Source: Bacteriovoracaceae bacterium (GTDB taxonomy: Bacteria; Bdellovibrionota; Bacteriovoracia; Bacteriovoracales; Bacteriovoracaceae). From it: DNA of 64,000 nt. Shown one piece after another: positions 1 to 64,000 of this stretch. Both the position numbers and the translations under genes were made by a program. The notes below the pieces were generated by a model. That model made no database searches and was not told the origin of the DNA. It was given only the letters and a program-made list of their open reading frames with translations. Each line of letters begins with the position of its first letter. Position 1 is the stretch's first letter. Location of the stretch: NCBI GenBank assembly GCA_947441615.1, contig CANEUH010000006.1:1-64000 (forward strand), written 5' to 3'.

Positions 1-144
1 AAACGTGACGGACGAAAACCGGGTTCCGCAGTTTTTACATCGATATCTTTGAATCCATTTAGAGTCATCTTTTCTCCAAAAAGTTCCATCTCGAATGACG
101 AATTCTGGGGCAGCACAAATAAGGTTGGGGCATGTTCTTTTCAT
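1..144 (-). CDS. N-terminal fragment of a zinc-ribbon, transposase-like protein (runs off the left edge)
   Basis: Reading the minus strand from ATG at 144 gives 48 open codons to the window edge. The peptide opens MKRTCPNLIC and ends near RYRCKNCGTRFS, so it has two Cys pairs (CPNxxC and CKNC) about 30 residues apart, followed by a Phe-Ser. This CPxxxC...RYRCKxCGxxFS layout is the N-terminal zinc ribbon commonly found at the start of IS-type transposases and 'insertion element' proteins. The C-terminal catalytic part lies outside the window, so neither function nor intactness can be judged. No strong Shine-Dalgarno is visible before the ATG. The complementary frame on the plus strand is also open (codons 1-64) but its peptide resembles nothing I know. 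Confidence 0.6.
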   Translation of the reverse strand, partial: MKRTCPNLICAAPEFVIRDGTFWRKDDSKWIQRYRCKNCGTRFSSVTF

Positions 145-253
145 GCCGACGTTGTTGCAAGAAAGGGAGCTCTTATTAAAAGGGTAAGTTACTAGAATCC
201 CTACACTTTAACGCACGCAAAAATATTAAATTCCGTCATCATAAATAGAAAGT

Positions 254-286
254 ACTGCCCCTTCTACACCAATAAGGAGGGGCAGT
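254..286. other. Stem-loop in the left intergenic region
   Basis: Two 9-base arms, ACTGCCCCT (254-262) and AGGGGCAGT (278-286), are perfect reverse complements around a 15-base loop. Only three T follow on the plus strand, so a terminator role is weak. It lies between the transposase-like fragment and the FKBP gene, where it could be part of an element end or a remnant terminator. Confidence 0.4.
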
Positions 287-301
287 TTGGGTGAGTTGAA
301 T

Positions 302-330
302 AAAAAAAAAGGCCAGGTTTCCCTGGCCTT
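302..330 (-). terminator. Rho-independent terminator of the FKBP gene
   Basis: A perfect 9-bp stem (AAGGCCAGG / CCTGGCCTT, loop of four) is followed on the minus strand by a run of nine T. It sits 27 bases beyond the stop codon of the FKBP lipoprotein gene. Confidence 0.85.
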
Positions 331-356
331 AAGCTTCATATCAATCTTTAAATTGA

Positions 357-1094
357 TTATTTTTTCTTTGTTGTTTTAGCGGCAGGAGCTGGCTTATTAG
401 CGTCAGCTGCTTTTGTCACTTTAAAAAGCTCAACTTCGAAAACAAGAGTTGCTCCACCAGGAATTTTTGGAGGGGCACCAGCTTCACCGTAAGCAAGGTC
501 AGCAGGGATCACAAATTTTGTAACTCCACCCTCTTTCATCGTTTGAAGACCTTCAGTCCAACCTTTAATAACTCTGTTAAGTGGGAAAGAAATAGTTTTT
601 CCACGCTCTTTTGATGAATCAAACACTGTCCCGTCCGTAAGAGTCCCGTGGTAGTGAACTTCAACAACATCTTCAGCTGCAGGAGTTGCTCCTGTACCTT
701 CTTTAACAACTTTATAAGCTAAACCGGATTCAGTTTTTGTAGCTGATTCATCTTTAACAAATTTTTCGATAAAAGCTTTTCCAGATTCTTTTTCTTTAGA
801 AGCAACTTTATCCATACGTGCTTTGAAAACTTCTTGAATACGGCTCTGGTATTTCGCCATATCAACTTCAGACTTTTCATTCTTAGATGACATCGCAATC
901 CCTTTGTAAAGAGCAGCGAGTTCAGCATCAGTCAATGTAAGACGCTGAAGGTTTCCACCAAGCATGTATCCCATTGCATAGAAAGTCTTATCATCCTCAG
1001 ATTTAAGATCAATTTTCTTAGGGTCATTCGAATTACAAGAAGTAAGAATAAGAGCAGAAACAATTAGGCTTAAAAAAACCAATGTCTTTTTCAT
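357..1094 (-). CDS. FKBP-type peptidyl-prolyl isomerase, lipoprotein
   Basis: Peptidyl-prolyl cis-trans isomerase that probably assists folding in the periplasm. From the ATG at 1094 the product is 245 residues: a lipoprotein signal peptide ending LILTSC (Cys20), a helical, charged FkpA/Mip-like region to about residue 120, then one FKBP domain with the family blocks [31 protein letters not shown] and [11 protein letters not shown] Lys/Ala/Pro tail follows. An AAAGGA Shine-Dalgarno 8 bases upstream supports this start over an in-frame codon at 1124. Minus-strand neighbour genes are separated by about 50 bases, and a strong terminator follows. Mip-like FKBPs are often dimeric through the N-terminal helices; that is family knowledge and not visible here. 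Confidence 0.93.
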
Positions 1095-1143
1095 TGAAAA
1101 CAGTCCTTTGTTGATTAAAAACATTAAAAGAATAACTTTTTTT

Positions 1144-2010
1144 TTATCTCTTTGCCAATATTTCGAAACGATTCCTAGATTTCCAGAGAATGATCATAAG
1201 ACTCACTGCACCTATAATCATACTCACTAAACCCATGGGAATTTCTGCTCCATAAAACGGGAAAGAATAGCAGACCAGATCAATCAGACAAAAAGCAAGT
1301 CCATTCATTAAACTTCCTATTAAAAACTCCCCGGTTAAATCAAAGCGGTTAAACCAAAACCGCCTTGAGACAATAGGAAAGATAAGGCCTAAAAATGAAA
1401 ACGCTCCAAAAATTGAGACAACAGTAAATGTTCCTACGGAGACTGAGATAAAAATAAATCGGTGGAGATGAGTCGTGGGAACTTTGAAATTATTCGCTAC
1501 TGAACTTCCTAGACTTAATATTGTCAAATCGGTTTTATAAAAACGCCATCCGGCCAAAATAGCAATCTGAATGAATAACAAAACAACAAGATTCTCAAAG
1601 CTAGCAAACCGAAAGTGTCCAAACCATAGTTCAACGGGAAAAGGTAAATTAAAAGCGAGGAACAAAAACTGCCACAGAGAAAAGATCGCGCCCACAAGTA
1701 AATTAAACGTAAGTCCCATAAGAATTAATTTATTAACGGATCTGGCCTTCGTTGTGATTGAAGAGAAGTAAAATCCTAAGAGGATAAAAAAAGGAATCCC
1801 CAATAATAAAATGTAAGATGGTGTTTCTATATTTAACCACAAAAGAATAGAATGAAACATGAGTACCCAGAGGATACTTAATCCATCAAAACCGAGGGTC
1901 GAAGGACTCGCTAATATATTTTTTGTGGTTAATTGGATAAGGGTACCCGTTTGGGAAATAATCATTCCAGCGAGTAAAGAGCAACACATTCTGAAAATGA
2001 GGTAGTCCAT
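1144..2010 (-). CDS. ABC importer permease, FecCD/BtuC type
   Basis: Very hydrophobic 288-residue protein with about eight membrane segments. The N-terminal block [20 protein letters not shown] corresponds to the conserved region after the first helices of FecCD/BtuC permeases (usually GALLQ..RNPLADPSxLG). It is about 40 residues shorter than the usual 320-340. The ATG at 2010 overlaps the stop of the ATPase gene by one base (TGATG), implying translational coupling; an in-frame TTG sits one codon earlier. Substrate is not readable: iron-siderophore, haem, cobalamin and zinc/manganese are all possible. Family assignment is from motif similarity and the ATPase neighbour. Confidence 0.7.
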
Positions 2011-2588
2011 CAATGCCCCAAAACTAAGGTCTTGTTTTCAAACATTAACTGATAGACAGTTTTCAAGCTTTTTAACCACTCTAAATCATGCTCAACCAGT
2101 ATGATCGATTTAAAATTTCTTTGCTCTTCTTGAATCCAATCATTAAGAATCGATTTGGAATAACTATCAAGGTGCTGACTAGGCTCATCTAAAATATACA
2201 TCTGACTTTCTAAAGCAAGACCCAAACATAACTTCAAGGCCTGCTCCTCCCCGCCAGATAAAGTCGACTGGAACCTTTGGTCCTTCTCATTCAACCCAAA
2301 TGCCTTCCAGAGATGAGTAAACTTATCTGTGTTCAACGACTTCTTTGTAGAATCTAGAAATAGTTCTTTAATCTTTCCAAGCTTTCGGTCATAGAAGGAA
2401 GTAAGAGGAGCTTGTTCAACATGAACACAGTTTGATTGTTGCTCCATATAAATTCGACGCATTAAGGTGGTTTTCCCTAGCCCATTTGGGCCAGTAAAAA
2501 GGATAACTTCACCTCTATCGATCTTAAAATCAATACAACAGCCAGCATGAGGCAAAAATAAGTCATCGTTTATATGAATTCTTAACAT
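2010..2588 (-). CDS. ABC transporter ATPase, short form
   Basis: ATP-binding subunit of the adjacent permease. All core motifs are present in a compact 192-residue chain: Walker A GPNGLGKT (33-40), signature LSGGE (110-114), Walker B with catalytic Glu YILDEPS (131-137) and H-loop His in VEHD (about 167). Siderophore and B12 ATPases are normally about 250 residues, so the spaces between motifs are reduced, mainly between Walker A and the signature. The gene starts at ATG 2588 and its stop overlaps the permease start, so the pair is one transcription unit. A divergent M48 protease gene begins 58 bases upstream. Confidence 0.88.
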   Translation of the reverse strand: MLRIHINDDLFLPHAGCCIDFKIDRGEVILFTGPNGLGKTTLMRRIYMEQQSNCVHVEQAPLTSFYDRKLGKIKELFLDSTKKSLNTDKFTHLWKAFGLNEKDQRFQSTLSGGEEQALKLCLGLALESQMYILDEPSQHLDSYSKSILNDWIQEEQRNFKSIILVEHDLEWLKSLKTVYQLMFENKTLVLGH

Positions 2589-2646
2589 ATTGTTGGACGA
2601 TTCTATCCTCTTACATAAAATGTGTTAATTAGTTTTAGGGGTGTTT

Positions 2647-3597
2647 ATGAATAAGTTTATTTTGTTTGTTGTGTTCATTTTAGTTGTTTCCTGTAGCTCA
2701 AAGTCATCTGATCGATACCGTGAAGGTAATAATGCTGGACAAAAATCTGCTTTGACTGTGCAGGAAGAAAAAAATCTCACCAAAGAAGCCTTGGTGGACA
2801 TGAAAAAAGATTACCCTCCTGTGAATCACCCGGCCCTTCAGGCCTATATCACTAAACTTGGTCAGAAATTAGTGAACGCCAATAAGCTCAACAATAATCC
2901 CTACACCTACAATTTTACCGTTGTAGACACTCCCGTTGTGAATGCTTTTGCACTACCGGCCGGTAGTGTTTTTATCACGACTCCCATTATTGCCATGGCC
3001 GAATCCGAGGCCGAAATCGCAGGAGTTTTAGGGCATGAAATTGGTCACGTGACAGCAAGGCATACTGCTGAGCGGATGTATGTTGCTAAAAAAGAGCAGA
3101 GTAAGACCATTATGTTCGGGGCCATCGGTGCGGCGGTCTTAGGAACTGCAGGATACTACGCGAGTAAAAAACTTTGCGACCCAAATGATCTTGAGTGCAA
3201 GGCAAAACTCATCGGCGGTGGAGCTGCCGTTGGTGCAGTTGGAGGATTGTTCGTTCAAAAATATGCCTTCATGAAAAACTCTCAAGAAGATGAACTTGAA
3301 TCAGATCGTGTGGGCTTTAGGTACGCGACGAATGCTGGCTACGATAAAGAGAAAGTTGGTGACTTCTATAAAAAATTACTCGCTATGGAAAAGAATGCAA
3401 AAAAAGGCCAGAATGCAGCGATGAACTGGCTCTCTGATGCCATGGCCTCTCACCCCTCTTCAGATCAAAGAGTTTCACAGGCCGAAGAAATGAAATCTAT
3501 GATTAAAACGAGTGGCGGAGTCACTGTAACAAATGATTTTATTAAAATGAAAAGAGTGGCACAAGAAATGGTAGAGAGGCATAAAGCTAAAAATTAG
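2647..3597 (+). CDS. M48-family metallopeptidase, lipoprotein
   Basis: Membrane-attached zinc peptidase of the LoiP/YcaL/BepA-like M48C group, likely in periplasmic protein quality control. A lipoprotein signal peptide ends LVVSC (Cys16). The zinc motif HEIGH is at about 130-134 and the third ligand region ELESD at about 216-220. A Gly/Ala-rich hydrophobic segment lies between them. The ATG at 2647 is preferred to the GTG at 2641 because AGGGG sits at proper distance only from the ATG. It is transcribed against its neighbours, splitting the ABC ATPase and permease from a probable binding-protein gene. Its stop and the next gene's stop are adjacent. Confidence 0.9.
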   Translation: MNKFILFVVFILVVSCSSKSSDRYREGNNAGQKSALTVQEEKNLTKEALVDMKKDYPPVNHPALQAYITKLGQKLVNANKLNNNPYTYNFTVVDTPVVNAFALPAGSVFITTPIIAMAESEAEIAGVLGHEIGHVTARHTAERMYVAKKEQSKTIMFGAIGAAVLGTAGYYASKKLCDPNDLECKAKLIGGGAAVGAVGGLFVQKYAFMKNSQEDELESDRVGFRYATNAGYDKEKVGDFYKKLLAMEKNAKKGQNAAMNWLSDAMASHPSSDQRVSQAEEMKSMIKTSGGVTVTNDFIKMKRVAQEMVERHKAKN

Positions 3598-3598
3598 T

Positions 3599-4408
3599 TC
3601 AGAGGGAATTCGCCCAAAATAAAAACGCTTCCAATTGAGAAAAACCGGGAACCAAAGCTCCGGGGTAAATTAAGGTCATCTTCATAGATGACCTTTTTAT
3701 TTCCTTAACAAATCGACTTCCTGAATCCTCGACCCCGAGATGAATATAATCCTTCGTCAATGTATCCATGATTTTAGAGGACCAATTTACATAGGATAAT
3801 TCTGAGGGATAAGTTTTAATTTTGCTTTCTTGAATGAGTTTTTTTACGACTCCATCATTTACGATAACAAGTTCTGGAGGTCGGTGATTTTTAAAACGAC
3901 CTAAATAAAAAACAACCTTTAAAGATGGTGGCAGTTTTTTCAAAAGATCCATCTCCATTCCCACCGCGTTCGCTTTAAATTTAGATAACAATTGATCACA
4001 ACCATTTGTCAGAGGGTAAATTGTTCTTATAAGAGAATCCACCACTTCAATTGGAAACTTATTTCTTGTTTTAATTTCAACAGATTGAATTCCTCTTCCA
4101 GTGGAGAGGATTTTCCTTAGCTCTCTCCCCTCATCGTAAAAGACAAGAGCATTTTCAAATTCACTTAAAGTTCTTTGTGATAGAAAAATTCCACCAGGGA
4201 TTCTTTTCTTTCTAAACTCAGTTTCAGAGATGGGATTAAAGATTGAAATCCCTTGGAGAGCTGGATCAGTTAAAAGTTGAGTCTCCCTTAGAAGAACCGT
4301 CATGGGCCCAGATAAGGAGATCACCTTTTTAAATTGTGATTTAAATGAGCATGAGGCCCACGTGTTTAAACATGAGCCTATAACGAGAAGACTAACTAAG
4401 ATTTTCAT
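3599..4408 (-). CDS. Probable periplasmic binding protein of a FecCD-type importer
   Basis: Secreted protein of about 269 residues from ATG 4408 (signal peptide MKILVSLLVIGSCLNTWA). After the signal comes KKVISLSGPMTVLLRETQLL, which matches the start of siderophore/B12 binding proteins (RIVSLSPSxTELLxALG). Later blocks (PGGIFLSQRTLSEFENALVF, and ALVPGFSQLEAF near the end) fit that fold with its first lobe, helix and second lobe. The match is weak, so family assignment is inference, helped by the permease and ATPase genes 1-2.4 kb away on the same strand. The start overlaps the rnhA stop by 17 bases, so the two are probably co-transcribed. Alternative: an unrelated secreted protein. Confidence 0.5.
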   Translation of the reverse strand: MKILVSLLVIGSCLNTWASCSFKSQFKKVISLSGPMTVLLRETQLLTDPALQGISIFNPISETEFRKKRIPGGIFLSQRTLSEFENALVFYDEGRELRKILSTGRGIQSVEIKTRNKFPIEVVDSLIRTIYPLTNGCDQLLSKFKANAVGMEMDLLKKLPPSLKVVFYLGRFKNHRPPELVIVNDGVVKKLIQESKIKTYPSELSYVNWSSKIMDTLTKDYIHLGVEDSGSRFVKEIKRSSMKMTLIYPGALVPGFSQLEAFLFWANSL

Positions 4409-5051
4409 CCATGACCTCATTGGCCTTCTTATCACAATATTCATTTTGAGGGTGCCCACCGTGACCTTTCACCCAGATCCATTCTATCTCAAAAAAAGCA
4501 TTTCTCATCTGATCTAATTGCTGCCACAATTCTAGGTTTTCAGGAGTTTTGTTATCAGCTTTTTTCCACCCTCTGGCCTTCCAACCGGCAACCCAACTCT
4601 TCATACCGTCAACCACGTATTTGGAATCAGTCATGACTTTAATTTTTGTCAGGAGTGCATCTTTTCCTAGTGAAGGAAGAAGCTCTTTAATTTCACTGAG
4701 TCCTTTTATGGGGCCACTTAACTCCATCTTATTATTCGTTGTATGGACCTCAAACTCTACTCCCTCAGCAAGGATTCGCCCTTGCTCATTTTGCACTAAA
4801 TACGCATAGGCACCTGGACCAGGATTTCCTCTACATCCCCCATCTGAGTAAAGGGCAATCGCCATCGGCTCTCCAGCAATCTCAGCAGGGGGTGGAAGAG
4901 CTTTACTATCGGATTCAGCCTCTTCTTCCGGAACTTCATCAATCACTTTCCTAATGGAATTTAGGGCCAACACAAGTTCATCAGACAAAAGCTCCTCTTT
5001 AGAGAGCCATTTTTGGATAGAACTGAGAGCTTTTAAGTGCTTTTTCTTCAT
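4392..5051 (-). CDS. rnhA: Ribonuclease HI with N-terminal extension
   Basis: Endonuclease that cuts RNA in RNA-DNA hybrids. The catalytic set is complete: Asp70 in YSDGGCRGNPG, Glu110 in NNKMEL, Asp142 in MTDSKYVVDG, His197 in WVKGHGGH and Asp207. The basic-handle region WVAGWKARGWKKADNK is present. The RNase H domain starts near residue 64; the first 60 residues form a helical, acidic extension ending in an Ala/Pro linker, not found in E. coli RNase HI (155 residues), and not the classic hybrid-binding domain as far as I can see. The stop overlaps the next minus-strand gene. A divergent PTPS-family gene starts 101 bases away. Confidence 0.93.
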   Translation of the reverse strand: MKKKHLKALSSIQKWLSKEELLSDELVLALNSIRKVIDEVPEEEAESDSKALPPPAEIAGEPMAIALYSDGGCRGNPGPGAYAYLVQNEQGRILAEGVEFEVHTTNNKMELSGPIKGLSEIKELLPSLGKDALLTKIKVMTDSKYVVDGMKSWVAGWKARGWKKADNKTPENLELWQQLDQMRNAFFEIEWIWVKGHGGHPQNEYCDKKANEVMDENLS

Positions 5052-5152
5052 TTTTGCCTTTGACTATTCGCAACAATAATCTAAACCCTTTACCAAGTAT
5101 TTAACGCGATAGTATCTTGTCTTAAAGTTTAAACTCAACCAGGAAATGACCT

Positions 5153-5644
5153 TTGAGTCTTCCATTTTCAATTAAAGTCTATAAGCAATACTTTAATTTT
5201 GCATCTTCGCACTTCATGATTTTTGAAGATGGTGGAAGAGAGCCTTTGCATGGCCACAATTATAGAGTTCAAGTGAGAGGAGAGGCCCCTCAACTTGAAG
5301 GTGACATGGTTTTTGATTTTTTAAATATCAAACCTATCGTAAGAGAAGTTTGCGATTCCTTGGATCATAAACTTCTCATCCCTAAAGATAATAAGCATCT
5401 TAAAATTTATACTGATAAAAAAAATTATGTGATTCAAACACCTGATGAAAGTCTTTTTTCAATACCAATGTCAGATGTTCTTTTATTACCCATTTTAAAC
5501 ACAAGTGCTGAACGCATTGCTGTTTACATTTGTGATGAGATTAGAGCAAAAGTGGTGAGTCAGTTTGGGTTTTCATTTAAAAGTTTAGAAGTGGAGGTTG
5601 AAGAAACACCAGGACAATCTGCTGTTTATCTTCATAAAGAATAG
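5153..5644 (+). CDS. 6-pyruvoyl-tetrahydropterin synthase / QueD family protein
   Basis: Member of the PTPS fold, 163 residues. The zinc-binding histidines are visible: His20 (ASSH) and HGH at 33-35, with HGHNYRVQV typical of the family. The catalytic Cys that in QueD and PTPS lies four residues before HGH is absent; the position is Arg29, with Glu30 next to it. PTPS-III proteins use Glu instead of Cys, so a pterin role other than queuosine synthesis is possible. The start is TTG at 5153 with AGGA seven bases upstream; no in-frame ATG gives the full domain. The next gene begins two bases after its stop region, suggesting co-transcription. Confidence 0.78.
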   Translation: MSLPFSIKVYKQYFNFASSHFMIFEDGGREPLHGHNYRVQVRGEAPQLEGDMVFDFLNIKPIVREVCDSLDHKLLIPKDNKHLKIYTDKKNYVIQTPDESLFSIPMSDVLLLPILNTSAERIAVYICDEIRAKVVSQFGFSFKSLEVEVEETPGQSAVYLHKE

Positions 5645-5646
5645 TT

Positions 5647-6336
5647 ATGATTTTTTCTGAACTAGAAAGTGGCCATTCTCTAGAAGGTCACTCGATTCCA
5701 GCCTTTAAAACTGATATCAAGGCCCAAAAGTACCTCTACCTCATTGGCGGAGTCCATGGTGACGAGGTTGAAGGTGTTTACGTCCTAAAAGAGCTTTTTA
5801 GCTGGCTTAAATCTGAGCACTCTTTAAAAGATTTACCAATGGTTGTCGTACCGATTCTCAATGTTGATGGGTACCAGAATCGCACCAGAGTCAACGCGCA
5901 CTTGGTGGATCTCAATAGAAATCTTCCTACGAAGGACTGGTCAACCGACCATAAGGAACCTCGCTATAATCCAGGACCTAAACCATTATCAGAGCCAGAA
6001 AATCAATTCCTAGTAAAACTCATGGACAAGTATAAACCAGGGTTCATTATTTCCTTTCATACTTGGAAGCCTATTCTGAATTTTAATGGTGAGTGCAAGG
6101 ACGTGGCAGAATTTTTAAATAAGTATAATAACTACGAGATGGCGGGAGATATTGGCTACCCAACTCCAGGTTCCCTTGGGACATTTGCTGTTGAAAAGTA
6201 TCAGTCTCCTGTTTTAACTTTTGAGTGCCCAGAGCTAAAAACTCACCGTGAAAGTCTCAAAGATATATGGAATGAAAATGAAAAAGGTCTTAAGGACTTC
6301 TTTTCAAGTGAACTCATCTGGAAAAAAATAAAATAA
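5647..6336 (+). CDS. M14-family zinc carboxypeptidase / murein-peptide amidase-like protein
   Basis: Cytoplasmic (no signal peptide) 229-residue protein of the M14 / succinylglutamate-desuccinylase fold. Zinc ligands: His37 and Glu40 in GGVHGDEVEG and His138 in SFHTW; the catalytic Glu is about 193 in TFECPE. The DLNRNLP block at 88-94 is the substrate-binding Asn-Arg motif of M14 enzymes. The closest functional relatives that I recall are MpaA-type gamma-D-glutamyl-diaminopimelate amidases, which recycle cell-wall peptides. That would fit a cell-wall-degrading lifestyle, but substrate is inference. It follows the PTPS gene with a two-base gap and ends at a strong bidirectional terminator. 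Confidence 0.75.
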   Translation: MIFSELESGHSLEGHSIPAFKTDIKAQKYLYLIGGVHGDEVEGVYVLKELFSWLKSEHSLKDLPMVVVPILNVDGYQNRTRVNAHLVDLNRNLPTKDWSTDHKEPRYNPGPKPLSEPENQFLVKLMDKYKPGFIISFHTWKPILNFNGECKDVAEFLNKYNNYEMAGDIGYPTPGSLGTFAVEKYQSPVLTFECPELKTHRESLKDIWNENEKGLKDFFSSELIWKKIK

Positions 6337-6337
6337 T

Positions 6338-6379
6338 CATCATAAAAAAAGGCTCCTTTCGGAGCCTTTTTTTATGATG
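6338..6379. terminator. Bidirectional terminator, 19-bp perfect stem
   Basis: Arms 6338-6356 and 6361-6379 are perfect reverse complements around a TTTC loop: CATCAT, seven A, GGCTCC, then the mirror. The core GGCTCC hairpin has an A-tract before and T-tract after, so it works in both directions for the convergent genes. The stop codon of the minus-strand ferredoxin gene lies inside the right arm. Confidence 0.9.
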
Positions 6380-7250
6380 CTTTTGTATATTTAATGACTT
6401 CAACTGGACACGCCTCAGCTGCTTCTTGGATTCTTAATCCATCATCAAGAGGTGCGTTTGGTCTGATGATACAAGTGTCGGCCTTCACTTCGAAGACATC
6501 TTTATAAATGTCTTCACAAGCGTTACACACAATACAACCTGGCTCAATCCAAACCTTAGCGACTTTATAATTTTCTGCCTGAGCTGCAGGAGCTCCGCCA
6601 GCAGCACCAGAGGCAGCTCCACCACCCATACCAGCAAAGTGGGCCGCAAAGGCAGGGTTTGTTGGGATTGCAATCTGGGCCCCTTTACCAGGGACAGTAT
6701 CTGCAATAAAAGAGCGGATAGGAACATCGATTGGAGATTTAGATTCTTTAGAAGTATCCATTCTGTAATCACCGATGAATTGATCGACTGTTAACTTCGC
6801 TTCAGAAACAAGTTTTCTAAATTTTGGACCCTTCATATCAAATTGCCAGCTGATGCCAGACTTCGAAGATCGAATCACAACCTGAAGAGTCGCTAGATCA
6901 AATTTTTCTGCCCCAAGAAGCTCTAAGAGGCCTGGACCCATTTCTACGTCAGTAGCAAATGAAGACGTTTTCGCTTCAAAGTTTTTTGAAACCTCTACTT
7001 GAGTTGGATGACCGAATGGATTGAATAATCTAATTGTGACTTGATCAATAGAGGCCGGCTCTTTGGCCGAATTCCATTTGAATCCAAACGCAAAATAATT
7101 TCCACTTTTGGTCGAGCGAAGAATCGTCAACTTAGGCTTACCAAAAAGTGTTTCAAAAGTTCCAAACAATAAACTTACAGCTGCTAACCCAACAACAAGG
7201 TTGATTACCAGGAAGAGAGCAACGCCCATGGCGATTAAGCTGGTTGACAC
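6372..7250 (-). CDS. Membrane-anchored protein with C-terminal 4Fe-4S ferredoxin domain
   Basis: 292 residues with an unusual layout. Residues 5-32 form one membrane helix. Residues 40-185 are a mixed alpha/beta domain I do not recognise. Residues 200-225 are a Gly/Ala linker. From about 228 there is a single-cluster ferredoxin domain with C239-x2-C242-x2-C245 and the distal C281-Pro; C260 is extra. The cluster pattern is that of small 4Fe-4S ferredoxins. The protein probably carries electrons at the inner face of the membrane for a partner not coded nearby. The gene stands alone between a terminator and the divergent plsC. Function of the middle domain is unknown. Confidence 0.8.
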   Translation of the reverse strand: MSTSLIAMGVALFLVINLVVGLAAVSLLFGTFETLFGKPKLTILRSTKSGNYFAFGFKWNSAKEPASIDQVTIRLFNPFGHPTQVEVSKNFEAKTSSFATDVEMGPGLLELLGAEKFDLATLQVVIRSSKSGISWQFDMKGPKFRKLVSEAKLTVDQFIGDYRMDTSKESKSPIDVPIRSFIADTVPGKGAQIAIPTNPAFAAHFAGMGGGAASGAAGGAPAAQAENYKVAKVWIEPGCIVCNACEDIYKDVFEVKADTCIIRPNAPLDDGLRIQEAAEACPVEVIKYTKAS

Positions 7251-7370
7251 AATAGACTCCTAATTATCCCGTTAAATACCAAAAATATTACCCTAAATAT
7301 GGGAAAATTAGAACAAAAAGATCAAGACTCTTTATTGTCTGACTAGTCCATTTCTAAGTACAATGGCCTC

Positions 7371-8135
7371 ATGTTAATTTTGATTCAAATAAAAGCTATT
7401 TTCTTGGCATTTTTCAGTCTGGTATTTGTACTAATGCCAAGCTGCCTTTTAGTTATACCGTTTCATTTAAGAACGAGACTTAAAATCGTTGGGCCAGTTT
7501 GGTCAAGCCTGAGCCATTTTCTTTTACGCTATGCCTGCCATGCCAAAATTAGTCACTACGAGGATCTGCGCTCCCCTGAATTTGGTGGAATTCCTTGTTA
7601 TGGGCTTTATGTGGCAAACCACCAAAGTTTTCTAGATATCCCCCTCCTTACCCTGGCTTACCAAGCTCCGCCCATCATGAAGAAAGAGATCCTAAATATC
7701 CCTATTTTTGGCTGGATGGCATGGATTTCGGGCGCCATTCCCGTTTCAAGAAACAGCACGGCTTCACGAAGAAAAGTTTTTGAGCGAGCTAAAAAAAGAA
7801 TATTGAAAGATAAAATAGGACTTCAGGTTTATCCAGAAGGAACGAGGTCAAAGACGTCGTCACCGAAACCATTTAATGAAATAAAAAGAACACTTCTTGT
7901 CTTTGCCTTTAATGAAAAAATCCCCGTGATTCCAACGAGTATTTATGGAACGAGAGGAGTTTTTGGCGCCACAGGGATTATTAACCCATTTAAGCATGTT
8001 GGGATCATTGTTCACAAAGAGATAGACCCAAGAAATTTTTCAACTGCTGATAGTTTTGCCGAGGCCTGCTGGAATCAAGTGATTAAAGGTCATGATCAGA
8101 TGAAGGAGAAACTTTCTCCTCTGAATGAAAATTAA
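7371..8135 (+). CDS. plsC: 1-acyl-sn-glycerol-3-phosphate acyltransferase
   Basis: Makes phosphatidic acid from lysophosphatidic acid at the inner membrane. The acyltransferase motifs are NHQSFLD (His84-x4-Asp89) and YPEGTRS (154-160), plus the RNSTASRRK basic block between them. One or two N-terminal hydrophobic segments (residues 4-32) anchor it. 254 residues is normal for PlsC. The last 53 bases overlap the end of truB on the opposite strand, so both genes terminate inside each other and no separate terminator is seen. Confidence 0.9.
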   Translation: MLILIQIKAIFLAFFSLVFVLMPSCLLVIPFHLRTRLKIVGPVWSSLSHFLLRYACHAKISHYEDLRSPEFGGIPCYGLYVANHQSFLDIPLLTLAYQAPPIMKKEILNIPIFGWMAWISGAIPVSRNSTASRRKVFERAKKRILKDKIGLQVYPEGTRSKTSSPKPFNEIKRTLLVFAFNEKIPVIPTSIYGTRGVFGATGIINPFKHVGIIVHKEIDPRNFSTADSFAEACWNQVIKGHDQMKEKLSPLNEN

Positions 8136-9072
8136 TTTTAGGTCTAAACTCTTTAGGAAAAGATTTCTCTCCAAGCCCAATTAATTTATTCTCATTATCA
8201 AGAACCCAGAAAAACTTTTCAGACAATGAAGTTTGATCGATGAGTGATAACTTTTCTGGATCAAAGAAAGCTCCATTTTTAAACGCCAGAGTTTGCTTAT
8301 CTGTAAGAGCAAACTTAGAAAAAGGTAAGACTTTATCGATGGGTATACCGTGAGAAATAATATCGATCGTTCTCTCTTGCGGCCAATGGGATTTTTTTAT
8401 GGCACTTGTATGGTCTATTGCTCCCACACTCTCCCTCACTAAAGAAATAAGTGAACCAAGAGTTCCAAGGAAATTGGCCATATCCGTAAATAAAGTTCTC
8501 ACATACGTGCCTGAGCTGACTTCGACACGAATTGATAAATACGGAAAGACATATTTTACGACTTCAATTTTATAAACTTTACGAAGGACAGCTTCTTTTT
8601 TTACTTCCACTCCTTCTCTCGCCCATTCATGTAAATTCTTTCCCATAAATTTTGAAGCGGAGTACTTATGGGGGGCCTGCCAGTAGTCACCAATAAATTT
8701 TTCTCTTAATTTTTCTTCAATAAATTCTCGATTGAAACCAGCGATTTCTCGATTTAAGTAAAGAGAATCATCTCTTTGAGTTATCTCCGAAGTGTAGTCT
8801 CCTGTAGGTGTTTCAATGCCTAATTTTCCAACAGCAAGATAGGTTTTCGGAAGGAAATCATGAATAAAGTCATTGAGCCGTGCCGCCCCACAAATTCCGA
8901 TCATAAGAACTCCGGAAGCGAAGGGATCTAGGGTTCCAAAATGTCCAATTTTTCCAAAACCATGAGGTAGGTGACGTTTAAAATGGCGAACGACATCATA
9001 TGAAGATATCCGGGCAGGTTTAAAGACATTGAAGACGAGTGGCGGAAATAAAGACTCTTTCTTATTCTTCAT
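8083..9072 (-). CDS. truB: tRNA pseudouridine(55) synthase
   Basis: Isomerises U55 to pseudouridine in the T-loop of tRNA. The catalytic block HFGTLDPFASGVL is at 44-56 with catalytic Asp49. Other family blocks are the N-terminal VFKPARISSYDVV and SGTYVRTLFTDMA. 329 residues is a little longer than the usual 300-315, with a C-terminal PUA-like part. It is the last gene of the rimP-nusA-infB-rbfA-truB operon; its start overlaps rbfA by 11 bases. The 3' end overlaps plsC convergently. Confidence 0.95.
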   Translation of the reverse strand: MKNKKESLFPPLVFNVFKPARISSYDVVRHFKRHLPHGFGKIGHFGTLDPFASGVLMIGICGAARLNDFIHDFLPKTYLAVGKLGIETPTGDYTSEITQRDDSLYLNREIAGFNREFIEEKLREKFIGDYWQAPHKYSASKFMGKNLHEWAREGVEVKKEAVLRKVYKIEVVKYVFPYLSIRVEVSSGTYVRTLFTDMANFLGTLGSLISLVRESVGAIDHTSAIKKSHWPQERTIDIISHGIPIDKVLPFSKFALTDKQTLAFKNGAFFDPEKLSLIDQTSLSEKFFWVLDNENKLIGLGEKSFPKEFRPKINFHSEEKVSPSSDHDL

Positions 9073-9418
9073 CCGTTGAATCTTTCAACAGCTTATCAAT
9101 TTTATTTGAGTCTTCGAATTGTGAATTATAAACGTAATGAATTTCTGGAGTATGACGAACTTCCATCTTTTCAGAAAGAAGTTTTCTCATCCTTCCAGCA
9201 GTACTCTCAATCGCCGTTTTCGCATCTCCACGAGTTGTAACGTTAAAGGTATCCCAATAAACTTTGGCATGAGAATAATCTTGAGTTAATTCAACGTGAG
9301 TGACCGAGACATTGGAAAGGCGGGGGTCCGCGAACTCTCTTCTAAGAGCGAGATTAATCTCATCGCGGACCCTTTCCTCGTATTTTAATTTCGAAAATTT
9401 ATTCCCACGTCCTGCCAC
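9062..9418 (-). CDS. rbfA: Ribosome-binding factor A
   Basis: Assists late maturation of the 30S subunit (16S 5' end processing, cold adaptation). The 118-residue product has the KH-type fold pattern RVRDEINLALRREFADPRLS, then VSVTHVELTQDYSHAKVYW, both typical of RbfA. The gene starts 10 bases after infB and overlaps truB by 11 bases, the standard order of this operon. Confidence 0.95.
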   Translation of the reverse strand: MAGRGNKFSKLKYEERVRDEINLALRREFADPRLSNVSVTHVELTQDYSHAKVYWDTFNVTTRGDAKTAIESTAGRMRKLLSEKMEVRHTPEIHYVYNSQFEDSNKIDKLLKDSTDEE

Positions 9419-9427
9419 AAAATATCC

Positions 9428-12127
9428 TTAAAGAGTTAGATCGGAAACGAGAGTTCTCTTCTTATCTTCCATAATGTAAGCCTCAATAATATCTTCCACT
9501 TTAACATCATTGAAGTTTTCAAGAGACATACCACACTCATAGCCGTTCTTAACTTCTTTAACATCGTCTTTGAAACGCTTAAGTGTCGACAATCTTCCGT
9601 CGTAGATGATTTTACCATCACGAAGAAGCCTGATGTTACATCCGCGTTCAATTTTACCGTCAACAACAGCAGTTCCTGCGATTGTTCCGATTTTAGGAAT
9701 AGCGAAAGTATCTCTTACTTGAGCTCTACCAATATATTTTTCAACTTTTTCTGGTGTTAGCATGCCTTCAAGGGCAAGTGTCACTTCATTGATAAGTTCA
9801 TAAATAATTGAGTAAGTCTTGATATCGACTCCCTTCTCTTCAGCAATTCTGCGGGCAGTTGTTACCGGACGCATATTAAATCCGAGAATAAAGCCTTTAG
9901 AAGAAGCAGCTAAATTAACGTCATTATCCGTAATCGCTCCTACTCCACCAGCAATCACTTCAACAGAAACCTCACTGTTGCCAAGCTGCTCTACGGCCGT
10001 ACGAATAGCTTCGTATGAACCTTGAACATCTGAGCGGATAATGAGTTTAAGAACTTTTTTCTCAGCTTCAGAGTTATTCTGAGCAGTAGAAAAGAAGTCT
10101 TCAAGAGAAACTTTCTTCGCTTCAACTGTTGTATTAGCAAGAGCCTTTCTTTCATTGATTCTGTTCTCAACGATCTTTGTTGCTTCTCTTTCATTTTTAA
10201 CAACGTTAACAATATCTCCGGGACTTGGAACCGACTCAAGTCCCAAGATCTGCACAGGAGTTGAAGGACCAGCAGAGTTAACCATTTTGCCAGCGAAATC
10301 CATGAGAGAGCGAGCTCTACCAGATGTTTCACCAACAACGATTGCGTCTCCCTTATTTAATGTCCCTTTTTGAACAAGCACTGTTGCCACCGGACCACGA
10401 CCAACTTCAATTTTGGACTCGATCACAACACCTTCTGTATTTCCTTTTGGATTCTCTCTTAATTCCATCATTTCAGCTTGAAGCTGGATGGATTCAAGTA
10501 AATTATCAACACCTTCACCAGTCATCGCCGAGACATGAACGTACTGAGTTTCCCCACCCCATTCTTCAGGAAGAAGTTCAAATTCAGTAAGACCTTGCTT
10601 CACCTTATCTGGGTTAGCAGCTGGTTTGTCGATTTTATTGACAGCGACAATGATAGGAACTTTTGCGTTCTTACAAAAACGAATCGATTCAACCGTCTGA
10701 GGCATCACTCCGTCATCAGCAGCGACAACGAGAACGACGATATCTGTGACGTTTGCTCCACGCTGTCTCATCGCCGCAAAAGCAGCGTGACCTGGAGTAT
10801 CTAAGAACGTTAGTGTAGATCCTTTCACAGGAACGGAATAAGCACCAATATGTTGAGTGATACCACCTGCTTCACCTGAAGCAACTTTTGCTTTTCTGAT
10901 GTAATCCAGTAGCGACGTTTTCCCGTGATCGACGTGACCCATGATCGTAATAATAGGGTTACGTAATGGGAAAGCAGATTTATCTTCACCAGCTTTTTTG
11001 TTAAGGACTTCTTCTTCACTGAAGGCAACATCTTCAACTCTATAATTATAAAGAGCTGCGATGTCACTCGCGAGAGAAAGGCCAATAAAATCATCTGGCT
11101 TCACAAGAAGATTTATGGTCAGAAGTTTATTAGCAAATGATTCAAATTTAACACTGAGTTTGTCTGCGAGATTTTCAGCCGTGACAACACCGTTAATCGT
11201 GATAAACCTTTTAGCTTCTTTAACTTCAGTAATGAGTGTTTTCTGAGTTGGTCCCGTATAAACCTTCTTCTTTTTTGGAGGTGTATAAATTGCCTTCCCT
11301 ACTAAAGCAGAAGCATATTTTAATTCTTCATCAGCGCGGATAACCGTAAGATCTTTCTTGCCTGCAACACCTTTTTTTCCAACAGCAGCAGCAAGATCTC
11401 CCATGCGCTTCTTATCTTTATCTTCTTCAGGCTCGACCAGATCTTCAGCTGGTCTACGAGGCTGCAATCTTGTCTCAAGAGGCTTTTTCTCTGTAGACTC
11501 TTCTTTTTTCTTCTCTTCTGGAACAAAGATGGGAGTAAAAGAGTGTCTTTTCTCTTCGTAATAATCTTTTTTAGGGTCCCGAGCTTTGGCCGCTTGAGCA
11601 CTCGTATTAAAACTCGAAGCAGGTTGAGCATATTGAGAAGATGCTCTTGCCATCGCAAGCTCAGCTTGAACCGCTGCTTGAGCAGCTGCTTCAACTTTTT
11701 CCTCGTGAGCACGCTTATCTTCTTCTTCTTTTTGAGCTTTCGTCTTACGCTTAACGGTAACGATCTTAGGCTTATCGTCAGTCGAGACGACTTCAGTTGC
11801 TGGGGTTGTTGATAACGTTGGCGCCACTTCCGGTGCTGCAACTTTTGCAACAGCAGCAGGTGATTCTTCAACCTCTTCAACCACAGGAGCAGGGGCTTCT
11901 TCTTGCGCCGGTGCTTCTTTTTTAACAACTTTTCTGACTACTGCTTTTTTTACTGGGGAAGCTTTCTTTTCAGGTGCTTCAAACGCAGCTTTTGCTCTCG
12001 TGACTTCATCATCTGACAAACTCGCCATATGGTTTCTGACATTCAGTCCCATAGACTTGAGTTTCTCAACGAGATCCAAAGCGCCTACCCCAATTTCATT
12101 GGCAAGTTCGTAAACTTTTTTTGCCAT
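9428..12127 (-). CDS. infB: Translation initiation factor IF-2
   Basis: GTPase that places initiator tRNA on the 30S subunit. 899 residues: an N-terminal IF2-N motif (MAKKVYELANEIGVGALDLV), a long low-complexity Ala/Lys/Glu/Pro-rich region to about 270, a second IF2-N-like part around 290-370, then the G domain with GHVDHGKT (about 396-403), DTPGH (about 444) and NKID (about 498), followed by domains II-IV. The ATG at 12127 is preceded by a GGAG-type site. It lies 28 bases after nusA. The low-complexity stretch creates long spurious ORFs in other frames, for example around 11320-11928. Confidence 0.97.
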   Translation of the reverse strand: MAKKVYELANEIGVGALDLVEKLKSMGLNVRNHMASLSDDEVTRAKAAFEAPEKKASPVKKAVVRKVVKKEAPAQEEAPAPVVEEVEESPAAVAKVAAPEVAPTLSTTPATEVVSTDDKPKIVTVKRKTKAQKEEEDKRAHEEKVEAAAQAAVQAELAMARASSQYAQPASSFNTSAQAAKARDPKKDYYEEKRHSFTPIFVPEEKKKEESTEKKPLETRLQPRRPAEDLVEPEEDKDKKRMGDLAAAVGKKGVAGKKDLTVIRADEELKYASALVGKAIYTPPKKKKVYTGPTQKTLITEVKEAKRFITINGVVTAENLADKLSVKFESFANKLLTINLLVKPDDFIGLSLASDIAALYNYRVEDVAFSEEEVLNKKAGEDKSAFPLRNPIITIMGHVDHGKTSLLDYIRKAKVASGEAGGITQHIGAYSVPVKGSTLTFLDTPGHAAFAAMRQRGANVTDIVVLVVAADDGVMPQTVESIRFCKNAKVPIIVAVNKIDKPAANPDKVKQGLTEFELLPEEWGGETQYVHVSAMTGEGVDNLLESIQLQAEMMELRENPKGNTEGVVIESKIEVGRGPVATVLVQKGTLNKGDAIVVGETSGRARSLMDFAGKMVNSAGPSTPVQILGLESVPSPGDIVNVVKNEREATKIVENRINERKALANTTVEAKKVSLEDFFSTAQNNSEAEKKVLKLIIRSDVQGSYEAIRTAVEQLGNSEVSVEVIAGGVGAITDNDVNLAASSKGFILGFNMRPVTTARRIAEEKGVDIKTYSIIYELINEVTLALEGMLTPEKVEKYIGRAQVRDTFAIPKIGTIAGTAVVDGKIERGCNIRLLRDGKIIYDGRLSTLKRFKDDVKEVKNGYECGMSLENFNDVKVEDIIEAYIMEDKKRTLVSDLTL

Positions 12128-12155
12128 TGTTTTCTCCGATTATAAACTTCAAAAA

Positions 12156-13571
12156 TTACTTTAATTTAAAAGCTGCAAGCTCTTCACGAAGCCTTCTTTC
12201 GGCTTCAGAGAACTTCGTTACGTCATCTTTTTTACCAGAATCAGTTCTTTCAGTTTTCTTAAATCCTGTTTGATTTGGAACAGCTGATGCAGAAATGATT
12301 TCAGCGTTCTCATCAAGGTCAGACTTAATACTTTCATCATCTAGTGCACTTGAAGCTGCCTCAACCATCGCCTTCGCATCGGCCACAGACTTACCTAAGT
12401 AGCGAGAAATATCTTCTGGTGTCGCAGCAGAAAGATCCACAATAGACATGATTCCCTTCTGAACAAGCACCTGAGCCGTTGCTTCAGAAATATTTGAAAG
12501 TTGAACAAGATTTTCAACTGCAAGCTTGATTCTCTCTTGAAGCTTAACTTTTGAAATGATGTTAATTTTCCATCCGGTTAACATCGCTGCTAAACGAACA
12601 TTCTGTCCTCTCTTACCAATCGCCAAAGAAAGTTGATCATCTTCTACGATAACATCTAACGTATGTTCGTCATGATTAAGAGTAATTGACTGAATTTCAG
12701 CAGGAGCGAGAGCTGCTCTAGAGAAAGTTTCAGAATCTTCGTTCCAACGAACGATATCGATCTTCTCGCCTTGAAGTTCATTGACAATATTTTGAACCCT
12801 TGACCCTTTCATACCAACGCAAGCCCCAACTGGATCAATATCACGATCCTTTGTCGTTACAGCGATTTTGGCACGGTGACCAGGTTCACGAGCAGCTGCC
12901 TTAACTTCAATTGTACCGTCAGCAATTTCTGGAACTTCAACTTCAAATAATTTAACAAGAAACATTGGAGAAGTTCTAGTTAAACGAATTTCTGGGCCTC
13001 TGTTTGTCATGACTACATCTGAAAGATAAGCTTGAATTCTATCTCCCGGCTTAAAAGACTCTCCAAAAATGATCTCTTTCTTTGGAAGAATGGCATCAGA
13101 TTTACCAAGGTCAATGACCACATTACCTTTTTCAAAACGACGAGCAATACCAGTCACTAAATCACCTTCACGGTGCTTAAATTCAGAGAAAAGGATATCT
13201 CTTTCAGCATCGCGAACTTTTTGAAAGATAATTTGCTTAGCAGTTTGAATATCAACACGTGAGAAGCCAGGATTTTCGATTTTTAAACCGAGCTGGTCCC
13301 CAACTTCACAACCTTCATCTAATTTTTTTGCGGCATCAAAATCAATTTCGACAATTGAATCACGAACTTTATCGACAACATTCTTATACTGGAAGATTTC
13401 AACTTCACCGTCGGCTTCGTTATAACGTGCCTCATATTCACCTTGAATTCCAAACTTCTTACGTGCAGTCACAAGGAAAGCTTGCTCAATAGCATTCACC
13501 ACCACATCTTTCTTAATTCCGCGGTCTTTTCCTAGCTGTTCAATCACTCGGCTTAATTCTGAAAAGTTCAC
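12156..13571 (-). CDS. nusA: Transcription termination/antitermination factor NusA
   Basis: RNA-polymerase-associated factor for pausing, termination and antitermination. 471 residues: the N-terminal RNAP-binding domain (to about 130), S1 domain (EGDLVTGIARRFEKGNVVID, about 135-200), KH1 and KH2 (VGMKGSRVQNIVNELQGEKI and IGKRGQNVRLA), then a helix-hairpin-helix-like segment (about 360-400) and a charged tail. It lies 11 bases downstream of rimP in the usual operon. Confidence 0.97.
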   Translation of the reverse strand: MNFSELSRVIEQLGKDRGIKKDVVVNAIEQAFLVTARKKFGIQGEYEARYNEADGEVEIFQYKNVVDKVRDSIVEIDFDAAKKLDEGCEVGDQLGLKIENPGFSRVDIQTAKQIIFQKVRDAERDILFSEFKHREGDLVTGIARRFEKGNVVIDLGKSDAILPKKEIIFGESFKPGDRIQAYLSDVVMTNRGPEIRLTRTSPMFLVKLFEVEVPEIADGTIEVKAAAREPGHRAKIAVTTKDRDIDPVGACVGMKGSRVQNIVNELQGEKIDIVRWNEDSETFSRAALAPAEIQSITLNHDEHTLDVIVEDDQLSLAIGKRGQNVRLAAMLTGWKINIISKVKLQERIKLAVENLVQLSNISEATAQVLVQKGIMSIVDLSAATPEDISRYLGKSVADAKAMVEAASSALDDESIKSDLDENAEIISASAVPNQTGFKKTERTDSGKKDDVTKFSEAERRLREELAAFKLK

Positions 13572-13582
13572 AATTACTCTCC

Positions 13583-14107
13583 TTACTCTCTGACCGATTT
13601 CAAATCGGGATCTAAATTTACTTTTTTAACTTGTTTATAATTGAGCATGAGAGGAAATCCACTTACCTCTATGGTAAATGACTCTTCTCCTGCTTCTAAT
13701 AATTTCCCTCTAAACTTCTTCTCGCCCTTAATGCCCTTGGGTGCATTCTTCACCTGCTCATCTGACAGCTGGCCCATAATAACGACACCCAAAATCTCAC
13801 CTAGGCTCATCTTAAAATGCTCAAGGTTAGAGATGTGCCTAAAAACACCCGGTGATGAAACCTCAAGTACAATATCTTCAGGAATCCATGTCTCAGTCTC
13901 AAATGAGGGACTCAAGGCATTGTCCACTTTCACGCAGTCTTCTATTAAAGCGGAACCAGTTGCTGGATTTTGAATATAGAGCCTTAGTACTTTTTGAGTT
14001 GCGATATATTCAAGGTCGTAAAGACGGTACCCCGTCTCTTGAACCACAGGCCCACACATCAAAAAAAACTTTTTTTCTAACCCAGTTCTTTCCTGATTAA
14101 TATCCAT
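13583..14107 (-). CDS. rimP: Ribosome maturation factor
   Basis: 30S subunit assembly factor, first gene of the nusA-infB operon. From ATG 14107 it has 174 residues with the two-domain RimP pattern: YRLYDLEYIATQKVLRLYIQ, EDCVKVDNALSP, then DIVLEVSSPGVFR, the most conserved motif. An in-frame GTG at 14146 would add 13 residues rich in Phe, which are not typical of the family and follow no clear ribosome site, so the ATG is preferred. A T-rich run just upstream marks the leader. Confidence 0.9.
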   Translation of the reverse strand: MDINQERTGLEKKFFLMCGPVVQETGYRLYDLEYIATQKVLRLYIQNPATGSALIEDCVKVDNALSPSFETETWIPEDIVLEVSSPGVFRHISNLEHFKMSLGEILGVVIMGQLSDEQVKNAPKGIKGEKKFRGKLLEAGEESFTIEVSGFPLMLNYKQVKKVNLDPDLKSVRE

Positions 14108-14222
14108 TACATGTGCCCATAAAAAAAAAGGGAGGAAAAAATCCACCCTAACCGCTAATAACGAAATCTAAGACAGGCATTATGTTTAACAAAAATGATT
14201 CAAAAGTGCAATTTTAAAGCAG

Positions 14223-14669
14223 TTAGACTCCAAGCGTTAGCTCCATAATAAGTGCGTCTGCGCCGTTAGAGTAAAAGCCCTTGGCCTTTCTTAGGGTCTT
14301 AAAGCCAACCTTTAAGTAAAAATTAATCGCCCTGGAATTATCCCCTTCAACCTCAAGATAGACTCTTCTGAAACCAAGTGGGACAAGTTGGTTAATTATA
14401 TGGGCCCAAAACTCTTGTGAGGAGCCACTCCCTCTATCATTCTGAGCTGTGACTATTTTATATAGATGCGCCACATCATCACCCGGAACAGTTCCAAGCA
14501 ACGCAAATCCCTTAAGCTCCTGGCCCATTCGCCAAGTAAAGAGGTGATTCAAATTTGGATCTAGTTTTATCCATTGAGAAGTGTCCCAAGGATTTGGAAA
14601 CAACTTTTGATCCATCTCGATAACTTCTTGGGTGGGATTTTCAATCGCTATCTTACCAGTAATATTCAT
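14223..14669 (-). CDS. GNAT acetyltransferase, RimI-like
   Basis: Acetyl-CoA-dependent N-acetyltransferase, perhaps for the N-terminus of ribosomal protein S18 (RimI). From the ATG at 14669 the length is 148 residues, the size of E. coli RimI; an upstream in-frame start at 14729 adds a poor leader. Features: FPNPWDTSQW near the N-terminus (RimI has NPWS), QNDRGSGSSQEFW in place of the acetyl-CoA loop RxxGxGxxL, then VYLEVEGDNSRAINFYLKVGF. The acetyl-CoA motif here is loose (RGSGSS), which lowers certainty about RimI function. The start overlaps the stop of the previous gene by 17 bases. Confidence 0.75.
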   Translation of the reverse strand: MNITGKIAIENPTQEVIEMDQKLFPNPWDTSQWIKLDPNLNHLFTWRMGQELKGFALLGTVPGDDVAHLYKIVTAQNDRGSGSSQEFWAHIINQLVPLGFRRVYLEVEGDNSRAINFYLKVGFKTLRKAKGFYSNGADALIMELTLGV

Positions 14670-15267
14670 GTGAGAATTGCTTATCCAGAGACTCAACGAA
14701 GAGTTCAATAGAGGATTTAATAGAATCAAAACTAGAATTATTTTTCAGTTGGCCCCCGTACCTAGAGCGTAAGTAGAGTTCCATCTCCATCAGAGCGATA
14801 AAATTTGTTTTGAGGGTATTTTTATAGAGAACATCGGTGTTACATTTATTTTCTCTAGTACTTTCTCTTATTAAATTTTTAAGATTTCCCGACACATCAG
14901 TTTTTTGATCCTCAGAGTATCTCAAGATCTTAAAAAAATATCTCAGTTGCTTTAAAAGATTCTCATTCGAATGAAGATAGCGTCTAACCTCTTCATCTTC
15001 GGATGGGAAATTCTTGATAAAATCACGAAGAGTAGAAATGAATTTTTTTTCAAAAAATTGAACGATGTAGGAGTCATCATAGATGCAATTGAGTGCTTCT
15101 ATATTTCTTAGTTGGTAGTTGATATCCTGAAATGAAACGGTTCTATCTAGGATTTTTATGATGAAACGGTCGGAGGAAACAACGGTTGCGTTGGAACCTC
15201 CGACAAAAAGGCTATACAGGAGAACTAATTTCAATATTGGCGATATTTTTATGCTTAACAACTTCAT
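14653..15267 (-). CDS. Secreted protein of unknown function
   Basis: 204 residues with a signal peptide (hydrophobic 8-24, cleavage near SNA). The mature part is mainly charged and helical. The segment DRFIIKILDRTVSFQDINY right after the signal resembles the start of SurA-like chaperone N-domains (DRVVAVVNDxVIT), but the rest gives no match, so I only note it. Two Cys remain. It overlaps the regulator gene upstream by 56 bases and the GNAT gene downstream by 17 bases, implying a tightly linked operon; the upstream regulator may control it. Confidence 0.65.
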   Translation of the reverse strand: MKLLSIKISPILKLVLLYSLFVGGSNATVVSSDRFIIKILDRTVSFQDINYQLRNIEALNCIYDDSYIVQFFEKKFISTLRDFIKNFPSEDEEVRRYLHSNENLLKQLRYFFKILRYSEDQKTDVSGNLKNLIRESTRENKCNTDVLYKNTLKTNFIALMEMELYLRSRYGGQLKNNSSFDSIKSSIELFVESLDKQFSHEYYW

Positions 15268-16471
15268 TCTCTTTATGGAAGCGAGCGTTCACTCGAGGAT
15301 TAAATGTGTAACCATCTTTTCCGCGAAGAATATACTGGCGCTTTATTCCTTTTGGCTCAATTAATTTTCTCAAGCGGCTGATGCTTGTATAAATGAGTTT
15401 ATCATGAATGAGAGGATTATACTCATCTTTCCAAATCATCTTCGCAAGATCTTCTTTATTATAATAAGTTCCTGGAGTTTGGGCCAAGAGGAAAAGAATC
15501 TCTAAAAGAACAAAACGGTGTTTAAAGTCAATGACACCTAGAGCTTTTTCATGAATCACTCTATTGTGGCGATCAAGATAGAGGTCAACAGAAGAATCAT
15601 TTACATCATCAACTTCCATTGAAATCAATTGCTGAAGGCGTTTAAAGTAATCATCGTCCAAAGAATTCTGAGCGAGACCAAATAGCATAAGAGCTTTTGA
15701 GAATTCTCCCATTTTTTTAAGTGCAACACCTTTATTCAGAAGGACATAGTTGTGCATATTCCAACAACGTTTTGAATGAAGAAGTTTCATCGCTAAGTCA
15801 TAATGAGTTAATGAATTAGCGTACTCCTCTAATTCTCTCAAAGCGTTCCCCCAAAGTAGGTGCATAGAGCCTTTGAGGTAACCTTTCTTAAGAATGCTTA
15901 GAAGTTCATTTAATTGATTGAGGTAAACAATTGTATCCTGATAATTTCTCATCTGGAATGCATTCGTTGCCATGGCATAAAGAGACTTTGCCATAAGTTC
16001 TGGCTCATTTTCTGTTTGAGCTTTTCTGTAGGCTTGATTGAAGTTCTTTTGAGCTTCAGTAAAGTCACCTTTATAAGTGTTCACAACCGCTGCATTATAA
16101 AAATACTCACCATTTAATGATGGAAGAATTCCAACGGTTTGATCCAGAAGTTCACTAGAGAGTTGGATATATTTATTCGCATCCTTCTCATTTAAACTTT
16201 CAGAGTAGATACGGATAAGAAATCCATAAATTTTAAACATCGCAAAAGCGTCTTGCGGAAGTTCGGTACGCTTTAAGGCCTCAAGAAAGTGATCTTCTGC
16301 TTTCTCAAAATCTGCTTTGTCGTAGAATATTTTAGCTAGTCTATAATGACCCTGACCCTCAATGCGACTCGAGTCGATCGGAAGATGTGCCAGGAATTTA
16401 TCATCTTGGCTGAGGTCCACCACAGCTCTTGTCATCAATGTTTCGATTGATGGCGTTTGTATGGTCTCCAT
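15212..16471 (-). CDS. TPR-repeat regulator with C-terminal winged-helix DNA-binding domain
   Basis: 419 residues. Residues 40-280 are a series of about six TPR-like helix pairs (for example GHYRLAKIFYDKADFEKAED and NGEYFYNAAVVNTYKGDFTE). From about 300 to 395 there is an OmpR/PhoB-type winged helix: VIDFKHRFVLLEILFLLAQ, an HDKLIYTSISRLRKLIEPKG recognition helix, then RGKDGYTFNP as the wing. No receiver domain is present, so activity is probably set by a peptide or protein binding the TPRs. Domain order is the reverse of SARP-type regulators. AGGAGG upstream of ATG 16471 fixes the start. Its 3' end overlaps the secreted-protein gene. Confidence 0.85.
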   Translation of the reverse strand: METIQTPSIETLMTRAVVDLSQDDKFLAHLPIDSSRIEGQGHYRLAKIFYDKADFEKAEDHFLEALKRTELPQDAFAMFKIYGFLIRIYSESLNEKDANKYIQLSSELLDQTVGILPSLNGEYFYNAAVVNTYKGDFTEAQKNFNQAYRKAQTENEPELMAKSLYAMATNAFQMRNYQDTIVYLNQLNELLSILKKGYLKGSMHLLWGNALRELEEYANSLTHYDLAMKLLHSKRCWNMHNYVLLNKGVALKKMGEFSKALMLFGLAQNSLDDDYFKRLQQLISMEVDDVNDSSVDLYLDRHNRVIHEKALGVIDFKHRFVLLEILFLLAQTPGTYYNKEDLAKMIWKDEYNPLIHDKLIYTSISRLRKLIEPKGIKRQYILRGKDGYTFNPRVNARFHKENEVVKHKNIANIEISSPV

Positions 16472-16815
16472 GAATGCCTCCTAATAAGCAGTAAAACCTA
16501 AGAGTCTTACAATTTAGCGGTGCGGAGGTTAAACCCTATCCCTGACAAAAAAGCAAGATGAGTGTTTGCGCTCCCCTGAAAAAGCCAAAAATATTAGGAG
16601 TTTCAGAGATTTATGGAATGTAAGACTTTCCTCATGAGTGACCTTTATCAGCCTTCTCTAACATTTAAAGTTTATTTTCCTGAGAGGATTTTCTTACAGA
16701 TCAAATAAATAGCTTTAAGTAACTCTCTAACTCATTGATTGAACGAGGTTAGCTTGGTAAAGTTTATCTGCTTAATCCTATCTGTAAATTCTTGCCCTAA
16801 TTAAGAGGACGACCA
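16472..16815. other. Divergent intergenic region between the TPR regulator and thrS
   Basis: 344 bases without a gene. It must hold the promoters of both divergent genes. I find one plausible sigma-70 site for thrS (listed separately). No T-box, tRNA-like structure, strong hairpin with T-tract or long repeat is visible. Confidence 0.6.
16735..16763 (+). promoter_or_regulatory. Candidate sigma-70 promoter for thrS-ddl
   Basis: TTGATT at 16735-16740, a 17-base spacer, then TAAAGT at 16758-16763. Each hexamer matches consensus at four of six positions. Transcription would begin near 16770, about 45 bases before the thrS start. Pattern only. Confidence 0.35.
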
Positions 16816-18570
16816 ATGGCGAAGTACGAATTAGACACTTTAAGGCACTCAACTGCCCACCTTATGGCCCAAGCGATTATGGAACTTTATCCGAACGAGA
16901 AAGTCCAGCTCGGTATTGGCCCCACAATTGAAAATGGATTTTATTACGACATCGATATGACTAAGAAACTTGCCGAAGAGGATCTTAAGGTCATTGAAGA
17001 TAAAATGAAGGAAATCATCAAGCGCTCTTCCCCAGTTGTTAGACATGAGGTTTCTAGAGACGAAGCCATGAAGTTGTTTTCAGAAAAAGGTCAAACTTTA
17101 AAATGTGAGCTTATTCGCGATATTCCTGAGGGAGAGATTATCTCTTATTACACTCAAGGTGATAGCTTTTTTGATTTGTGTACAGGCCCTCATGTTGAAA
17201 AGACATCTGAACTAACACATTTCTTTAAACTTCTTCATACGGCTGGAGCTTACTGGAGAGGTGACCAGAACCGTCCGATGCTACAAAGAATTTATGCGGC
17301 TTGCTTTAGTTCTAAGGAAGAGTTGAAAGATTACCTGACGATGATTGAAGAAGCGAAAAAGCGTGACCACAGAAAGCTTGGAAAAGAATTAGAGTTATTC
17401 ATATTTGATCCTTTTGCTCCAGCATCTCCCTTCTTTATGCCTAAAGGGGCAATGGTTTATAACGGTCTCGTCGATTTTATGAGAAGGATTTATAAAAAAT
17501 ATGACTATAAAGAAGTAATTACGCCCCAAGTTCTTGATGTTGATTTGTGGCACACATCTGGCCACTATGAAAAATACAAAGAGAACATGTATTTTACTCA
17601 AATTGATGAAAGAGAGTTCGCGCTCAAGCCAATGAACTGTCCTTGCCACATGCTAATGTTCTCTCATCACCGATATTCTTATCGTGATCTTCCACTTCGC
17701 TTTGCTGACTTCGGTCGCCTTCACCGCTACGAAAAATCAGGCGTGGTGGCAGGACTTACTCGCGTGAGAACTTTTTGCCAAGATGATGCTCACATTTTTA
17801 TCCAAATGGGTGACATTCAAGAAGAAATTAAAACTCTCATGAATATGTTTTTTATTGGTTATGAACACTTTGGATTTAAGAAAATAAAAATCGGGTTCTC
17901 AACTCGCCCTGAAATGAGAGTTGGTTCGGATGAAACATGGGACACTGCTGAAGCTGCCCTTAGAGCTGCTTTAGATGCCTCAGGAAGAGAGTATTTCATC
18001 AATGAAGGCGACGGAGCTTTCTATGGACCAAAAATTGATATCCAAGTCTCTGACGCCATTGGAAGATTCCATCAATTAGGAACTATTCAGCTCGACTTCC
18101 AACTTCCAGATCGTTTTGATCTTAAATTTACAAATACAGCGGGAGAACTTGAAAGACCAGTCGTTATCCACAGAGCGCTTCTAGGATCTCTTGAGAGATT
18201 TATTGGAGTTTACCTAGAGCACGTGGGCGGCGCTTTTCCTTTCTGGTTATCACCTGAACAAGCCATCATCATTCCGGTAAAAAATGAACTCCACCTTGCA
18301 GCTGCAGAGACGCTTCAAAAAGAGTTAGATAAAAAAGGCTTTAGAGTTCGAGTTGATGACCGTAATGAATCAATGGGATTAAAAACTCGTCAGGCACAGA
18401 CAGGTAAAATTCCTTTTATGCTTGTTTTAGGTGATAAGGAAATTGAGGAGAAGGCAGTAGCCGTTAGAAAATATGGTGAACAGAAATCTGAGACAATGTC
18501 ACAAACTGCTCTTTTTGAAATGTTTGAAGTGCTGGATCTAGAAAAAGTTCCCGCCCCTTTAAGAGGTTAA
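16816..18570 (+). CDS. thrS: Threonine-tRNA ligase lacking the TGS domain
   Basis: Charges tRNA-Thr. The 584-residue chain starts directly with the editing domain (HSTAH, residues 11-15; the second half of the editing site is DLCTGPH), so the about 60-residue N-terminal TGS domain of the usual 640-residue enzyme is missing. The catalytic core is complete: NCPCHM with the zinc Cys, motif 2 (RVRTFCQDDAHIF), FYGPKID, motif 3 and a C-terminal anticodon-binding domain (ETLQKELDKKGFRVRVDDRN). An AGAGGA site precedes ATG 16816. No T-box is visible upstream. TGS-less ThrRS are known in several bacteria. Confidence 0.95.
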   Translation: MAKYELDTLRHSTAHLMAQAIMELYPNEKVQLGIGPTIENGFYYDIDMTKKLAEEDLKVIEDKMKEIIKRSSPVVRHEVSRDEAMKLFSEKGQTLKCELIRDIPEGEIISYYTQGDSFFDLCTGPHVEKTSELTHFFKLLHTAGAYWRGDQNRPMLQRIYAACFSSKEELKDYLTMIEEAKKRDHRKLGKELELFIFDPFAPASPFFMPKGAMVYNGLVDFMRRIYKKYDYKEVITPQVLDVDLWHTSGHYEKYKENMYFTQIDEREFALKPMNCPCHMLMFSHHRYSYRDLPLRFADFGRLHRYEKSGVVAGLTRVRTFCQDDAHIFIQMGDIQEEIKTLMNMFFIGYEHFGFKKIKIGFSTRPEMRVGSDETWDTAEAALRAALDASGREYFINEGDGAFYGPKIDIQVSDAIGRFHQLGTIQLDFQLPDRFDLKFTNTAGELERPVVIHRALLGSLERFIGVYLEHVGGAFPFWLSPEQAIIIPVKNELHLAAAETLQKELDKKGFRVRVDDRNESMGLKTRQAQTGKIPFMLVLGDKEIEEKAVAVRKYGEQKSETMSQTALFEMFEVLDLEKVPAPLRG

Positions 18571-19571
18571 TGATGCCTACAAAAAATGTCTTACTCCTTT
18601 GCGGTGGTGGAAGTACAGAGCACGAAGTTTCTCTTCGTTCAGTCAAATTTTATGAAGAGTGTCTTTCAAAAATTTCTTCCGTTAAAACAGTCTTGATTGA
18701 AATCGATAAGCAAGGTCAATGGGTTGATCGTTCGGGGAAGAAGTATCTTCTTGATGGGAAGAGATACCTTAGGGCATTTGAACAGGATGGAGATCCGGGA
18801 ATCAGGATTGATTTCGCTATTCCGTGTATCCATGGATATCCGGGAGAAACGGGGGATCTTCAATCTTATTTTGAAATGATTCATCTTCCTTACTTTGGAT
18901 GCAATTCTGAAACTTCAAAAATGTGTTTTAATAAAATCACAACTAAGATGTGGGCGACAGCACTTGGTGTGGCCAATACTCCGTCTATTTTTGTTTCTGA
19001 AAACAATCAGGAAAGCCTAGATAAAGTTGTTGAGTTTCAAAAAAAGAGCGGAGATATCGTTATCAAGGCCTCTAACCAAGGCTCGTCTGTTGGCTGTTAC
19101 ATGGTCCCCAAAGGTCAATCTCCAGAAAAGGCGCTTAATGAGGCCTTCACTTTCTCTCCATTTGTTCTTATAGAAAAAAGAATGAACCCAAGGGAGTTAG
19201 AGGTTTCCGCTTACGAATATGACGGAAAACTTCAAATTTCTTATCCTGGAGAGATTGTTACTCCAAGTGCGACTTTTTATACTTATGATGAAAAGTACTC
19301 ATCTGATAGCCAATCAAAGACCTTTGTCCGAGCTGAGAACGTAACCGAAGAACAAGTCAAAACAATCACCGACTATGCTACTAAGCTATATCTGGGTCTC
19401 AAAATTAGACACCTCTCCAGAATTGATTTCTTCCTTGATAATGGAGTGATCTACCTCAATGAGATCAACACTTTTCCAGGTTCGACCTCTATCTCGATGT
19501 TCCCAAAAATGCTGGAGGCCAACGGCCACTCATTTACTGAATACTTAAAGCAGCACATAGCTTCACTCTAG
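18570..19571 (+). CDS. ddl: D-alanine-D-alanine ligase
   Basis: ATP-grasp enzyme making D-Ala-D-Ala for peptidoglycan. The N-terminal block LCGGGSTEHEVSLRSV, the ATP-grasp KASNQGSSVGCYMV loop, and the C-terminal EINTFPGSTSISMFP are diagnostic. 333 residues, normal length. ATG at 18570 overlaps the last base of the thrS stop (TAATG), with a second ATG directly after, so it is translationally coupled to thrS. Confidence 0.95.
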   Translation: MMPTKNVLLLCGGGSTEHEVSLRSVKFYEECLSKISSVKTVLIEIDKQGQWVDRSGKKYLLDGKRYLRAFEQDGDPGIRIDFAIPCIHGYPGETGDLQSYFEMIHLPYFGCNSETSKMCFNKITTKMWATALGVANTPSIFVSENNQESLDKVVEFQKKSGDIVIKASNQGSSVGCYMVPKGQSPEKALNEAFTFSPFVLIEKRMNPRELEVSAYEYDGKLQISYPGEIVTPSATFYTYDEKYSSDSQSKTFVRAENVTEEQVKTITDYATKLYLGLKIRHLSRIDFFLDNGVIYLNEINTFPGSTSISMFPKMLEANGHSFTEYLKQHIASL

Positions 19572-19623
19572 AAATTCCACCTCCCTGAACCAAAATGAGT
19601 TAAAATACTCATGAGGTACAGGG

Positions 19624-20646
19624 ATGTTTCCAATACAGACAATTGATTCTTATACAAATCAGCATCGACTATCTTTGGGGCTTCGACCACTTCTTGTTGG
19701 TGAACTTTATTTAACGAGAAAGTTAAAACACCCCGTATACATATTTAAAGACGGCACCTTTTATCCAGTCATCGCATCAGGTACGGTTCCAACAAAAGAC
19801 CAAATTCTTATTCTATCAAAACATCAATACAGAGAAGTCTATGTTTCTAGAGCTGATGCTGAAGACATAAAAAAGAATTTAGAAACTGCACTGATAAAAA
19901 TTACGAGATCTCTTTCTGTTGGTAATCCAATGGAAAATGGTGCAAAAGATATTAAACTGGTTTCACTCCACTTATCTGAGCTCTACAAAAATCCTCATAA
20001 AGATGAACTTTTGATGACCCAATATCAAAGTGTCCAAAACTTATGTAAGTTTTTGATTGAGCATAAAAAATATCAGCCTTACCTATTTCAGAGCTTATTG
20101 AGTGAAAATTTTCATTTTACGCTCGTTCAGCCAATGCTCTCATCCTTACTTTTACTTTCATATCTTCAATCGATACACCTTTTTCATGACAGAGAAATAG
20201 AGAATCTTTTCTTAGCGAGTTATTTTAAGGACCTAGGTTTCTCAATGATTCCCTCTGGAAAGTTTGACTTAAAGACTCTGACGACGAGAGATCAAGAACT
20301 TTTTGCTAATCACGCTGACTACTCCTTTGATCTTTTAGATGGCAGAATTCCGCTTTCAAAGAATCATCTTACAATGATTAAGCATCATCACTTTATGAAT
20401 GATAAAATTAAGAACTATCTCGTGAAAGATCAAACGACAGAAGAGGCCCCAGAGATCATGTTCGGTTTAGAAAGTACCTTAGTATCTGTCTTTGATATTG
20501 TCGTTGCTATGACTAGTGATCGCCCCTATAGGAAAGGAATGTCTCTTTATCAATCAATGGAAGTCATTAAGCGGATGATGGCTGACGACTACCCTCAGGA
20601 ATTTAAGGCACTTGTTATATTTTTTAAACAATTTTTCAAAAACTAA
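19624..20646 (+). CDS. Degenerate HD-GYP-domain protein
   Basis: 340 residues: an N-terminal region (to about 150) not recognised, then a C-terminal HD-GYP-like domain. The family ending FDIVVAMTSDRPYRKGMS (290-307) is clear, His230 is present and a His cluster lies at 254-256. However, the HD dyad reads YFKDLG (Lys202-Asp203) where active enzymes have LHDIG, and the HHExxDGxGYP block is replaced by HHHFMND. It is therefore unlikely to hydrolyse cyclic-di-GMP and may act as a binding or scaffold protein. It stands 52 bases after ddl. Confidence 0.8.
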   Translation: MFPIQTIDSYTNQHRLSLGLRPLLVGELYLTRKLKHPVYIFKDGTFYPVIASGTVPTKDQILILSKHQYREVYVSRADAEDIKKNLETALIKITRSLSVGNPMENGAKDIKLVSLHLSELYKNPHKDELLMTQYQSVQNLCKFLIEHKKYQPYLFQSLLSENFHFTLVQPMLSSLLLLSYLQSIHLFHDREIENLFLASYFKDLGFSMIPSGKFDLKTLTTRDQELFANHADYSFDLLDGRIPLSKNHLTMIKHHHFMNDKIKNYLVKDQTTEEAPEIMFGLESTLVSVFDIVVAMTSDRPYRKGMSLYQSMEVIKRMMADDYPQEFKALVIFFKQFFKN

Positions 20647-20738
20647 GCTTTTCAAAGTCATCACATTTTCTCGATAATCAAACTACATAGACAGTTTCAT
20701 GGTAGAAACTGAACCATCGTATTCTAAGGAGGGAATCA

Positions 20739-20957
20739 ATGGCGCAGGAACAGAGTCCGCTAACTGGTATCATTGAAGAAGATAAAGTTGTTATCGACTT
20801 CGGCGAATTTGAAGGTAAGTCAGTTCTAGAAATCGCTGACACTAGACCTGAATTTTATCAGTTTTTGATTGAGCAAAAAGAAAGCGGAAACTTTTCCATC
20901 CGTAGAACGAAGGATAAAATCTACCGTCTCTACATTCATCAGCATCTTTTAAATTAA
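20739..20957 (+). CDS. Small conserved protein, 72 residues
   Basis: Soluble small protein. The block DFGEFEGKSVLEIADTRPEF resembles the short domain at the end of exonuclease-X-like proteins and DUF3820 ([DM]PFGKxKGKxLxEI), often a nucleic-acid or protein-binding module. An AAGGAGGGAATCA ribosome site precedes the ATG, and a hairpin directly follows the stop, so it is a real gene, probably transcribed alone. Function is not known. Confidence 0.75.
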   Translation: MAQEQSPLTGIIEEDKVVIDFGEFEGKSVLEIADTRPEFYQFLIEQKESGNFSIRRTKDKIYRLYIHQHLLN

Positions 20958-20960
20958 TTT

Positions 20961-20985
20961 AAGACAGGGAGTAACTCCCTGTCTT
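20961..20985. terminator. Terminator-like hairpin between convergent genes
   Basis: Perfect 11-bp stem AAGACAGGGAG / CTCCCTGTCTT with a TAA loop, placed between the small protein gene and the NUDIX-MBL gene stop. T-tracts are weak on both sides, but AATTT on the minus side and the strong stem support a terminator role. Confidence 0.65.
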
Positions 20986-21007
20986 ACTGCCTACTTCTAA
21001 TTTTTCT

Positions 21008-22363
21008 TTAAGTGGACTTTATACGCTTTTCTAATGTTAGCTTCTCTAGGTGCTTATAGATATTTTTAAGAGCATATGGCCACAAAGCCTTATCAACTTC
21101 CCCATAAAGTCGAGGCAGCATTTCCTCAGGTGAAAGTCCTTCCGAGTAGAGGGAGTAAACTTGAGCTTCTCTTTCTCTTCTGTGATTAAGAGTCTTCTCT
21201 AAAATGGATGTTCCCCCGAGACCTATGCCGTGAGAAGGAAAAACGACCTTAGGAGATAAGTTAATAATTTTAGCAAGAGTATCAAAATACTTTCTCATAT
21301 CCCCTTCATCTCCCCCAATAACAACCGTTCCAACTCCTTGGAAGAGGTCACCTGCAATAAACCAGCTCAAATCTTGGGAATAAAGCGCCACTTGGCCTTC
21401 ATCATGTCCAGGCACCTCCATCACGAGAACATCTTTGTGAAGCCATTTTGTAACAACGTCTCCATCTTTTATAACTTTTGTCTTAACTCCATTAAAATAT
21501 TGGGGATCACGAGATAGTATTTTATTTTTTGTGTATTCACTAAGAAGAATCGTTAAATGAAACTCTCTTGCTAACTCATTCGCCCTTTCAATGTGATCAG
21601 GATGATGATGCGTGAGTAAGATTTCATCAACTCCAAATAAATTCAACGTCTTTTTAAACTTCCTAAATTCTTCATCATCCTTTGGAGATGGATCTATAAT
21701 GATTTTTTTTGCGTCATCATCACCAATAAGAAAAGCATTGGTTCTTGTTGCTGGTGGAAGAGTGTGAGAAAGAGGCATGATCTGTCTAATCCCCTTGAGA
21801 GATTCAATATAGGGAACAAAATCAGCGCTATCATAACTAATATTTAAATCACCGATGTGAGTTATTTGAGGATTTTTCCCCAAAATCTCTATGACTTTAA
21901 TAACTGGAGGTACTGCCAGTAAGTCTCCGAGCTCATATTTATACAAAAGGGCCTCGGCACTCATCCAGTCGAAAACTCTTGCCTCGTTTGTGTCTACGGT
22001 AAAAGGTATTTTTTTGTTTAAATCTATTTTAAAAAAATGAGTCGCAAATCTAAATGGATTAAAATCTGGAGTCACAGCAAGACCCAGATAGTGACAAGAA
22101 TTAATAGTCCCACGCTGAATTTCCTGATTTAAATCAATTCCTAACTCCTCCTTCATTTCCCTTAAAACTGCCCCAAATAATTTCTCATCAAGCCCATCAG
22201 TTTGGGGGAATTGTAGGAAGTAATCAGAATCATCTTTTTCTACTTTACCCCCTGGAAAAGCCCAGTAACCTGGAAAAGCCGTCAAAAAATTCTGTCTTTG
22301 AATTGCAAAGATTTGATCACCGCAAGTTAATACAACAGAAACTGCATCAATGATTTTAGACAT
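21008..22363 (-). CDS. NUDIX hydrolase fused to a metallo-beta-lactamase-fold domain
   Basis: 451 residues with two enzyme domains. N-terminal NUDIX: WAFPGGKVE (35-42) and REMKEELGI (68-76) form the box, but 29 residues separate the Gly and the Arg instead of 14, so a loop of about 15 residues is inserted. From about 165 on there is a metallo-beta-lactamase fold, with the zinc motif HHHPDH at 252-257 and the later GHDEGQVALYS and SHGIGLGG blocks, resembling LACTB2-type RNA/hydrolase proteins. The start overlaps the oxidoreductase gene by 8 bases. Substrate unknown; the coupling suggests repair or clearance of a CoA or nucleotide side product. Confidence 0.88.
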   Translation of the reverse strand: MSKIIDAVSVVLTCGDQIFAIQRQNFLTAFPGYWAFPGGKVEKDDSDYFLQFPQTDGLDEKLFGAVLREMKEELGIDLNQEIQRGTINSCHYLGLAVTPDFNPFRFATHFFKIDLNKKIPFTVDTNEARVFDWMSAEALLYKYELGDLLAVPPVIKVIEILGKNPQITHIGDLNISYDSADFVPYIESLKGIRQIMPLSHTLPPATRTNAFLIGDDDAKKIIIDPSPKDDEEFRKFKKTLNLFGVDEILLTHHHPDHIERANELAREFHLTILLSEYTKNKILSRDPQYFNGVKTKVIKDGDVVTKWLHKDVLVMEVPGHDEGQVALYSQDLSWFIAGDLFQGVGTVVIGGDEGDMRKYFDTLAKIINLSPKVVFPSHGIGLGGTSILEKTLNHRREREAQVYSLYSEGLSPEEMLPRLYGEVDKALWPYALKNIYKHLEKLTLEKRIKST

Positions 22364-25300
22364 GAGTCTTACCTAGATATTTTATCGCAGACTTATATCT
22401 AACTTCTCTATATCCCTTAATGTTATCGAGCTCAAGTAGGCGAGAACGTCGAAGGTCACCATTAAGAAGCTCTTTGCGTATGAATAGGGAAATCTCTTTC
22501 TCCTTCTTATGCCAATCAGGCATGAGAAGCCTTAATGAGCGCAAATGCTTCATGATTCTTAGCATCCAATGTTTTGGTGAAAAATCAAATTCGATTTTTT
22601 TCCCAAAGAGATCAAAGGAGGGGCGATTTATATGAATCACTTGAAATGAGGTTCCTAGGCGGGCATATCTATCGTTATCAATAGCTTTTTTAAGAGGTGA
22701 AATCATGAGATGTGATACAAAAACTTCATCCTTTATCCAAAAGGTTTTGGCTAAAACTCTTAAAGCAATAGAGAGCTCCTCGCCTGTATATTGCTTCCGA
22801 AGCTGAAGGGCCATTTCATAGAATTGACCTAAAAACTTACCCTGATCAAAAACAATAATATCATGAAGATATTGTCTTACGTGTGATAAAGGGATTTCTG
22901 TAAATCTCTCCCCAAACATTTTTGTGTATGTATTCCAAAGATCAACGAATCTCTCGCCTCTTTGCCAAGGATAGGCCGAAAGTGCTACGCTCTTTTCCCA
23001 AAGTTTTTTGTCATCAAGTATTGAAAACTGGTTCACTTCAATTTTAGTTAAAAACCAGTTACGCCCCATTTGAAAAGCTTCCCAATTAAAATCAAATTCT
23101 GCCTTAGGGACAGCCGATACAAATGCTGTTTTCAAATCTTCCAGGTTAAAAGGAAGTCTTCCGGCCTGATAGGCAATGCCTAAAATCATGGCCGATGCAT
23201 AAACAGGCCTTTGAAACCGATCAAAACTCATTTTCTTTAGTGGCGCCATAATGAGCTTGTCGCCTAGTTTATTTTTTAATTCTAACTGAAGGGCCTCTTG
23301 TGTTGTGACGGGGACATCAATACCTCTGTCTAAAAGAATAGAAAGTGGGACTTGAAATTCCTCATCTACAATCATAATCCCGTCTGGACCTAAGTAATCG
23401 AGCGCTCTCGCGCCTTCAAGTAAATCTGGAGATAAAACGAGATCTGCTGTTCCAATTGGCAGAACTGGACCATGGACTTTCTTATTCGAATAAATCGCAA
23501 GGTGGCTCGTCACGGAACCATTTCTTTGTGCCAATCCCTTTTGATCAACAAATTTAAATACCAAATCATTACGGCCACCCATTTTGGATGCACCCTCAGC
23601 AATAATCCTAGAAATAGTTGTTACACCTGAACCACCAACTCCTATAACCAGGGCCCTAAAATCAAAGCCACGAGAAATTTCTTCAAGAGGTTTTGAAATC
23701 TGTGGAAGTGGAAGATGATCCCAGTTGGATTGTCTGTTTTCAGTATTCTTATATTTTGTGGGGTGGTAATCGCTGACCTTGACTAATTCAAAACTTGGGC
23801 AAGCTTTGATTTTCGTGCAATAGGAATCTGACACACAGATTTGTGGATCAATCATGACTTTTGTTCCATAGGCATCTTCCGTTTGAGACAGACCAGGACA
23901 TCCAGTCATTTCAACACAGGCCCTACAGTCCTCACAAGCAAGAGTATTGATCTGATAAAATTCGCGTACCTTTTCTGTGCCACCGTTTGAAAATAATTTT
24001 CTTTCTTCTCTTTTCTTACGCCCATGAAAAGTAAGACCACACTCTTTATTTGAAACAATAACTTTTACACCGGGCTTTTGAACAAAATCTAAAAGTAAAT
24101 TTTTATAAAAATAGCGATCTGAAGGATTCACTTCTATCGCTGTCGTAACTTTTAAAGAATTTGCGACATCTAACATATTCTGCCTAGGCCTAGTCTCTCC
24201 TTCAACCGATACACCAGTTCTTGGAGTGACCTGATGTCCTGTCATGGCAGTATTATCGTTATCTAGTAAAATATAGGTGATGTTGTGACCCATTTGAACG
24301 GAATTTGAAATGGAAGTCATTCCAGAATGAAAGAATGTTGAATCCCCCATCAATACCACAGATGGATTTGTCGTAAACAAATCAGTTCCAGCACCAAGGG
24401 AGCCACCTTGTCCCATCGCCGATAAATCATGCATCTCTTTAAAAGGTTCAAGAAATGAAAGAGAATAACACCCCACATCTCCGTGGGAGATGAGATTAAT
24501 ATTTTTATCAGAAAGACTCGCACGAACATCTTTCATGATTGAAAGAGTTTCTCTGTGTGGGCAACCAGGGCAAAAAGTAGGAAGCCTTTTTGGGATAAGA
24601 ATGTCTAACTTAACAGGAATCTGACAATTCACATCCTGAATTTTAAAATCTAAAAAATCTTGTAGAAGATTTATTTTTTGATAAATGATTTCATATGAAA
24701 GCCCACCGAAGGCAGGAAAACCTTCAGTTTTTCTAAATTCTTTACCAAAGACTTCAATGGATAAATCAAGTTTACTGATGAGAAACCTTAATTCTGCTTC
24801 TAGAAATCCCCTCTTCTCCTCAACCACAAGAATGGTCTTTTTGGATTTTAAAAAAGGAACGAGTTGGTCTTCATTAAATGGATAAGAAGTGGCTGCTTTA
24901 TACAAAGAAAATTTTTCATCTAGTTTAGACTCTTGAAGAACTTGCTTGAGAGTTTCAAAGACTCCTCCGCTGGAAATAATTCCAACACTAGACTCAAGAT
25001 TTCCAGAAATTTGATCGAGGGCAAGCTTGGCAAGAGTCTCTTGAACTCTTGGGAAACGATTTAAAATCATTTCTCGATCAGCAATGAGAGAGTTTGGAGG
25101 CACCATCACGTTACTTGTTAAATTAAACTGACTTGGATCTAGAGTCACAGGGTCCTTAGAGACTTCTTTCTCAGAAAAAATCTCAACTCTTCCTCCACCC
25201 TCTGCCATAAATGTAGTTAAAAGAACTCCAACATAGACACTCGATTCTTGAGACAAATGCAAAGCTGTCTTCATCCAATCTTTTAACTCTTGAGGTGAAG

Positions 25301-25724
25301 ATGGTTCAAAGAATGGAATATGAAGGTGCTTAAATAAATATCTCGAATCGGCAGGAGTAGAAGTCGATATGGACCATGGATCATCACCAACGGCGACAAC
25401 AACTCCAGATTTTTTTTCTTTTCCTGGATTAGCAAAGTTCCCGACACTCAAAGCATCAGAAGCCACATGCAATCCCATCGACTTCATGGCAACTAAAACA
25501 TTTTGGCCGGCCATTTTTGCACCAGACGCCATGGCAGCTGCATTGGCCTCAGAATTTGCGATGACAACCCTGATCCCTTTTTTTTGGAGCTCATCCCGTT
25601 CTTCAAAAAGTATGTTGAAGAAATCTGCCAGAGGTGAACCGGGATATCCGGTATATAAATTAAACCCAGCTTCGAGAGCACCCTGAATGAGTAATTCGTT
25701 TCCATTTAGTATCTTGTAGCTCAT
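22356..25724 (-). CDS. Indolepyruvate ferredoxin oxidoreductase, fused alpha-beta chain
   Basis: Converts aryl-pyruvates (indole-, phenyl-, 4-hydroxyphenyl-pyruvate) and CoA to aryl-acetyl-CoA, CO2 and reduced ferredoxin. 1122 residues joining IorA and IorB: pyrimidine-binding part with TGYPGSPL at about 21-28, TPP-binding GDS (about 457-459) preceded by MGQGGSLGAG, ferredoxin-like Cys cluster region CEDCRAC...GCPG (from about 594), then from about 690 the IorB/gamma domain (VIGVGGSGVTTISRII). A further C-terminal helical part (after about 860) is typical of long forms. It overlaps the NUDIX-MBL gene by 8 bases and is divergent from hppD, supporting a role in aromatic amino-acid breakdown. 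Confidence 0.9.
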   Translation of the reverse strand: MSYKILNGNELLIQGALEAGFNLYTGYPGSPLADFFNILFEERDELQKKGIRVVIANSEANAAAMASGAKMAGQNVLVAMKSMGLHVASDALSVGNFANPGKEKKSGVVVAVGDDPWSISTSTPADSRYLFKHLHIPFFEPSSPQELKDWMKTALHLSQESSVYVGVLLTTFMAEGGGRVEIFSEKEVSKDPVTLDPSQFNLTSNVMVPPNSLIADREMILNRFPRVQETLAKLALDQISGNLESSVGIISSGGVFETLKQVLQESKLDEKFSLYKAATSYPFNEDQLVPFLKSKKTILVVEEKRGFLEAELRFLISKLDLSIEVFGKEFRKTEGFPAFGGLSYEIIYQKINLLQDFLDFKIQDVNCQIPVKLDILIPKRLPTFCPGCPHRETLSIMKDVRASLSDKNINLISHGDVGCYSLSFLEPFKEMHDLSAMGQGGSLGAGTDLFTTNPSVVLMGDSTFFHSGMTSISNSVQMGHNITYILLDNDNTAMTGHQVTPRTGVSVEGETRPRQNMLDVANSLKVTTAIEVNPSDRYFYKNLLLDFVQKPGVKVIVSNKECGLTFHGRKKREERKLFSNGGTEKVREFYQINTLACEDCRACVEMTGCPGLSQTEDAYGTKVMIDPQICVSDSYCTKIKACPSFELVKVSDYHPTKYKNTENRQSNWDHLPLPQISKPLEEISRGFDFRALVIGVGGSGVTTISRIIAEGASKMGGRNDLVFKFVDQKGLAQRNGSVTSHLAIYSNKKVHGPVLPIGTADLVLSPDLLEGARALDYLGPDGIMIVDEEFQVPLSILLDRGIDVPVTTQEALQLELKNKLGDKLIMAPLKKMSFDRFQRPVYASAMILGIAYQAGRLPFNLEDLKTAFVSAVPKAEFDFNWEAFQMGRNWFLTKIEVNQFSILDDKKLWEKSVALSAYPWQRGERFVDLWNTYTKMFGERFTEIPLSHVRQYLHDIIVFDQGKFLGQFYEMALQLRKQYTGEELSIALRVLAKTFWIKDEVFVSHLMISPLKKAIDNDRYARLGTSFQVIHINRPSFDLFGKKIEFDFSPKHWMLRIMKHLRSLRLLMPDWHKKEKEISLFIRKELLNGDLRRSRLLELDNIKGYREVRYKSAIKYLGKTHV

Positions 25725-25857
25725 GATTTTTATCTCTTCGGTGATTGCATTTTGTTATACCTTTTGGAAGGCATTTGAGCAATTAACAAAAAGTAAAATC
25801 AATCACTTAAAAGCATTCGTCTAAGAATAGAATTTGCCCAATCACTCTATGTTGTTT

Positions 25858-25886
25858 TTGACATTCTAATAGCTTCGATGAGAGAT
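25858..25886 (+). promoter_or_regulatory. Candidate promoter for hppD
   Basis: TTGACA at 25858-25863 preceded by T-rich sequence, then a 17-base spacer and AGAGAT (weak -10). The same TTTTTGACATT string occurs before the EthD/paa-like cluster at 32085. A good -35 only. Confidence 0.3.
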
Positions 25887-25914
25887 TCTTTGAACTCATA
25901 TTAGGAGAGATAAC

Positions 25915-26970
25915 ATGTCGCAAAACCCTGCAGGATTAAAAAATATCGATCACCTAGAATTCACTGTCGACACGATGGAATCTCCTACGGTGAAGCTTTT
26001 TAATACAATCGGATTTTCTCAAACTGCTATCTCTGAAGATTCGAGGCTTTACACTCAGGGCCAAGTTCGTTTTTTAGTTAAGGCTTCAAAAGAAAAAAAT
26101 AATCATGCTAGGAAGTATTTTGAAAACCACGGAGAGGGCGTTTCTAAGATTTCTTTTCAAGTCGAAAATGTGGAAAAGGCTTTAGAAATCACTTTAAAAA
26201 ACGGAGCGAAGCTCATTTCAGACCTTAAGGTTCAAGAAACTGAGAAAGGCTTAACTAAAACTGCTTCTATTCAAGGATTTGGTGATGTTTTAAATGAATT
26301 TGTAGAACGGCCACAAAACGAATTCAGGCCAGGCTTCACGAATGTTATTGAAGATCCATCCGTAGAGCCTCTGAAAACTCGAGTTTCAAGGATTGACCAC
26401 CTCACGAATAATGTTCCCAAAGGCCAAATGGATCATTGGGTAGATTTTTATAAACGAACTTATGGATTTGTCGAAACAAGATACTTCGATATTAAAGGGA
26501 CAAAAACGGGATTAAATTCTAAAGTGGTTCAGTTGGCAGATAACTCAATCATTATTCCAATAAATGAACCTGAAAAAGAAGGCGGGAAATCGCAAATTCA
26601 AGAATTTCTTGATGTGCATAAGGGGCCAGGTGTTCAGCATATTGCGCTTATGACTCCAGATATTATTTCGACGGTTGGAGAATTAAGAGAGAGAGAGATT
26701 CGATTCCTAAATGTCCCATCAACTTATTATGAGGCCATTCCAACGAGACCATTTCAAGTCACTGAGGATCTAAAAGTTCTAGAAAAACTAAATCTCCTCG
26801 TTGATGGAGATCCAGAAGGTTATCTGTTACAGATTTTCTCCGACACTTACGTCGGTCCTTTATTTTTTGAATTTATTCAAAGAAAGAATCATTGGGGTTT
26901 TGGAAATGGAAATTTCCAAGCACTTTTTGATGCCATCGAAAGGGATCAAATGAAGCGTGGCTATCTTTAA
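25915..26970 (+). CDS. hppD: 4-hydroxyphenylpyruvate dioxygenase
   Basis: Non-haem iron enzyme converting 4-hydroxyphenylpyruvate to homogentisate in tyrosine breakdown. Two VOC-fold halves (residues 8-125 and 155-340). The iron ligands are visible in the C-terminal half: His in RIDHLTNNV (about 161), His in GVQHIALMT (about 242) and Glu in FFEFIQR (about 321). 351 residues is normal. AGGAGA seven bases before ATG 25915 fixes the start. No homogentisate dioxygenase, maleylacetoacetate isomerase or fumarylacetoacetase gene is in the window. Confidence 0.93.
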   Translation: MSQNPAGLKNIDHLEFTVDTMESPTVKLFNTIGFSQTAISEDSRLYTQGQVRFLVKASKEKNNHARKYFENHGEGVSKISFQVENVEKALEITLKNGAKLISDLKVQETEKGLTKTASIQGFGDVLNEFVERPQNEFRPGFTNVIEDPSVEPLKTRVSRIDHLTNNVPKGQMDHWVDFYKRTYGFVETRYFDIKGTKTGLNSKVVQLADNSIIIPINEPEKEGGKSQIQEFLDVHKGPGVQHIALMTPDIISTVGELREREIRFLNVPSTYYEAIPTRPFQVTEDLKVLEKLNLLVDGDPEGYLLQIFSDTYVGPLFFEFIQRKNHWGFGNGNFQALFDAIERDQMKRGYL

Positions 26971-27740
26971 GAAAAATACGCTTTATATAAATCAAAGCCT
27001 AATTTAAAAATAGTCAGAAGGACTATACTTCTTAGTAGTCCCCGCACAAATTCGTTTCCCTTAAGGATCGCCAAGCGAACTCCAAGCATGGCACCTGTCA
27101 TATTGAATACCATCATGGGAAGGGCGTACCTTAGGTGAAATTCAGTTTTCATTGAAAATAATAAAATCGCTGCGATATTTGTTGTGAGATTTATCACTTT
27201 GGCATAGGCAGAGCCTTGAACAAAAGTCATGCCAAGTAGACCTACAAAAGCAATAATCAAAAAACTTCCAGTGCCCGGTCCAAAAAAACCATCATAAAAT
27301 CCCATCACAGAACCAATCAAAATCGGCTTCCATATAGGAATGAACACTTTCTCCTCGTGATCTAAGATGCCAAAGTATTTATTTCGAATCGTGATTAAAA
27401 AAACGAAAAAGAGTAAAACCATAAAGAGAGGTTTTAAAAAATCGTTTGAAAGCTTTGTTACAGTGAAAGCACCCAAAACCGAAAAAAGAAAGGCGCTCAT
27501 TATTCCAGGAATAATAATTCTAAAATAATACGGGACCTGTCGTGAAAATCGATAGGCCGAAACGGCCGTTCCGGTGACGGAAACTAATTTATTTGTGGCC
27601 AAAAGACTCACCACAGGAAACTGAGGAAGAACTAGTAAAAAAGCAGGTAATTGGATCAAGCCTCCACCGCCCACAATAGAGTCCACAAAACCTGCGACAA
27701 AAGATGCTAAACAAAGAATGGTGAGTTCGGTTGTAACCAT
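26967..27740 (-). CDS. TauE/SafE (TSUP)-family membrane permease
   Basis: 257 residues, about eight hydrophobic segments. The start FVAGFVDSIVGGGGLIQLPAF is the family signature, and VMGFYDGFFGPGTGSFLIIAF is its repeat in the second half, showing the typical internal duplication. TSUP proteins export or import sulfite, sulfoacetate or other organic anions; substrate is not readable. The stop overlaps the hppD stop by 4 bases (convergent). Confidence 0.9.
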   Translation of the reverse strand: MVTTELTILCLASFVAGFVDSIVGGGGLIQLPAFLLVLPQFPVVSLLATNKLVSVTGTAVSAYRFSRQVPYYFRIIIPGIMSAFLFSVLGAFTVTKLSNDFLKPLFMVLLFFVFLITIRNKYFGILDHEEKVFIPIWKPILIGSVMGFYDGFFGPGTGSFLIIAFVGLLGMTFVQGSAYAKVINLTTNIAAILLFSMKTEFHLRYALPMMVFNMTGAMLGVRLAILKGNEFVRGLLRSIVLLTIFKLGFDLYKAYFS

Positions 27741-27769
27741 GTGAAATTATAGACCTACTAATTCAATAT

Positions 27770-27808
27770 GTTAACAAAAATCCTTCTTTTGTTAAGACTA
27801 GGTTAAGA
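27770..27808 (+). promoter_or_regulatory. Candidate Pho-box-like operator upstream of pstS
   Basis: Direct repeats GTTAAGA at 27791-27797 and 27802-27808 are separated by four bases (CTAG), i.e. 11-base period, the geometry of PhoB/PhoP binding units. A third related copy, GTTAACA, lies at 27770-27776, 21 bases before the second. They sit 67-105 bases upstream of the pstS start. The sequence differs from the E. coli box (CTGTCAT). Pattern plus gene context. Confidence 0.5.
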
Positions 27809-27874
27809 ATACAGGGGCCATAGCAATTTCACTCCCCGATTAATAAAATCAAGAAAAATTTAAGGAACCTGATA

Positions 27875-28738
27875 ATGAAAAAACTACTTCTAGTTTTAAT
27901 GATACTAATCGTGTCTGCATGCTCTCAGAAAAGCGATACTGTTATTATTCAAAACAAAGGATCTGATACTCTCGTAAATTTGGCCCAAGCTTGGGCCGAA
28001 GAATACAAAAATATTAATACCAAAGTTGCTCTGGCCGTATCCGGAGGAGGCTCTGGAACAGGAATTGCTGCCCTCATTAATGGAACAGTTGATATTGCAA
28101 ACTCCTCAAGAGCGATAAAACCTGAGGAACGTGATGAAGCGAAAAAGAATACTGGAAATGATGTCAAAGAATTTATCGTAGGAATGGATGCTTTAGCGGT
28201 TTTTATTCATCCATCAAACCCTATCACTGGTCTTTCACTCGAGGAAGTCGCTTGTATTTATGGCGAAGGTGGCAAGTGCACTCATTGGAGTGACATTCGC
28301 GGCACGGTTGTACCAGGTTGCAAAGATAATAAAATCATCCGAGTTTCTCGCCAATCTAACTCCGGTACGTACCAGTATTTTAGAGAGGCGATCCTAGGGA
28401 AGAAAAAAGATCTCAAACTTGGCTCAATGGACCTCAATGGCTCTAGAGAGTCAATTGATCTCGTTGAAAAAACACCTTGTGCCATTGGCTACTCAGGAAT
28501 GGGTTACCTTAATCCCAGAGTGCGTGCAGTTTGTATTCAAAAAACTTCCAACTCTGATTGCATTGAACCAACGGTCAAAACGGCCATGGATAAATCCTAT
28601 CCCATTTCAAGAGAACTCTATATGTATACTTCGGGTAATCCATCAGAAATGGTTCAGGCCTATTTAGACTGGACTCAAAGTGATAGGGCCCACGAAATCA
28701 CGGTTAAAGCAGGCTACGTCCCTGCACCTAAAAGGTAA
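27875..28738 (+). CDS. pstS: Phosphate-binding lipoprotein of the Pst importer
   Basis: High-affinity phosphate receptor. A lipoprotein signal ends IVSACS (Cys16). The phosphate-binding loops are recognisable: KGSDTL (about 28-33), GGGSGTGIAAL (about 57-67), NSSRAI and SRQSNSGTYQYF (about 159-170). 287 residues, somewhat shorter than E. coli PstS (346) but normal for the lipoprotein class. pstC follows two bases after. A Pho-box-like repeat lies upstream. AAGGAA before the ATG. Confidence 0.93.
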   Translation: MKKLLLVLMILIVSACSQKSDTVIIQNKGSDTLVNLAQAWAEEYKNINTKVALAVSGGGSGTGIAALINGTVDIANSSRAIKPEERDEAKKNTGNDVKEFIVGMDALAVFIHPSNPITGLSLEEVACIYGEGGKCTHWSDIRGTVVPGCKDNKIIRVSRQSNSGTYQYFREAILGKKKDLKLGSMDLNGSRESIDLVEKTPCAIGYSGMGYLNPRVRAVCIQKTSNSDCIEPTVKTAMDKSYPISRELYMYTSGNPSEMVQAYLDWTQSDRAHEITVKAGYVPAPKR

Positions 28739-28740
28739 CT

Positions 28741-29673
28741 ATGGAAATCAAAGTAACTGAACCTGCTCCTCTAGCGATGGAGTGGCGCCAAAAGAAAAAA
28801 GAAAAGCCAATCGCCGAAAAAATCGTTGAAGGAATCATTAAAACTGGTGGCGTGAGCTGTATTGTTCTCATCGCTGCAATTTTATTTTTTATTTTAAAAG
28901 AATCTTACCCTTTTCTTGTTGGCGCATTCAATTTTAAAGAATTTTTCTTTTCTGAAGAGTGGTACCCAGCTTCGGTAGTAAAAATCAGATATGGAATCCT
29001 GGCCCTCCTTGCTGGGACAGTTCTTGTCACAATTATCTCCATGCTGATTGCAGTCCCTCTCGGTCTTGCTTGTGCTTTTTATATTTCAGAGTTCTGTTCT
29101 CCAAAGGTAAGAGAAATTTACAAAATTCTCATTGAATTTCTTGCGGCAATCCCTTCAGTTGTCTGGGGATTTATTGCGATCATGATGATTAACCCCACCA
29201 TTATTAATTTATTTGATGTTCCCATTGGGCTTAACATTCTGAATGCTTCAATCATTCTCGCACTGATGTCACTTCCACTGATTATTTCAGTTGGTGAGGA
29301 TGCATTAAGGGCCGTACCAGAAACTTATCGTGAAGCAGCTGAAGCGATGGGTGCAACAAAGTGGGAAGTTGCTACGAGAGTTCTTCTACCTGCAGCGAAA
29401 AATGGTCTCATGGCGGCGGCTCTTCTTGGTGTTGGACGGGTCTTGGGAGAAACCATGGCGGTCCTCATGGCAACAGGGCACTCCATACAAATACCAAATA
29501 GTATTTTTGAACCAGGAAGAACTTTAACGGCTACAATCGCTGCTGAATTAGGTGAATCACCTAAAGGTGGGGAACACTATCAAGCTCTCTTCGCTATTGG
29601 TTTGGTTCTATTTTGCTTATCGTTTATCGTTAATTTAACTGCAGACTTTCTTATTCGCGGCAGGAGGCAATAA
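28741..29673 (+). CDS. pstC: Phosphate ABC transporter permease
   Basis: 310 residues. N-terminal cytoplasmic tail, then about six membrane segments starting near residue 35. The EAA-type coupling loop YREAAEAMGATKWEV is at about 197-211, and AAIPSVVWGFIAI is the PstC signature. Neighbours pstS and pstA are 2 bases away on each side. Pairs with PstA as the membrane channel for phosphate. Confidence 0.93.
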   Translation: MEIKVTEPAPLAMEWRQKKKEKPIAEKIVEGIIKTGGVSCIVLIAAILFFILKESYPFLVGAFNFKEFFFSEEWYPASVVKIRYGILALLAGTVLVTIISMLIAVPLGLACAFYISEFCSPKVREIYKILIEFLAAIPSVVWGFIAIMMINPTIINLFDVPIGLNILNASIILALMSLPLIISVGEDALRAVPETYREAAEAMGATKWEVATRVLLPAAKNGLMAAALLGVGRVLGETMAVLMATGHSIQIPNSIFEPGRTLTATIAAELGESPKGGEHYQALFAIGLVLFCLSFIVNLTADFLIRGRRQ

Positions 29674-29675
29674 TT

Positions 29676-30545
29676 ATGTTTCGGCCTAGTAATCATCTTT
29701 TAAATAAAGAAATCAAAGAGAAAAAATTTAAAAACCTTCTCAGTACAATAACGTTTTTCCTTTTTCTTCCAGCACTAATCATTATTTTTTGGCTTTTTGT
29801 TAAAGGCTATTCTGCTCTTTCGTGGGATTTTCTTCTCATGGATCCCATTCAGGGGATGACTGCCGGAGGAATTTTTCCGACGATCGTTGGAACATTTTGG
29901 CTTGTCATCATCAGTGTTCTCGTTGCTTGTCCAATGGGTGTGATTGCTGCCATATATCTTTCTGAATACGCTAAGGACAATAAGCTTACGAGAGTCATTC
30001 GCCTTGCGATTTTGAACCTAGCGGGTGTTCCTAGTATTGTTCATGCTCTTTTTGGTCTTGGTGCCTTTGTTCTCTTTATGAAAATGGGAACAAGTATCCT
30101 GGCAGCCTCATTAACTCTTGCTGTGATGAATTTACCCGTCATCATTACTTCTACCTTAGAATCTCTTAAGGCCGTTCCTCACTCATATAGAGAGGCATCT
30201 TGGAACGTTGGGGCCAGTAAGTTACAAACAATACGCTACATCGTTCTTCCGAATTCCTTACCTGGAATTTTAACGGGTGTCGTTTTTTCAGTGGGAAGAT
30301 CTGCTGGTGAAACTGCTGCCATTCTCTTCACTGGGGTTGCGTTCTATTTACCTTTTCTACCTAAATCTGTCTTTGATCAATGTATGGCACTGTCGATGCA
30401 TCTTTTTACAATTTCAACTCAAGTCGTAGGCGTTCCTGATGCTTATCCCTTCGCAACGGCACTTGTTTTGATCCTTCTTATTCTCTCCGTAAATTCGATT
30501 GCTGTTGGACTTAGAAGTTATTTTCGAATGAAGAGAAAGTGGTAA
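29676..30545 (+). CDS. pstA: Phosphate ABC transporter permease
   Basis: 289 residues with about six membrane segments. PstA signatures: NLAGVPSIVHALFGLGAFV and the coupling loop SYREASWNVGASKLQTI, then GRSAGETAAILFTG, which carries charged residues conserved in PstA. Overall normal length. Followed after 4 bases by the first pstB. Confidence 0.93.
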   Translation: MFRPSNHLLNKEIKEKKFKNLLSTITFFLFLPALIIIFWLFVKGYSALSWDFLLMDPIQGMTAGGIFPTIVGTFWLVIISVLVACPMGVIAAIYLSEYAKDNKLTRVIRLAILNLAGVPSIVHALFGLGAFVLFMKMGTSILAASLTLAVMNLPVIITSTLESLKAVPHSYREASWNVGASKLQTIRYIVLPNSLPGILTGVVFSVGRSAGETAAILFTGVAFYLPFLPKSVFDQCMALSMHLFTISTQVVGVPDAYPFATALVLILLILSVNSIAVGLRSYFRMKRKW

Positions 30546-30549
30546 GACC

Positions 30550-31305
30550 ATGAATAAAAAAATTGAAATTAAAAACCTCACTGTTAACTATGGCAATAAA
30601 GATGTGATTCACAATCTTTATCTTGATATTTTTCAAAATGAAGTATTGGCGATTATTGGGCCAGCAAACTCAGGCAAGAGTTCACTCTTAAGATCTTTAA
30701 ACCGAATGATGGATTTTCATCCCACGGCAAAAGTGTCCGGAGACATAAAGCTTGATGGTGAAAGTATTTACCTCGATGAAGACTCTACTTTTTTAAGAAG
30801 AAGAATTGGTATGGTGTCCCCATTACCTGTTGGTCTTCCAATGAGTATTCGAGAAAATGTTTTATACGCTCCTAAGATGGCAGGTTGTAAAGATCAAGGA
30901 GAACTCGACTTTATCATGGAAGACTGTCTCAAAAAAGCTGCTCTCTGGGATGAAGTAAAGGATCGTCTGGATGGTCTTGCGACTAAACTATCTGGAGGTC
31001 AGCAGCAGCGCCTTACTATCGCTCGAGCACTTTCTCACCACCCTGAAGTTTTATGTCTTGATGAATTCTCAATTGCTATTGATCCCGTCACAACCATGAA
31101 AATTGAAGCTGTTCTGCACGAATTAAAAAAGAACATGACTATTGTGATGGTAACAAATGTTATCAATCAGGCGAAACGCCTTGGCGATAGAACTGCGATG
31201 ATGCTTCATGGAAGTATTATTGATTTGGACTCAAATGATAGGCTCTTTAATGGTCATGTTAAAGACACAAGAACGAAAGAATACATTGAAGGACTTTTTG
31301 GATAA
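30550..31305 (+). CDS. pstB: PstB-like ATPase 1: signature intact, Q-loop and H-loop residues lost
   Basis: 251 residues, PstB-like over the full length. Walker A GPANSGKSS (about 37-45), signature LSGGQQQR (about 148-155) and Walker B with Glu (CLDEFS) are present. The Q-loop, VFQKPNP in normal PstB, reads VSPLPVG, so the Gln is lost. The H-loop VTHNM reads VTNVI, so the His is lost. DE is followed by Phe not Pro. Alone it should hydrolyse ATP poorly, but its LSGGQ could complete the site of the second PstB encoded four bases downstream. No PhoU gene follows. Confidence 0.9.
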   Translation: MNKKIEIKNLTVNYGNKDVIHNLYLDIFQNEVLAIIGPANSGKSSLLRSLNRMMDFHPTAKVSGDIKLDGESIYLDEDSTFLRRRIGMVSPLPVGLPMSIRENVLYAPKMAGCKDQGELDFIMEDCLKKAALWDEVKDRLDGLATKLSGGQQQRLTIARALSHHPEVLCLDEFSIAIDPVTTMKIEAVLHELKKNMTIVMVTNVINQAKRLGDRTAMMLHGSIIDLDSNDRLFNGHVKDTRTKEYIEGLFG

Positions 31306-31308
31306 CCT

Positions 31309-32073
31309 ATGAATAGAAATTATGTTGTTAACACAAACGAATTCTCCTTTTGGTATGGCCAATTTCAAGCGCTAAAAGATTTAACGTTTAATATTTCGGC
31401 CTTTAAAATTACTGCTCTGATTGGACCTTCAGGTTGCGGCAAGAGTACTTTTTTAAAATGTTTAAATCGTGTTAATGAAAGAGGTACAGAAGTTTCTCAT
31501 GAGGGAAGTATTCAAGTTTTTGGAGAGGATATCTATCACCCGACTGTCGCTCTTCCAGAACTTAGAAAACAAGTAGGTATGGTGTTTCAAAAACCAAACC
31601 CACTTCCTCTATCCATTTATGAGAATGTTATTTTTGGTGCTCGCACTCACCTTAAAAAAGTTACTAAAAAAGAATTAGATCAAATGGTCGAAAGCTCATT
31701 AACTAGAGTTGGTCTTTGGGATGATTTAAAGAATCAACTAAACAGGCCAGCGTTGAGCTTAAGCCTTGAGAAGCAGCAGCGTCTTTGTATTGCGCGCTTA
31801 TTGCCTTTAAAACCCAAACTATTACTTCTAGATGAACCCTGCTCTGCCCTAGATCCTGCTGGAATAGAGGCGATTGAAACACTCATCAAAGATCTCAAGA
31901 AAGATTACTCCATCATTATTGTGACTCACTCCATGAGCCAGGCCAAACGTGTCTCAGATGAAACGATTTTTATGTACATGGGTGAATTGGTTGAAATGGG
32001 TCAAACTCAAGAATTATTCGAAAAGCCAAAAGAAGAACGAACTGCTGCCTATATTGAAGGACGTTTTGGTTAA
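31309..32073 (+). CDS. pstB: PstB-like ATPase 2: catalytic residues intact, signature motif lost
   Basis: 254 residues, clear PstB. Walker A GPSGCGKST (about 39-47), Q-loop MVFQKPNPLP, Walker B LLLLDEPCSALDP and H-loop IVTHSM are all normal. The ABC signature, LSGGQQQRLCIARAL in normal PstB, reads LSLEKQQRLCIARLL (about 153-167), confirmed at codons 31756-31800. Gly-Gly-Gln is lost, so this subunit cannot complete the partner's ATP site. The defects are the mirror image of those in PstB 1, suggesting that the two form a heterodimer with one active site. Confidence 0.9.
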   Translation: MNRNYVVNTNEFSFWYGQFQALKDLTFNISAFKITALIGPSGCGKSTFLKCLNRVNERGTEVSHEGSIQVFGEDIYHPTVALPELRKQVGMVFQKPNPLPLSIYENVIFGARTHLKKVTKKELDQMVESSLTRVGLWDDLKNQLNRPALSLSLEKQQRLCIARLLPLKPKLLLLDEPCSALDPAGIEAIETLIKDLKKDYSIIIVTHSMSQAKRVSDETIFMYMGELVEMGQTQELFEKPKEERTAAYIEGRFG

Positions 32074-32087
32074 ACCTTTGTATTTTT

Positions 32088-32117
32088 TTGACATTTTCAC
32101 TCCTAAGTCGTTATCGT
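32088..32117 (+). promoter_or_regulatory. Candidate promoter of the EthD/paa-like operon
   Basis: TTGACA at 32088-32093 matches the -35 consensus fully, and TATCGT at 32112-32117 (18-base spacer) is a fair -10. The transcript would start about 35 bases before the EthD gene. Confidence 0.4.
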
Positions 32118-32155
32118 TGGTGAAATAAAGTCATCGACCCAACGCAAGGAGTTAT

Positions 32156-32476
32156 ATGTATAAGGTTATTGCTGTTTATAAGGCCCTTACAGACGAAGCT
32201 CAAAAAGCAAAATTTGAAGAGCACTTCAAAAATATTCACACTCCTATTTGTCTAAAAATTCCAGGAATTAAAGAAGTGAGAACAAATAAAATATTTGGCG
32301 GCCCAGCTGGTGCTTCTCACCTTCATCAAGTTGTAGAAATGGTATTTGAAAATAAAGATTCTTGGAAAGCTGCGATGAAAACTCCTGAAATGATGGAATC
32401 TGGAAAAGATGCCATGAAATTTGCTGGAGACCTCGTTTCTGTTCATTTTGCGGAAGAAATCATCACTAAGGCTTAA
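32156..32476 (+). CDS. EthD-family small protein
   Basis: 106 residues, ferredoxin-like alpha/beta fold of the EthD family: FEEHFKNIHTPICLKIPGI matches the family core ([FY]xxHYxxxHxPLxxxIPG) and AGASHLHQVVEMVFENK the second strand pair. EthD proteins accompany oxygenases and aromatic or ether degradation, sometimes as isomerase or lyase. Here it opens the operon with two crotonases and a PaaA-like protein. AAGGAG before the ATG. Exact role unknown. Confidence 0.85.
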   Translation: MYKVIAVYKALTDEAQKAKFEEHFKNIHTPICLKIPGIKEVRTNKIFGGPAGASHLHQVVEMVFENKDSWKAAMKTPEMMESGKDAMKFAGDLVSVHFAEEIITKA

Positions 32477-32478
32477 GC

Positions 32479-33267
32479 ATGAAAACATTTGAGAACATTC
32501 TTGTTACAAAGAATTTTCAAAATCATCCCCATATAGCTTTGGTGCAACTCAATCGTCCAAAAGTTCTCAATGCTCTTTCAACAGATCTTATGAAGGACGT
32601 TATTGAAGCTTTTTTTCTCCTTGAAGATGATAAAGATATTCGAGTTATCATTCTAACTGGTAATGATCGGGCCTTTGCAGCTGGAGCTGACATCGGTCAA
32701 ATGGCAGAAGCAACCCCGATTGATCAAATTAACGACAACAGATTTAGAACTTGGAAGCAACTCTCACTCATCACTAAGCCAATTATTGCGGCTGTTAATG
32801 GTTTTGCTCTTGGTGGAGGCTGTGAACTCGCGATGTCTTGTGATTTTATCATTGCAGGAGATTCAGCGAAATTCGGTCAACCTGAAATTAAAATAGGAAC
32901 CATTCCTGGAGCCGGTGGAACACAGCGCCTCACACGAGCGATTGGAAAATCCAAGGCGATGTTAGCAGTTCTGACTGGTGAAATGATGGATGCCTATGAA
33001 GCTGAGAGATCTGGGCTTGTGGCAAGAGTTGTCCCTGCAGAAACACTTCTTCAGGAAACTTTTGAAATCGCCAAAATTATTTCAAATCGTGCTCCTGTTG
33101 CCGTCAAGCTTGCTAAAGAAGCTGTAAATATTGCTTTTGAAACGGCCCTTAAGGATGGCATGGAATACGAGAGAAGAAACTTTTATCTCACTTTCTCTTC
33201 GAAAGATCAGAAGGAAGGGATGAAGGCCTTCATGGAAAAGAGAGAACCAAAATATGAAGGGAATTAA
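32479..33267 (+). CDS. Enoyl-CoA hydratase, PaaF-like
   Basis: 262-residue crotonase. The oxyanion-hole block AFAAGADIGQM (about 66-76) and both catalytic Glu are present: GGGCELAMSCD and FGQPEIKIGTIPGAGGTQRL. That pattern is of an active hydratase, as in short-chain beta-oxidation or PaaF (hydration of 2,3-dehydroadipyl-CoA). It starts two bases after the EthD gene stop and its end overlaps the lipoprotein gene by 14 bases, so it is part of the operon. Substrate preference is inferred from the neighbours. Confidence 0.9.
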   Translation: MKTFENILVTKNFQNHPHIALVQLNRPKVLNALSTDLMKDVIEAFFLLEDDKDIRVIILTGNDRAFAAGADIGQMAEATPIDQINDNRFRTWKQLSLITKPIIAAVNGFALGGGCELAMSCDFIIAGDSAKFGQPEIKIGTIPGAGGTQRLTRAIGKSKAMLAVLTGEMMDAYEAERSGLVARVVPAETLLQETFEIAKIISNRAPVAVKLAKEAVNIAFETALKDGMEYERRNFYLTFSSKDQKEGMKAFMEKREPKYEGN

Positions 33268-33595
33268 TTTTTTCCTTTTTCTTTTCTTAGCTGCTTGTAG
33301 TTCTGGCCCCATGAAAAGACACAGCATTCTTAATGAAAGTCTTCGTCTCTGTTATGTTGAGAGTGATTCTTACACTGGTAAAGATGGCTCAGTTCAAGGA
33401 ACGATGACCACAAGTCTAGTTGTGAGTTCTGAGGGCAAAGTTAAGTCATGTAACATTATTAAAAATGACTTTAAGGATCCAAATTTAAATGCCTGTGTGT
33501 GTGGCATTTTTAAACAAACACAAATTGAAAATCCCTCAAAGTTAGAATCTTCTGTTTTTGAAAGACTTGTCGATTTTAAACCGGTGAACTTATGA
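33254..33595 (+). CDS. Small lipoprotein inside the paa-like operon
   Basis: 113 residues with a lipobox FLAACSS (Cys15). The mature part has a TonB-C/AgmX-like pattern (TTSLVVSSEGKVKSCNII, then NACVCGIFKQ), as seen in small envelope proteins of delta-type bacteria. No enzyme motif. It overlaps the upstream crotonase by 14 bases and the downstream one by 4, so it is co-translated with catabolic enzymes, though it must be sent to the envelope. Reason unknown. Confidence 0.7.
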   Translation: MKGINFFLFLFLAACSSGPMKRHSILNESLRLCYVESDSYTGKDGSVQGTMTTSLVVSSEGKVKSCNIIKNDFKDPNLNACVCGIFKQTQIENPSKLESSVFERLVDFKPVNL

Positions 33596-34380
33596 AGAAT
33601 TATGAAACGATCAAATATGAATTTAAAGATGGAACGGCAATCATCACCATTAATAGACCTCAAGTTTATAACGCCCTTAATGTGCAGGGTAAACTAGATA
33701 TCATTTCTGGTATTAAAGATGCCAATAAAGATCCTAATGTTCGCTCAATTGTTTTGACTGCAGAAGGAAAGGCTTTTTGCTCTGGGCAGGATTTAAATGA
33801 CAGAACTGTGGACGCCTCAAAGGGTCCAGTTGATATTGGCCACACCATTGAAACTGAGTGGAATCCCCTCATAGAGGCGATTAGAACATCGGATAAAATT
33901 GTTATTGGAGCTATTAATGGTGTTTGCGCCGGTGCGGGATTATCTGTCGCTCTTGCCTGTGATTTGAAAATTGCCCCCCCTGGTAACCGCTTTATTTCTG
34001 GTTTTAGTCAGATTGGACTAGCTCCAGATGCGGGCATGAGCTTCATGCTAGTTAGACAAATGGGGTACACCAAGGCATTAGAATTCGCTCTCTTAGGTAA
34101 GCCCCTTCTCTCCGAGGCCATGGTCGAGTATAATTTCATCAACCAAATTGCTGAAAAGCCTCTGGAAGAAGCTCTGAGGCTCGCATCAGAAATCAATGCT
34201 TTAGCTCCTCTTTCAGTAAAAATGGTGAAGAAGAACTTCCAATATGCTAATGAAAAGGAATTGGGAGAGGTTCTCAGTCGAGAGAAATACGTTCAAAGAT
34301 ATTTGGGCTTCTCGCAAGACTACAAGGAAGGTGTGACAGCTTTTCTGGAAAAAAGAAAACCAAATTTTAAAGGTCAATAG
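33592..34380 (+). CDS. Crotonase, PaaG-like isomerase
   Basis: 262 residues. Oxyanion hole AFCSGQDLNDR (about 61-71). The hydratase Glu pair is replaced: GAGLSVALACD lacks the first Glu and FSQIGLAPDAGMS has Asp in the second region, the pattern of PaaG (1,2-epoxyphenylacetyl-CoA isomerase, which forms the oxepin). The match GFSxxGLxPDxG to PaaG is good. It starts four bases before the lipoprotein stop. Together with the PaaF-like and PaaA-like neighbours it supports an epoxy-CoA route for phenylacetyl-CoA, by inference. Confidence 0.87.
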   Translation: MKNYETIKYEFKDGTAIITINRPQVYNALNVQGKLDIISGIKDANKDPNVRSIVLTAEGKAFCSGQDLNDRTVDASKGPVDIGHTIETEWNPLIEAIRTSDKIVIGAINGVCAGAGLSVALACDLKIAPPGNRFISGFSQIGLAPDAGMSFMLVRQMGYTKALEFALLGKPLLSEAMVEYNFINQIAEKPLEEALRLASEINALAPLSVKMVKKNFQYANEKELGEVLSREKYVQRYLGFSQDYKEGVTAFLEKRKPNFKGQ

Positions 34381-34394
34381 ATAGGAGAAAATCC

Positions 34395-35213
34395 ATGCGC
34401 GAATACACTAATGAAGATTTAAAGTTATTCGAAGAAATCAAAAACGGTAAAACGTTTGATGCGAATTCTGAAATGCCAGAAATCTACAGAAAGAATCTTT
34501 TGAATCTTTTGTGGATGCAAGCTGACTCTGAGTATGCTGGTGGACTTGGCTATATGCCTTGGATTGCGAAAGCACCAAACGCTCATGAGAGAGTTTTAGT
34601 TGCTCAAATCGTTAAAGATGAAATGAGACATGCTCATGTGATTTATAAAATCTTAGATGATCTAGGAGAAAAAACTCACGACCATATGCTGGCCCATGAA
34701 TTTGACTGGAGACTACCGGACGATCTGGCCAACATTGGATTTTCACGCGCTAAGAAAGATAAAAGAGTTAATATTTTCTATTATCAAATCACTCACTGGG
34801 AAGATTTTTGTCTGTTCAACTTTTTAATGGATAGAGCTGCTGGTCATGTTTTAGAAGACACTTTAAATTCCTCCTTTATTCCTTGGAAAAATGCGATTGG
34901 AACAATCTGCAAGGAAGAGCATATGCACCTTGCTCACGGCGATAAAACAGTGAAAGAGATGGCGAAGAATCCTGAAAAACGTGCTTTCCTACAAGATCGC
35001 CTTAATATTTGGTGGCCAAGAGTGATGAACACTTTTGGTAAATCAACGGGTAGTGGGAATGACATTTACCAAAAGCTAGGTCTCAAAAACAGATCTAATG
35101 CCGAGGTTCGTGCTGCATTTGTTAAAGAGATTAATGACAAGTGTGCAGAATGGGGTCTTAAAGTTCCAGACTACGTTGAATCAGCTCAGCCTACAGAAAA
35201 CGCTTATCATTAA
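34395..35213 (+). CDS. PaaA-like di-iron oxygenase subunit
   Basis: 272 residues, similar to the catalytic subunit of phenylacetyl-CoA 1,2-epoxidase over almost its whole length. All expected di-iron ligands are visible: Glu46 (DSEYAGG), Glu76 and His79 (KDEMRHAH), Asp146 (LMDRAAG), Glu175 and His178 (CKEEHMH). The later block NAEVRAAFVKEI then GLKVPD also matches PaaA (NDELRQRFV...GMTVPDPD). E. coli PaaA is 309 residues, so the C-terminal tail is shorter. No PaaB, PaaC or PaaE is in the window; PaaA normally needs PaaC and a reductase. Partners may be elsewhere, or it may act differently. Confidence 0.82.
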   Translation: MREYTNEDLKLFEEIKNGKTFDANSEMPEIYRKNLLNLLWMQADSEYAGGLGYMPWIAKAPNAHERVLVAQIVKDEMRHAHVIYKILDDLGEKTHDHMLAHEFDWRLPDDLANIGFSRAKKDKRVNIFYYQITHWEDFCLFNFLMDRAAGHVLEDTLNSSFIPWKNAIGTICKEEHMHLAHGDKTVKEMAKNPEKRAFLQDRLNIWWPRVMNTFGKSTGSGNDIYQKLGLKNRSNAEVRAAFVKEINDKCAEWGLKVPDYVESAQPTENAYH

Positions 35214-35215
35214 AC

Positions 35216-36079
35216 ATGGATATAAAAAAAGTTGTTGTTATTGGTGCCGGAACGATGGGTTCCGGCATAGCCCAGTGGTTTACGCAACAAATGTGTTCAG
35301 TGGAGCTTGTTGATAACTCACAAGAGCAACTTCTAAAGTCATTACAATCGATTCATTTATCTTGGGATAAACTTCTAGAGAAAAACAAGCTTTCACTTGA
35401 AAAGATCACAGAAATGAAGCGATCACTTTTCATAAAAAGTTTAGATGAAGTGTCAAAAGACGCTGACCTTGTGATTGAAGCCATTATTGAAAATCTGGAT
35501 GTAAAAAAAGATCTTTTCAAAAAACTTGATAATCACTTTTCCTCTCAAACGATTCTATCTAGTAATACCTCGAGTTTTCCTATTGAATTAATGGCCACAG
35601 CCGTTTCGTCTGAAAGGAAAAAGCGTTTCGTTGGACTTCATTTTTTTAATCCAGCAACCATCATGAAACTTGTTGAAGTCATTAAGGCCAAAGACTCTGA
35701 CGAGAGGTTATGCCAAGACCTTTATCAGTGGTTTGAGTCAAATGATAAGAAGCCTGCACTTTGTAAGGATTCCCCAGGATTTATTGTAAACCGTGTAGCT
35801 AGAAACTTTTACGGCGAGCCACTCCGAATCGTGGATAGTGACGATGAATTTAAAATGAAAGAAATTGATCATATCTTAAGGGAAGTTGGTGGATTTAAAA
35901 TGGGTCCCTTCGAACTTATGGACCTCATTGGTATCGATGTTAATTACTCTGTCACTTGTTCTGTCTGGGAGGCCTATAAAAGAGAGCCTCGATTTGCTCC
36001 TCATGCCCTTCAAAAGCAAATGGTAGAAGAAAAGAGATTTGGAAGAAAAGTGAAACGTGGGTTTTATAAATATGACTAA
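35216..36079 (+). CDS. 3-hydroxyacyl-CoA dehydrogenase, PaaH-like N-terminal part
   Basis: 287 residues: NAD-binding Rossmann domain (VVVIGAGTMGSGIAQ, residues 6-20), then SSNTSSFPI and HFFNPATIMKLVEV, and a first C-terminal 3HCDH domain (GGFKMGPFELMDLIGIDVNY). This is the size of 3-hydroxybutyryl-CoA dehydrogenase. PaaH (475 residues) has two C-terminal domains; the second here is in the next ORF, which overlaps the end by eight bases. Oxidises 3-hydroxyacyl-CoA (3-hydroxyadipyl-CoA in the Paa pathway). Starts two bases after the paaA-like stop region. Confidence 0.9.
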   Translation: MDIKKVVVIGAGTMGSGIAQWFTQQMCSVELVDNSQEQLLKSLQSIHLSWDKLLEKNKLSLEKITEMKRSLFIKSLDEVSKDADLVIEAIIENLDVKKDLFKKLDNHFSSQTILSSNTSSFPIELMATAVSSERKKRFVGLHFFNPATIMKLVEVIKAKDSDERLCQDLYQWFESNDKKPALCKDSPGFIVNRVARNFYGEPLRIVDSDDEFKMKEIDHILREVGGFKMGPFELMDLIGIDVNYSVTCSVWEAYKREPRFAPHALQKQMVEEKRFGRKVKRGFYKYD

Positions 36080-36596
36080 TATTTCTTTTGATAACATTCT
36101 TATAAATTTCGGCTTCGGAACAAAAGAAGAGAAGAAAAAAATTCTATCAGAGAACTCTGAGAAAAAAATTTTCATGGATCTCACTTGCTATGATCCTTCA
36201 GCGTTTTATTCTGAATTCCCACAGCTAAAAGGCACTTTCGCGGCGCTCTTTTGTGATGAACTTAAAAAAATTGAGATTCATTTTAAAGAAAGAGATCAAG
36301 CTGTTATCAATAAACTTGTCGAACTAGGCTTTACTCCAATTGAAATAAGTATCATCTCTTGCGGATTTGTTTTTCCGCGCACGATCGTTCAAATAATTAA
36401 CGAAGCCTATTTCGCTCTTGATGAAGGAGTCGCCAAGAAGGAAGACATTAACAGGGCGATGAAATTTGGTGTTAATTATCCAAAAGGCCCATTTGAATGG
36501 AGTGAGGGTAAAGAAATTTATGTTTTAACTTTACTTGAAGAACTTTTTCACAAAACTCAGGACAAACGATACATCCCTTCAAAGCTTTTAAAATAA
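36072..36596 (+). CDS. Separate second 3HCDH domain, PaaH-like C-terminal part
   Basis: About 174 residues from ATG 36072. The C-terminal half has the 3HCDH pattern: IISCGFVFPRTIVQIINEAYFALDEGVAKKEDINRAMKFG in sense, ending with NYPKGPFEW. The first 70 residues are a loose linker domain. Its ATG overlaps the stop of the previous gene (ATGACTAA), which would give coupled translation. In E. coli PaaH this domain is part of the same chain, so here PaaH is split. Possible alternatives are a natural domain split or a frameshift in the sequence; the tidy overlap favours a split. Confidence 0.78.
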   Translation: MTNISFDNILINFGFGTKEEKKKILSENSEKKIFMDLTCYDPSAFYSEFPQLKGTFAALFCDELKKIEIHFKERDQAVINKLVELGFTPIEISIISCGFVFPRTIVQIINEAYFALDEGVAKKEDINRAMKFGVNYPKGPFEWSEGKEIYVLTLLEELFHKTQDKRYIPSKLLK

Positions 36597-36616
36597 AAAA
36601 GGCTCCCGTAGGAGCC
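36595..36616. terminator. Bidirectional terminator after paaH-like gene and M36 peptidase gene
   Basis: GGCTCC / GGAGCC stem with a CGTA loop. On the minus strand six T follow, making it the terminator of the peptidase gene; on the plus strand the tail (ATCTTTATA) is weaker but usable. Confidence 0.8.
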
Positions 36617-36620
36617 ATCT

Positions 36621-38903
36621 TTATATTGAGCACTCTGCTTTATTTAATTTCAAATAGAATCTTTTTTTAGCAATTGGTTTTTCAGATCCTTGATTCCAGA
36701 TCTGGACATATGCATAGTCTTTACAAGAACCATCGGGCTGGTTGATCGTTTCGCAATTCATCGAGGCCCTTACTGGAACATTTAACATTTCTTCAGCTGA
36801 ATTAATGGTGTAAATTTCGGGATTCGAATCCTCACCCATCCACTTAATGGCACCCTGAAGAGCACCTTTTTTATATTCAACCTTAACCGTTGCAGGGAAT
36901 TTTATAAAGTTTGCATCACCAGAAGTTAATGAAACTTTTAAATCAAATGCTGCCACTCCATTCTCTCCACACGGAGTGAGGGGGTTCTCACGGCTTCCTG
37001 GAGAATTCGCCGTTAGTTCTGTACCATTAAATGTCACTTTCATTTCAGCTGGGTTAAATGATTTAGCAAAAGAAAAGTTACGAGATGCAAGTGCATCATT
37101 AATAAGCTGTCTAAACTTACCAGGGGCCCTTACAGAACTCCCTAGGGAATCAGCATAAATCATCATTTCAAACCAATTGGCCGCTGAAAGTGAAGGATGG
37201 TTCCGAGTGAGTCTCATGGCCTCAAGAGTTAAATCTGTAAATGCAGTTAGGCCAGATTTTCCCTCATAAGAAATAACAGTGAGAAGCATGTCATTCATCG
37301 CTCCTCCATATGATTCCCCTTCGTCATGGAACTCATTGGTTAGGTAAAATCCTGTTTCATTAATAATTCTGAAATTATTTTTACCAGGGAACGGTTTTCC
37401 ATCAGTTTGGTGCTCTAAAACTATAGAGGCTACAAAATCCGCCATACCTTCTGAAAGACCACCATATCCTCCACCAGTTGAAAATGCGAGGTGAGGCCCC
37501 ATAAGGCGATCCATAATACCATGTCCGAGTTCATGCCAAATGGTTGCGTTGTCTCGAGCTAGATTTGGCTGATCAGACGTGTAGGTCGTAAAATTAATTG
37601 TGTTATCAGTGTAATAGGCGTTGTTTTGCATTCCAATATCTGGATCGAATAAAAATGCATGAAATGGTTTCTCTGAGAGCTCTTTATCCGTAAAGCCCAT
37701 CTCGGCCAGGGACTCCATGAGAACAGTGACTGCGTAGTAAACCTGTGCTTCATCAACACCAGAATTGATATAAGAGGTGGCATCGTTTTCAGGATGACGG
37801 AAAGGAATTCGCGCTAATAAATCAGTTTGAGAAGTAATAGGTTTACCTGCAAATCCAACAACAGGTGCTGCCACATAAGCACCATCCACAAGATTCCAAG
37901 AGAGCATGTTATGAGTTGTTGGGTTCAATTCAAATTCAACATCTTTAAAGGCTTCTTTAATACTTGGGTGAAGATTTATTGTGGCAAATTTACCTTGAAG
38001 AAGAAGTCCATTTTCATATGAGTTCGCTTTTTTTGGAAGCTTAGAAGTAAGTGCTTCGACTGCTTTTCTAATTGAAGCCTCTGACCATAAATCGTTCATC
38101 TGTCCAAGAGATGTTTCCGCAAGAAGTGGGCTATACCTTGATTCCGGATATTTTGTGTTTGAGAGTGTTTCAAGTGGGTCTTGTCCAGCATCCGGAATAT
38201 TCGTATAAACATATTTTAACTCTTTTATTTCGTATGGGAGAAGCTCTCCAGTCCCTTCAACTTCTTCGTAGATTGGAAAGATATTGGCCTTCAAAGAAAC
38301 CATCTCGGATTGAGGGAACTCGTTATATGAAGTACGAAGCACACGATTGGTTAAAAGAGAAATAACCACCGTATGAACTCCTCGACGAGCTCTCACTTCT
38401 ACAACTCTGACCAGATCTCCATTTTCCCATTGGTCCTTGGTTTTCATGCTAATGATTCTTGAATCAGTCGCATGGGAAGAAACCTCTTTGCCGGTCATTT
38501 CAAAAATGGCTTTTGTGAGCTGTTTAGATGCTAGTGCATTGAGATTGAATTTAGCTTTAGAAAATTTAGCCTGAAGAATCGTCTTCTGATTTTGGGCCTT
38601 CTCGTCGAGATGCATTTCTGCCAGAATAAGTTCATTATTATTTAGATTTCTCCAAATTCTCACGGCTGTTTTTGCCACAGGTATCATGGAATTTGTCTGA
38701 ACATACATTTGGAATTTACTGGTCGCAAGTTCTCTATCTTCAATTAATAAAAAATCCGACTTTTTAAAATCGACACCAGTTTCCCCCGAAGCTTTTGAGA
38801 GCAAGGAATCTAGATCTGGGGCCATTTCACCTTTAATCACCCTTGACTCGTAGGCATGAGCATAAGTGGTGAGAAGAGTTGCAAGAAGAAGCGCCTTTTT
38901 CAT
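36621..38903 (-). CDS. Secreted zinc metallopeptidase, M36 (fungalysin)-like
   Basis: 760 residues, signal peptide MKKALLLATLLTTYAHA. A propeptide-like region (to about 240) precedes the catalytic domain. Zinc motif HELGH is at 457-461, and the third ligand Glu485 in GGLSEGMADF, spacing and wording like M36 (GMGEGWSDF). A C-terminal beta-rich domain with Cys residues follows (about 600-760). Likely a secreted protease for prey or environmental protein. Encoded on the opposite strand between the paa-like operon and the thiolase gene. M4 thermolysin-type is the alternative. Confidence 0.85.
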   Translation of the reverse strand: MKKALLLATLLTTYAHAYESRVIKGEMAPDLDSLLSKASGETGVDFKKSDFLLIEDRELATSKFQMYVQTNSMIPVAKTAVRIWRNLNNNELILAEMHLDEKAQNQKTILQAKFSKAKFNLNALASKQLTKAIFEMTGKEVSSHATDSRIISMKTKDQWENGDLVRVVEVRARRGVHTVVISLLTNRVLRTSYNEFPQSEMVSLKANIFPIYEEVEGTGELLPYEIKELKYVYTNIPDAGQDPLETLSNTKYPESRYSPLLAETSLGQMNDLWSEASIRKAVEALTSKLPKKANSYENGLLLQGKFATINLHPSIKEAFKDVEFELNPTTHNMLSWNLVDGAYVAAPVVGFAGKPITSQTDLLARIPFRHPENDATSYINSGVDEAQVYYAVTVLMESLAEMGFTDKELSEKPFHAFLFDPDIGMQNNAYYTDNTINFTTYTSDQPNLARDNATIWHELGHGIMDRLMGPHLAFSTGGGYGGLSEGMADFVASIVLEHQTDGKPFPGKNNFRIINETGFYLTNEFHDEGESYGGAMNDMLLTVISYEGKSGLTAFTDLTLEAMRLTRNHPSLSAANWFEMMIYADSLGSSVRAPGKFRQLINDALASRNFSFAKSFNPAEMKVTFNGTELTANSPGSRENPLTPCGENGVAAFDLKVSLTSGDANFIKFPATVKVEYKKGALQGAIKWMGEDSNPEIYTINSAEEMLNVPVRASMNCETINQPDGSCKDYAYVQIWNQGSEKPIAKKRFYLKLNKAECSI

Positions 38904-39114
38904 AAGTCTGTCCTTATCAATTATGGAATAAGTGTTTTTATGCTAAATTTCCATAGGAGCCAAGCGCAAATTTCATTACAGGGAGTTAGGAATGACTTCA
39001 TGTTAGGATTTTGGCACCAAAATCAATCTTACACATGGCAAAAGCTCCTCTTTATTTTCTCATTTCAGGCTTTTATTGTTACCATAGGGCAGTTAAAAAT
39101 AAGGATTATTCACT

Positions 39115-40311
39115 ATGAAAAGCACCTATATCGTCCATGCGAAAAGAACTCCTGTTGGCTCTTTTGGTGGAGTATTCTCTTCAATCAGGATTGATGACCT
39201 TTTGGCGGAGCTCTTTAAAGACTACGCCCAATCGGCCAAACATGATCTAGCTGAAATAAGTGATACCATTATTGGATGTGCTAACCAGGCCGGAGAGGAC
39301 AACAGAAACCTTGCGAGGATGGGACTACTTCTGGCCAATTACCCTTTTGAATTGACTGGTACAACAATTAATCGACTCTGTGGCTCATCCCTTGATGCTG
39401 TGATGGATGCTCACGCCAGAATTTCTGCTGGCTTTGGTGACTGCTTTATTGCGGGCGGTGGAGAAAGCATGTCTCGTGCTCCCTATGTCTTATCAAAATC
39501 AAACTCTCCTTTCGATAGAACTCAAAAAATGTGGGACACCTCGATTGGATGGAGATTTGAGAATTCAAAGATGGCCCAAATATTTCCACTTCTAGGCATG
39601 GGCGAAACGGCGGAAGAAGTCCAAAAGCTTCATGGGATTTCAAGAGAAGACCAAGATCTCTTTGCTTTAAACTCACATCAAAAAGCAGTGGCGGCACAGA
39701 AAGATGGAAGATTTAGTGAAGAAATAGTCTCAATCACAGTTGAAAACAAAAAAGGTCAGATCATTGTACAAAGTGATGAAGGACCTCGCGCTGACACTTC
39801 TCTAGAAAAATTAGCAAAATTAAAACCAGCTTTTCGTAAAGAAGGCACTGTCACAGCTGGGAATAGTTCATCCATCAATGATGGAGCGAGTATGGTGGTT
39901 ATTTGTTCTGAAGATTTTTTAAAAAGACATAACCTCACCCCTATCGTCAGAATTACGGGTGGAGCAGTTCATGGTCTGCACCCAAATGTCATGGGACTTG
40001 GTCCCGTGGGAGCAGTAAAAAAGCTGTGTGAAAAATTTCATTATAAAGTTTCTGATTTTGACATTATTGAATTAAATGAGGCTTTTGCTGCTCAAGCCTT
40101 GGGATGCATGAAAGAACTTAATCTAGAGCCTTCTAAAATAAACAGGAATGGTGGATCTATCGCAATAGGGCATCCATTAGGTGCATCTGGAACAAGAATT
40201 TTAACAACTTTGATTCACCAAATGAAAAAAGATCCTAGTCTTAAAAAGGGACTCGCAACAATGTGCATAGGAGTTGGGCAAGGAATTGCCTTATCGGTGG
40301 AAAGATGTTGA
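39115..40311 (+). CDS. Acetyl-CoA acetyltransferase / beta-ketothiolase
   Basis: 398 residues, a thiolase with all catalytic residues: Cys89 (NRLCGSSLD), His353 (GHPLGASG) and Cys384 (MCIGVGQG). Thiolytic cleavage of 3-ketoacyl-CoA; in context a PaaJ-like step (3-oxoadipyl-CoA) is plausible, but an ordinary acetoacetyl-CoA thiolase cannot be excluded. AAGGA precedes the ATG by about 10 bases. Its stop overlaps the next small gene by seven bases. Confidence 0.93.
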   Translation: MKSTYIVHAKRTPVGSFGGVFSSIRIDDLLAELFKDYAQSAKHDLAEISDTIIGCANQAGEDNRNLARMGLLLANYPFELTGTTINRLCGSSLDAVMDAHARISAGFGDCFIAGGGESMSRAPYVLSKSNSPFDRTQKMWDTSIGWRFENSKMAQIFPLLGMGETAEEVQKLHGISREDQDLFALNSHQKAVAAQKDGRFSEEIVSITVENKKGQIIVQSDEGPRADTSLEKLAKLKPAFRKEGTVTAGNSSSINDGASMVVICSEDFLKRHNLTPIVRITGGAVHGLHPNVMGLGPVGAVKKLCEKFHYKVSDFDIIELNEAFAAQALGCMKELNLEPSKINRNGGSIAIGHPLGASGTRILTTLIHQMKKDPSLKKGLATMCIGVGQGIALSVERC

Positions 40312-40667
40312 AAAAAGCTTCTACGATCTTTTTTTTATTCTTCTCTCTCAATGCGTTTTCTTGTTGGATTGCTGAAGGATCGTTTTCAACAGACGGAGAG
40401 GTATGGAAATTCAATCAGAAATTTGAACATAATAAAGAATACATCATTCCTGCCGGCGAATTTTCTCTACACTTGGTTCTTCTAGAAAAGAACAAAAAGC
40501 CCGCTACCCTAAAATTTGAGATCAAACAGAAAAAAGGCTTAAAACTTGAACTTGTAAGTAAGGGTGAAGAAGAGGATCTCGAATTAAATCAGTTGCGAGA
40601 TATTTTCGCTAAAGGTGAAGAGGGAAGGCCAAACTCAATTATTACAATTAAGCTTTCAAAAATTTAA
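40305..40667 (+). CDS. Small secreted protein
   Basis: 120 residues from ATG 40305, with a signal peptide (MLKKASTIFFLFFSLNAFS, then Cys-Trp). The mature part is predicted beta-rich and charged (FEIKQKKGLKLELVSKGEEE). No known domain recognised. The ATG lies within the end of the thiolase gene (ATGTTGA overlap) and a GGTGGAA site precedes it, so the start at 40263 is rejected. It lies between thiolase and aldehyde dehydrogenase genes and is likely co-transcribed. Confidence 0.7.
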   Translation: MLKKASTIFFLFFSLNAFSCWIAEGSFSTDGEVWKFNQKFEHNKEYIIPAGEFSLHLVLLEKNKKPATLKFEIKQKKGLKLELVSKGEEEDLELNQLRDIFAKGEEGRPNSIITIKLSKI

Positions 40668-40676
40668 GGAGCTTTC

Positions 40677-42161
40677 ATGAAAGAAATAAAGTTATTCATC
40701 AACGGCACATTTAAAACTTCTGAAAAGAGTTTTATCACTGAGAATCCAGCAAATGGTGAGGCGGTTGCAAAAGTGTATATCCCTTCAGAAAAAGATATTG
40801 ATGAAGCTGTCGATGCAGCGGAGGCAGCTTATCACTCGACTGAATGGCGTTCCATGGACCAAATGAGAAGGGCCGAAATACTTGAGGCCATCTCTGAAAA
40901 AATGAAAGAGCGAAGAAATGAATTAACGGAACTAGAGATTGCTGATTCAGGCTCATGTGTGAGGAAGGCCAAAGCCGATGTTCATAATGCAGCCTCGTAC
41001 TTTAAAGTCCTTGCAGGCCAACTAAGAAAATTTCAATTTGAAGTTAAAGATGAGTCAGCTTCTCGTGCAGGTTTTTCTCATAACTATAGAATTTATGAGC
41101 CAGTTGGTGTTTGTGCACAGATTATTCCTTGGAACTTCCCTCTTGTTATGGCCGCTTGGAAGATTGGTCCCGTTATTGCCTCTGGTTGTACGACTGTTCT
41201 TAAATCTGCTCTAGAAACTCCTGTGACAGCTTCCATTTTAGCCGAAATATTAAATGAAGTTGGTCTTCCAAAAGGTGTGGTGAATATTATTACTGGTGGA
41301 GCAAAGGAAGGTGAATATCTTCTACAAAATAAGAAAGTAAGAAAAGTTGCTTTCACTGGCTCAACTTCTGTTGGAAAGAAGATCATGCAATCAGCAGGTC
41401 AGAATCTTCAAAAATTATCTCTGGAGCTGGGTGGAAAATCGGCCAACATTGTTCTCGGTGATGCTGATTTATCCATTGCTGTTGATGGTGCACTTTATGC
41501 TTTTCTTTATCACTCAGGTCAGGCCTGTGATTCAGGGACTAGACTTTTTGTAGATGAAAAAATTTACCCAGCTTTTAAAGATGCTCTCATTAAGCGAATT
41601 CATGATGTAAAAGTTGGCATCCCAACTGATCCAGGAACTGGATATGGCCCGGTTGTTAATAAAAAGCAGTTTGATACCATCATGAACTATATCGAAATCA
41701 GTAAAAAAGAGGGAGCGAAACTTCTTTTTGGTGGAGAACGAGCTGTAGGTGGGGAACTTGATAAAGGTTACTACATTAAACCAACTCTTTTTGAAGTAAC
41801 TCCAGAGAATACTATCTTTAATGAAGAAATTTTTGGGCCGGTTCTTGGCATCACTCCCTTTAGCTCCGAGGAGCAAGTCGTAAAACTTGCTAACAAATCA
41901 GTCTATGGTCTTGCTGGGGCGGTTTGGTCAAAAAATCCTGATCATGCAAAAAAAATTGCCAGACAACTTGAAACTGGAACTGTTTGGATTAATGAGTACC
42001 ACTTATTAAATCCAGGAATGCCATTTGGTGGATACAAGCAATCTGGACTAGGTCGCGAGATGGGTGAAGAAGGACTCAAGGCTTATTTAGAAGTTAAACA
42101 TCTTTGGGTTTCAGACTGTGATGAAAGAGCAAAAAAACCTTGGTTCGACGCTATTTTTTAA
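40677..42161 (+). CDS. NAD(P)-dependent aldehyde dehydrogenase
   Basis: 494 residues, classical ALDH. Catalytic Cys284 in SGQACDSGTR and general-base Glu250 in LELGGKSANIV; cofactor block PWNFPLVMAAWK and FTGSTSVGK are normal. Phenylacetaldehyde dehydrogenases such as FeaB have this size, which would fit aromatic breakdown here; betaine-aldehyde or other aldehydes are equally possible from sequence. AAGGAG before the ATG. It ends at a good hairpin shared with the flagellin gene. Confidence 0.93.
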   Translation: MKEIKLFINGTFKTSEKSFITENPANGEAVAKVYIPSEKDIDEAVDAAEAAYHSTEWRSMDQMRRAEILEAISEKMKERRNELTELEIADSGSCVRKAKADVHNAASYFKVLAGQLRKFQFEVKDESASRAGFSHNYRIYEPVGVCAQIIPWNFPLVMAAWKIGPVIASGCTTVLKSALETPVTASILAEILNEVGLPKGVVNIITGGAKEGEYLLQNKKVRKVAFTGSTSVGKKIMQSAGQNLQKLSLELGGKSANIVLGDADLSIAVDGALYAFLYHSGQACDSGTRLFVDEKIYPAFKDALIKRIHDVKVGIPTDPGTGYGPVVNKKQFDTIMNYIEISKKEGAKLLFGGERAVGGELDKGYYIKPTLFEVTPENTIFNEEIFGPVLGITPFSSEEQVVKLANKSVYGLAGAVWSKNPDHAKKIARQLETGTVWINEYHLLNPGMPFGGYKQSGLGREMGEEGLKAYLEVKHLWVSDCDERAKKPWFDAIF

Positions 42162-42170
42162 TTAAAACAT

Positions 42171-42200
42171 AAATAAAAAGACCCACCTTTCGGTGGGTCT
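42171..42200. terminator. Bidirectional terminator, flagellin and aldehyde dehydrogenase genes
   Basis: AGACCCACC / GGTGGGTCT, perfect 9-bp stem with a TTTC loop. On the minus strand the tail is TTTTTATTT, making it the terminator of the flagellin gene. Serves both convergent genes. Confidence 0.85.
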
Positions 42201-42226
42201 GTAACTATCATGCAGGTTTGACAGTA

Positions 42227-43060
42227 TTAGCCGATCAATTTTAGTGCACCTTGAGAACTCATGTTTGCCTGAGCGAGTACTGAAGTACCAGCAGAAGCAA
42301 GGATATCGTTCTTCGCTTTCGTAGCAGTTGCTTCAGCGTAGTCAACATCACGGATACGAGAGTTAGCGGCAGACATATTTTCTGAACTCACTTGCAAGTT
42401 GTTCGATGTCGATACAAGTCTGTTCTGAATCGCACCTAGAAAAGAGCGGTATCCAGACACTTTCTCAATGGCCGCATCTACCGACTGAAGTGAATCTTGA
42501 GATCCAGACTTAGATGAAACATCAAGTTCAGAGATCCCTAGACCATCCATACGAGCATTTACTCTTTGAGCATCATAAACAATTCTATCTTGGAAAGAAT
42601 CATTGTTTACACCGATTTGGAAATCGTACTGGCCACCTTCTCCATTAAGAAGTTTTTTACCGTTAAACTCCGTCACTTGCGAAATACGCTCAAGTTCAAG
42701 TTTAAGGTTTTGGTATTCCATATTCGTCATTTCACGTTCTGGATCACCAACAGTATCAGAAGCTGTTTGTACTGCTAGTTCACGCATACGTGTTAGAATT
42801 GATGATACTTCATTCAAACCACCTTCAGCAGTTTGAACCATTGAGATACCGTCATTAGCGTTTCGGTCAGCTTGCTTTAATGAACGGATGTTAGCTTTTA
42901 ATTTTTCAGAGATCGCAAGTCCAGCAGCATCGTCCGCAGCTTTAGCGATACGAGAACCGCTTGATAGCTTTGATAGTGTGCTTTCTGCTTCTCTGTTGTT
43001 GACGCTCAGGGCACGTTGAGCTGCAATTGAAGAAACGTTTGTGTTAATACGAAAACCCAT
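42227..43060 (-). CDS. fliC: Flagellin
   Basis: 277 residues: conserved N-terminal D0/D1 (MGFRINTNVSSIAAQRAL, then LSSGSRIAKAADDAAGLAIS) and C-terminal D1/D0 (MSAANSRIRDVDYAEATATK, then VLAQANMSSQGALKLIG). The centre is short, about 60 residues, with no large D2/D3, so the filament surface is minimal, as in sheathed-flagellum flagellins of predatory bacteria. AAGGAGGA before the ATG. A sigma-28-type promoter is listed upstream. Only one flagellin gene is in the window. Confidence 0.96.
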   Translation of the reverse strand: MGFRINTNVSSIAAQRALSVNNREAESTLSKLSSGSRIAKAADDAAGLAISEKLKANIRSLKQADRNANDGISMVQTAEGGLNEVSSILTRMRELAVQTASDTVGDPEREMTNMEYQNLKLELERISQVTEFNGKKLLNGEGGQYDFQIGVNNDSFQDRIVYDAQRVNARMDGLGISELDVSSKSGSQDSLQSVDAAIEKVSGYRSFLGAIQNRLVSTSNNLQVSSENMSAANSRIRDVDYAEATATKAKNDILASAGTSVLAQANMSSQGALKLIG

Positions 43061-43189
43061 GAAATCCTCCTTGGTTTACCCTCATCCATTCCTTGATGAT
43101 CAGTTCTCAAACCTTGAGAGACTAGATAAGCTTCCGTGCTTAAGTGATTTTGTTAATTTTTGTCATCACTCTTGTGATAGACACCAATC

Positions 43190-43216
43190 TGATCGGAACC
43201 AAGATAATTAACTTAA
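43190..43216 (-). promoter_or_regulatory. Sigma-28 (FliA) promoter of the flagellin gene
   Basis: Reading the minus strand: TTAAGTTA (43216-43209), 11 bases, then TCCGATCA (43197-43190). Consensus is TAAAGTTT-N11-GCCGATAA; each half matches six of eight positions and the spacer is exact. Start would be near 43183, giving a 5' leader of about 120 bases that contains small stem-loops (43102-43121 and 43165-43178). Confidence 0.7.
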
Positions 43217-43336
43217 GACTTTTTTCATAAATATTAATAACTTACACTTGATCAAAATAATTGGTTATTAGAAAAAGTTATATTTTTCAATGCCTTAAAC
43301 ATTCCCAGAGAGGGCCATGGCCGTTAAAATATTTTT

Positions 43337-43684
43337 ATGAATTTTTCAAATCCCATACTCATCTGCGACGAAAACGAAGAATTTCGCATCTTGATTCGAG
43401 ATATGCTCACAAGAAATGGATTTTTTCACGTTGTAGAGGCTTCAAACACTGAAGAGGCGTTGGAGTATTTGAAAACGAAGAATGAATATTTTGTTCTCAT
43501 CAGTGCAAATACACTTACAAACGAATCACTTCAATTATTACAAGATCAAAAATCTTTTCTTGTTTTAGCTGAAAATTCAAATCCTAAAACGATCTTTCTT
43601 GCTGCAAAGTTAGGAGTCGATAAAATTCTTTCACACCCCATTCATACTCGAAAACTAATGACTAGAATCAATTCTTCTATCTAG
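43337..43684 (+). CDS. Response-regulator receiver-like domain without the phosphoacceptor Asp
   Basis: 115 residues with a CheY-like layout. The N-terminal acidic pair is present (ILICDENEEF, Asp11-Glu12). At strand beta-3, where Asp is phosphorylated (usually VLLDxxMP), the sequence reads YFVLISANTL, without Asp. The final Lys-Pro motif (TKP) is SHPIH. So it cannot be phosphorylated in the usual way and is a pseudo-receiver. No output domain. It is divergent from the flagellin gene and ends 4 bases inside the stop of the convergent phosphoesterase gene. Role in motility is only a guess from position. Confidence 0.75.
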   Translation: MNFSNPILICDENEEFRILIRDMLTRNGFFHVVEASNTEEALEYLKTKNEYFVLISANTLTNESLQLLQDQKSFLVLAENSNPKTIFLAAKLGVDKILSHPIHTRKLMTRINSSI

Positions 43685-44826
43685 TGGTATTCTGAATAAG
43701 GGAAAGTGTTAATACCTTGCCAATGCTTAAGATCGACCTCAACATTTTTGTCAAAGTCTTCAATCGAATATTCTTTATTTTTAACTAATATTTTTGCGTA
43801 TGTGAGAACATTACTATTACTCCACTGACCTAAGTCCAGATTGACCATCCTAGTCCAAGTTCCAGTGTTAATAAACATTGTTCCGTCGTTAAAAATTCTA
43901 AGTGTTGGATTATGAGTGTGACCCACAATGAGGACTTTGGAGTCATGATGATTTTCAAAAAATTGTCTGGTTAATGATTCGTAGTCTTGAAATAGTTCTA
44001 GTTCTCTCATGAGGTCTTCGAAAACCTGTTTTAAACTACTTTTGGTCATGTAGAAGTGCCAGAACCTAACCATGAAAAAATAATAAATATTGGAAAGAAT
44101 GAAACGAATAGTAAAAAACGTATCAAAAAGGATTCCGTGAATAATAAAGTGCTTGATCGGCCTCACTGCATTAATAAATGATCGTTCTTGCTTATATTTA
44201 TTAATCACGTTTGTAACATAGTACGATCCCCAGGGAGGGATGAAATATTTTTCCCCGTTAAGAGTTTCAATAACGGCATTCTGTTGATCAAACTCATGGG
44301 CCCTTTCATACTGGTGGCCATGTTGAATACATACACCTTTTACAGGAATATGAGTCGAAATTGAATTTGAAAGAATGATATTTTTTTTCAAATCGCCAAA
44401 ATAATTTAGAAACTCATCTTTTAAAGAATCAAAGACAAATTCAGCATCATGATTTCCAATAATATAAACGATCTTCTTCTGAGGTTTAGATAAAAATCGT
44501 TTTAATGCCTCTAAAACACCACTGTGGGCATTCATGATCATTCTCAATTTTTCTAAGGCGGCAGTCTCACTCCAGAATTCATCATCATAGAACTCGACAT
44601 AAGGAACCGCTAGAAAATCAAAGAAATCGCCATTGATGACAAGCTCGACTTCGATATCCTGATAATCGGCAGAAGAGTAATAATTTAGGAAATCGACGAG
44701 CTCATTATCATAATGGAAATCTTCTAAAAGATTTCTCTTACCCTTAATCATCTTCCCTGCACTCAAGTGAAGGTCAGAAATAACTAAGACAACTTTTTGA
44801 ATATTATTCTTTTGATGGGATTTCAT
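43681..44826 (-). CDS. Calcineurin-like metallophosphoesterase
   Basis: 381 residues from ATG 44826 (an in-frame TTG at 44841 has no ribosome site). The metal motifs are complete: DLH (VISDLHLS), GDFFD, GNHD (IIGNHDAEF) and GHTH (IVGHTHNP). A hydrophobic insertion with Phe/Tyr-rich helices (about 245-275, IRFILSNIYYFFMVRFWHFY) lies between GNHD and GHTH, suggesting membrane contact as in LpxH- or UDP-diacylglucosamine-type enzymes, but length differs. Substrate unknown. Co-directional with the secreted protein gene and uvrB; overlaps the former by 23 bases. Confidence 0.85.
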   Translation of the reverse strand: MKSHQKNNIQKVVLVISDLHLSAGKMIKGKRNLLEDFHYDNELVDFLNYYSSADYQDIEVELVINGDFFDFLAVPYVEFYDDEFWSETAALEKLRMIMNAHSGVLEALKRFLSKPQKKIVYIIGNHDAEFVFDSLKDEFLNYFGDLKKNIILSNSISTHIPVKGVCIQHGHQYERAHEFDQQNAVIETLNGEKYFIPPWGSYYVTNVINKYKQERSFINAVRPIKHFIIHGILFDTFFTIRFILSNIYYFFMVRFWHFYMTKSSLKQVFEDLMRELELFQDYESLTRQFFENHHDSKVLIVGHTHNPTLRIFNDGTMFINTGTWTRMVNLDLGQWSNSNVLTYAKILVKNKEYSIEDFDKNVEVDLKHWQGINTFPYSEYH

Positions 44827-45154
44827 AGGCTTTTTTACCAAAAAGGAGTGGCACTTCCTGGAAGGCTGGACTTACAGGAACAAAAACGACCGGTGATTGA
44901 CTCTTATTTTCAATTTCAACTGTTTCTGTTTTTCCTGAGGCGACTGAAACAAACTTTAAAATTTTACTACCTACGATGAACTTCCCTACCTGATCAGAAA
45001 GGGAGCGATTTTCCACGATAACGGAAAATAGGGCGTTCTTTTTTTCGGGTGATAGAACATAAACACTTCGATCATTCACCTGGATAATAAATCCTTGGGT
45101 CTTAACCTGAGAGAAAGCAAGAAAGGGCAAAAATAATAAAAACAAATAACTCAT
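44804..45154 (-). CDS. Small secreted protein of unknown function
   Basis: 116 residues with a signal peptide ([16 protein letters not shown]). The mature part is beta-rich ([20 protein letters not shown]). Its ATG overlaps the uvrB stop (four bases) and its end overlaps the phosphoesterase start, so the three form one unit. Not recognised. Confidence 0.7.
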
Positions 45155-47151
45155 ACCATAAACCTTAACTCGGATAATTTTTTTACTTCGTCCCTGAGTT
45201 TCGCTGCCTCCTCAAAATTGAGAGCACTCGCAGCTTCTTTCATGGCCTGTTTTAATTCCTTAATTTTAGCATCAATTGCCTCTGCAGTGAGTGATTGGGT
45301 CGAAATTTCTTTATTCCGCCCTTTTTTGTCGGCTTTCTTGGCCCCGCGAAGAACCTCAATCACTCCACCACTTATTTTTTTTGCAACGGTTTTTGGAGTT
45401 AAACCATGTTTTTGATTGTATTCCTTTTGTTTCTGCCTTCTTTCCTCAGTAACCCTCATCGCTTCATTCATGCTAGGTGTTTTTTTAAATCCATAAAGAA
45501 TAACCCTTCCCTCTGAGTTTCTTGCGGCCCTACCTATTGTTTGAATTAATGAGCGAGTTGAGCGAAGAAATCCCTCTTTATCTGCATCTAAAATACCAAC
45601 AAGAGCAACTTCGGGGATATCTAAACCTTCTCTTAAAAGGTTGATTCCAACTAAAATATCAAATTCACCAAGGCGAAGATCTCTTAAAATCTCCATTCTC
45701 TCCAAGGTATCTATATCAGAGTGAAGGTAACGGATTCTCATCCCTATGCCCTTATAAAATGTCGTTAATTCTTCGGCGAGTTTTTTTGTCAACGTTGTCA
45801 CAAGAACTCTGTGACCCAGAGAAATTGCTTTTTTTGCCTCGACTAAAAGATCATCGACTTGATTCTTAGCATCCTTGTATTCAATAACCGGATCAAGTAA
45901 TCCTGTTGGCCTTATAATTTGTTCCGCATACTCTCCATCCACTTTCTGAAGCTCATAATCTGCAGGGGTCGCTGAGACAAATAGAACTTGGTCTAATTTA
46001 CTTTCAAATTCAGGAAAATTAAGCGGTCTATTATCCAGAGCACTTGGTAACCGGAACCCATAATCTACGAGGGTCATTTTCCGCGCCCGATCGCCCTTGT
46101 ACATCCCACCAACTTGAGGAATCGTAACGTGGGATTCATCTACAATTAATAAAAAATCTTTTTTAAAGTAATCAATGAGAGTAAACGGAGCCTCTCCAGG
46201 TTTGTTTCCAGAAAGATGTCTCGAGTAATTCTCAATTCCCGGACAAAATCCCATTTCTTCCATCATTTCTAAATCAAGAAGTGTTCTCTGCTGGAGCCTC
46301 TGTTCTTCCACCAATTTATTTTGTGAGTGGAGTTCTTGGAGTCTCTCCCTTAATTCTAGTTTGATTTCTTGAACAGCAACTTTCATCTTGTCTTTACTTA
46401 CTACGTAGTGGCTTTTTGGATAAATATCAACTTTAGTAAGAGGTTGAATGACTTTCCCTCTCAGCGGATCGACTAAGTAAATACCATCTATGACATCATC
46501 AAAAAATTCAATCCTTAGAACCTGAGAATCTTCATAGGCAGGAAAGACCTCAACGATGTCCCCTCTGACTCTGAACGTTCCACGATGAAAATCAATATCA
46601 TTTCTCTGGTATTGATTATCAACTAATCTTCGGAGGAATTCATCTCGTTCTATTTTGTCTTGAGTAAGTACTGTTATCCTTTGGCCAAAATACTCCTCAG
46701 GAGATCCAATACCATAGATGCAGCTAACTGATGCCACAACAATAACATCCTCACGAGAAAAGAGTGATCTCGTTGTTGAGTGGCGAAGTTTGTCTATCTC
46801 TTCATTAATTGCTGAATCTTTTTCGATATATGTATCCGATCCAGGAACATAGGCTTCTGGTTGGTAATAGTCATAATAGGAAACAAAATACTCCACTGCA
46901 TTTTGAGGAAAAAATTCCTTAAATTCAGCAAATAGCTGAGCTGCAAGTGTTTTATTGGGAGCTAGGATTAAAGTTTTTTTACCTAGATTTTTAATCACAT
47001 TCGCCATAGCAAAGGTCTTACCGGAGCCCGTAACCCCAAGAAGAGTCTGGAAGGGAGAATGTTTCTTAAATTGTTCAGTCAACTGGGCAATCGCCTGCGG
47101 CTGATCCCCAGTAGGTTTAAAAGCTGACTCTAGAATGAAATTTGCTGTCAT
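45151..47151 (-). CDS. uvrB: Excinuclease ABC subunit B
   Basis: Damage-verification helicase of nucleotide excision repair. 666 residues: Walker A GVTGSGKT (about 39-46), the beta-hairpin region [12 protein letters not shown], motifs DESH, VSATP and QTIGRAARN, and the C-terminal UVR domain ([26 protein letters not shown]) that binds UvrC. Normal length. Only a weak ribosome site is seen before ATG 47151. Divergent from the pyr operon. Confidence 0.97.
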
Positions 47152-47331
47152 AATTTTAACTCTTGTCGATGGCCTTTTAACTTTGATATTAATCTTAAAA
47201 TTACGTGTATAGGACTACAAGTATGCGCCTGATGCCTCTCTGCATCAATTTAATTTCTCACGACATCCACCACTTAGTCTATTCTATTCTCTTAAATCAA
47301 ATGTCTACTTCTTTCGCTCTTGAGGAGGATA

Positions 47332-48240
47332 ATGATCAAGCATTTTCTATCTCTATCTAGTTTTTCATCTCCGGATCTACAAGCTCTCATAGACAGGGCC
47401 CATTTCTTTTCTCTTGAAACAAAACATCCTGACAAAATACGCCACCTCTTAAAGAATAAAATATTTGCTAATGTCTTTTATGAGCCAAGCACTAGAACTC
47501 GCTGCTCATTTGAAATTGCCGCTAAAAGACTCGGAGCAGAGGTCGTAAATTTTGTGCCTGAAAATTCCAGCGTAAAAAAAGGAGAAACTGTTTATGACAC
47601 ACTTAAAACCCTTGAAAGCCTTGGCGTGGACGGTATTGTCTTTAGACACTCTGATGATCATGTTTTTGATTTTCTCCATCATAAGTTTGATTTACCTCTC
47701 TTAAATGCTGGCGCAGGAAAGAACGAACACCCTTCGCAAGGACTTTTAGATCTATTAACTCTTCATCAAGAATTTGGAAAATTAGAAGGATTAAACGTAG
47801 CTGTTTGTGGGGATATTAAGCACTCTCGAGTCGCGGGATCACTGATGGTCGCTGCTGAGAAATTTAAATTTAATGTCTTTCTTTGTGGCCCTGAAGGCCT
47901 TATTCAGGAAACTCGAAACGTTCACGTATTTAAATCCCATTTTGATGAAATTCTCCCCAAGGTGGATGCTATTATGATGCTAAGGATTCAACTTGAAAGA
48001 CATGATGAACTTGAGCTCGATCCAGTCAGTTATCATAAACAATTTGGTCTCAATCAAAAAAGAATGAATACGATGAGAAAAGACGCCATTATTCTTCATC
48101 CTGGTCCCTTTAATAGAGGTGTCGAAATTTCAGATGACATTGTCGAGCACGAGCAGTCTAGGATCTTTAAACAAATGAGTAACGGAGTTTTTGCGAGAAT
48201 GGCGATCTTAGAATGGGCCATTCAAGGAAATAGATCATGA
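47332..48240 (+). CDS. pyrB: Aspartate carbamoyltransferase
   Basis: Joins carbamoyl phosphate and aspartate, first committed step of pyrimidine synthesis. 302 residues from ATG 47332; AGGAGG precedes it, and the upstream in-frame TTG at 47320 has no such site. Phosphate-binding block FYEPSTRTRCSFE and the HPSQGLLDLLT and HPGPFNRG blocks are diagnostic. First gene of pyrB-carA-carB-pyrF-pyrE-lysA. No PyrI. No obvious pyrimidine attenuator in the 180-base leader. Confidence 0.95.
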   Translation: MIKHFLSLSSFSSPDLQALIDRAHFFSLETKHPDKIRHLLKNKIFANVFYEPSTRTRCSFEIAAKRLGAEVVNFVPENSSVKKGETVYDTLKTLESLGVDGIVFRHSDDHVFDFLHHKFDLPLLNAGAGKNEHPSQGLLDLLTLHQEFGKLEGLNVAVCGDIKHSRVAGSLMVAAEKFKFNVFLCGPEGLIQETRNVHVFKSHFDEILPKVDAIMMLRIQLERHDELELDPVSYHKQFGLNQKRMNTMRKDAIILHPGPFNRGVEISDDIVEHEQSRIFKQMSNGVFARMAILEWAIQGNRS

Positions 48241-49310
48241 GAAAAATAAAACTAATTCTTGAAAATGGTGACGAATACGTTGGTGAATCAATTGGTTTTG
48301 ATATTGATCAATCCTATTCATTAGGAGAACTCGTTTTCAATACAAGTATGACTGGTTACCAAGAGATTCTCTCAGATCCATCCTATTGTGATCAAATGGT
48401 CATTATGACTTATCCACTCATTGGAAACTACGGAGTGAATAAAGATGATTTCGAATCTCTAACCCCCGCCTTAAAAGGCTTAATCGTGAGAGAGTGTCCA
48501 GGTGAGGGATCAAACTGGAGAAACGAGTATTCACTTAGAGAACTCTTAGAAAGATTTAAGATTCCAGGAATTGCTGGCATTGATACAAGAGAGCTCACCA
48601 AAAAAATTCGTAATTATGGTGTGATGAAAGCAGTGCTCGTTCCTGAAAACTACGTCAACCAAAACGCAAAAGTCATTCTTTCAAAGTCCTTAGGAACTGA
48701 TCAAATTAATAGAGTCTCAACAAAAAATCCAATTCATTTCCCTGGATCTGGAAAAAGAGTTATTCTCATGGATTTTGGGTATAAAAAAAATATCCTCCGC
48801 TCACTTATGATAAGAAATTGTGATGTTGTTGTTGTCCCATGGAATGCTTCAGTTGAACTCATTCAAAGCTATCGACCTCAAGGCATTGTGATGTCCAACG
48901 GGCCAGGGAATCCAAAAGATGTGCCAGAGGTCCTGCCGGTGATTAGAGAGCTTCAAAAGCATTATCCTATGTTTTCAATTTGCATGGGACATCAACTCTT
49001 TGCTTTGGCCAATGGGGCAGACACTGAGAAATTGAAGTTTGGTCATCGAGGAGGCAATCATCCTGTAAAAGATCTCAAACTTGGTAAAGTTTTTATGAGT
49101 TCTCAGAACCATGGATTTGCAGTCACTTCGAATTCAATTAATAATAGTGAATTGGAAATTACTCAAATCAATATTAATGACAATACTGTTGAGGGATTAA
49201 AACATAAAACTCTTCCAGCCTTTTCAGTTCAGTATCACCCTGAAGCTTGTCCCGGACCAGAGGATACGGCTTGGTTGTTTGACAATTTTTTAAAGACGAT
49301 AAGGAATTAA
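48237..49310 (+). CDS. carA: Carbamoyl-phosphate synthase small chain
   Basis: Glutaminase subunit: makes ammonia for CarB. 357 residues. The class I amidotransferase triad is visible: Cys in [10 protein letters not shown], His and Glu in [11 protein letters not shown]-terminal CPSase domain with [20 protein letters not shown] overlaps the pyrB stop (ATGA). carB starts one base after its stop. Confidence 0.96.
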
Positions 49311-49311
49311 T

Positions 49312-52300
49312 ATGCCAGTTCATTCGCATCTTAAAAAAGTTCTTGTAATTGGATCCGGGCCAATTGTTATTGGACAGGCGGCTGAGTTTGATTATTCTGG
49401 AACTCAGGCGGTAAAATCATTAATTGAAGAAGGAATTGAAGTGGTTTTGGTGAACTCAAATCCGGCCACCATCATGACCGACAAAGAGACTGCTCATAAA
49501 GTTTATATTGAGCCTCTTACAAAAGAATTCCTATTAAAAATTATTCATAAGGAAAAGCCTGATGGTCTTCTTCCTACTTTAGGTGGGCAAACAGCTTTAA
49601 ATTTGGCGGTTAAATTAGAAGAAGAGGGTCATTTAAGAAGATTAGGAGTTCAACTTTTAGGATGTCGAGTCGACACCATCCAAAAAGCTGAGGATAGAAA
49701 ATTATTTAAAGATCTAATGCTTCAAATTGGGGAACCAGTTCCGGAAAGTCGAATCGTGACAGAACTCTCGGAAGCACTCGAATTTGCCGATAACATTGGA
49801 TACCCTGTCATCGTTAGACCCGCGTTTACTCTCGGTGGCACAGGTGGGGGCATCGCTAAAGATCGAGAAGAATTAACCATGGTGGGAACTTCAGGACTTG
49901 CGGCCTCTCCTATTCAACAATGTCTGATTGAGAGATCTATCGCTGGTTTTAAAGAAATTGAGTATGAAGTTATTAGAGATAGTCATGATAACTGTATCAT
50001 TGTCTGTAACATGGAAAATATTGACCCCGTGGGAGTTCATACAGGAGACTCAATCGTACTTGCTCCAAGTCAGACCCTTAGTGATAAAGAGTATCAACTT
50101 TTAAGATCGTCCGCTTTAAAAATTATCCGTTCTCTTAAAATCGAGGGAGGCTGCAACGTTCAGTACGCCCTCGATCCAGACTCCTTTAACTATTACGTCA
50201 TTGAAGTTAATCCTCGTGTTTCAAGGTCCTCAGCTTTGGCCTCCAAGGCAACGGGATACCCCATTGCTAAAATTGCAGCCAAAATCGCTATTGGTAAAAC
50301 GCTGGATGAAATTATTAATCCAGTGACGAAAAAAACCTATGCCTGCTTTGAACCCGCTCTCGACTACGTTGTAAGTAAAATCCCAAGATGGCCCTTTGAT
50401 AAATTTCAAAAAGCAAATCGTCGTCTTGGCACTCAGATGAAGGCGACCGGTGAAGTCATGGCACTTGGAAGAACGATTGAGGAATCTCTTCTTAAGGCAG
50501 TTCGCTCCCTTGAAGTTGGTTTATGTCACCTAGAACTTCCTGAATGGAAGAATAAAACGAAGATTGAAATTATTGAAAAAATATTAAAACAAGATGATGA
50601 AAGATTGTTTGCGATCTCGGAAGCGATGAGAATCGGCGTAACCGAGAAAGAGATTCATGAGCTCACAAAGATTGATCTGTTTTTTCTAGCAAAAATCAGA
50701 AATATCATTCAACTAGAAAGGAGACTTGAATCAGAGAAAGATTCAATGACTCTTCTTTATGAAGCAAAAAGAATGGGCTTTTCAGATAAGTTTATCTCTA
50801 AGTTATGGAAGTGTAATGAAGATGACATCTTTCAAATGAGAAAACAGCAAAACATGATTCCAGTCTACAAGATGGTAGATACCTGCGCAGGAGAATTTGA
50901 ATCCTCCACTCCCTACTATTACTCTACTTATGAAAAAGAGGATGAGGTCCTCCCCTCTTCTAAAAAGAAAGTTGTCGTTCTGGGTTCTGGACCCATAAGA
51001 ATTGGTCAGGGAATTGAGTTTGACTACGCAACTGTTCACGCCATAGAGGCCATTAGAAGTATGGGTCTTGAAGCGATTGTCATTAACAATAATCCTGAAA
51101 CTGTTTCTACGGACTTTAATATTTCAGATCGACTCTATTTTGAGCCTCTCACTCTTGAAGATGTTTATAACGTCATCGAAAAAGAAAAACCGATTGGAGT
51201 GATTGTCCAGTTTGGAGGGCAAACTGCGATCAATCTCGCTGAACCACTTTCAAAACGGAGCGTTAATATTATTGGTACCTCTACTGATGATATTGATAAG
51301 GCAGAAGATAGAAAAAGATTTGAGGAACTTCTAAGAGGGCTATCAATCGCTCAACCTCTTGGTTGTACAGTAACATCTATTAATGAAGCTGTTGAAAAGT
51401 CTGCTCACCTTGGTTTTCCAGTCATCGTGAGACCATCCTATGTTCTGGGTGGTAGAGCGATGGAGATCGTTTATAACGAAGCAGAACTCAACGATTATAT
51501 GAGTCGAGCAGTCAAAGTGAATCCCTCTCATCCAGTGCTCATAGATCGCTATATGATTGGAAGAGAAATGGAAGTAGATGCTATTTCTGATGGTGAAACT
51601 GTTTTTATTCCTGGGATTATGGAGCATATTGAGAAGGCAGGAGTCCATTCAGGAGATTCCATCGCTGTGTACCCCCCACAAAGTGTTTCAAAAGAGATTC
51701 TTGAACAGTTATCTCAAACGACGATCTTAATTACAAAAGCCTTAAATATAAAAGGACTTATTAATCTTCAATTTGTTATCCATGATGATGAAGTCTTCGT
51801 CCTTGAAGTGAATCCACGCTCTTCAAGAACAGTTCCTTTTCTATCGAAAGTAACGGGTGTACAAATGGCAAAAATCGCAACAAAAGCGATTCTCGGGGAG
51901 TCACTTAAATCCCAGGGGTTTTACGATGGTACACTTCCACATAAGGATTCTGTCGCAGTTAAGGCTCCCGTTTTTTCATTCGCCAAACTTTCAGATGTTG
52001 AAATCGCTTTAGGCCCTGAGATGAAATCAACTGGTGAAGTCATGGGGAAAGATAAAGTATTTGAAAAGGCACTTCATAAAGCATTTGTAGCCGCAGGGGT
52101 TATTATTCCTGATTCAGGAACAATTCTCGCAACGATTAATGATAAAGATAAAGAGGAAGCGCTTAAATTGTTTAAACGCTTCTACCAGATTGGCTTTGAC
52201 TTTATAGCGACAGAGGGTACTTCTAAACTTCTGAAATCAGCTCATATTCCGGTTAGAACGATCGCGAGGATTGGACAAGCGGAGGACGATATCATTAAAG

Positions 52301-52488
52301 AGATCAAGTCAGGTCGAGTTGCTCTTGTTATTAACACAATTTCTAAGGGCAAAAATGTTGAGTCAGATGGATTTAAAATGAGAAGGATTGCTGTTGAACG
52401 TGGGCTTCTTTGTCTTACTTCACTTGATACCACTGAAGCTCTTCTTAAGACGATTGAAAGAAATACTTATTCTATGGATCCCCTATGA
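49312..52488 (+). CDS. carB: Carbamoyl-phosphate synthase large chain
   Basis: 1058 residues, duplicated ATP-grasp halves: both start with a VLGSGPIxIGQxxEFDY block ([20 protein letters not shown] near 10 and [20 protein letters not shown] near 560). The first half makes carboxyphosphate/carbamate, the second phosphorylates it. A C-terminal MGS allosteric domain ([14 protein letters not shown]) is present. Slightly shorter than E. coli CarB (1073). The stop overlaps pyrF. Confidence 0.97.
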
Positions 52489-53183
52489 AGATTCCTCCAG
52501 AAAAAGTGATCGTTGCCCTTGATACGCCTAGCCTTCAATCAGCGACAGATCTTCTTGATGAATTGAAAGATCACAGAGTCTGGGTAAAAGTGGGAATGGA
52601 GCTCTTCTATGGCGCCGGTCCAGAAATTATCCTTAACGCCCACAATAAAGGTTTTAAGGTCTTTCTTGATTTAAAACTTCATGACATTCCAAATACCGTC
52701 GGGCAATCATTAAAAACTCTTTCAAAGCTTCCTTTTGACATGGTCAATATTCACGCTGCTGGTGGAAAGGAAATGATGAAAAGAGCAGCTGAGGCGATAA
52801 AATCATCCTATCATCCGCCACTTTTAATTGCAGTCACCCAACTCACCAGCACGAGTACGGAGCAAATGAACCTAGAACAAAAAATTCCAGGCGATTTAGC
52901 TCTAAGTGTACTTAACTACGCTAAACTTGCTAAGGAAAGTGGTTGCGATGGAGTTGTGTCATCACCTCTTGAAGTGAAAATTATTAAATCCATTTGTGGG
53001 GATGATTTTCTTACTGTGACTCCTGGAATTAGGCCAAAAGACGCCAACCATCAAGATCAAAAGAGGGTCACAACTCCCCTAGAGGCCCTTGAGTTAGGGA
53101 CAGATTTTATGGTGATTGGTCGACCAATCACTGGGGCAAAAGATCCCAAAAAAGCACTCGAAGAGATACTAAGAGGACAATAA
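52485..53183 (+). CDS. pyrF: Orotidine 5'-phosphate decarboxylase
   Basis: Last step to UMP. 232 residues. The catalytic block [13 protein letters not shown] carries the Asp-Lys-Asp network; other blocks [21 protein letters not shown] and [12 protein letters not shown] are typical of the bacterial type-1 family. ATG overlaps the carB stop (ATGA). Followed directly by pyrE. Confidence 0.95.
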
Positions 53184-53801
53184 ATGACAACTGAAGAAGA
53201 AATTGCCAAAATACTTTTATCTGAAAAAGCCGTTTTTTTAAGACCTGAAGAACCATTTACTTGGACCTCAGGTATAAAATCTCCTGTTTACTGTGACAAT
53301 CGTCTTCTTATTTCAACCGTTATTTCAAGAGAAATAATCATTAAGTCCTTTGTCGACTTCATCAAACCACTAAATATTGATCTCGTTGCAGGAACTGCGA
53401 CGGCCGGGATCCCTTGGGCCGCTTGGATTGCGCATGCAATGAAGTTACCACTTGTTTATATCCGGTCTTCAAGTAAAGATCATGGTAGGCAAAACGCCAT
53501 AGAGGGAGCAGTCCAAGAGGGACAAAAAGCGGTATTAATAGAAGATCTCGTTTCTACGGGTAAAAGTTCTATCGCCGCAGCTAAAAAGTTACAAGAAGCA
53601 GAGGTTGAGATCAGTCGTATTGTTAGTATCTTCTCGTATCAGTTCGCGGATACTGATAAAATTTTTAAAGAAAACAATCTTCATATCCACTCATTAACTA
53701 ACTTTGAAATCCTTGCAAAAGTCGCTTATGATAATAGGATGCTTAACAGTGAAGCGTTAAAACAAGTACTAGAATGGAAAGAGAGTGTTAAATTTTTATG
53801 A
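53184..53801 (+). CDS. pyrE: Orotate phosphoribosyltransferase
   Basis: 205 residues. PRPP-binding motif AVLIEDLVSTGKSSIAA (about 113-129) and the loop YIRSSSKDHGRQNAIEG with catalytic Lys. Normal length. Starts at ATG 53184 directly after pyrF and its stop overlaps lysA by four bases. PyrC and PyrD are not in this operon. Confidence 0.95.
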   Translation: MTTEEEIAKILLSEKAVFLRPEEPFTWTSGIKSPVYCDNRLLISTVISREIIIKSFVDFIKPLNIDLVAGTATAGIPWAAWIAHAMKLPLVYIRSSSKDHGRQNAIEGAVQEGQKAVLIEDLVSTGKSSIAAAKKLQEAEVEISRIVSIFSYQFADTDKIFKENNLHIHSLTNFEILAKVAYDNRMLNSEALKQVLEWKESVKFL

Positions 53802-55063
53802 AAGAATTAGATTATAAAAATAAAAAATTATTCTTTAACCATTCTGATATTTCAGAACTCGCTAAAAAGAATAAAACACCTTTTTTCCTTTACTCAGAAG
53901 AGATCCTGACTAAAAACTATAGTGATTTTTTCTACGGCGCAGTCAACAGTGGACTCATTAATCCTCTTGTCTGTTTTGCTTTAAAGTCGAACCCCAACAA
54001 AGAACTTCTTCATATTCTTGCCTCTCTTGGATCTGGAGCGGACATTGTATCTGGCGGAGAACTTAAAAGAGCAATGGAAGCTGGAATTTCTCCAGAAAAG
54101 ATTGTTTTCTCAGGAGTGGGAAAAACCGAAGAAGAAATCATTTTTGCACTCAAGGCTTCAAAAACGGGTATCTTTTCATTTAATGTCGAATCTATTGAAG
54201 AACTAGAACTTATTAATCAATGTGCTAAAAAGTTAAAAAAGAAAGCTCGCATTTGCTTTCGTCTAAATCCTGTTGTTCAACCGAAAACGCATAAATACAT
54301 TTCAACAGGAAATAAAACTCATAAGTTTGGACTTCTTGAGGCGGATATCCTTGATTCCCTTCATCACAAGAAGTACTGGACTCACAGTAGGCTCGTTGGA
54401 CTTTCAGTTCATATCGGAAGTCAACTCCTTGACCTAAAAGCGACAAAGAAGGCCATCATAAAGCTTTGTGACGTTGCTCTTTCAACGAAAGCACCGTTAG
54501 AATTTTTAGATGTTGGTGGTGGACTTGGGGTTGACTACCATCCAGATGAAACTCAAAAACTTCCTAGTATCTCTGAATACATGAGTTTAGTGAACGAAAC
54601 TTTAAATAAAAGTTTTTATGCGAAATCAGAACTTAGACCAAGAGTTGTCTTCGAACCAGGAAGAAGAATTGTTGCGAAAGCAGGCATTTTTGTGATGAAA
54701 GTTTTAAGAAATAAAATATCTGAGAATAACCACTTTGTGATTGTAGACGGAGGGATGAATGATTTTATGCGTCCTTCACTCTACGGAGCATTCCATGATT
54801 TAGTTCCCGTGAAAGAAGGGAAATCAGAAAATCCATGTCACATCGTAGGCCCAATTTGTGAAACATCAGATTGCTTCGGCTCAAATCGACTGATGCCTAT
54901 TCTTAATACCGGAGACTTTTTAGTCCTATGTGATACAGGGGCCTATGGATACAGCATGGGTTCAAATTATAACCTTAGAGGAAGACCTCTAGAGTTACTT
55001 ATCGGTAAGAATAAAAAAATCAAAGTCATCAATAAAGCGCAAAGCTATTTAGAATTATCTTAG
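53798..55063 (+). CDS. lysA: Diaminopimelate decarboxylase
   Basis: PLP-dependent decarboxylation of meso-diaminopimelate to lysine. 421 residues, fold-type III. PLP Lys in CFALKSNPNKELL (about 57), PLP-binding LDVGGGLGVDY, EPGRRIVAKAG, and Cys of CETSDCFG near the active site. An ornithine-type or other group-IV decarboxylase is excluded by the CETSD motif. It follows pyrE with a 4-base overlap, an odd partner for pyrimidine genes. A terminator follows. Confidence 0.93.
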   Translation: MKELDYKNKKLFFNHSDISELAKKNKTPFFLYSEEILTKNYSDFFYGAVNSGLINPLVCFALKSNPNKELLHILASLGSGADIVSGGELKRAMEAGISPEKIVFSGVGKTEEEIIFALKASKTGIFSFNVESIEELELINQCAKKLKKKARICFRLNPVVQPKTHKYISTGNKTHKFGLLEADILDSLHHKKYWTHSRLVGLSVHIGSQLLDLKATKKAIIKLCDVALSTKAPLEFLDVGGGLGVDYHPDETQKLPSISEYMSLVNETLNKSFYAKSELRPRVVFEPGRRIVAKAGIFVMKVLRNKISENNHFVIVDGGMNDFMRPSLYGAFHDLVPVKEGKSENPCHIVGPICETSDCFGSNRLMPILNTGDFLVLCDTGAYGYSMGSNYNLRGRPLELLIGKNKKIKVINKAQSYLELS

Positions 55064-55069
55064 AAACAT

Positions 55070-55087
55070 AGGCCCCCGAAGGGGCCT
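55070..55087. terminator. Terminator after lysA
   Basis: AGGCCCC / GGGGCCT stem with a CGAA tetraloop, then TTGCTTATTT on the plus strand. It lies just before the stop of a convergent gene, so it may serve both. Confidence 0.75.
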
Positions 55088-55095
55088 TTGCTTAT

Positions 55096-56043
55096 TTATC
55101 GAACTTTGTAGATCAGAGTGCGAGAAGAAGAGAGCTCATTGAATTGAGAGTTATTCATAAGGTTGCCGTTAAACTTGGCAAACGCTTTCGCTGTAAGACT
55201 GAACTTTCCATCAGAAAGCTCAACTCCAAGTTTATTCACATTAATATCTGCTTCAGAACCTGAAGAAGTTGTCTTAACTTCTATTTCTGAATTTAAAAGA
55301 TCACGATCAAGAAGAACAGGATCCGAACCTAAGAGTTTCTTTTTAGTAATTTTAAGAGCAAAACCAATGTTTGCATTATTTTCAACTGGACCCATGTCAA
55401 AACTTAAAATGCCATTTTCAATTGAAATGTTGGCCAAGTTCAATGCCTTAAGAACTGGAGAAGATTCAACGAGTTCAGCTGACAACAGAGCATCTATCAT
55501 TTTAATCGATCCATTCATTGATGAGCGCATGTCTTGTTTTTTCTTAACAATAAAGAATTTCTTTGAACCAATGGCCTCAAAACTTAATTGATCTCCTGCA
55601 AGTGTCACTTTAAATGTCTCACCTGGAGTAACTTCAGGAGAGAGCTTATTAATGTCTATATTAACCCTTGCCTCAACATCATAGTCTTTAACTTCGTAAG
55701 GTACTGAAACAGTCTGAATACAAGAATAAGCAACAGTGACATAAACTGGCTCAGACCAACAGGATTGCATTGGACCTGGATAAGGACGTGGATGTCTTCC
55801 CGGATATCCATAACCACCGCCATAACCCCCACCCGTACATACGGTTCTATAACCTCTTAATTCAGTCCTGAAGCAAGTTGATTGCCTTTGCTCTGTACGG
55901 TATTCAGTGTGAGTTTTTTCAGCACTTAACAATAGATTTGTTGAACTAACAGACCCGTCATAAATAAATGTCTTCATATCAACAGTACTAGCGAGAGCAC
56001 TGAATGATAGGGCAACAGAGAAAACGCTTAGAAGTTTTTTCAT
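55096..56043 (-). CDS. Secreted Cys-containing protein, paralogue A
   Basis: 315 residues with a signal peptide (MKKLLSVFSVALSFSALA). Paralogue of the next gene: shared blocks include KTHTEYRTEQRQ, VTVAYSCIQTVSVPYEVKD, TPGETFKVTLAGD, SKKFFIVKK and a SSRTLIYK ending. Four conserved Cys lie in the N-terminal half. Between them it has a Gly/Tyr/Pro-rich insert (GGGYGGGYGYPGRHPRPYPG, about 73-92) absent from paralogue B, which may be flexible or surface-exposed. No known domain. Not followed by enzymes, and each paralogue has its own terminator. Confidence 0.8.
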   Translation of the reverse strand: MKKLLSVFSVALSFSALASTVDMKTFIYDGSVSSTNLLLSAEKTHTEYRTEQRQSTCFRTELRGYRTVCTGGGYGGGYGYPGRHPRPYPGPMQSCWSEPVYVTVAYSCIQTVSVPYEVKDYDVEARVNIDINKLSPEVTPGETFKVTLAGDQLSFEAIGSKKFFIVKKKQDMRSSMNGSIKMIDALLSAELVESSPVLKALNLANISIENGILSFDMGPVENNANIGFALKITKKKLLGSDPVLLDRDLLNSEIEVKTTSSGSEADINVNKLGVELSDGKFSLTAKAFAKFNGNLMNNSQFNELSSSRTLIYKVR

Positions 56044-56125
56044 GGAATCTCCCTTTAGGATTTAAAATAGTGGGAGCCTTGTAACATTTTAGATAGCGGT
56101 AGGTCTTTTAAATTGAAAATTTTAC

Positions 56126-56151
56126 AAAAAAAAGGGGCCCCGAAGGACCCC
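56126..56151 (-). terminator. Terminator of paralogue B gene
   Basis: On the minus strand GGGGTCC, TTCG loop, GGGCCCC (seven pairs with one G-T wobble) followed by eight T. Fits immediately after the 56165 stop. Confidence 0.8.
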
Positions 56152-56164
56152 AAATATTGGACAC

Positions 56165-57055
56165 TTAGCGATTTTTATAAATGAGAGTTCTCGAGGCCTC
56201 AATCCTATCAAATTGATTCAAATTAAGAATCGTTCCTTGATATTTAAAGAATGTTTTTGCAGTCAGTGTAAAACGGCCACTTCCTAGCTCAACTCCTAGT
56301 TTTTGAATATTCACATCAGCTGTCGTTGCCTCATTTTGAGATGAAATTTCAATCTCAGAAGAAGAAAGTTCACGATCAAAAAGAACGGTATTAGATCCAA
56401 AAACTGGTGCCTTCTTTACATTTAAATGAAAACCAATCAAAGACCTCACCTCAATTGAACCAGTCCTAAAACTTAGGATCTTATCTTTTAGTGATACATC
56501 AGAGACATCAAGGGCCTTAACAACTGGTGCGGCCTCTACGAGGTCTACTGAGTAATTAGCATCAATCAATTTAACTGAACCATTAACACTCGTGTTCACT
56601 TTATTAATCTTTTGGATCAGAAAGAATTTTTTCGAACCTGTTCCAGAGAGAGAAATTGAATCTCCGTCTAACTTAACTCTAAATGTCTCACCAGGAGTTG
56701 AACCTTCTACGGAATTTACCTTAAGGTTAACATTTGCGATGACGTCAAAATCTTTCACTTCGTAAGGAATTTGAACTGTCTGTATACAACTGTAGGCGAC
56801 TGTTACTTGACGTGGGACTGTTCTACAAGAAGTTTGCCCCTGAGGATTTGTGTGACAAATAGTATCATAATAAACAACTTGGCGATAGCAAATGGTCTGG
56901 CGCTGTTCATAGCGGTACTCCGTGTGAGTTTCCTCTGCACGAAGAGACATTTGAATCGAATCTTGAGACCCGTCAAAGAAAAATGTTTTTGTTTCAGAAC
57001 TTGCGAAAGAATTCACCGCAAGGAAAAGCATCAAAACTAGTGTTAAAATTTTCAT
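56165..57055 (-). CDS. Secreted Cys-containing protein, paralogue B
   Basis: 296 residues, signal peptide MKILTLVLMLFLAVNSFAS. Same layout as paralogue A: ETHTEYRYEQRQ, Cys residues, QVTVAYSCIQTVQIPYEVKD, TPGETFRVKLDGD, SKKFFLIQK, GSGRFTLTAKTF and an EASRTLIYKNR ending. The segment between the Cys pairs is HTNPQGQTSCRTVPRQ instead of the Gly/Tyr-rich insert. The pair are a tandem duplication that has diverged. Envelope role probable, function unknown. Confidence 0.8.
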   Translation of the reverse strand: MKILTLVLMLFLAVNSFASSETKTFFFDGSQDSIQMSLRAEETHTEYRYEQRQTICYRQVVYYDTICHTNPQGQTSCRTVPRQVTVAYSCIQTVQIPYEVKDFDVIANVNLKVNSVEGSTPGETFRVKLDGDSISLSGTGSKKFFLIQKINKVNTSVNGSVKLIDANYSVDLVEAAPVVKALDVSDVSLKDKILSFRTGSIEVRSLIGFHLNVKKAPVFGSNTVLFDRELSSSEIEISSQNEATTADVNIQKLGVELGSGRFTLTAKTFFKYQGTILNLNQFDRIEASRTLIYKNR

Positions 57056-57169
57056 GAGTGACTCCCATTAAAAAGACATTAGAGAATAAATTTACCAATA
57101 GCTTTGGTTCTCAGGAAGTCATTGTTAGGCGATGTCGGAATAATTCTAACCTCTGGAGCCAATTTGACT

Positions 57170-58597
57170 CTAATTTTGCACTGACCAAGAAGTCGTTCCG
57201 TCCGGATTATCCTTCAAAAGGATATTTTTACTGGCAATCTCTTTACGTATTTCGTCGGCCCTGGCCCAGTTTTTAGCGGCTTTAGCAGCTTTTCGCTCCT
57301 CTATAAGGCGCTCAATCCAAGCAGCATCCACTCCGGTCGAGCTCGTGTCCTGGTCGTAACGCTTAAGTTCATCGAGAACTTTTTGTGGGTCAACACTTAT
57401 GAGCCCAAGTGCGTCTTGAACAAATTTAAGAGTCGATTGTAACTGGGTTACAGATTCCAGAGATAACTCTTCCTTATGGGCACGTGAAATTTTTAGAAAT
57501 GTGAAAAAATGGCCCATCGCCCCTGCAGAATTAAAATCATTTGAAAGTTCTTCTTTCATCTTTTCGATACAATCAGATATTTCTTTTGAAGAGAAAGTTC
57601 CCTTGGCTGAGTATTCTTTTGCTTCAATAGCAAATTCGTGAATTTTTTTGACTTCATCGAGAGCACGGTTAAGAACTTCATCAGTCCACTCCAGACGAGC
57701 ACGATAGTGGACAGACAGAAGAATGTGACGAAGAACTTGACCACCATATTTTTGAACAAAATCTCGGATTTTAATGACATTCCCTAGGGACTTACTCATT
57801 TTCTCTGAGCCAAAATTTAAAAATTCATTGTGGGCCCAGTTATGACAAAATGGACAGTTATTGGCGGCTTCAGATTGAGCAATTTCATTTTCATGATGCG
57901 GAAACATAAGATCAACTCCACCATGATGGAGATCTAAAGTATTACCTAGAAATTTTTTTGCCATCGCAGAACACTCTATGTGCCAACCTGGGCGACCCTT
58001 TCCCCATGGAGATTCCCATGCTGGTTCCCCTGCTTTCGCCGGTTTCCATAAAACAAAATCAGAAGGATGTTTTTTACGGTTATCGACTTCAACTCGGATT
58101 CCGTGCTGAAGAGAATCTAAATCTTTCTTAGAAAGTTTGCCGTATGCTGGAAAGGCGGGAACATTAAAGAAAACCTCTCCATCAACGACATAGCCCTTAC
58201 CATTTTTAATGATGTCTTCGATCATTTTTATAATTTCGGGCATTGTCTCAGAAACTTTTGGAGTATGAGTTGCAGGCATCATCCCCAAAGAATTCATATC
58301 CGTTTCACACTCTTTAACGAAAAGAGCAGCATGCTCAATAGGATCTCGATTAAGTTCCTTCGCGCGATCAATAATTTTATCATCAACATCAGTATAATTT
58401 CTAACGAAAGTCACATCATAGCCAAAAGACTTTAGCACTCGATGAAACAGATCCCCCACGACAAGGGCCCGAGCATTTCCAATATGAAGGAAATCATAGG
58501 TCGTTGGCCCGCATGAATAAAATTTCACTTTCCCGTTTTCAATCGGTTTAAAAACTTCTTTTTTACGGGTGAGATTATTGTGAATTTTTAATTCCAT
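57170..58597 (-). CDS. cysS: Cysteine-tRNA ligase
   Basis: 475 residues, class I. HIGH-type motif HIGNARA (about 37-43) and KMSKSLGN (about 270-277). Zinc ligands: Cys in FYSCGPT, and CPFCHNWAHNE region. Normal length. It follows gltX by 11 bases on the minus strand, so the two synthetases are co-transcribed. Confidence 0.96.
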   Translation of the reverse strand: MELKIHNNLTRKKEVFKPIENGKVKFYSCGPTTYDFLHIGNARALVVGDLFHRVLKSFGYDVTFVRNYTDVDDKIIDRAKELNRDPIEHAALFVKECETDMNSLGMMPATHTPKVSETMPEIIKMIEDIIKNGKGYVVDGEVFFNVPAFPAYGKLSKKDLDSLQHGIRVEVDNRKKHPSDFVLWKPAKAGEPAWESPWGKGRPGWHIECSAMAKKFLGNTLDLHHGGVDLMFPHHENEIAQSEAANNCPFCHNWAHNEFLNFGSEKMSKSLGNVIKIRDFVQKYGGQVLRHILLSVHYRARLEWTDEVLNRALDEVKKIHEFAIEAKEYSAKGTFSSKEISDCIEKMKEELSNDFNSAGAMGHFFTFLKISRAHKEELSLESVTQLQSTLKFVQDALGLISVDPQKVLDELKRYDQDTSSTGVDAAWIERLIEERKAAKAAKNWARADEIRKEIASKNILLKDNPDGTTSWSVQN

Positions 58598-58608
58598 GAC
58601 GATAAATC

Positions 58609-60051
58609 CTACTTCTTTAGATGAGTGATTCGTTTTTTCAAAACACTCACTGGAGTGAGTGGAATAAGAAATTTTAAATCTGGTCCATGATCATGGCCTG
58701 TAAGAGCAGCTCGAACACCTTGAAAAAGAGGCTTCCCCTTCACTCCCATTTCTTTTTTCACGTAATCCATCCAACCATTTAATACAGCCTCATTAATAAA
58801 TTCTTCATTCACCTTGCTTACCTCATCAGAAATAAAGCTCATGATTTTTGGAGTCGTTTCCCAAGAAGTGATTTCTTTAAAGGCATCAGTCTTTTCAGGA
58901 TCATCATTTAAGATTAATTCGTTCACGAGTTTTGGAAAATCAGTAATAAAGTGAGCGTATTTTTTTAATAGTTCGACACAAGAATTTTTCCAATCAGCAG
59001 TTTGTTTGGTGAAAAAGTCAGTCTCAGGCTCTTTTTCAATCAATAAAATTAAAGCAGCATTATCCATTTTCTTTATGTGTTCAGAATTCACCCATTTTAA
59101 TTTTTCTAAATCATACATCGCCGCAGAGGCCGAAAAACGATCTAAGCTAAAAACGTCAACGATGTCTTTTTTATCAAAAATATCTCTCTCCGTTGGATGT
59201 GACCAACCCAAGAGGCAAAGATAATTACACATGGCCTCAGGAAGATAATGCTCATTTCGATAGAGGTTAACTGAAGTCGCTCCATGGCGCTTTGAGAGCT
59301 TCTGACGGTCATGCCCTATAAGTAATGAAACGTGAGCGAACTCAGGAGTTTTTGCTCCTAGTGCCTCGTAGATCATGAGCTGCCTAACAGTATTATTAAG
59401 ATGATCCTCACCTCTAATAACGTGGGTAATGTCCATTAAGTGGTCATCAATGACACAGCAAAAGTTGTACACAGGAAGCCCATTGGATCTCACGATAACA
59501 AAATCACCCACCATTCCTTCTGGATAAACGACACGACCTTTCACTCTATCTTCAAGAGTGTAAGCTTTTTTGGGAGCTCGAAATCGGATAGCAGGTGTTT
59601 CGCCTTTAGAAATTCTCTCGAGAGCTTCTTTATGAAAAGCAGGATCTTTCCATTTTCCTTCATAGACGGGGTCTCGACCTTCGGCCGCTGCTTTTTCCTT
59701 CATGGCCTCAAGTTCTTCTTCTGTGCAGAAGTCGTAGTAAGCAAGACCCTTTTCAATAAGAGTCAGGGCATATTTTTTGTATATTTCTGCTCTTTCGGAT
59801 TGGCGATAAGGGGCGTACTTTGGATTTGGTTTATCAGGACCTTCATCATGAATAATCCCAAGCCACTTTAAATCATCAATTTGAAGTTTTTCATATTCAG
59901 CATTTGATCGCTCAAGATCTGTATCTTCAATCCGAAGAACAAAAGTTCCAGCAGTGGCCTTAGCGTAAAGGTAATTATAAAGGGCAGTCCGGGCCCCTCC
60001 AATATGTAGGTAACCAGTTGGGGAAGGTGCAAATCTCACACGTACTGTCAT
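58609..60051 (-). CDS. gltX: Glutamate-tRNA ligase
   Basis: 480 residues, class I. PSPTGYLHIGGARTALYN (9-26) and KLSKRHGA (about 256-263) are the two ATP-binding motifs. An AGGAG site precedes ATG 60051. A non-discriminating form would also charge tRNA-Gln; gatCAB is not in view, so this cannot be told. Upstream is the carD gene, 65 bases away. Confidence 0.96.
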   Translation of the reverse strand: MTVRVRFAPSPTGYLHIGGARTALYNYLYAKATAGTFVLRIEDTDLERSNAEYEKLQIDDLKWLGIIHDEGPDKPNPKYAPYRQSERAEIYKKYALTLIEKGLAYYDFCTEEELEAMKEKAAAEGRDPVYEGKWKDPAFHKEALERISKGETPAIRFRAPKKAYTLEDRVKGRVVYPEGMVGDFVIVRSNGLPVYNFCCVIDDHLMDITHVIRGEDHLNNTVRQLMIYEALGAKTPEFAHVSLLIGHDRQKLSKRHGATSVNLYRNEHYLPEAMCNYLCLLGWSHPTERDIFDKKDIVDVFSLDRFSASAAMYDLEKLKWVNSEHIKKMDNAALILLIEKEPETDFFTKQTADWKNSCVELLKKYAHFITDFPKLVNELILNDDPEKTDAFKEITSWETTPKIMSFISDEVSKVNEEFINEAVLNGWMDYVKKEMGVKGKPLFQGVRAALTGHDHGPDLKFLIPLTPVSVLKKRITHLKK

Positions 60052-60116
60052 AAAGAAAACTCCTCATTAGATATGAGGATGAGAATACACTTTTGAGGGC
60101 TTTTTGAGAACTTAAC

Positions 60117-60590
60117 TTAGGTATAAAGTGAGTCAATTTTATCAGACACGGCCACTTCCGGAGTTCCAGAAGAAAGTGCTATCTCTTTAACGATCAAATC
60201 TTTACATTGATCTAGCATTTTTCTCTCACCGAAAGAGAGCTTTTTAGTCATTTTTAAAAGAAGTAACTGGCGAAGAACATCAGCGATTTCAAGGAGCGAG
60301 CCCGTTTTTACCTTAAGAGTATATTCGCGATGACGTCGATTCCATGTCGACATATCTACTTTAACGCTTTGATCTTTGAGTAATTCAAAAACACCGTTGA
60401 TTTCAGTGGATGGGATCAACGATCTAATACCTTCTTTCGAATCCACGGGAATCATGACCTTCATGCCGTTAGACACGACTTTAATTATGTAGAAGCTCTT
60501 CATCTCACCATTTAATTCTTTCGTATCAACACTGCATATCTGACCTACACCGTGGCCTGGACAAACAACGTGGTCGCCGAGATTAAACAT
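60117..60590 (-). CDS. CarD-family RNA-polymerase-binding regulator
   Basis: 157 residues. The N-terminal RNAP-interacting domain starts MFNLGDHVVCPGHGVGQICS; the C-terminal helical DNA-binding domain has WNRRHREYTLKVKTGSLLEIADVLRQL. This is the short CarD/CdnL form that stabilises open complexes at many promoters, including rRNA. AAGGAG before the ATG. Likely heads or neighbours the gltX-cysS unit. Confidence 0.93.
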   Translation of the reverse strand: MFNLGDHVVCPGHGVGQICSVDTKELNGEMKSFYIIKVVSNGMKVMIPVDSKEGIRSLIPSTEINGVFELLKDQSVKVDMSTWNRRHREYTLKVKTGSLLEIADVLRQLLLLKMTKKLSFGERKMLDQCKDLIVKEIALSSGTPEVAVSDKIDSLYT

Positions 60591-60698
60591 GGGATACTCC
60601 TTACAATTTTCTTATTCCCCAAGTTATAACGCGGATGGACTCTCGTTAGTAGGCTTTTGAAATTTTTACACTCTGGTGATTGATTAAGAGACATATAA

Positions 60699-60727
60699 AA
60701 AAATTAGGGCCCTAACGCTTAGGACCC
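60699..60727 (-). terminator. Terminator of the outer-membrane barrel gene
   Basis: Minus strand: GGGTCCTAA, GCG loop, TTAGGGCCC (nine pairs, one G-T), then TAATTTTTTTAT. Placed 14 bases after the stop at 60741. Confidence 0.85.
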
Positions 60728-60740
60728 CAACTTATTGAAT

Positions 60741-61394
60741 TTAGAAGAAAACTGAGAATTGCAGGAATCGAATCTGAAGACTTTGTGAATACTCTAGGGC
60801 CCCACCCGTTGTTGCATTTCGGTTTTGAAGGGCAATCTCAGGAGAATATGTGAGGTGCTTTACTCCCATTCGGTCTAGGGAATATCTCCTGCCTAGGGCA
60901 ATTGTGCTGACCATGTTCTCGGTTGAAGAATTTCCACCCGAAGCGGCCCCATAACTATGATCCCAGCCCATCCCAAGATAAAGCGAGGCATACATCGTGT
61001 TTTGAAGATCAGTTGAGTTATTGTAGATAGCACCAACTTGAAGACCCCAATTCTCAATGTCTCCAGAAGAGTTCGTATCTTTTAAGTAATCAAAACGCCA
61101 ACCGAGCTGCATTCTTCGATAAGAAGAAAGTTGGTAGGCATAATTAAGATTTAGATTGAGTTCAATGTCATTATCTGCTGAGGACCCTCGAGTTTTTGAT
61201 TGATCTAAAGAGAAGAATCCTCCCAAAACAGAATCAGCATTGAATTCAAACATTGATAAAGATCCGTTATCCGAGGCAGGAGTTCGATGCTCTTCCATTT
61301 TTTGTCTCCCTCTAGAGTGAGAACGTAAATAATGGGTATCTGCTAAGGCAGATAAGCTCAATCCTGCCAACATCATCGCCACAAACTTTTTCAT
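60741..61394 (-). CDS. Small outer-membrane beta-barrel-like protein
   Basis: 217 residues, signal peptide MKKFVAMMLAGLSLSALA. The mature part shows alternating aromatic/hydrophobic strands (LNLNYAYQLSSYRRMQLGWRF, WGLQVGAIYNN, ASLYLGMGWDHSY), Gly/Asn loops and a C-terminal Phe (FLQFSVFF), the usual ending of barrels recognised by BAM. About eight strands would fit. AAAGGGGA before the ATG. Function unknown. Confidence 0.8.
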   Translation of the reverse strand: MKKFVAMMLAGLSLSALADTHYLRSHSRGRQKMEEHRTPASDNGSLSMFEFNADSVLGGFFSLDQSKTRGSSADNDIELNLNLNYAYQLSSYRRMQLGWRFDYLKDTNSSGDIENWGLQVGAIYNNSTDLQNTMYASLYLGMGWDHSYGAASGGNSSTENMVSTIALGRRYSLDRMGVKHLTYSPEIALQNRNATTGGALEYSQSLQIRFLQFSVFF

Positions 61395-61532
61395 AGGTTC
61401 CCCTTTGCTTATTTAGTTTTTTGCAAATCACTGAGACTGATACTAAGAAGAGTTTTTTAAGAAGTCCCTATTTGTGCAATTCATGTGGGAAATTTTTAGA
61501 TTCATTTGCGGTAGAGGGTGCAGTGAATCTTG

Positions 61533-61566
61533 ACCAAAAAAAAAGCCTCGCACACGGCGAGGCTTT
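61533..61566 (-). terminator. Terminator of the sucC-sucD-ndk operon
   Basis: Perfect 10-bp stem AAAGCCTCGC / GCGAGGCTTT with a 5-base loop, followed on the minus strand by more T (nine in total). 25 bases after the ndk stop. Confidence 0.9.
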
Positions 61567-61591
61567 AAAGAAAATGATTTCTTAAGAAAAA

Positions 61592-62020
61592 TTAAAAACG
61601 GTTTACAACTTCATGTTTTTCAAAAAAGTATGCAATTTCTCTTTCTGCAGCAGCTGGAGAATCTGATCCATGAACAGAATTCTCACCCACTGATTTTGCA
61701 TAAAGCTTACGGATAGTTCCTTCAGCAGCGTTAGCTGGATTCGTAGCACCCATAAGTTCACGATTTTTAGCAACTGCATTTTCGCCTTCAAGAACCATAA
61801 GCATAACTGGACCTGAAGTCATAAAGTTTACAAGTTCGCCAAAGAAAGGACGCTCTTTGTGCTCAATATAAAAACCTTCAGCTTTCTCTTTAGAAAGTTT
61901 AGCAAATTTTGCAGCGGCAATACGAAGACCATTCTTCTCAAAGTGAGCAATGATATTACCCATATTGTTATCCAGAGTTGAATTCGGTTTAATGATAGAA
62001 AATGTTTTTTCGATGGCCAT
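61592..62020 (-). CDS. ndk: Nucleoside-diphosphate kinase
   Basis: Balances NTP pools by phospho-His transfer. 142 residues with [13 protein letters not shown] at the start and catalytic His117 in NSVHGSDS. Normal length. It follows sucD by 25 bases; in some bacteria sucCD-ndk are linked because succinyl-CoA synthetase makes GTP or ATP that Ndk can redistribute. Confidence 0.96.
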
Positions 62021-62045
62021 AATAAGCTCCTTATAAATTTTATTC

Positions 62046-62918
62046 TTACTTCTTTAATACTTCTGCAATCTTTTGTCCAAGTTCTGCTGGTGATCTAGCA
62101 ATCGTAATTCCACATTCCTGTAGAATCTTGAACTTAGCTTCAGCAGAATCGTCCTCACCAGAAATGATCGCACCCGCATGACCCATACGTTTCCCCTTAG
62201 GAGCAGCTGCACCAGCGATAAAGCTCACTACAGGTTTCGTCATATTGGCCTTAATCCAACGGGCAGCATCTGTTTCTGCTGTCCCACCGATCTCGCCGAT
62301 CATGATCACTGCTTTGGTGTCTGGATCTTTTTGGAACATTTCAAGGCAATCGATAAAGTTCGTTCCATTAACTGGGTCTCCACCAATACCTACGCAAGTT
62401 GATTGACCGATTTCACGCTGAGTTAGCTGATAAACGGCTTCATAAGTTAGAGTTCCAGAACGAGAAATAACTCCGACGTTCCCTGGCATATGGATGTGGC
62501 CTGGCATAATTCCAATTTTACACTCACCTGGAGTAATGACTCCCGGGCAGTTTGGTCCAATTAAGCGAGATTTAGAACCTTTAAGGGCGGCTTTAACTTT
62601 AATCATATCACCAACAGGAATTCCCTCTGTGATACAAATGATTAATGGAAGTTCAGCATCAATACACTCAATGATGGCGTCAGCTGCAGCAGGAGGTGGA
62701 ACAAAAATCATTGCAGCATTTGCTTTAGTTTCTAAAACGGCTTCATAGGTTGTGTCGAAGACAGGAATACCTTCGTGAACAGTCCCGCCCTTACCCGGAG
62801 TAACTCCCCCAACAACATTTGTACCGTAGTCACGAGATTGTAGAGTGTGAAATGTACCTTGCTTTCCAGTGATACCAATCGTGATAAGACGAGTGTTTCT
62901 ATTAATAAGAATCGCCAT
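62046..62918 (-). CDS. sucD: Succinyl-CoA synthetase alpha subunit
   Basis: 290 residues. CoA-binding TGKQGTFHT (about 18-26), ligase block [17 protein letters not shown] and the phospho-His247 in [13 protein letters not shown]-cycle substrate-level phosphorylation with SucC. It starts one base after the sucC stop. Confidence 0.96.
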
Positions 62919-62919
62919 A

Positions 62920-64000
62920 TTATTTTCCTCCCTTAGCGGCTTCTACTGCTTTTTTAGCAGCATCAGCGAGGTCGTTGGCCGGAGTAATTTTTAGTCCGGA
63001 TTCAGCAAGAATTTTTTTACCAAGACTTACGTTTGTTCCTTCAAGTCTAACGACAAGAGGAACTTTAACACCAAGCTCTTTAGCGGCATCAACAACACCG
63101 TTTGCGATGATGTCACACTTCATGATTCCTCCGAAGATGTTCACTAAGATGGCCTTAACGTTTGTGTCTTGTAGAATAATGGTAAAAGCTTTTTGAACTG
63201 TTTCTTTAGTGGCACCACCTCCAACATCAAGGAAGTTTGCTGGGCTACCACCGTGGAGTTTTAAGATATCAAGTGTTGCCATCGCAAGACCTGCACCGTT
63301 CACGAGGCAACCAATGTTACCATCGAGAGAGATGTAAGAGAGACCATATTTTCCGGCCTCAAGCTCTTGTGCTGATTCTTCAGTAATATCTCTCATCGCT
63401 TCAATTTCTGGGTGACGGAAAAGAGCATTGTCATCGAAATTTAATTTCCCATCGAGGGCCAATACTTCTCCCTGCTTTGTTGTCACCAGTGGATTGATCT
63501 CGGCAATTGAGCAATCTTTAGAAACATAGAGTTTGTAAAGACCATCAAAAAAAGCCATCGCTTTCTTTAAAGTTTCGCCTTTAAGACCTAGAGCGTATCC
63601 AAGTTTTCTGCCGTGAGCCGCTGTAAAACCAGTAGCTGCATCCACATGACACTTAACAATTTTCTCTGGAGTTTCATGAGCAACTTTTTCAATTTCCATC
63701 CCGCCTTCAGTAGAAACCATCATACAGATTTTTCCAACTGAACGATCTAGGACGATACCGCAATAATACTCGTGGTCAATATCACAGCCCTGTTCAACAA
63801 GTACTTTTAGTACTTTTTTCCCTTCAGGTCCTGTCTGATGAGTCACTAGCTGCATTCCAAGAATTTCTTTAGAAAGTTTTTCAACTTCATCAAGCGAACG
63901 AGCAAGCTTCACTCCCCCACCTTTTCCACGGCCACCGGCATGAATCTGGGCCTTCACAACCCAAATATTTCCACCTAGTTTTTTTGCAACTTCTACTGCC
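62920..64000 (-). CDS. sucC: Succinyl-CoA synthetase beta subunit (5' end beyond window)
   Basis: The reading frame is open through the right edge: codons upstream of GTG 63957 read [23 protein letters not shown], so the true start is beyond 64000. Visible part about 360 residues: ATP-grasp [65 protein letters not shown]. About 30 N-terminal residues are missing. Co-transcribed with sucD and ndk. Confidence 0.95.

Follow-up and report, generated by a model that had tools for sequence, protein, structure and literature searches.

A 64,000-nucleotide stretch of a Peredibacter genome of the family Bacteriovoracaceae (GCA_947441615.1, contig CANEUH010000006.1; hereafter the window) contains a phosphate transport operon with two adjacent pstB genes. 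Their products, PstB1 and PstB2, very probably form an obligate heterodimer with two composite sites, of which one is predicted to hydrolyse ATP, while the other is likely to do no more than bind it.

The operon has the order pstS-pstC-pstA-pstB1-pstB2, all genes and motifs given below being on the plus strand (coordinates are those of the window). A pstS-type phosphate-binding protein gene (27875..28738; TIGR02136, 222.2 bits at a cut-off of 206.6; PF12849) is followed by the permease genes pstC (28741..29673; TIGR02138, 281.7 bits, cut-off 196.45) and pstA (29676..30545; TIGR00974, 253.1 bits, cut-off 193.45). By motif comparison, PstB1 (30550..31305, 251 aa) has degenerate Q- and H-loops and an intact LSGGQ signature, and PstB2 (31309..32073, 254 aa) has intact Walker A, Walker B, Q- and H-loops and an altered signature. 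The earlier note on this DNA had placed the genes 4 bases apart, which is correct for pstA and pstB1, the gap between pstB1 and pstB2 being 3 bases. The PstB equivalog model TIGR00972 is the best model for both proteins, and both (276.4 bits for PstB1, 330.8 bits for PstB2) score below its curated cut-off of 343.2; relatives in the same clades exceed it (373 for PstB2 of L078; 343.3 and 372.9 for PstB1 and PstB2 of L204). A 248-position PstB profile reaches the ends of both proteins. Both are encoded together with pstS, pstC and pstA, as expected of PstB equivalogs, and neither has all ABC motifs canonical in one chain. The Rfam search and a scan for consensus promoters and terminators around the operon yielded nothing above chance. 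The PstA protein has an unusual coupling-helix sequence, EASWNVGASKLQT, and the PstC loop is ordinary. Comparison of the EAA loops of PstC and PstA (29 pair operons against 43 ordinary ones) was tried and rejected as a guide to the seating of the ATPases under each permease; EASWNVGASKLQT was absent from the six Omnitrophota pair operons of this comparison.

The motifs were read by alignment of both proteins with PstB of E. coli K-12 (NP_418181.1, L322). In PstB1, Walker A is GPANSGKSS (30658..30684; canonical GPSGCGKST, hence ANS for SGC) with Lys43 kept, the Q-loop glutamine is replaced by Pro91 (30820..30822; SPLPVG versus FQKPTP in E. coli), and the H-loop histidine by Asn203 (31156..31158; VTN). 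The D-loop reads IAIDP where SALDP is expected. Walker B Asp171-Glu172 (31060..31065) is kept, and so is the signature LSGGQ (residues 147-151, 30988..31002), which is proposed to complete the live site. In PstB2, Walker A is GPSGCGKST (Lys45; 31423..31449), and the Q-loop Gln94 (FQK; 31588..31590), Walker B Asp175-Glu176 (31831..31836) and the H-loop His207 (VTH; 31927..31929) are all present; the signature is LSLEK (residues 151-155, 31759..31773) in place of the canonical LSGGQ. The earlier note had described the Q-loop and H-loop changes of PstB1 and the altered signature of PstB2, and the alignment with the E. coli protein confirmed both descriptions; the changed Walker A letters and D-loop of PstB1 are additions to it.

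In an ABC dimer, each ATP site consists of Walker A, Walker B, Q-loop and H-loop of one chain and the signature of the other. We infer from the motifs that PstB1 and PstB2 would dimerise under PstC and PstA; as the permease is itself a PstC/PstA heteromer, it should offer two different seats for two different ATPases. Site A, combining Walker A/B, Gln94 and His207 of PstB2 with LSGGQ of PstB1, would be complete in its consensus residues and is expected to split ATP. Site B, combining Walker A/B, Pro91 and Asn203 of PstB1 with LSLEK of PstB2, would have neither a gamma-phosphate sensor nor a switch histidine and would face a signature without its glycines. The position of the second signature glycine is occupied by Glu154 in PstB2, and an acidic residue at the equivalent position disables CFTR in the G551D variant. 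Site B had been called dead, and it is indeed degenerate, but the word is too strong: since Lys43 and Asp171-Glu172 are kept, PstB1 probably still binds ATP, and the site should hydrolyse it little or not at all, providing a hinge-like hold on both subunits. Moreover, the Walker B glutamate is often replaced in degenerate nucleotide-binding domains (NBDs) of exporters, whereas Peredibacter PstB1 keeps Glu172, so that site B might retain some turnover. The roles of the ABC motifs have been reviewed (PMC7756269), and a degenerate exporter site is described there as able to hold ATP over many cycles and to act as a hinge.

A homodimer of either PstB1 or PstB2 would have two sites, each without essential residues. 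An alternative, in which PstB1 and PstB2 each form a homodimer with non-canonical chemistry and a different role, is in our view very improbable. PstB1 and PstB2 of E. faecalis have been reported to have non-overlapping functions, but both of those copies, unlike both Peredibacter ones, are canonical in the motifs compared (PMC12096839). Here, both sites would be without the glutamine and the histidine in a PstB1 homodimer and without the signature in a PstB2 homodimer, and the losses are partitioned as a mixed dimer needs. Further, no additional PstB was detected in the genome itself (3.26 Mb, 92% complete): the PstB model gives 330 and 276 bits for the two proteins and only 153 bits for the next ABC ATPase, and no further candidate for a normal PstB homodimer emerged.

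In the family of the window, PstB1 matches at E 1e-30 or better were obtained in 81 of 129 genomes. Judged by score and position, the pair is present in 30 of these (both members in 27, one member at a contig end in three), and a PstB of the ordinary score class in 51; the latter were classed by score, and motifs were read in two of them (L038, L141), both canonical. Among the 26 Peredibacter genomes, the present one included, 21 have both genes, three (G084, with a contig ending at 3254, G095 and G099) show a single member, located at a contig end, and two (G080 and G091) have neither gene and no pstC. Scores of the PstB1 profile in the phylum are separated by a gap, 29 of 368 genomes reaching at least 395 bits and the rest no more than 325. 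One high-scoring genome, G274, comes from another family, and its pair (L140) is complementary too.

No phoU gene was found in the genome of the window, and Peredibacter seems to run Pst without PhoU. The only PhoU-domain match in this genome (L230:1162-2838, contig C2) falls in the C-terminal portion of a membrane protein of 558 aa, which, judged by eye, looks like a Na/phosphate symporter. Stand-alone PhoU (TIGR02135) occurs in 50 of the 51 family genomes with ordinary-class PstB and in one of the 30 with the pair; this search covered 125 genomes versus 129 for PstB, and G007, the sole ordinary-class genome without a match, together with a few pair genomes, may fall outside it. In the ordinary class, PhoU can be located directly behind pstB (e.g., G051, G038 and G107). 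Such a distribution could mean that PstB1 is mainly a regulatory or scaffold protein and that PstB2-PstB1 is a throttled pump replacing the PhoU brake. We give this reading little credence, as the 30 pair genomes belong to five genera and are not independent, and as PhoU follows pstB2 in all six long Omnitrophota pair loci looked at. Since these operons carry PhoU, the pair does not generally replace it, and replacement as a general rule was rejected. Two PhoU proteins with C-terminal extensions were also observed: one (L059:2980-4158, DolZOral MAG) is encoded between pstS and pstC, and its extension matches low-molecular-weight phosphatase (LMWPc); the gene of the other (L320:4541-5668, G058) adjoins pstS, and its extension has no Pfam match.

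The pair is also found in other phyla. In Omnitrophota, PstB1 scoring at least 354 bits was detected in 92 of the 237 genomes drawn. All 92, which lie above the score gap, carry the replacements Gln to Ala and His to Asn and keep Lys, Asp-Glu and LSGGQ; three matches below the gap are canonical. PstB2 is encoded next door in 90 of the 92 fetched stretches, the other two being cut by contig ends. None of the 89 readable PstB2 sequences has LSGGQ, and all keep Lys, Gln, Asp-Glu and His. Their signatures are LSLEQ (68), LSGEQ (7), LSLEE (3), LTLEQ (3) and eight others found once each; an acidic residue (Glu or Asp) takes the place of the second glycine in every one of the 89, and the first is kept in some (seven LSGEQ, one LSGEL, one LTGEE). 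An ordinary Pst system adjoins the pair operon in five of the six Omnitrophota loci with long flanks. In L078, L079, L082, L083 and L103, ordinary pstA-pstB genes (with pstC where the contig reaches) and a two-ATPase pst operon occur on the same contig.

In Spirochaetota, 66 of the 247 genomes drawn had a match, and the 30 loci fetched and read comprise six complementary pairs, two loci of a further-decayed Treponema type and 22 canonical loci. PstB1 of the six pairs has FALP and VTN, and PstB2 has LPLYQ or LPLYH. In the Treponema type (L087, L216 and L219 of Spirochaetota; L313 of Bacillota), the Walker A lysine of PstB1 is lost (GPANSGITT) and its Walker B glutamate is replaced by Arg, LSGGQ being kept; the partner has LTAGE or LAPGQ with other motifs canonical and is encoded about 2.5-2.7 kb away in L087 and L313, being located before pstS in L087.

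The Bacillota sample (81 genomes) contained five close pstB pairs. Three are canonical in both copies, except that one copy has VSH for VTH, and two are complementary, namely L312 and the Treponema-type L313 (2.7 kb apart). In L312 (G862), PstB1 has lost only the Q-loop residue (Gln to Ala) and keeps the histidine, and the partner has LSLGQ; this pair may represent an intermediate stage or else a second origin. In L315 (FPN, LPKGQ) and L317 (ARH, LSPGE, FATN), a single PstB-like protein is changed on both sides, and no second PstB match was found in these genomes at E 1e-85, the threshold to which the Bacillota sample is limited, so that diverged copies may be missed.

For assessment of conservation, the relatives of PstB1, of PstB2 and of the spirochaete PstB1 were in each case the best 120 of about 8000 scored. 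Among the matches listed, the ANS Walker A, SPLPVG, LSGGQ, LDEFSIAIDP and VTN are present in all 120 PstB1 clusters (that of the window included), Glu172 of Walker B being likewise kept in 120 of 120; canonical Walker A, FQK, DE and VTH together with LSLEK are present in all 120 PstB2 clusters. The listed relatives of the spirochaete PstB1 (120 of 120, query included) have Ala for Gln and Asn for His and keep LSGGQ, Lys and Asp-Glu; their source names include Spirochaetota, Verrucomicrobiota, Kiritimatiellia and Bacteroidota MAGs, for the PstB1 side only. The earlier note had proposed to ask whether the same residues are lost in each paralogue across the clade, and the answer is strongly positive, across three phyla.

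Median dN/dS (NG86, calculated only for pairs with dS<2, the rest of the 210 pairs being saturated) is 0.046 for pstB1 (10 of 210 pairs) and 0.028 for pstB2 (6 of 210). For the neighbouring genes it is 0.051 (pstC, 10 pairs), 0.032 (pstA, 19) and 0.081 (pstS, 23). To judge from these values, which for both pstB genes are low as they are for pstC and pstA, neither pstB gene looks decaying, and both are under purifying selection. A decaying pseudogene copy, named in the earlier note as an observation that would speak against the heterodimer, was not seen in Peredibacter or in the pairs read, both genes being intact. The view that pstB was duplicated and that one copy or both are now decaying is consistent with the sub-cut-off scores of both window proteins and with the deeper decay of certain relatives (loss of the Walker A lysine in Treponema-type PstB1), but it is scarcely credible in the face of intact frames, these low median dN/dS values from 10 and 6 unsaturated pairs, altered motifs invariant in 240 of 240 clusters among the matches listed, and the location at contig ends of all singletons in the loci read (three in Peredibacter and two in Omnitrophota).

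The order pstC-pstA-pstB1 was found in all 29 pair operons with enough flank, and pstB2 is next in 28 of the 29 (where the contig continues); in L079, the two pstB genes are separated by about 1.5 kb containing other ORFs. A pstS gene lies upstream in each of the 29 operons with the exception of L063, which yielded none near the start of its contig. Of the 130 distinct pairs collected, Bdellovibrionota contributed 30 (including two allied MAGs), Omnitrophota 94 and Spirochaetota six. The composite site formed by Walker A/B, Gln and His of PstB2 and the Ser-Gly-Gly of PstB1 is intact in 129 of them, and in L200 the contig ends before the histidine. Losses in the H-loop and Q-loop (His to Asn, Gln to Pro or Ala) occur in PstB1 and in no readable PstB2 of the 130 pairs. 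As these pairs were picked by Asn in PstB1 and the lack of GG in PstB2, the number of broken sites is shaped by the selection and does not count as independent evidence, but the number of live sites is free of it; the Omnitrophota count of 92 was made without that filter. Thus, the earlier claim that the losses are complementary, each chain keeping exactly the motifs of a mixed site, holds across the pairs. Given the same residues in 120 of 120 listed clusters of each protein and the same partition in 130 pairs, chance is not an adequate explanation.

Sequence entropy was calculated for the 21 pairs of the phylogenetic tree. For motifs of the live site it is 0.00 bits in the PstB1 signature and the PstB2 H-loop, 0.06 in PstB2 Walker A, 0.16 in the Q-loop and 0.17 in Walker B/D-loop. 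For those of the degenerate site it is 0.50 in PstB1 Walker A, 0.91 in the Q-loop, 0.64 in Walker B/D-loop and 0.96 in the PstB2 signature. The PstB1 VTN is invariant across the 21 pairs, the degenerate-site motifs otherwise differing between clades. The baselines are 1.15-1.21 bits for whole proteins and 0.00-0.36 bits for the same motifs in 30 canonical PstBs.

The maximum-likelihood tree, which is unrooted, was built from 75 chosen proteins (23 PstB1, 22 PstB2 and 30 canonical). All 23 PstB1 form one clade (100/99), and 21 of the 22 PstB2 form another (100/99), the exception being a Treponema partner; the two clades are not sisters. Both groups hold with 62 of the 263 columns, those around the motifs, masked (FastTree; 0.94 and 0.95). 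Distances among PstB1 mirror those among PstB2 (r = 0.87 for 21 pairs, with no null run). From the single clades and the mirrored distances, each subunit appears to have arisen once, the two travelling together. Therefore, the 130 pairs are not 130 independent events; they represent one event kept for a long time, and it is this persistence that argues for function. When covariation of PstB1 with PstB2 was calculated (94 Omnitrophota pairs, Neff 51), the maximum exceeded all eight shuffles, but the same few columns recur, as phylogeny would give; the signal looks phylogenetic and was set aside.

From the motifs we further infer hydrolysis at one site and a cost of one ATP per phosphate. Tentatively, and with more doubt than confidence, we suggest a half-price pump, in which the second site would be a permanent ATP-held hinge between specialised PstB subunits, the whole constituting an ancient cross-phylum branch of Pst. 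If true, this would be, to our knowledge, the first natural one-engine nutrient importer with separate subunits. Why many ABC proteins keep one non-turning site is an open question that has been studied mostly in large exporters. Here the same split occurs in a small importer of a nutrient, whose ATPase subunits are separate proteins, and it is kept in Bdellovibrionota, Omnitrophota and Spirochaetota. Should the heterodimer prove real, its subunits could be made and mutated separately and phosphate per ATP could be counted, and the ordinary Pst system next door in Omnitrophota would allow a side-by-side comparison.

Among known systems, the best PDB match of both proteins is PstB of E. coli K-12 (PDB 9k3x/9k3y/9k3s), which belongs to the same fold family and has the same partners pstS, pstC and pstA. 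However, E. coli has one pstB gene with all motifs canonical, followed by phoU, whereas Peredibacter has two genes, each degenerate in a different part. In the PDB, two entries are listed with four identical PstB chains, as expected of a homodimer. Tandem pstB genes of Bacillota, encoding PstB1/PstB2 in E. faecalis and PstBA/PstBB in B. subtilis, are likewise adjacent in one pst operon, and PstBA and PstBB have been modelled together as the two NBDs (PMC11466899). With both E. faecalis copies canonical, and likewise three of the five close pairs of the Bacillota sample, tandem pstB genes are not degenerate as such.

DppD/DppF and OppD/OppF are likewise importers with two different ATPase subunits. 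OppD/F had been offered as the analogue of the pair, which proved a poor choice: in the related DppD/DppF of E. coli, ATP is bound and hydrolysed at both sites, and a 4Fe-4S cluster is present at the C-terminus of each subunit (PMC12136057); exporters such as Pdr5 and the TAP pair ABCB2/B3 fit better (PMC7756269). The C-terminal Fe-S/oligopeptide domain of the Dpp and Opp ATPases is absent from PstB1 and PstB2. Importer ATPases with one degenerate site are also described for B. subtilis (RbsA and NupO; PMC11466899); in these type II importers two NBDs are fused in one chain and the second Walker A lysine is lost, whereas PstB1 and PstB2 are separate proteins. In the open-licence PMC literature, searched by title and beginning of abstract, no report of a degenerate, heterodimeric or asymmetric PstB was found; degenerate sites are common in exporters, where heterodimers of this kind are known, and a case in a Pst importer was not found in the literature searched.

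A parallel in motifs is provided by the degenerate-site ABC proteins TM287/288, TmrAB, TAP (ABCB2/B3), CFTR (ABCC7) and Pdr5, which likewise combine losses on the catalytic side of one NBD with loss of the signature in its partner. The signature of Pdr5 NBD2, LNVEQ, is close to LSLEQ of the PstB2 relatives (PMC7756269). These proteins have exporter membrane domains, whereas the Peredibacter operon encodes the importer permeases PstC and PstA, separate ATPase subunits and a binding protein. As in the degenerate-site heterodimers, however, the signature is altered in one NBD only, that of PstB2, and catalytic losses are confined to its partner, PstB1.
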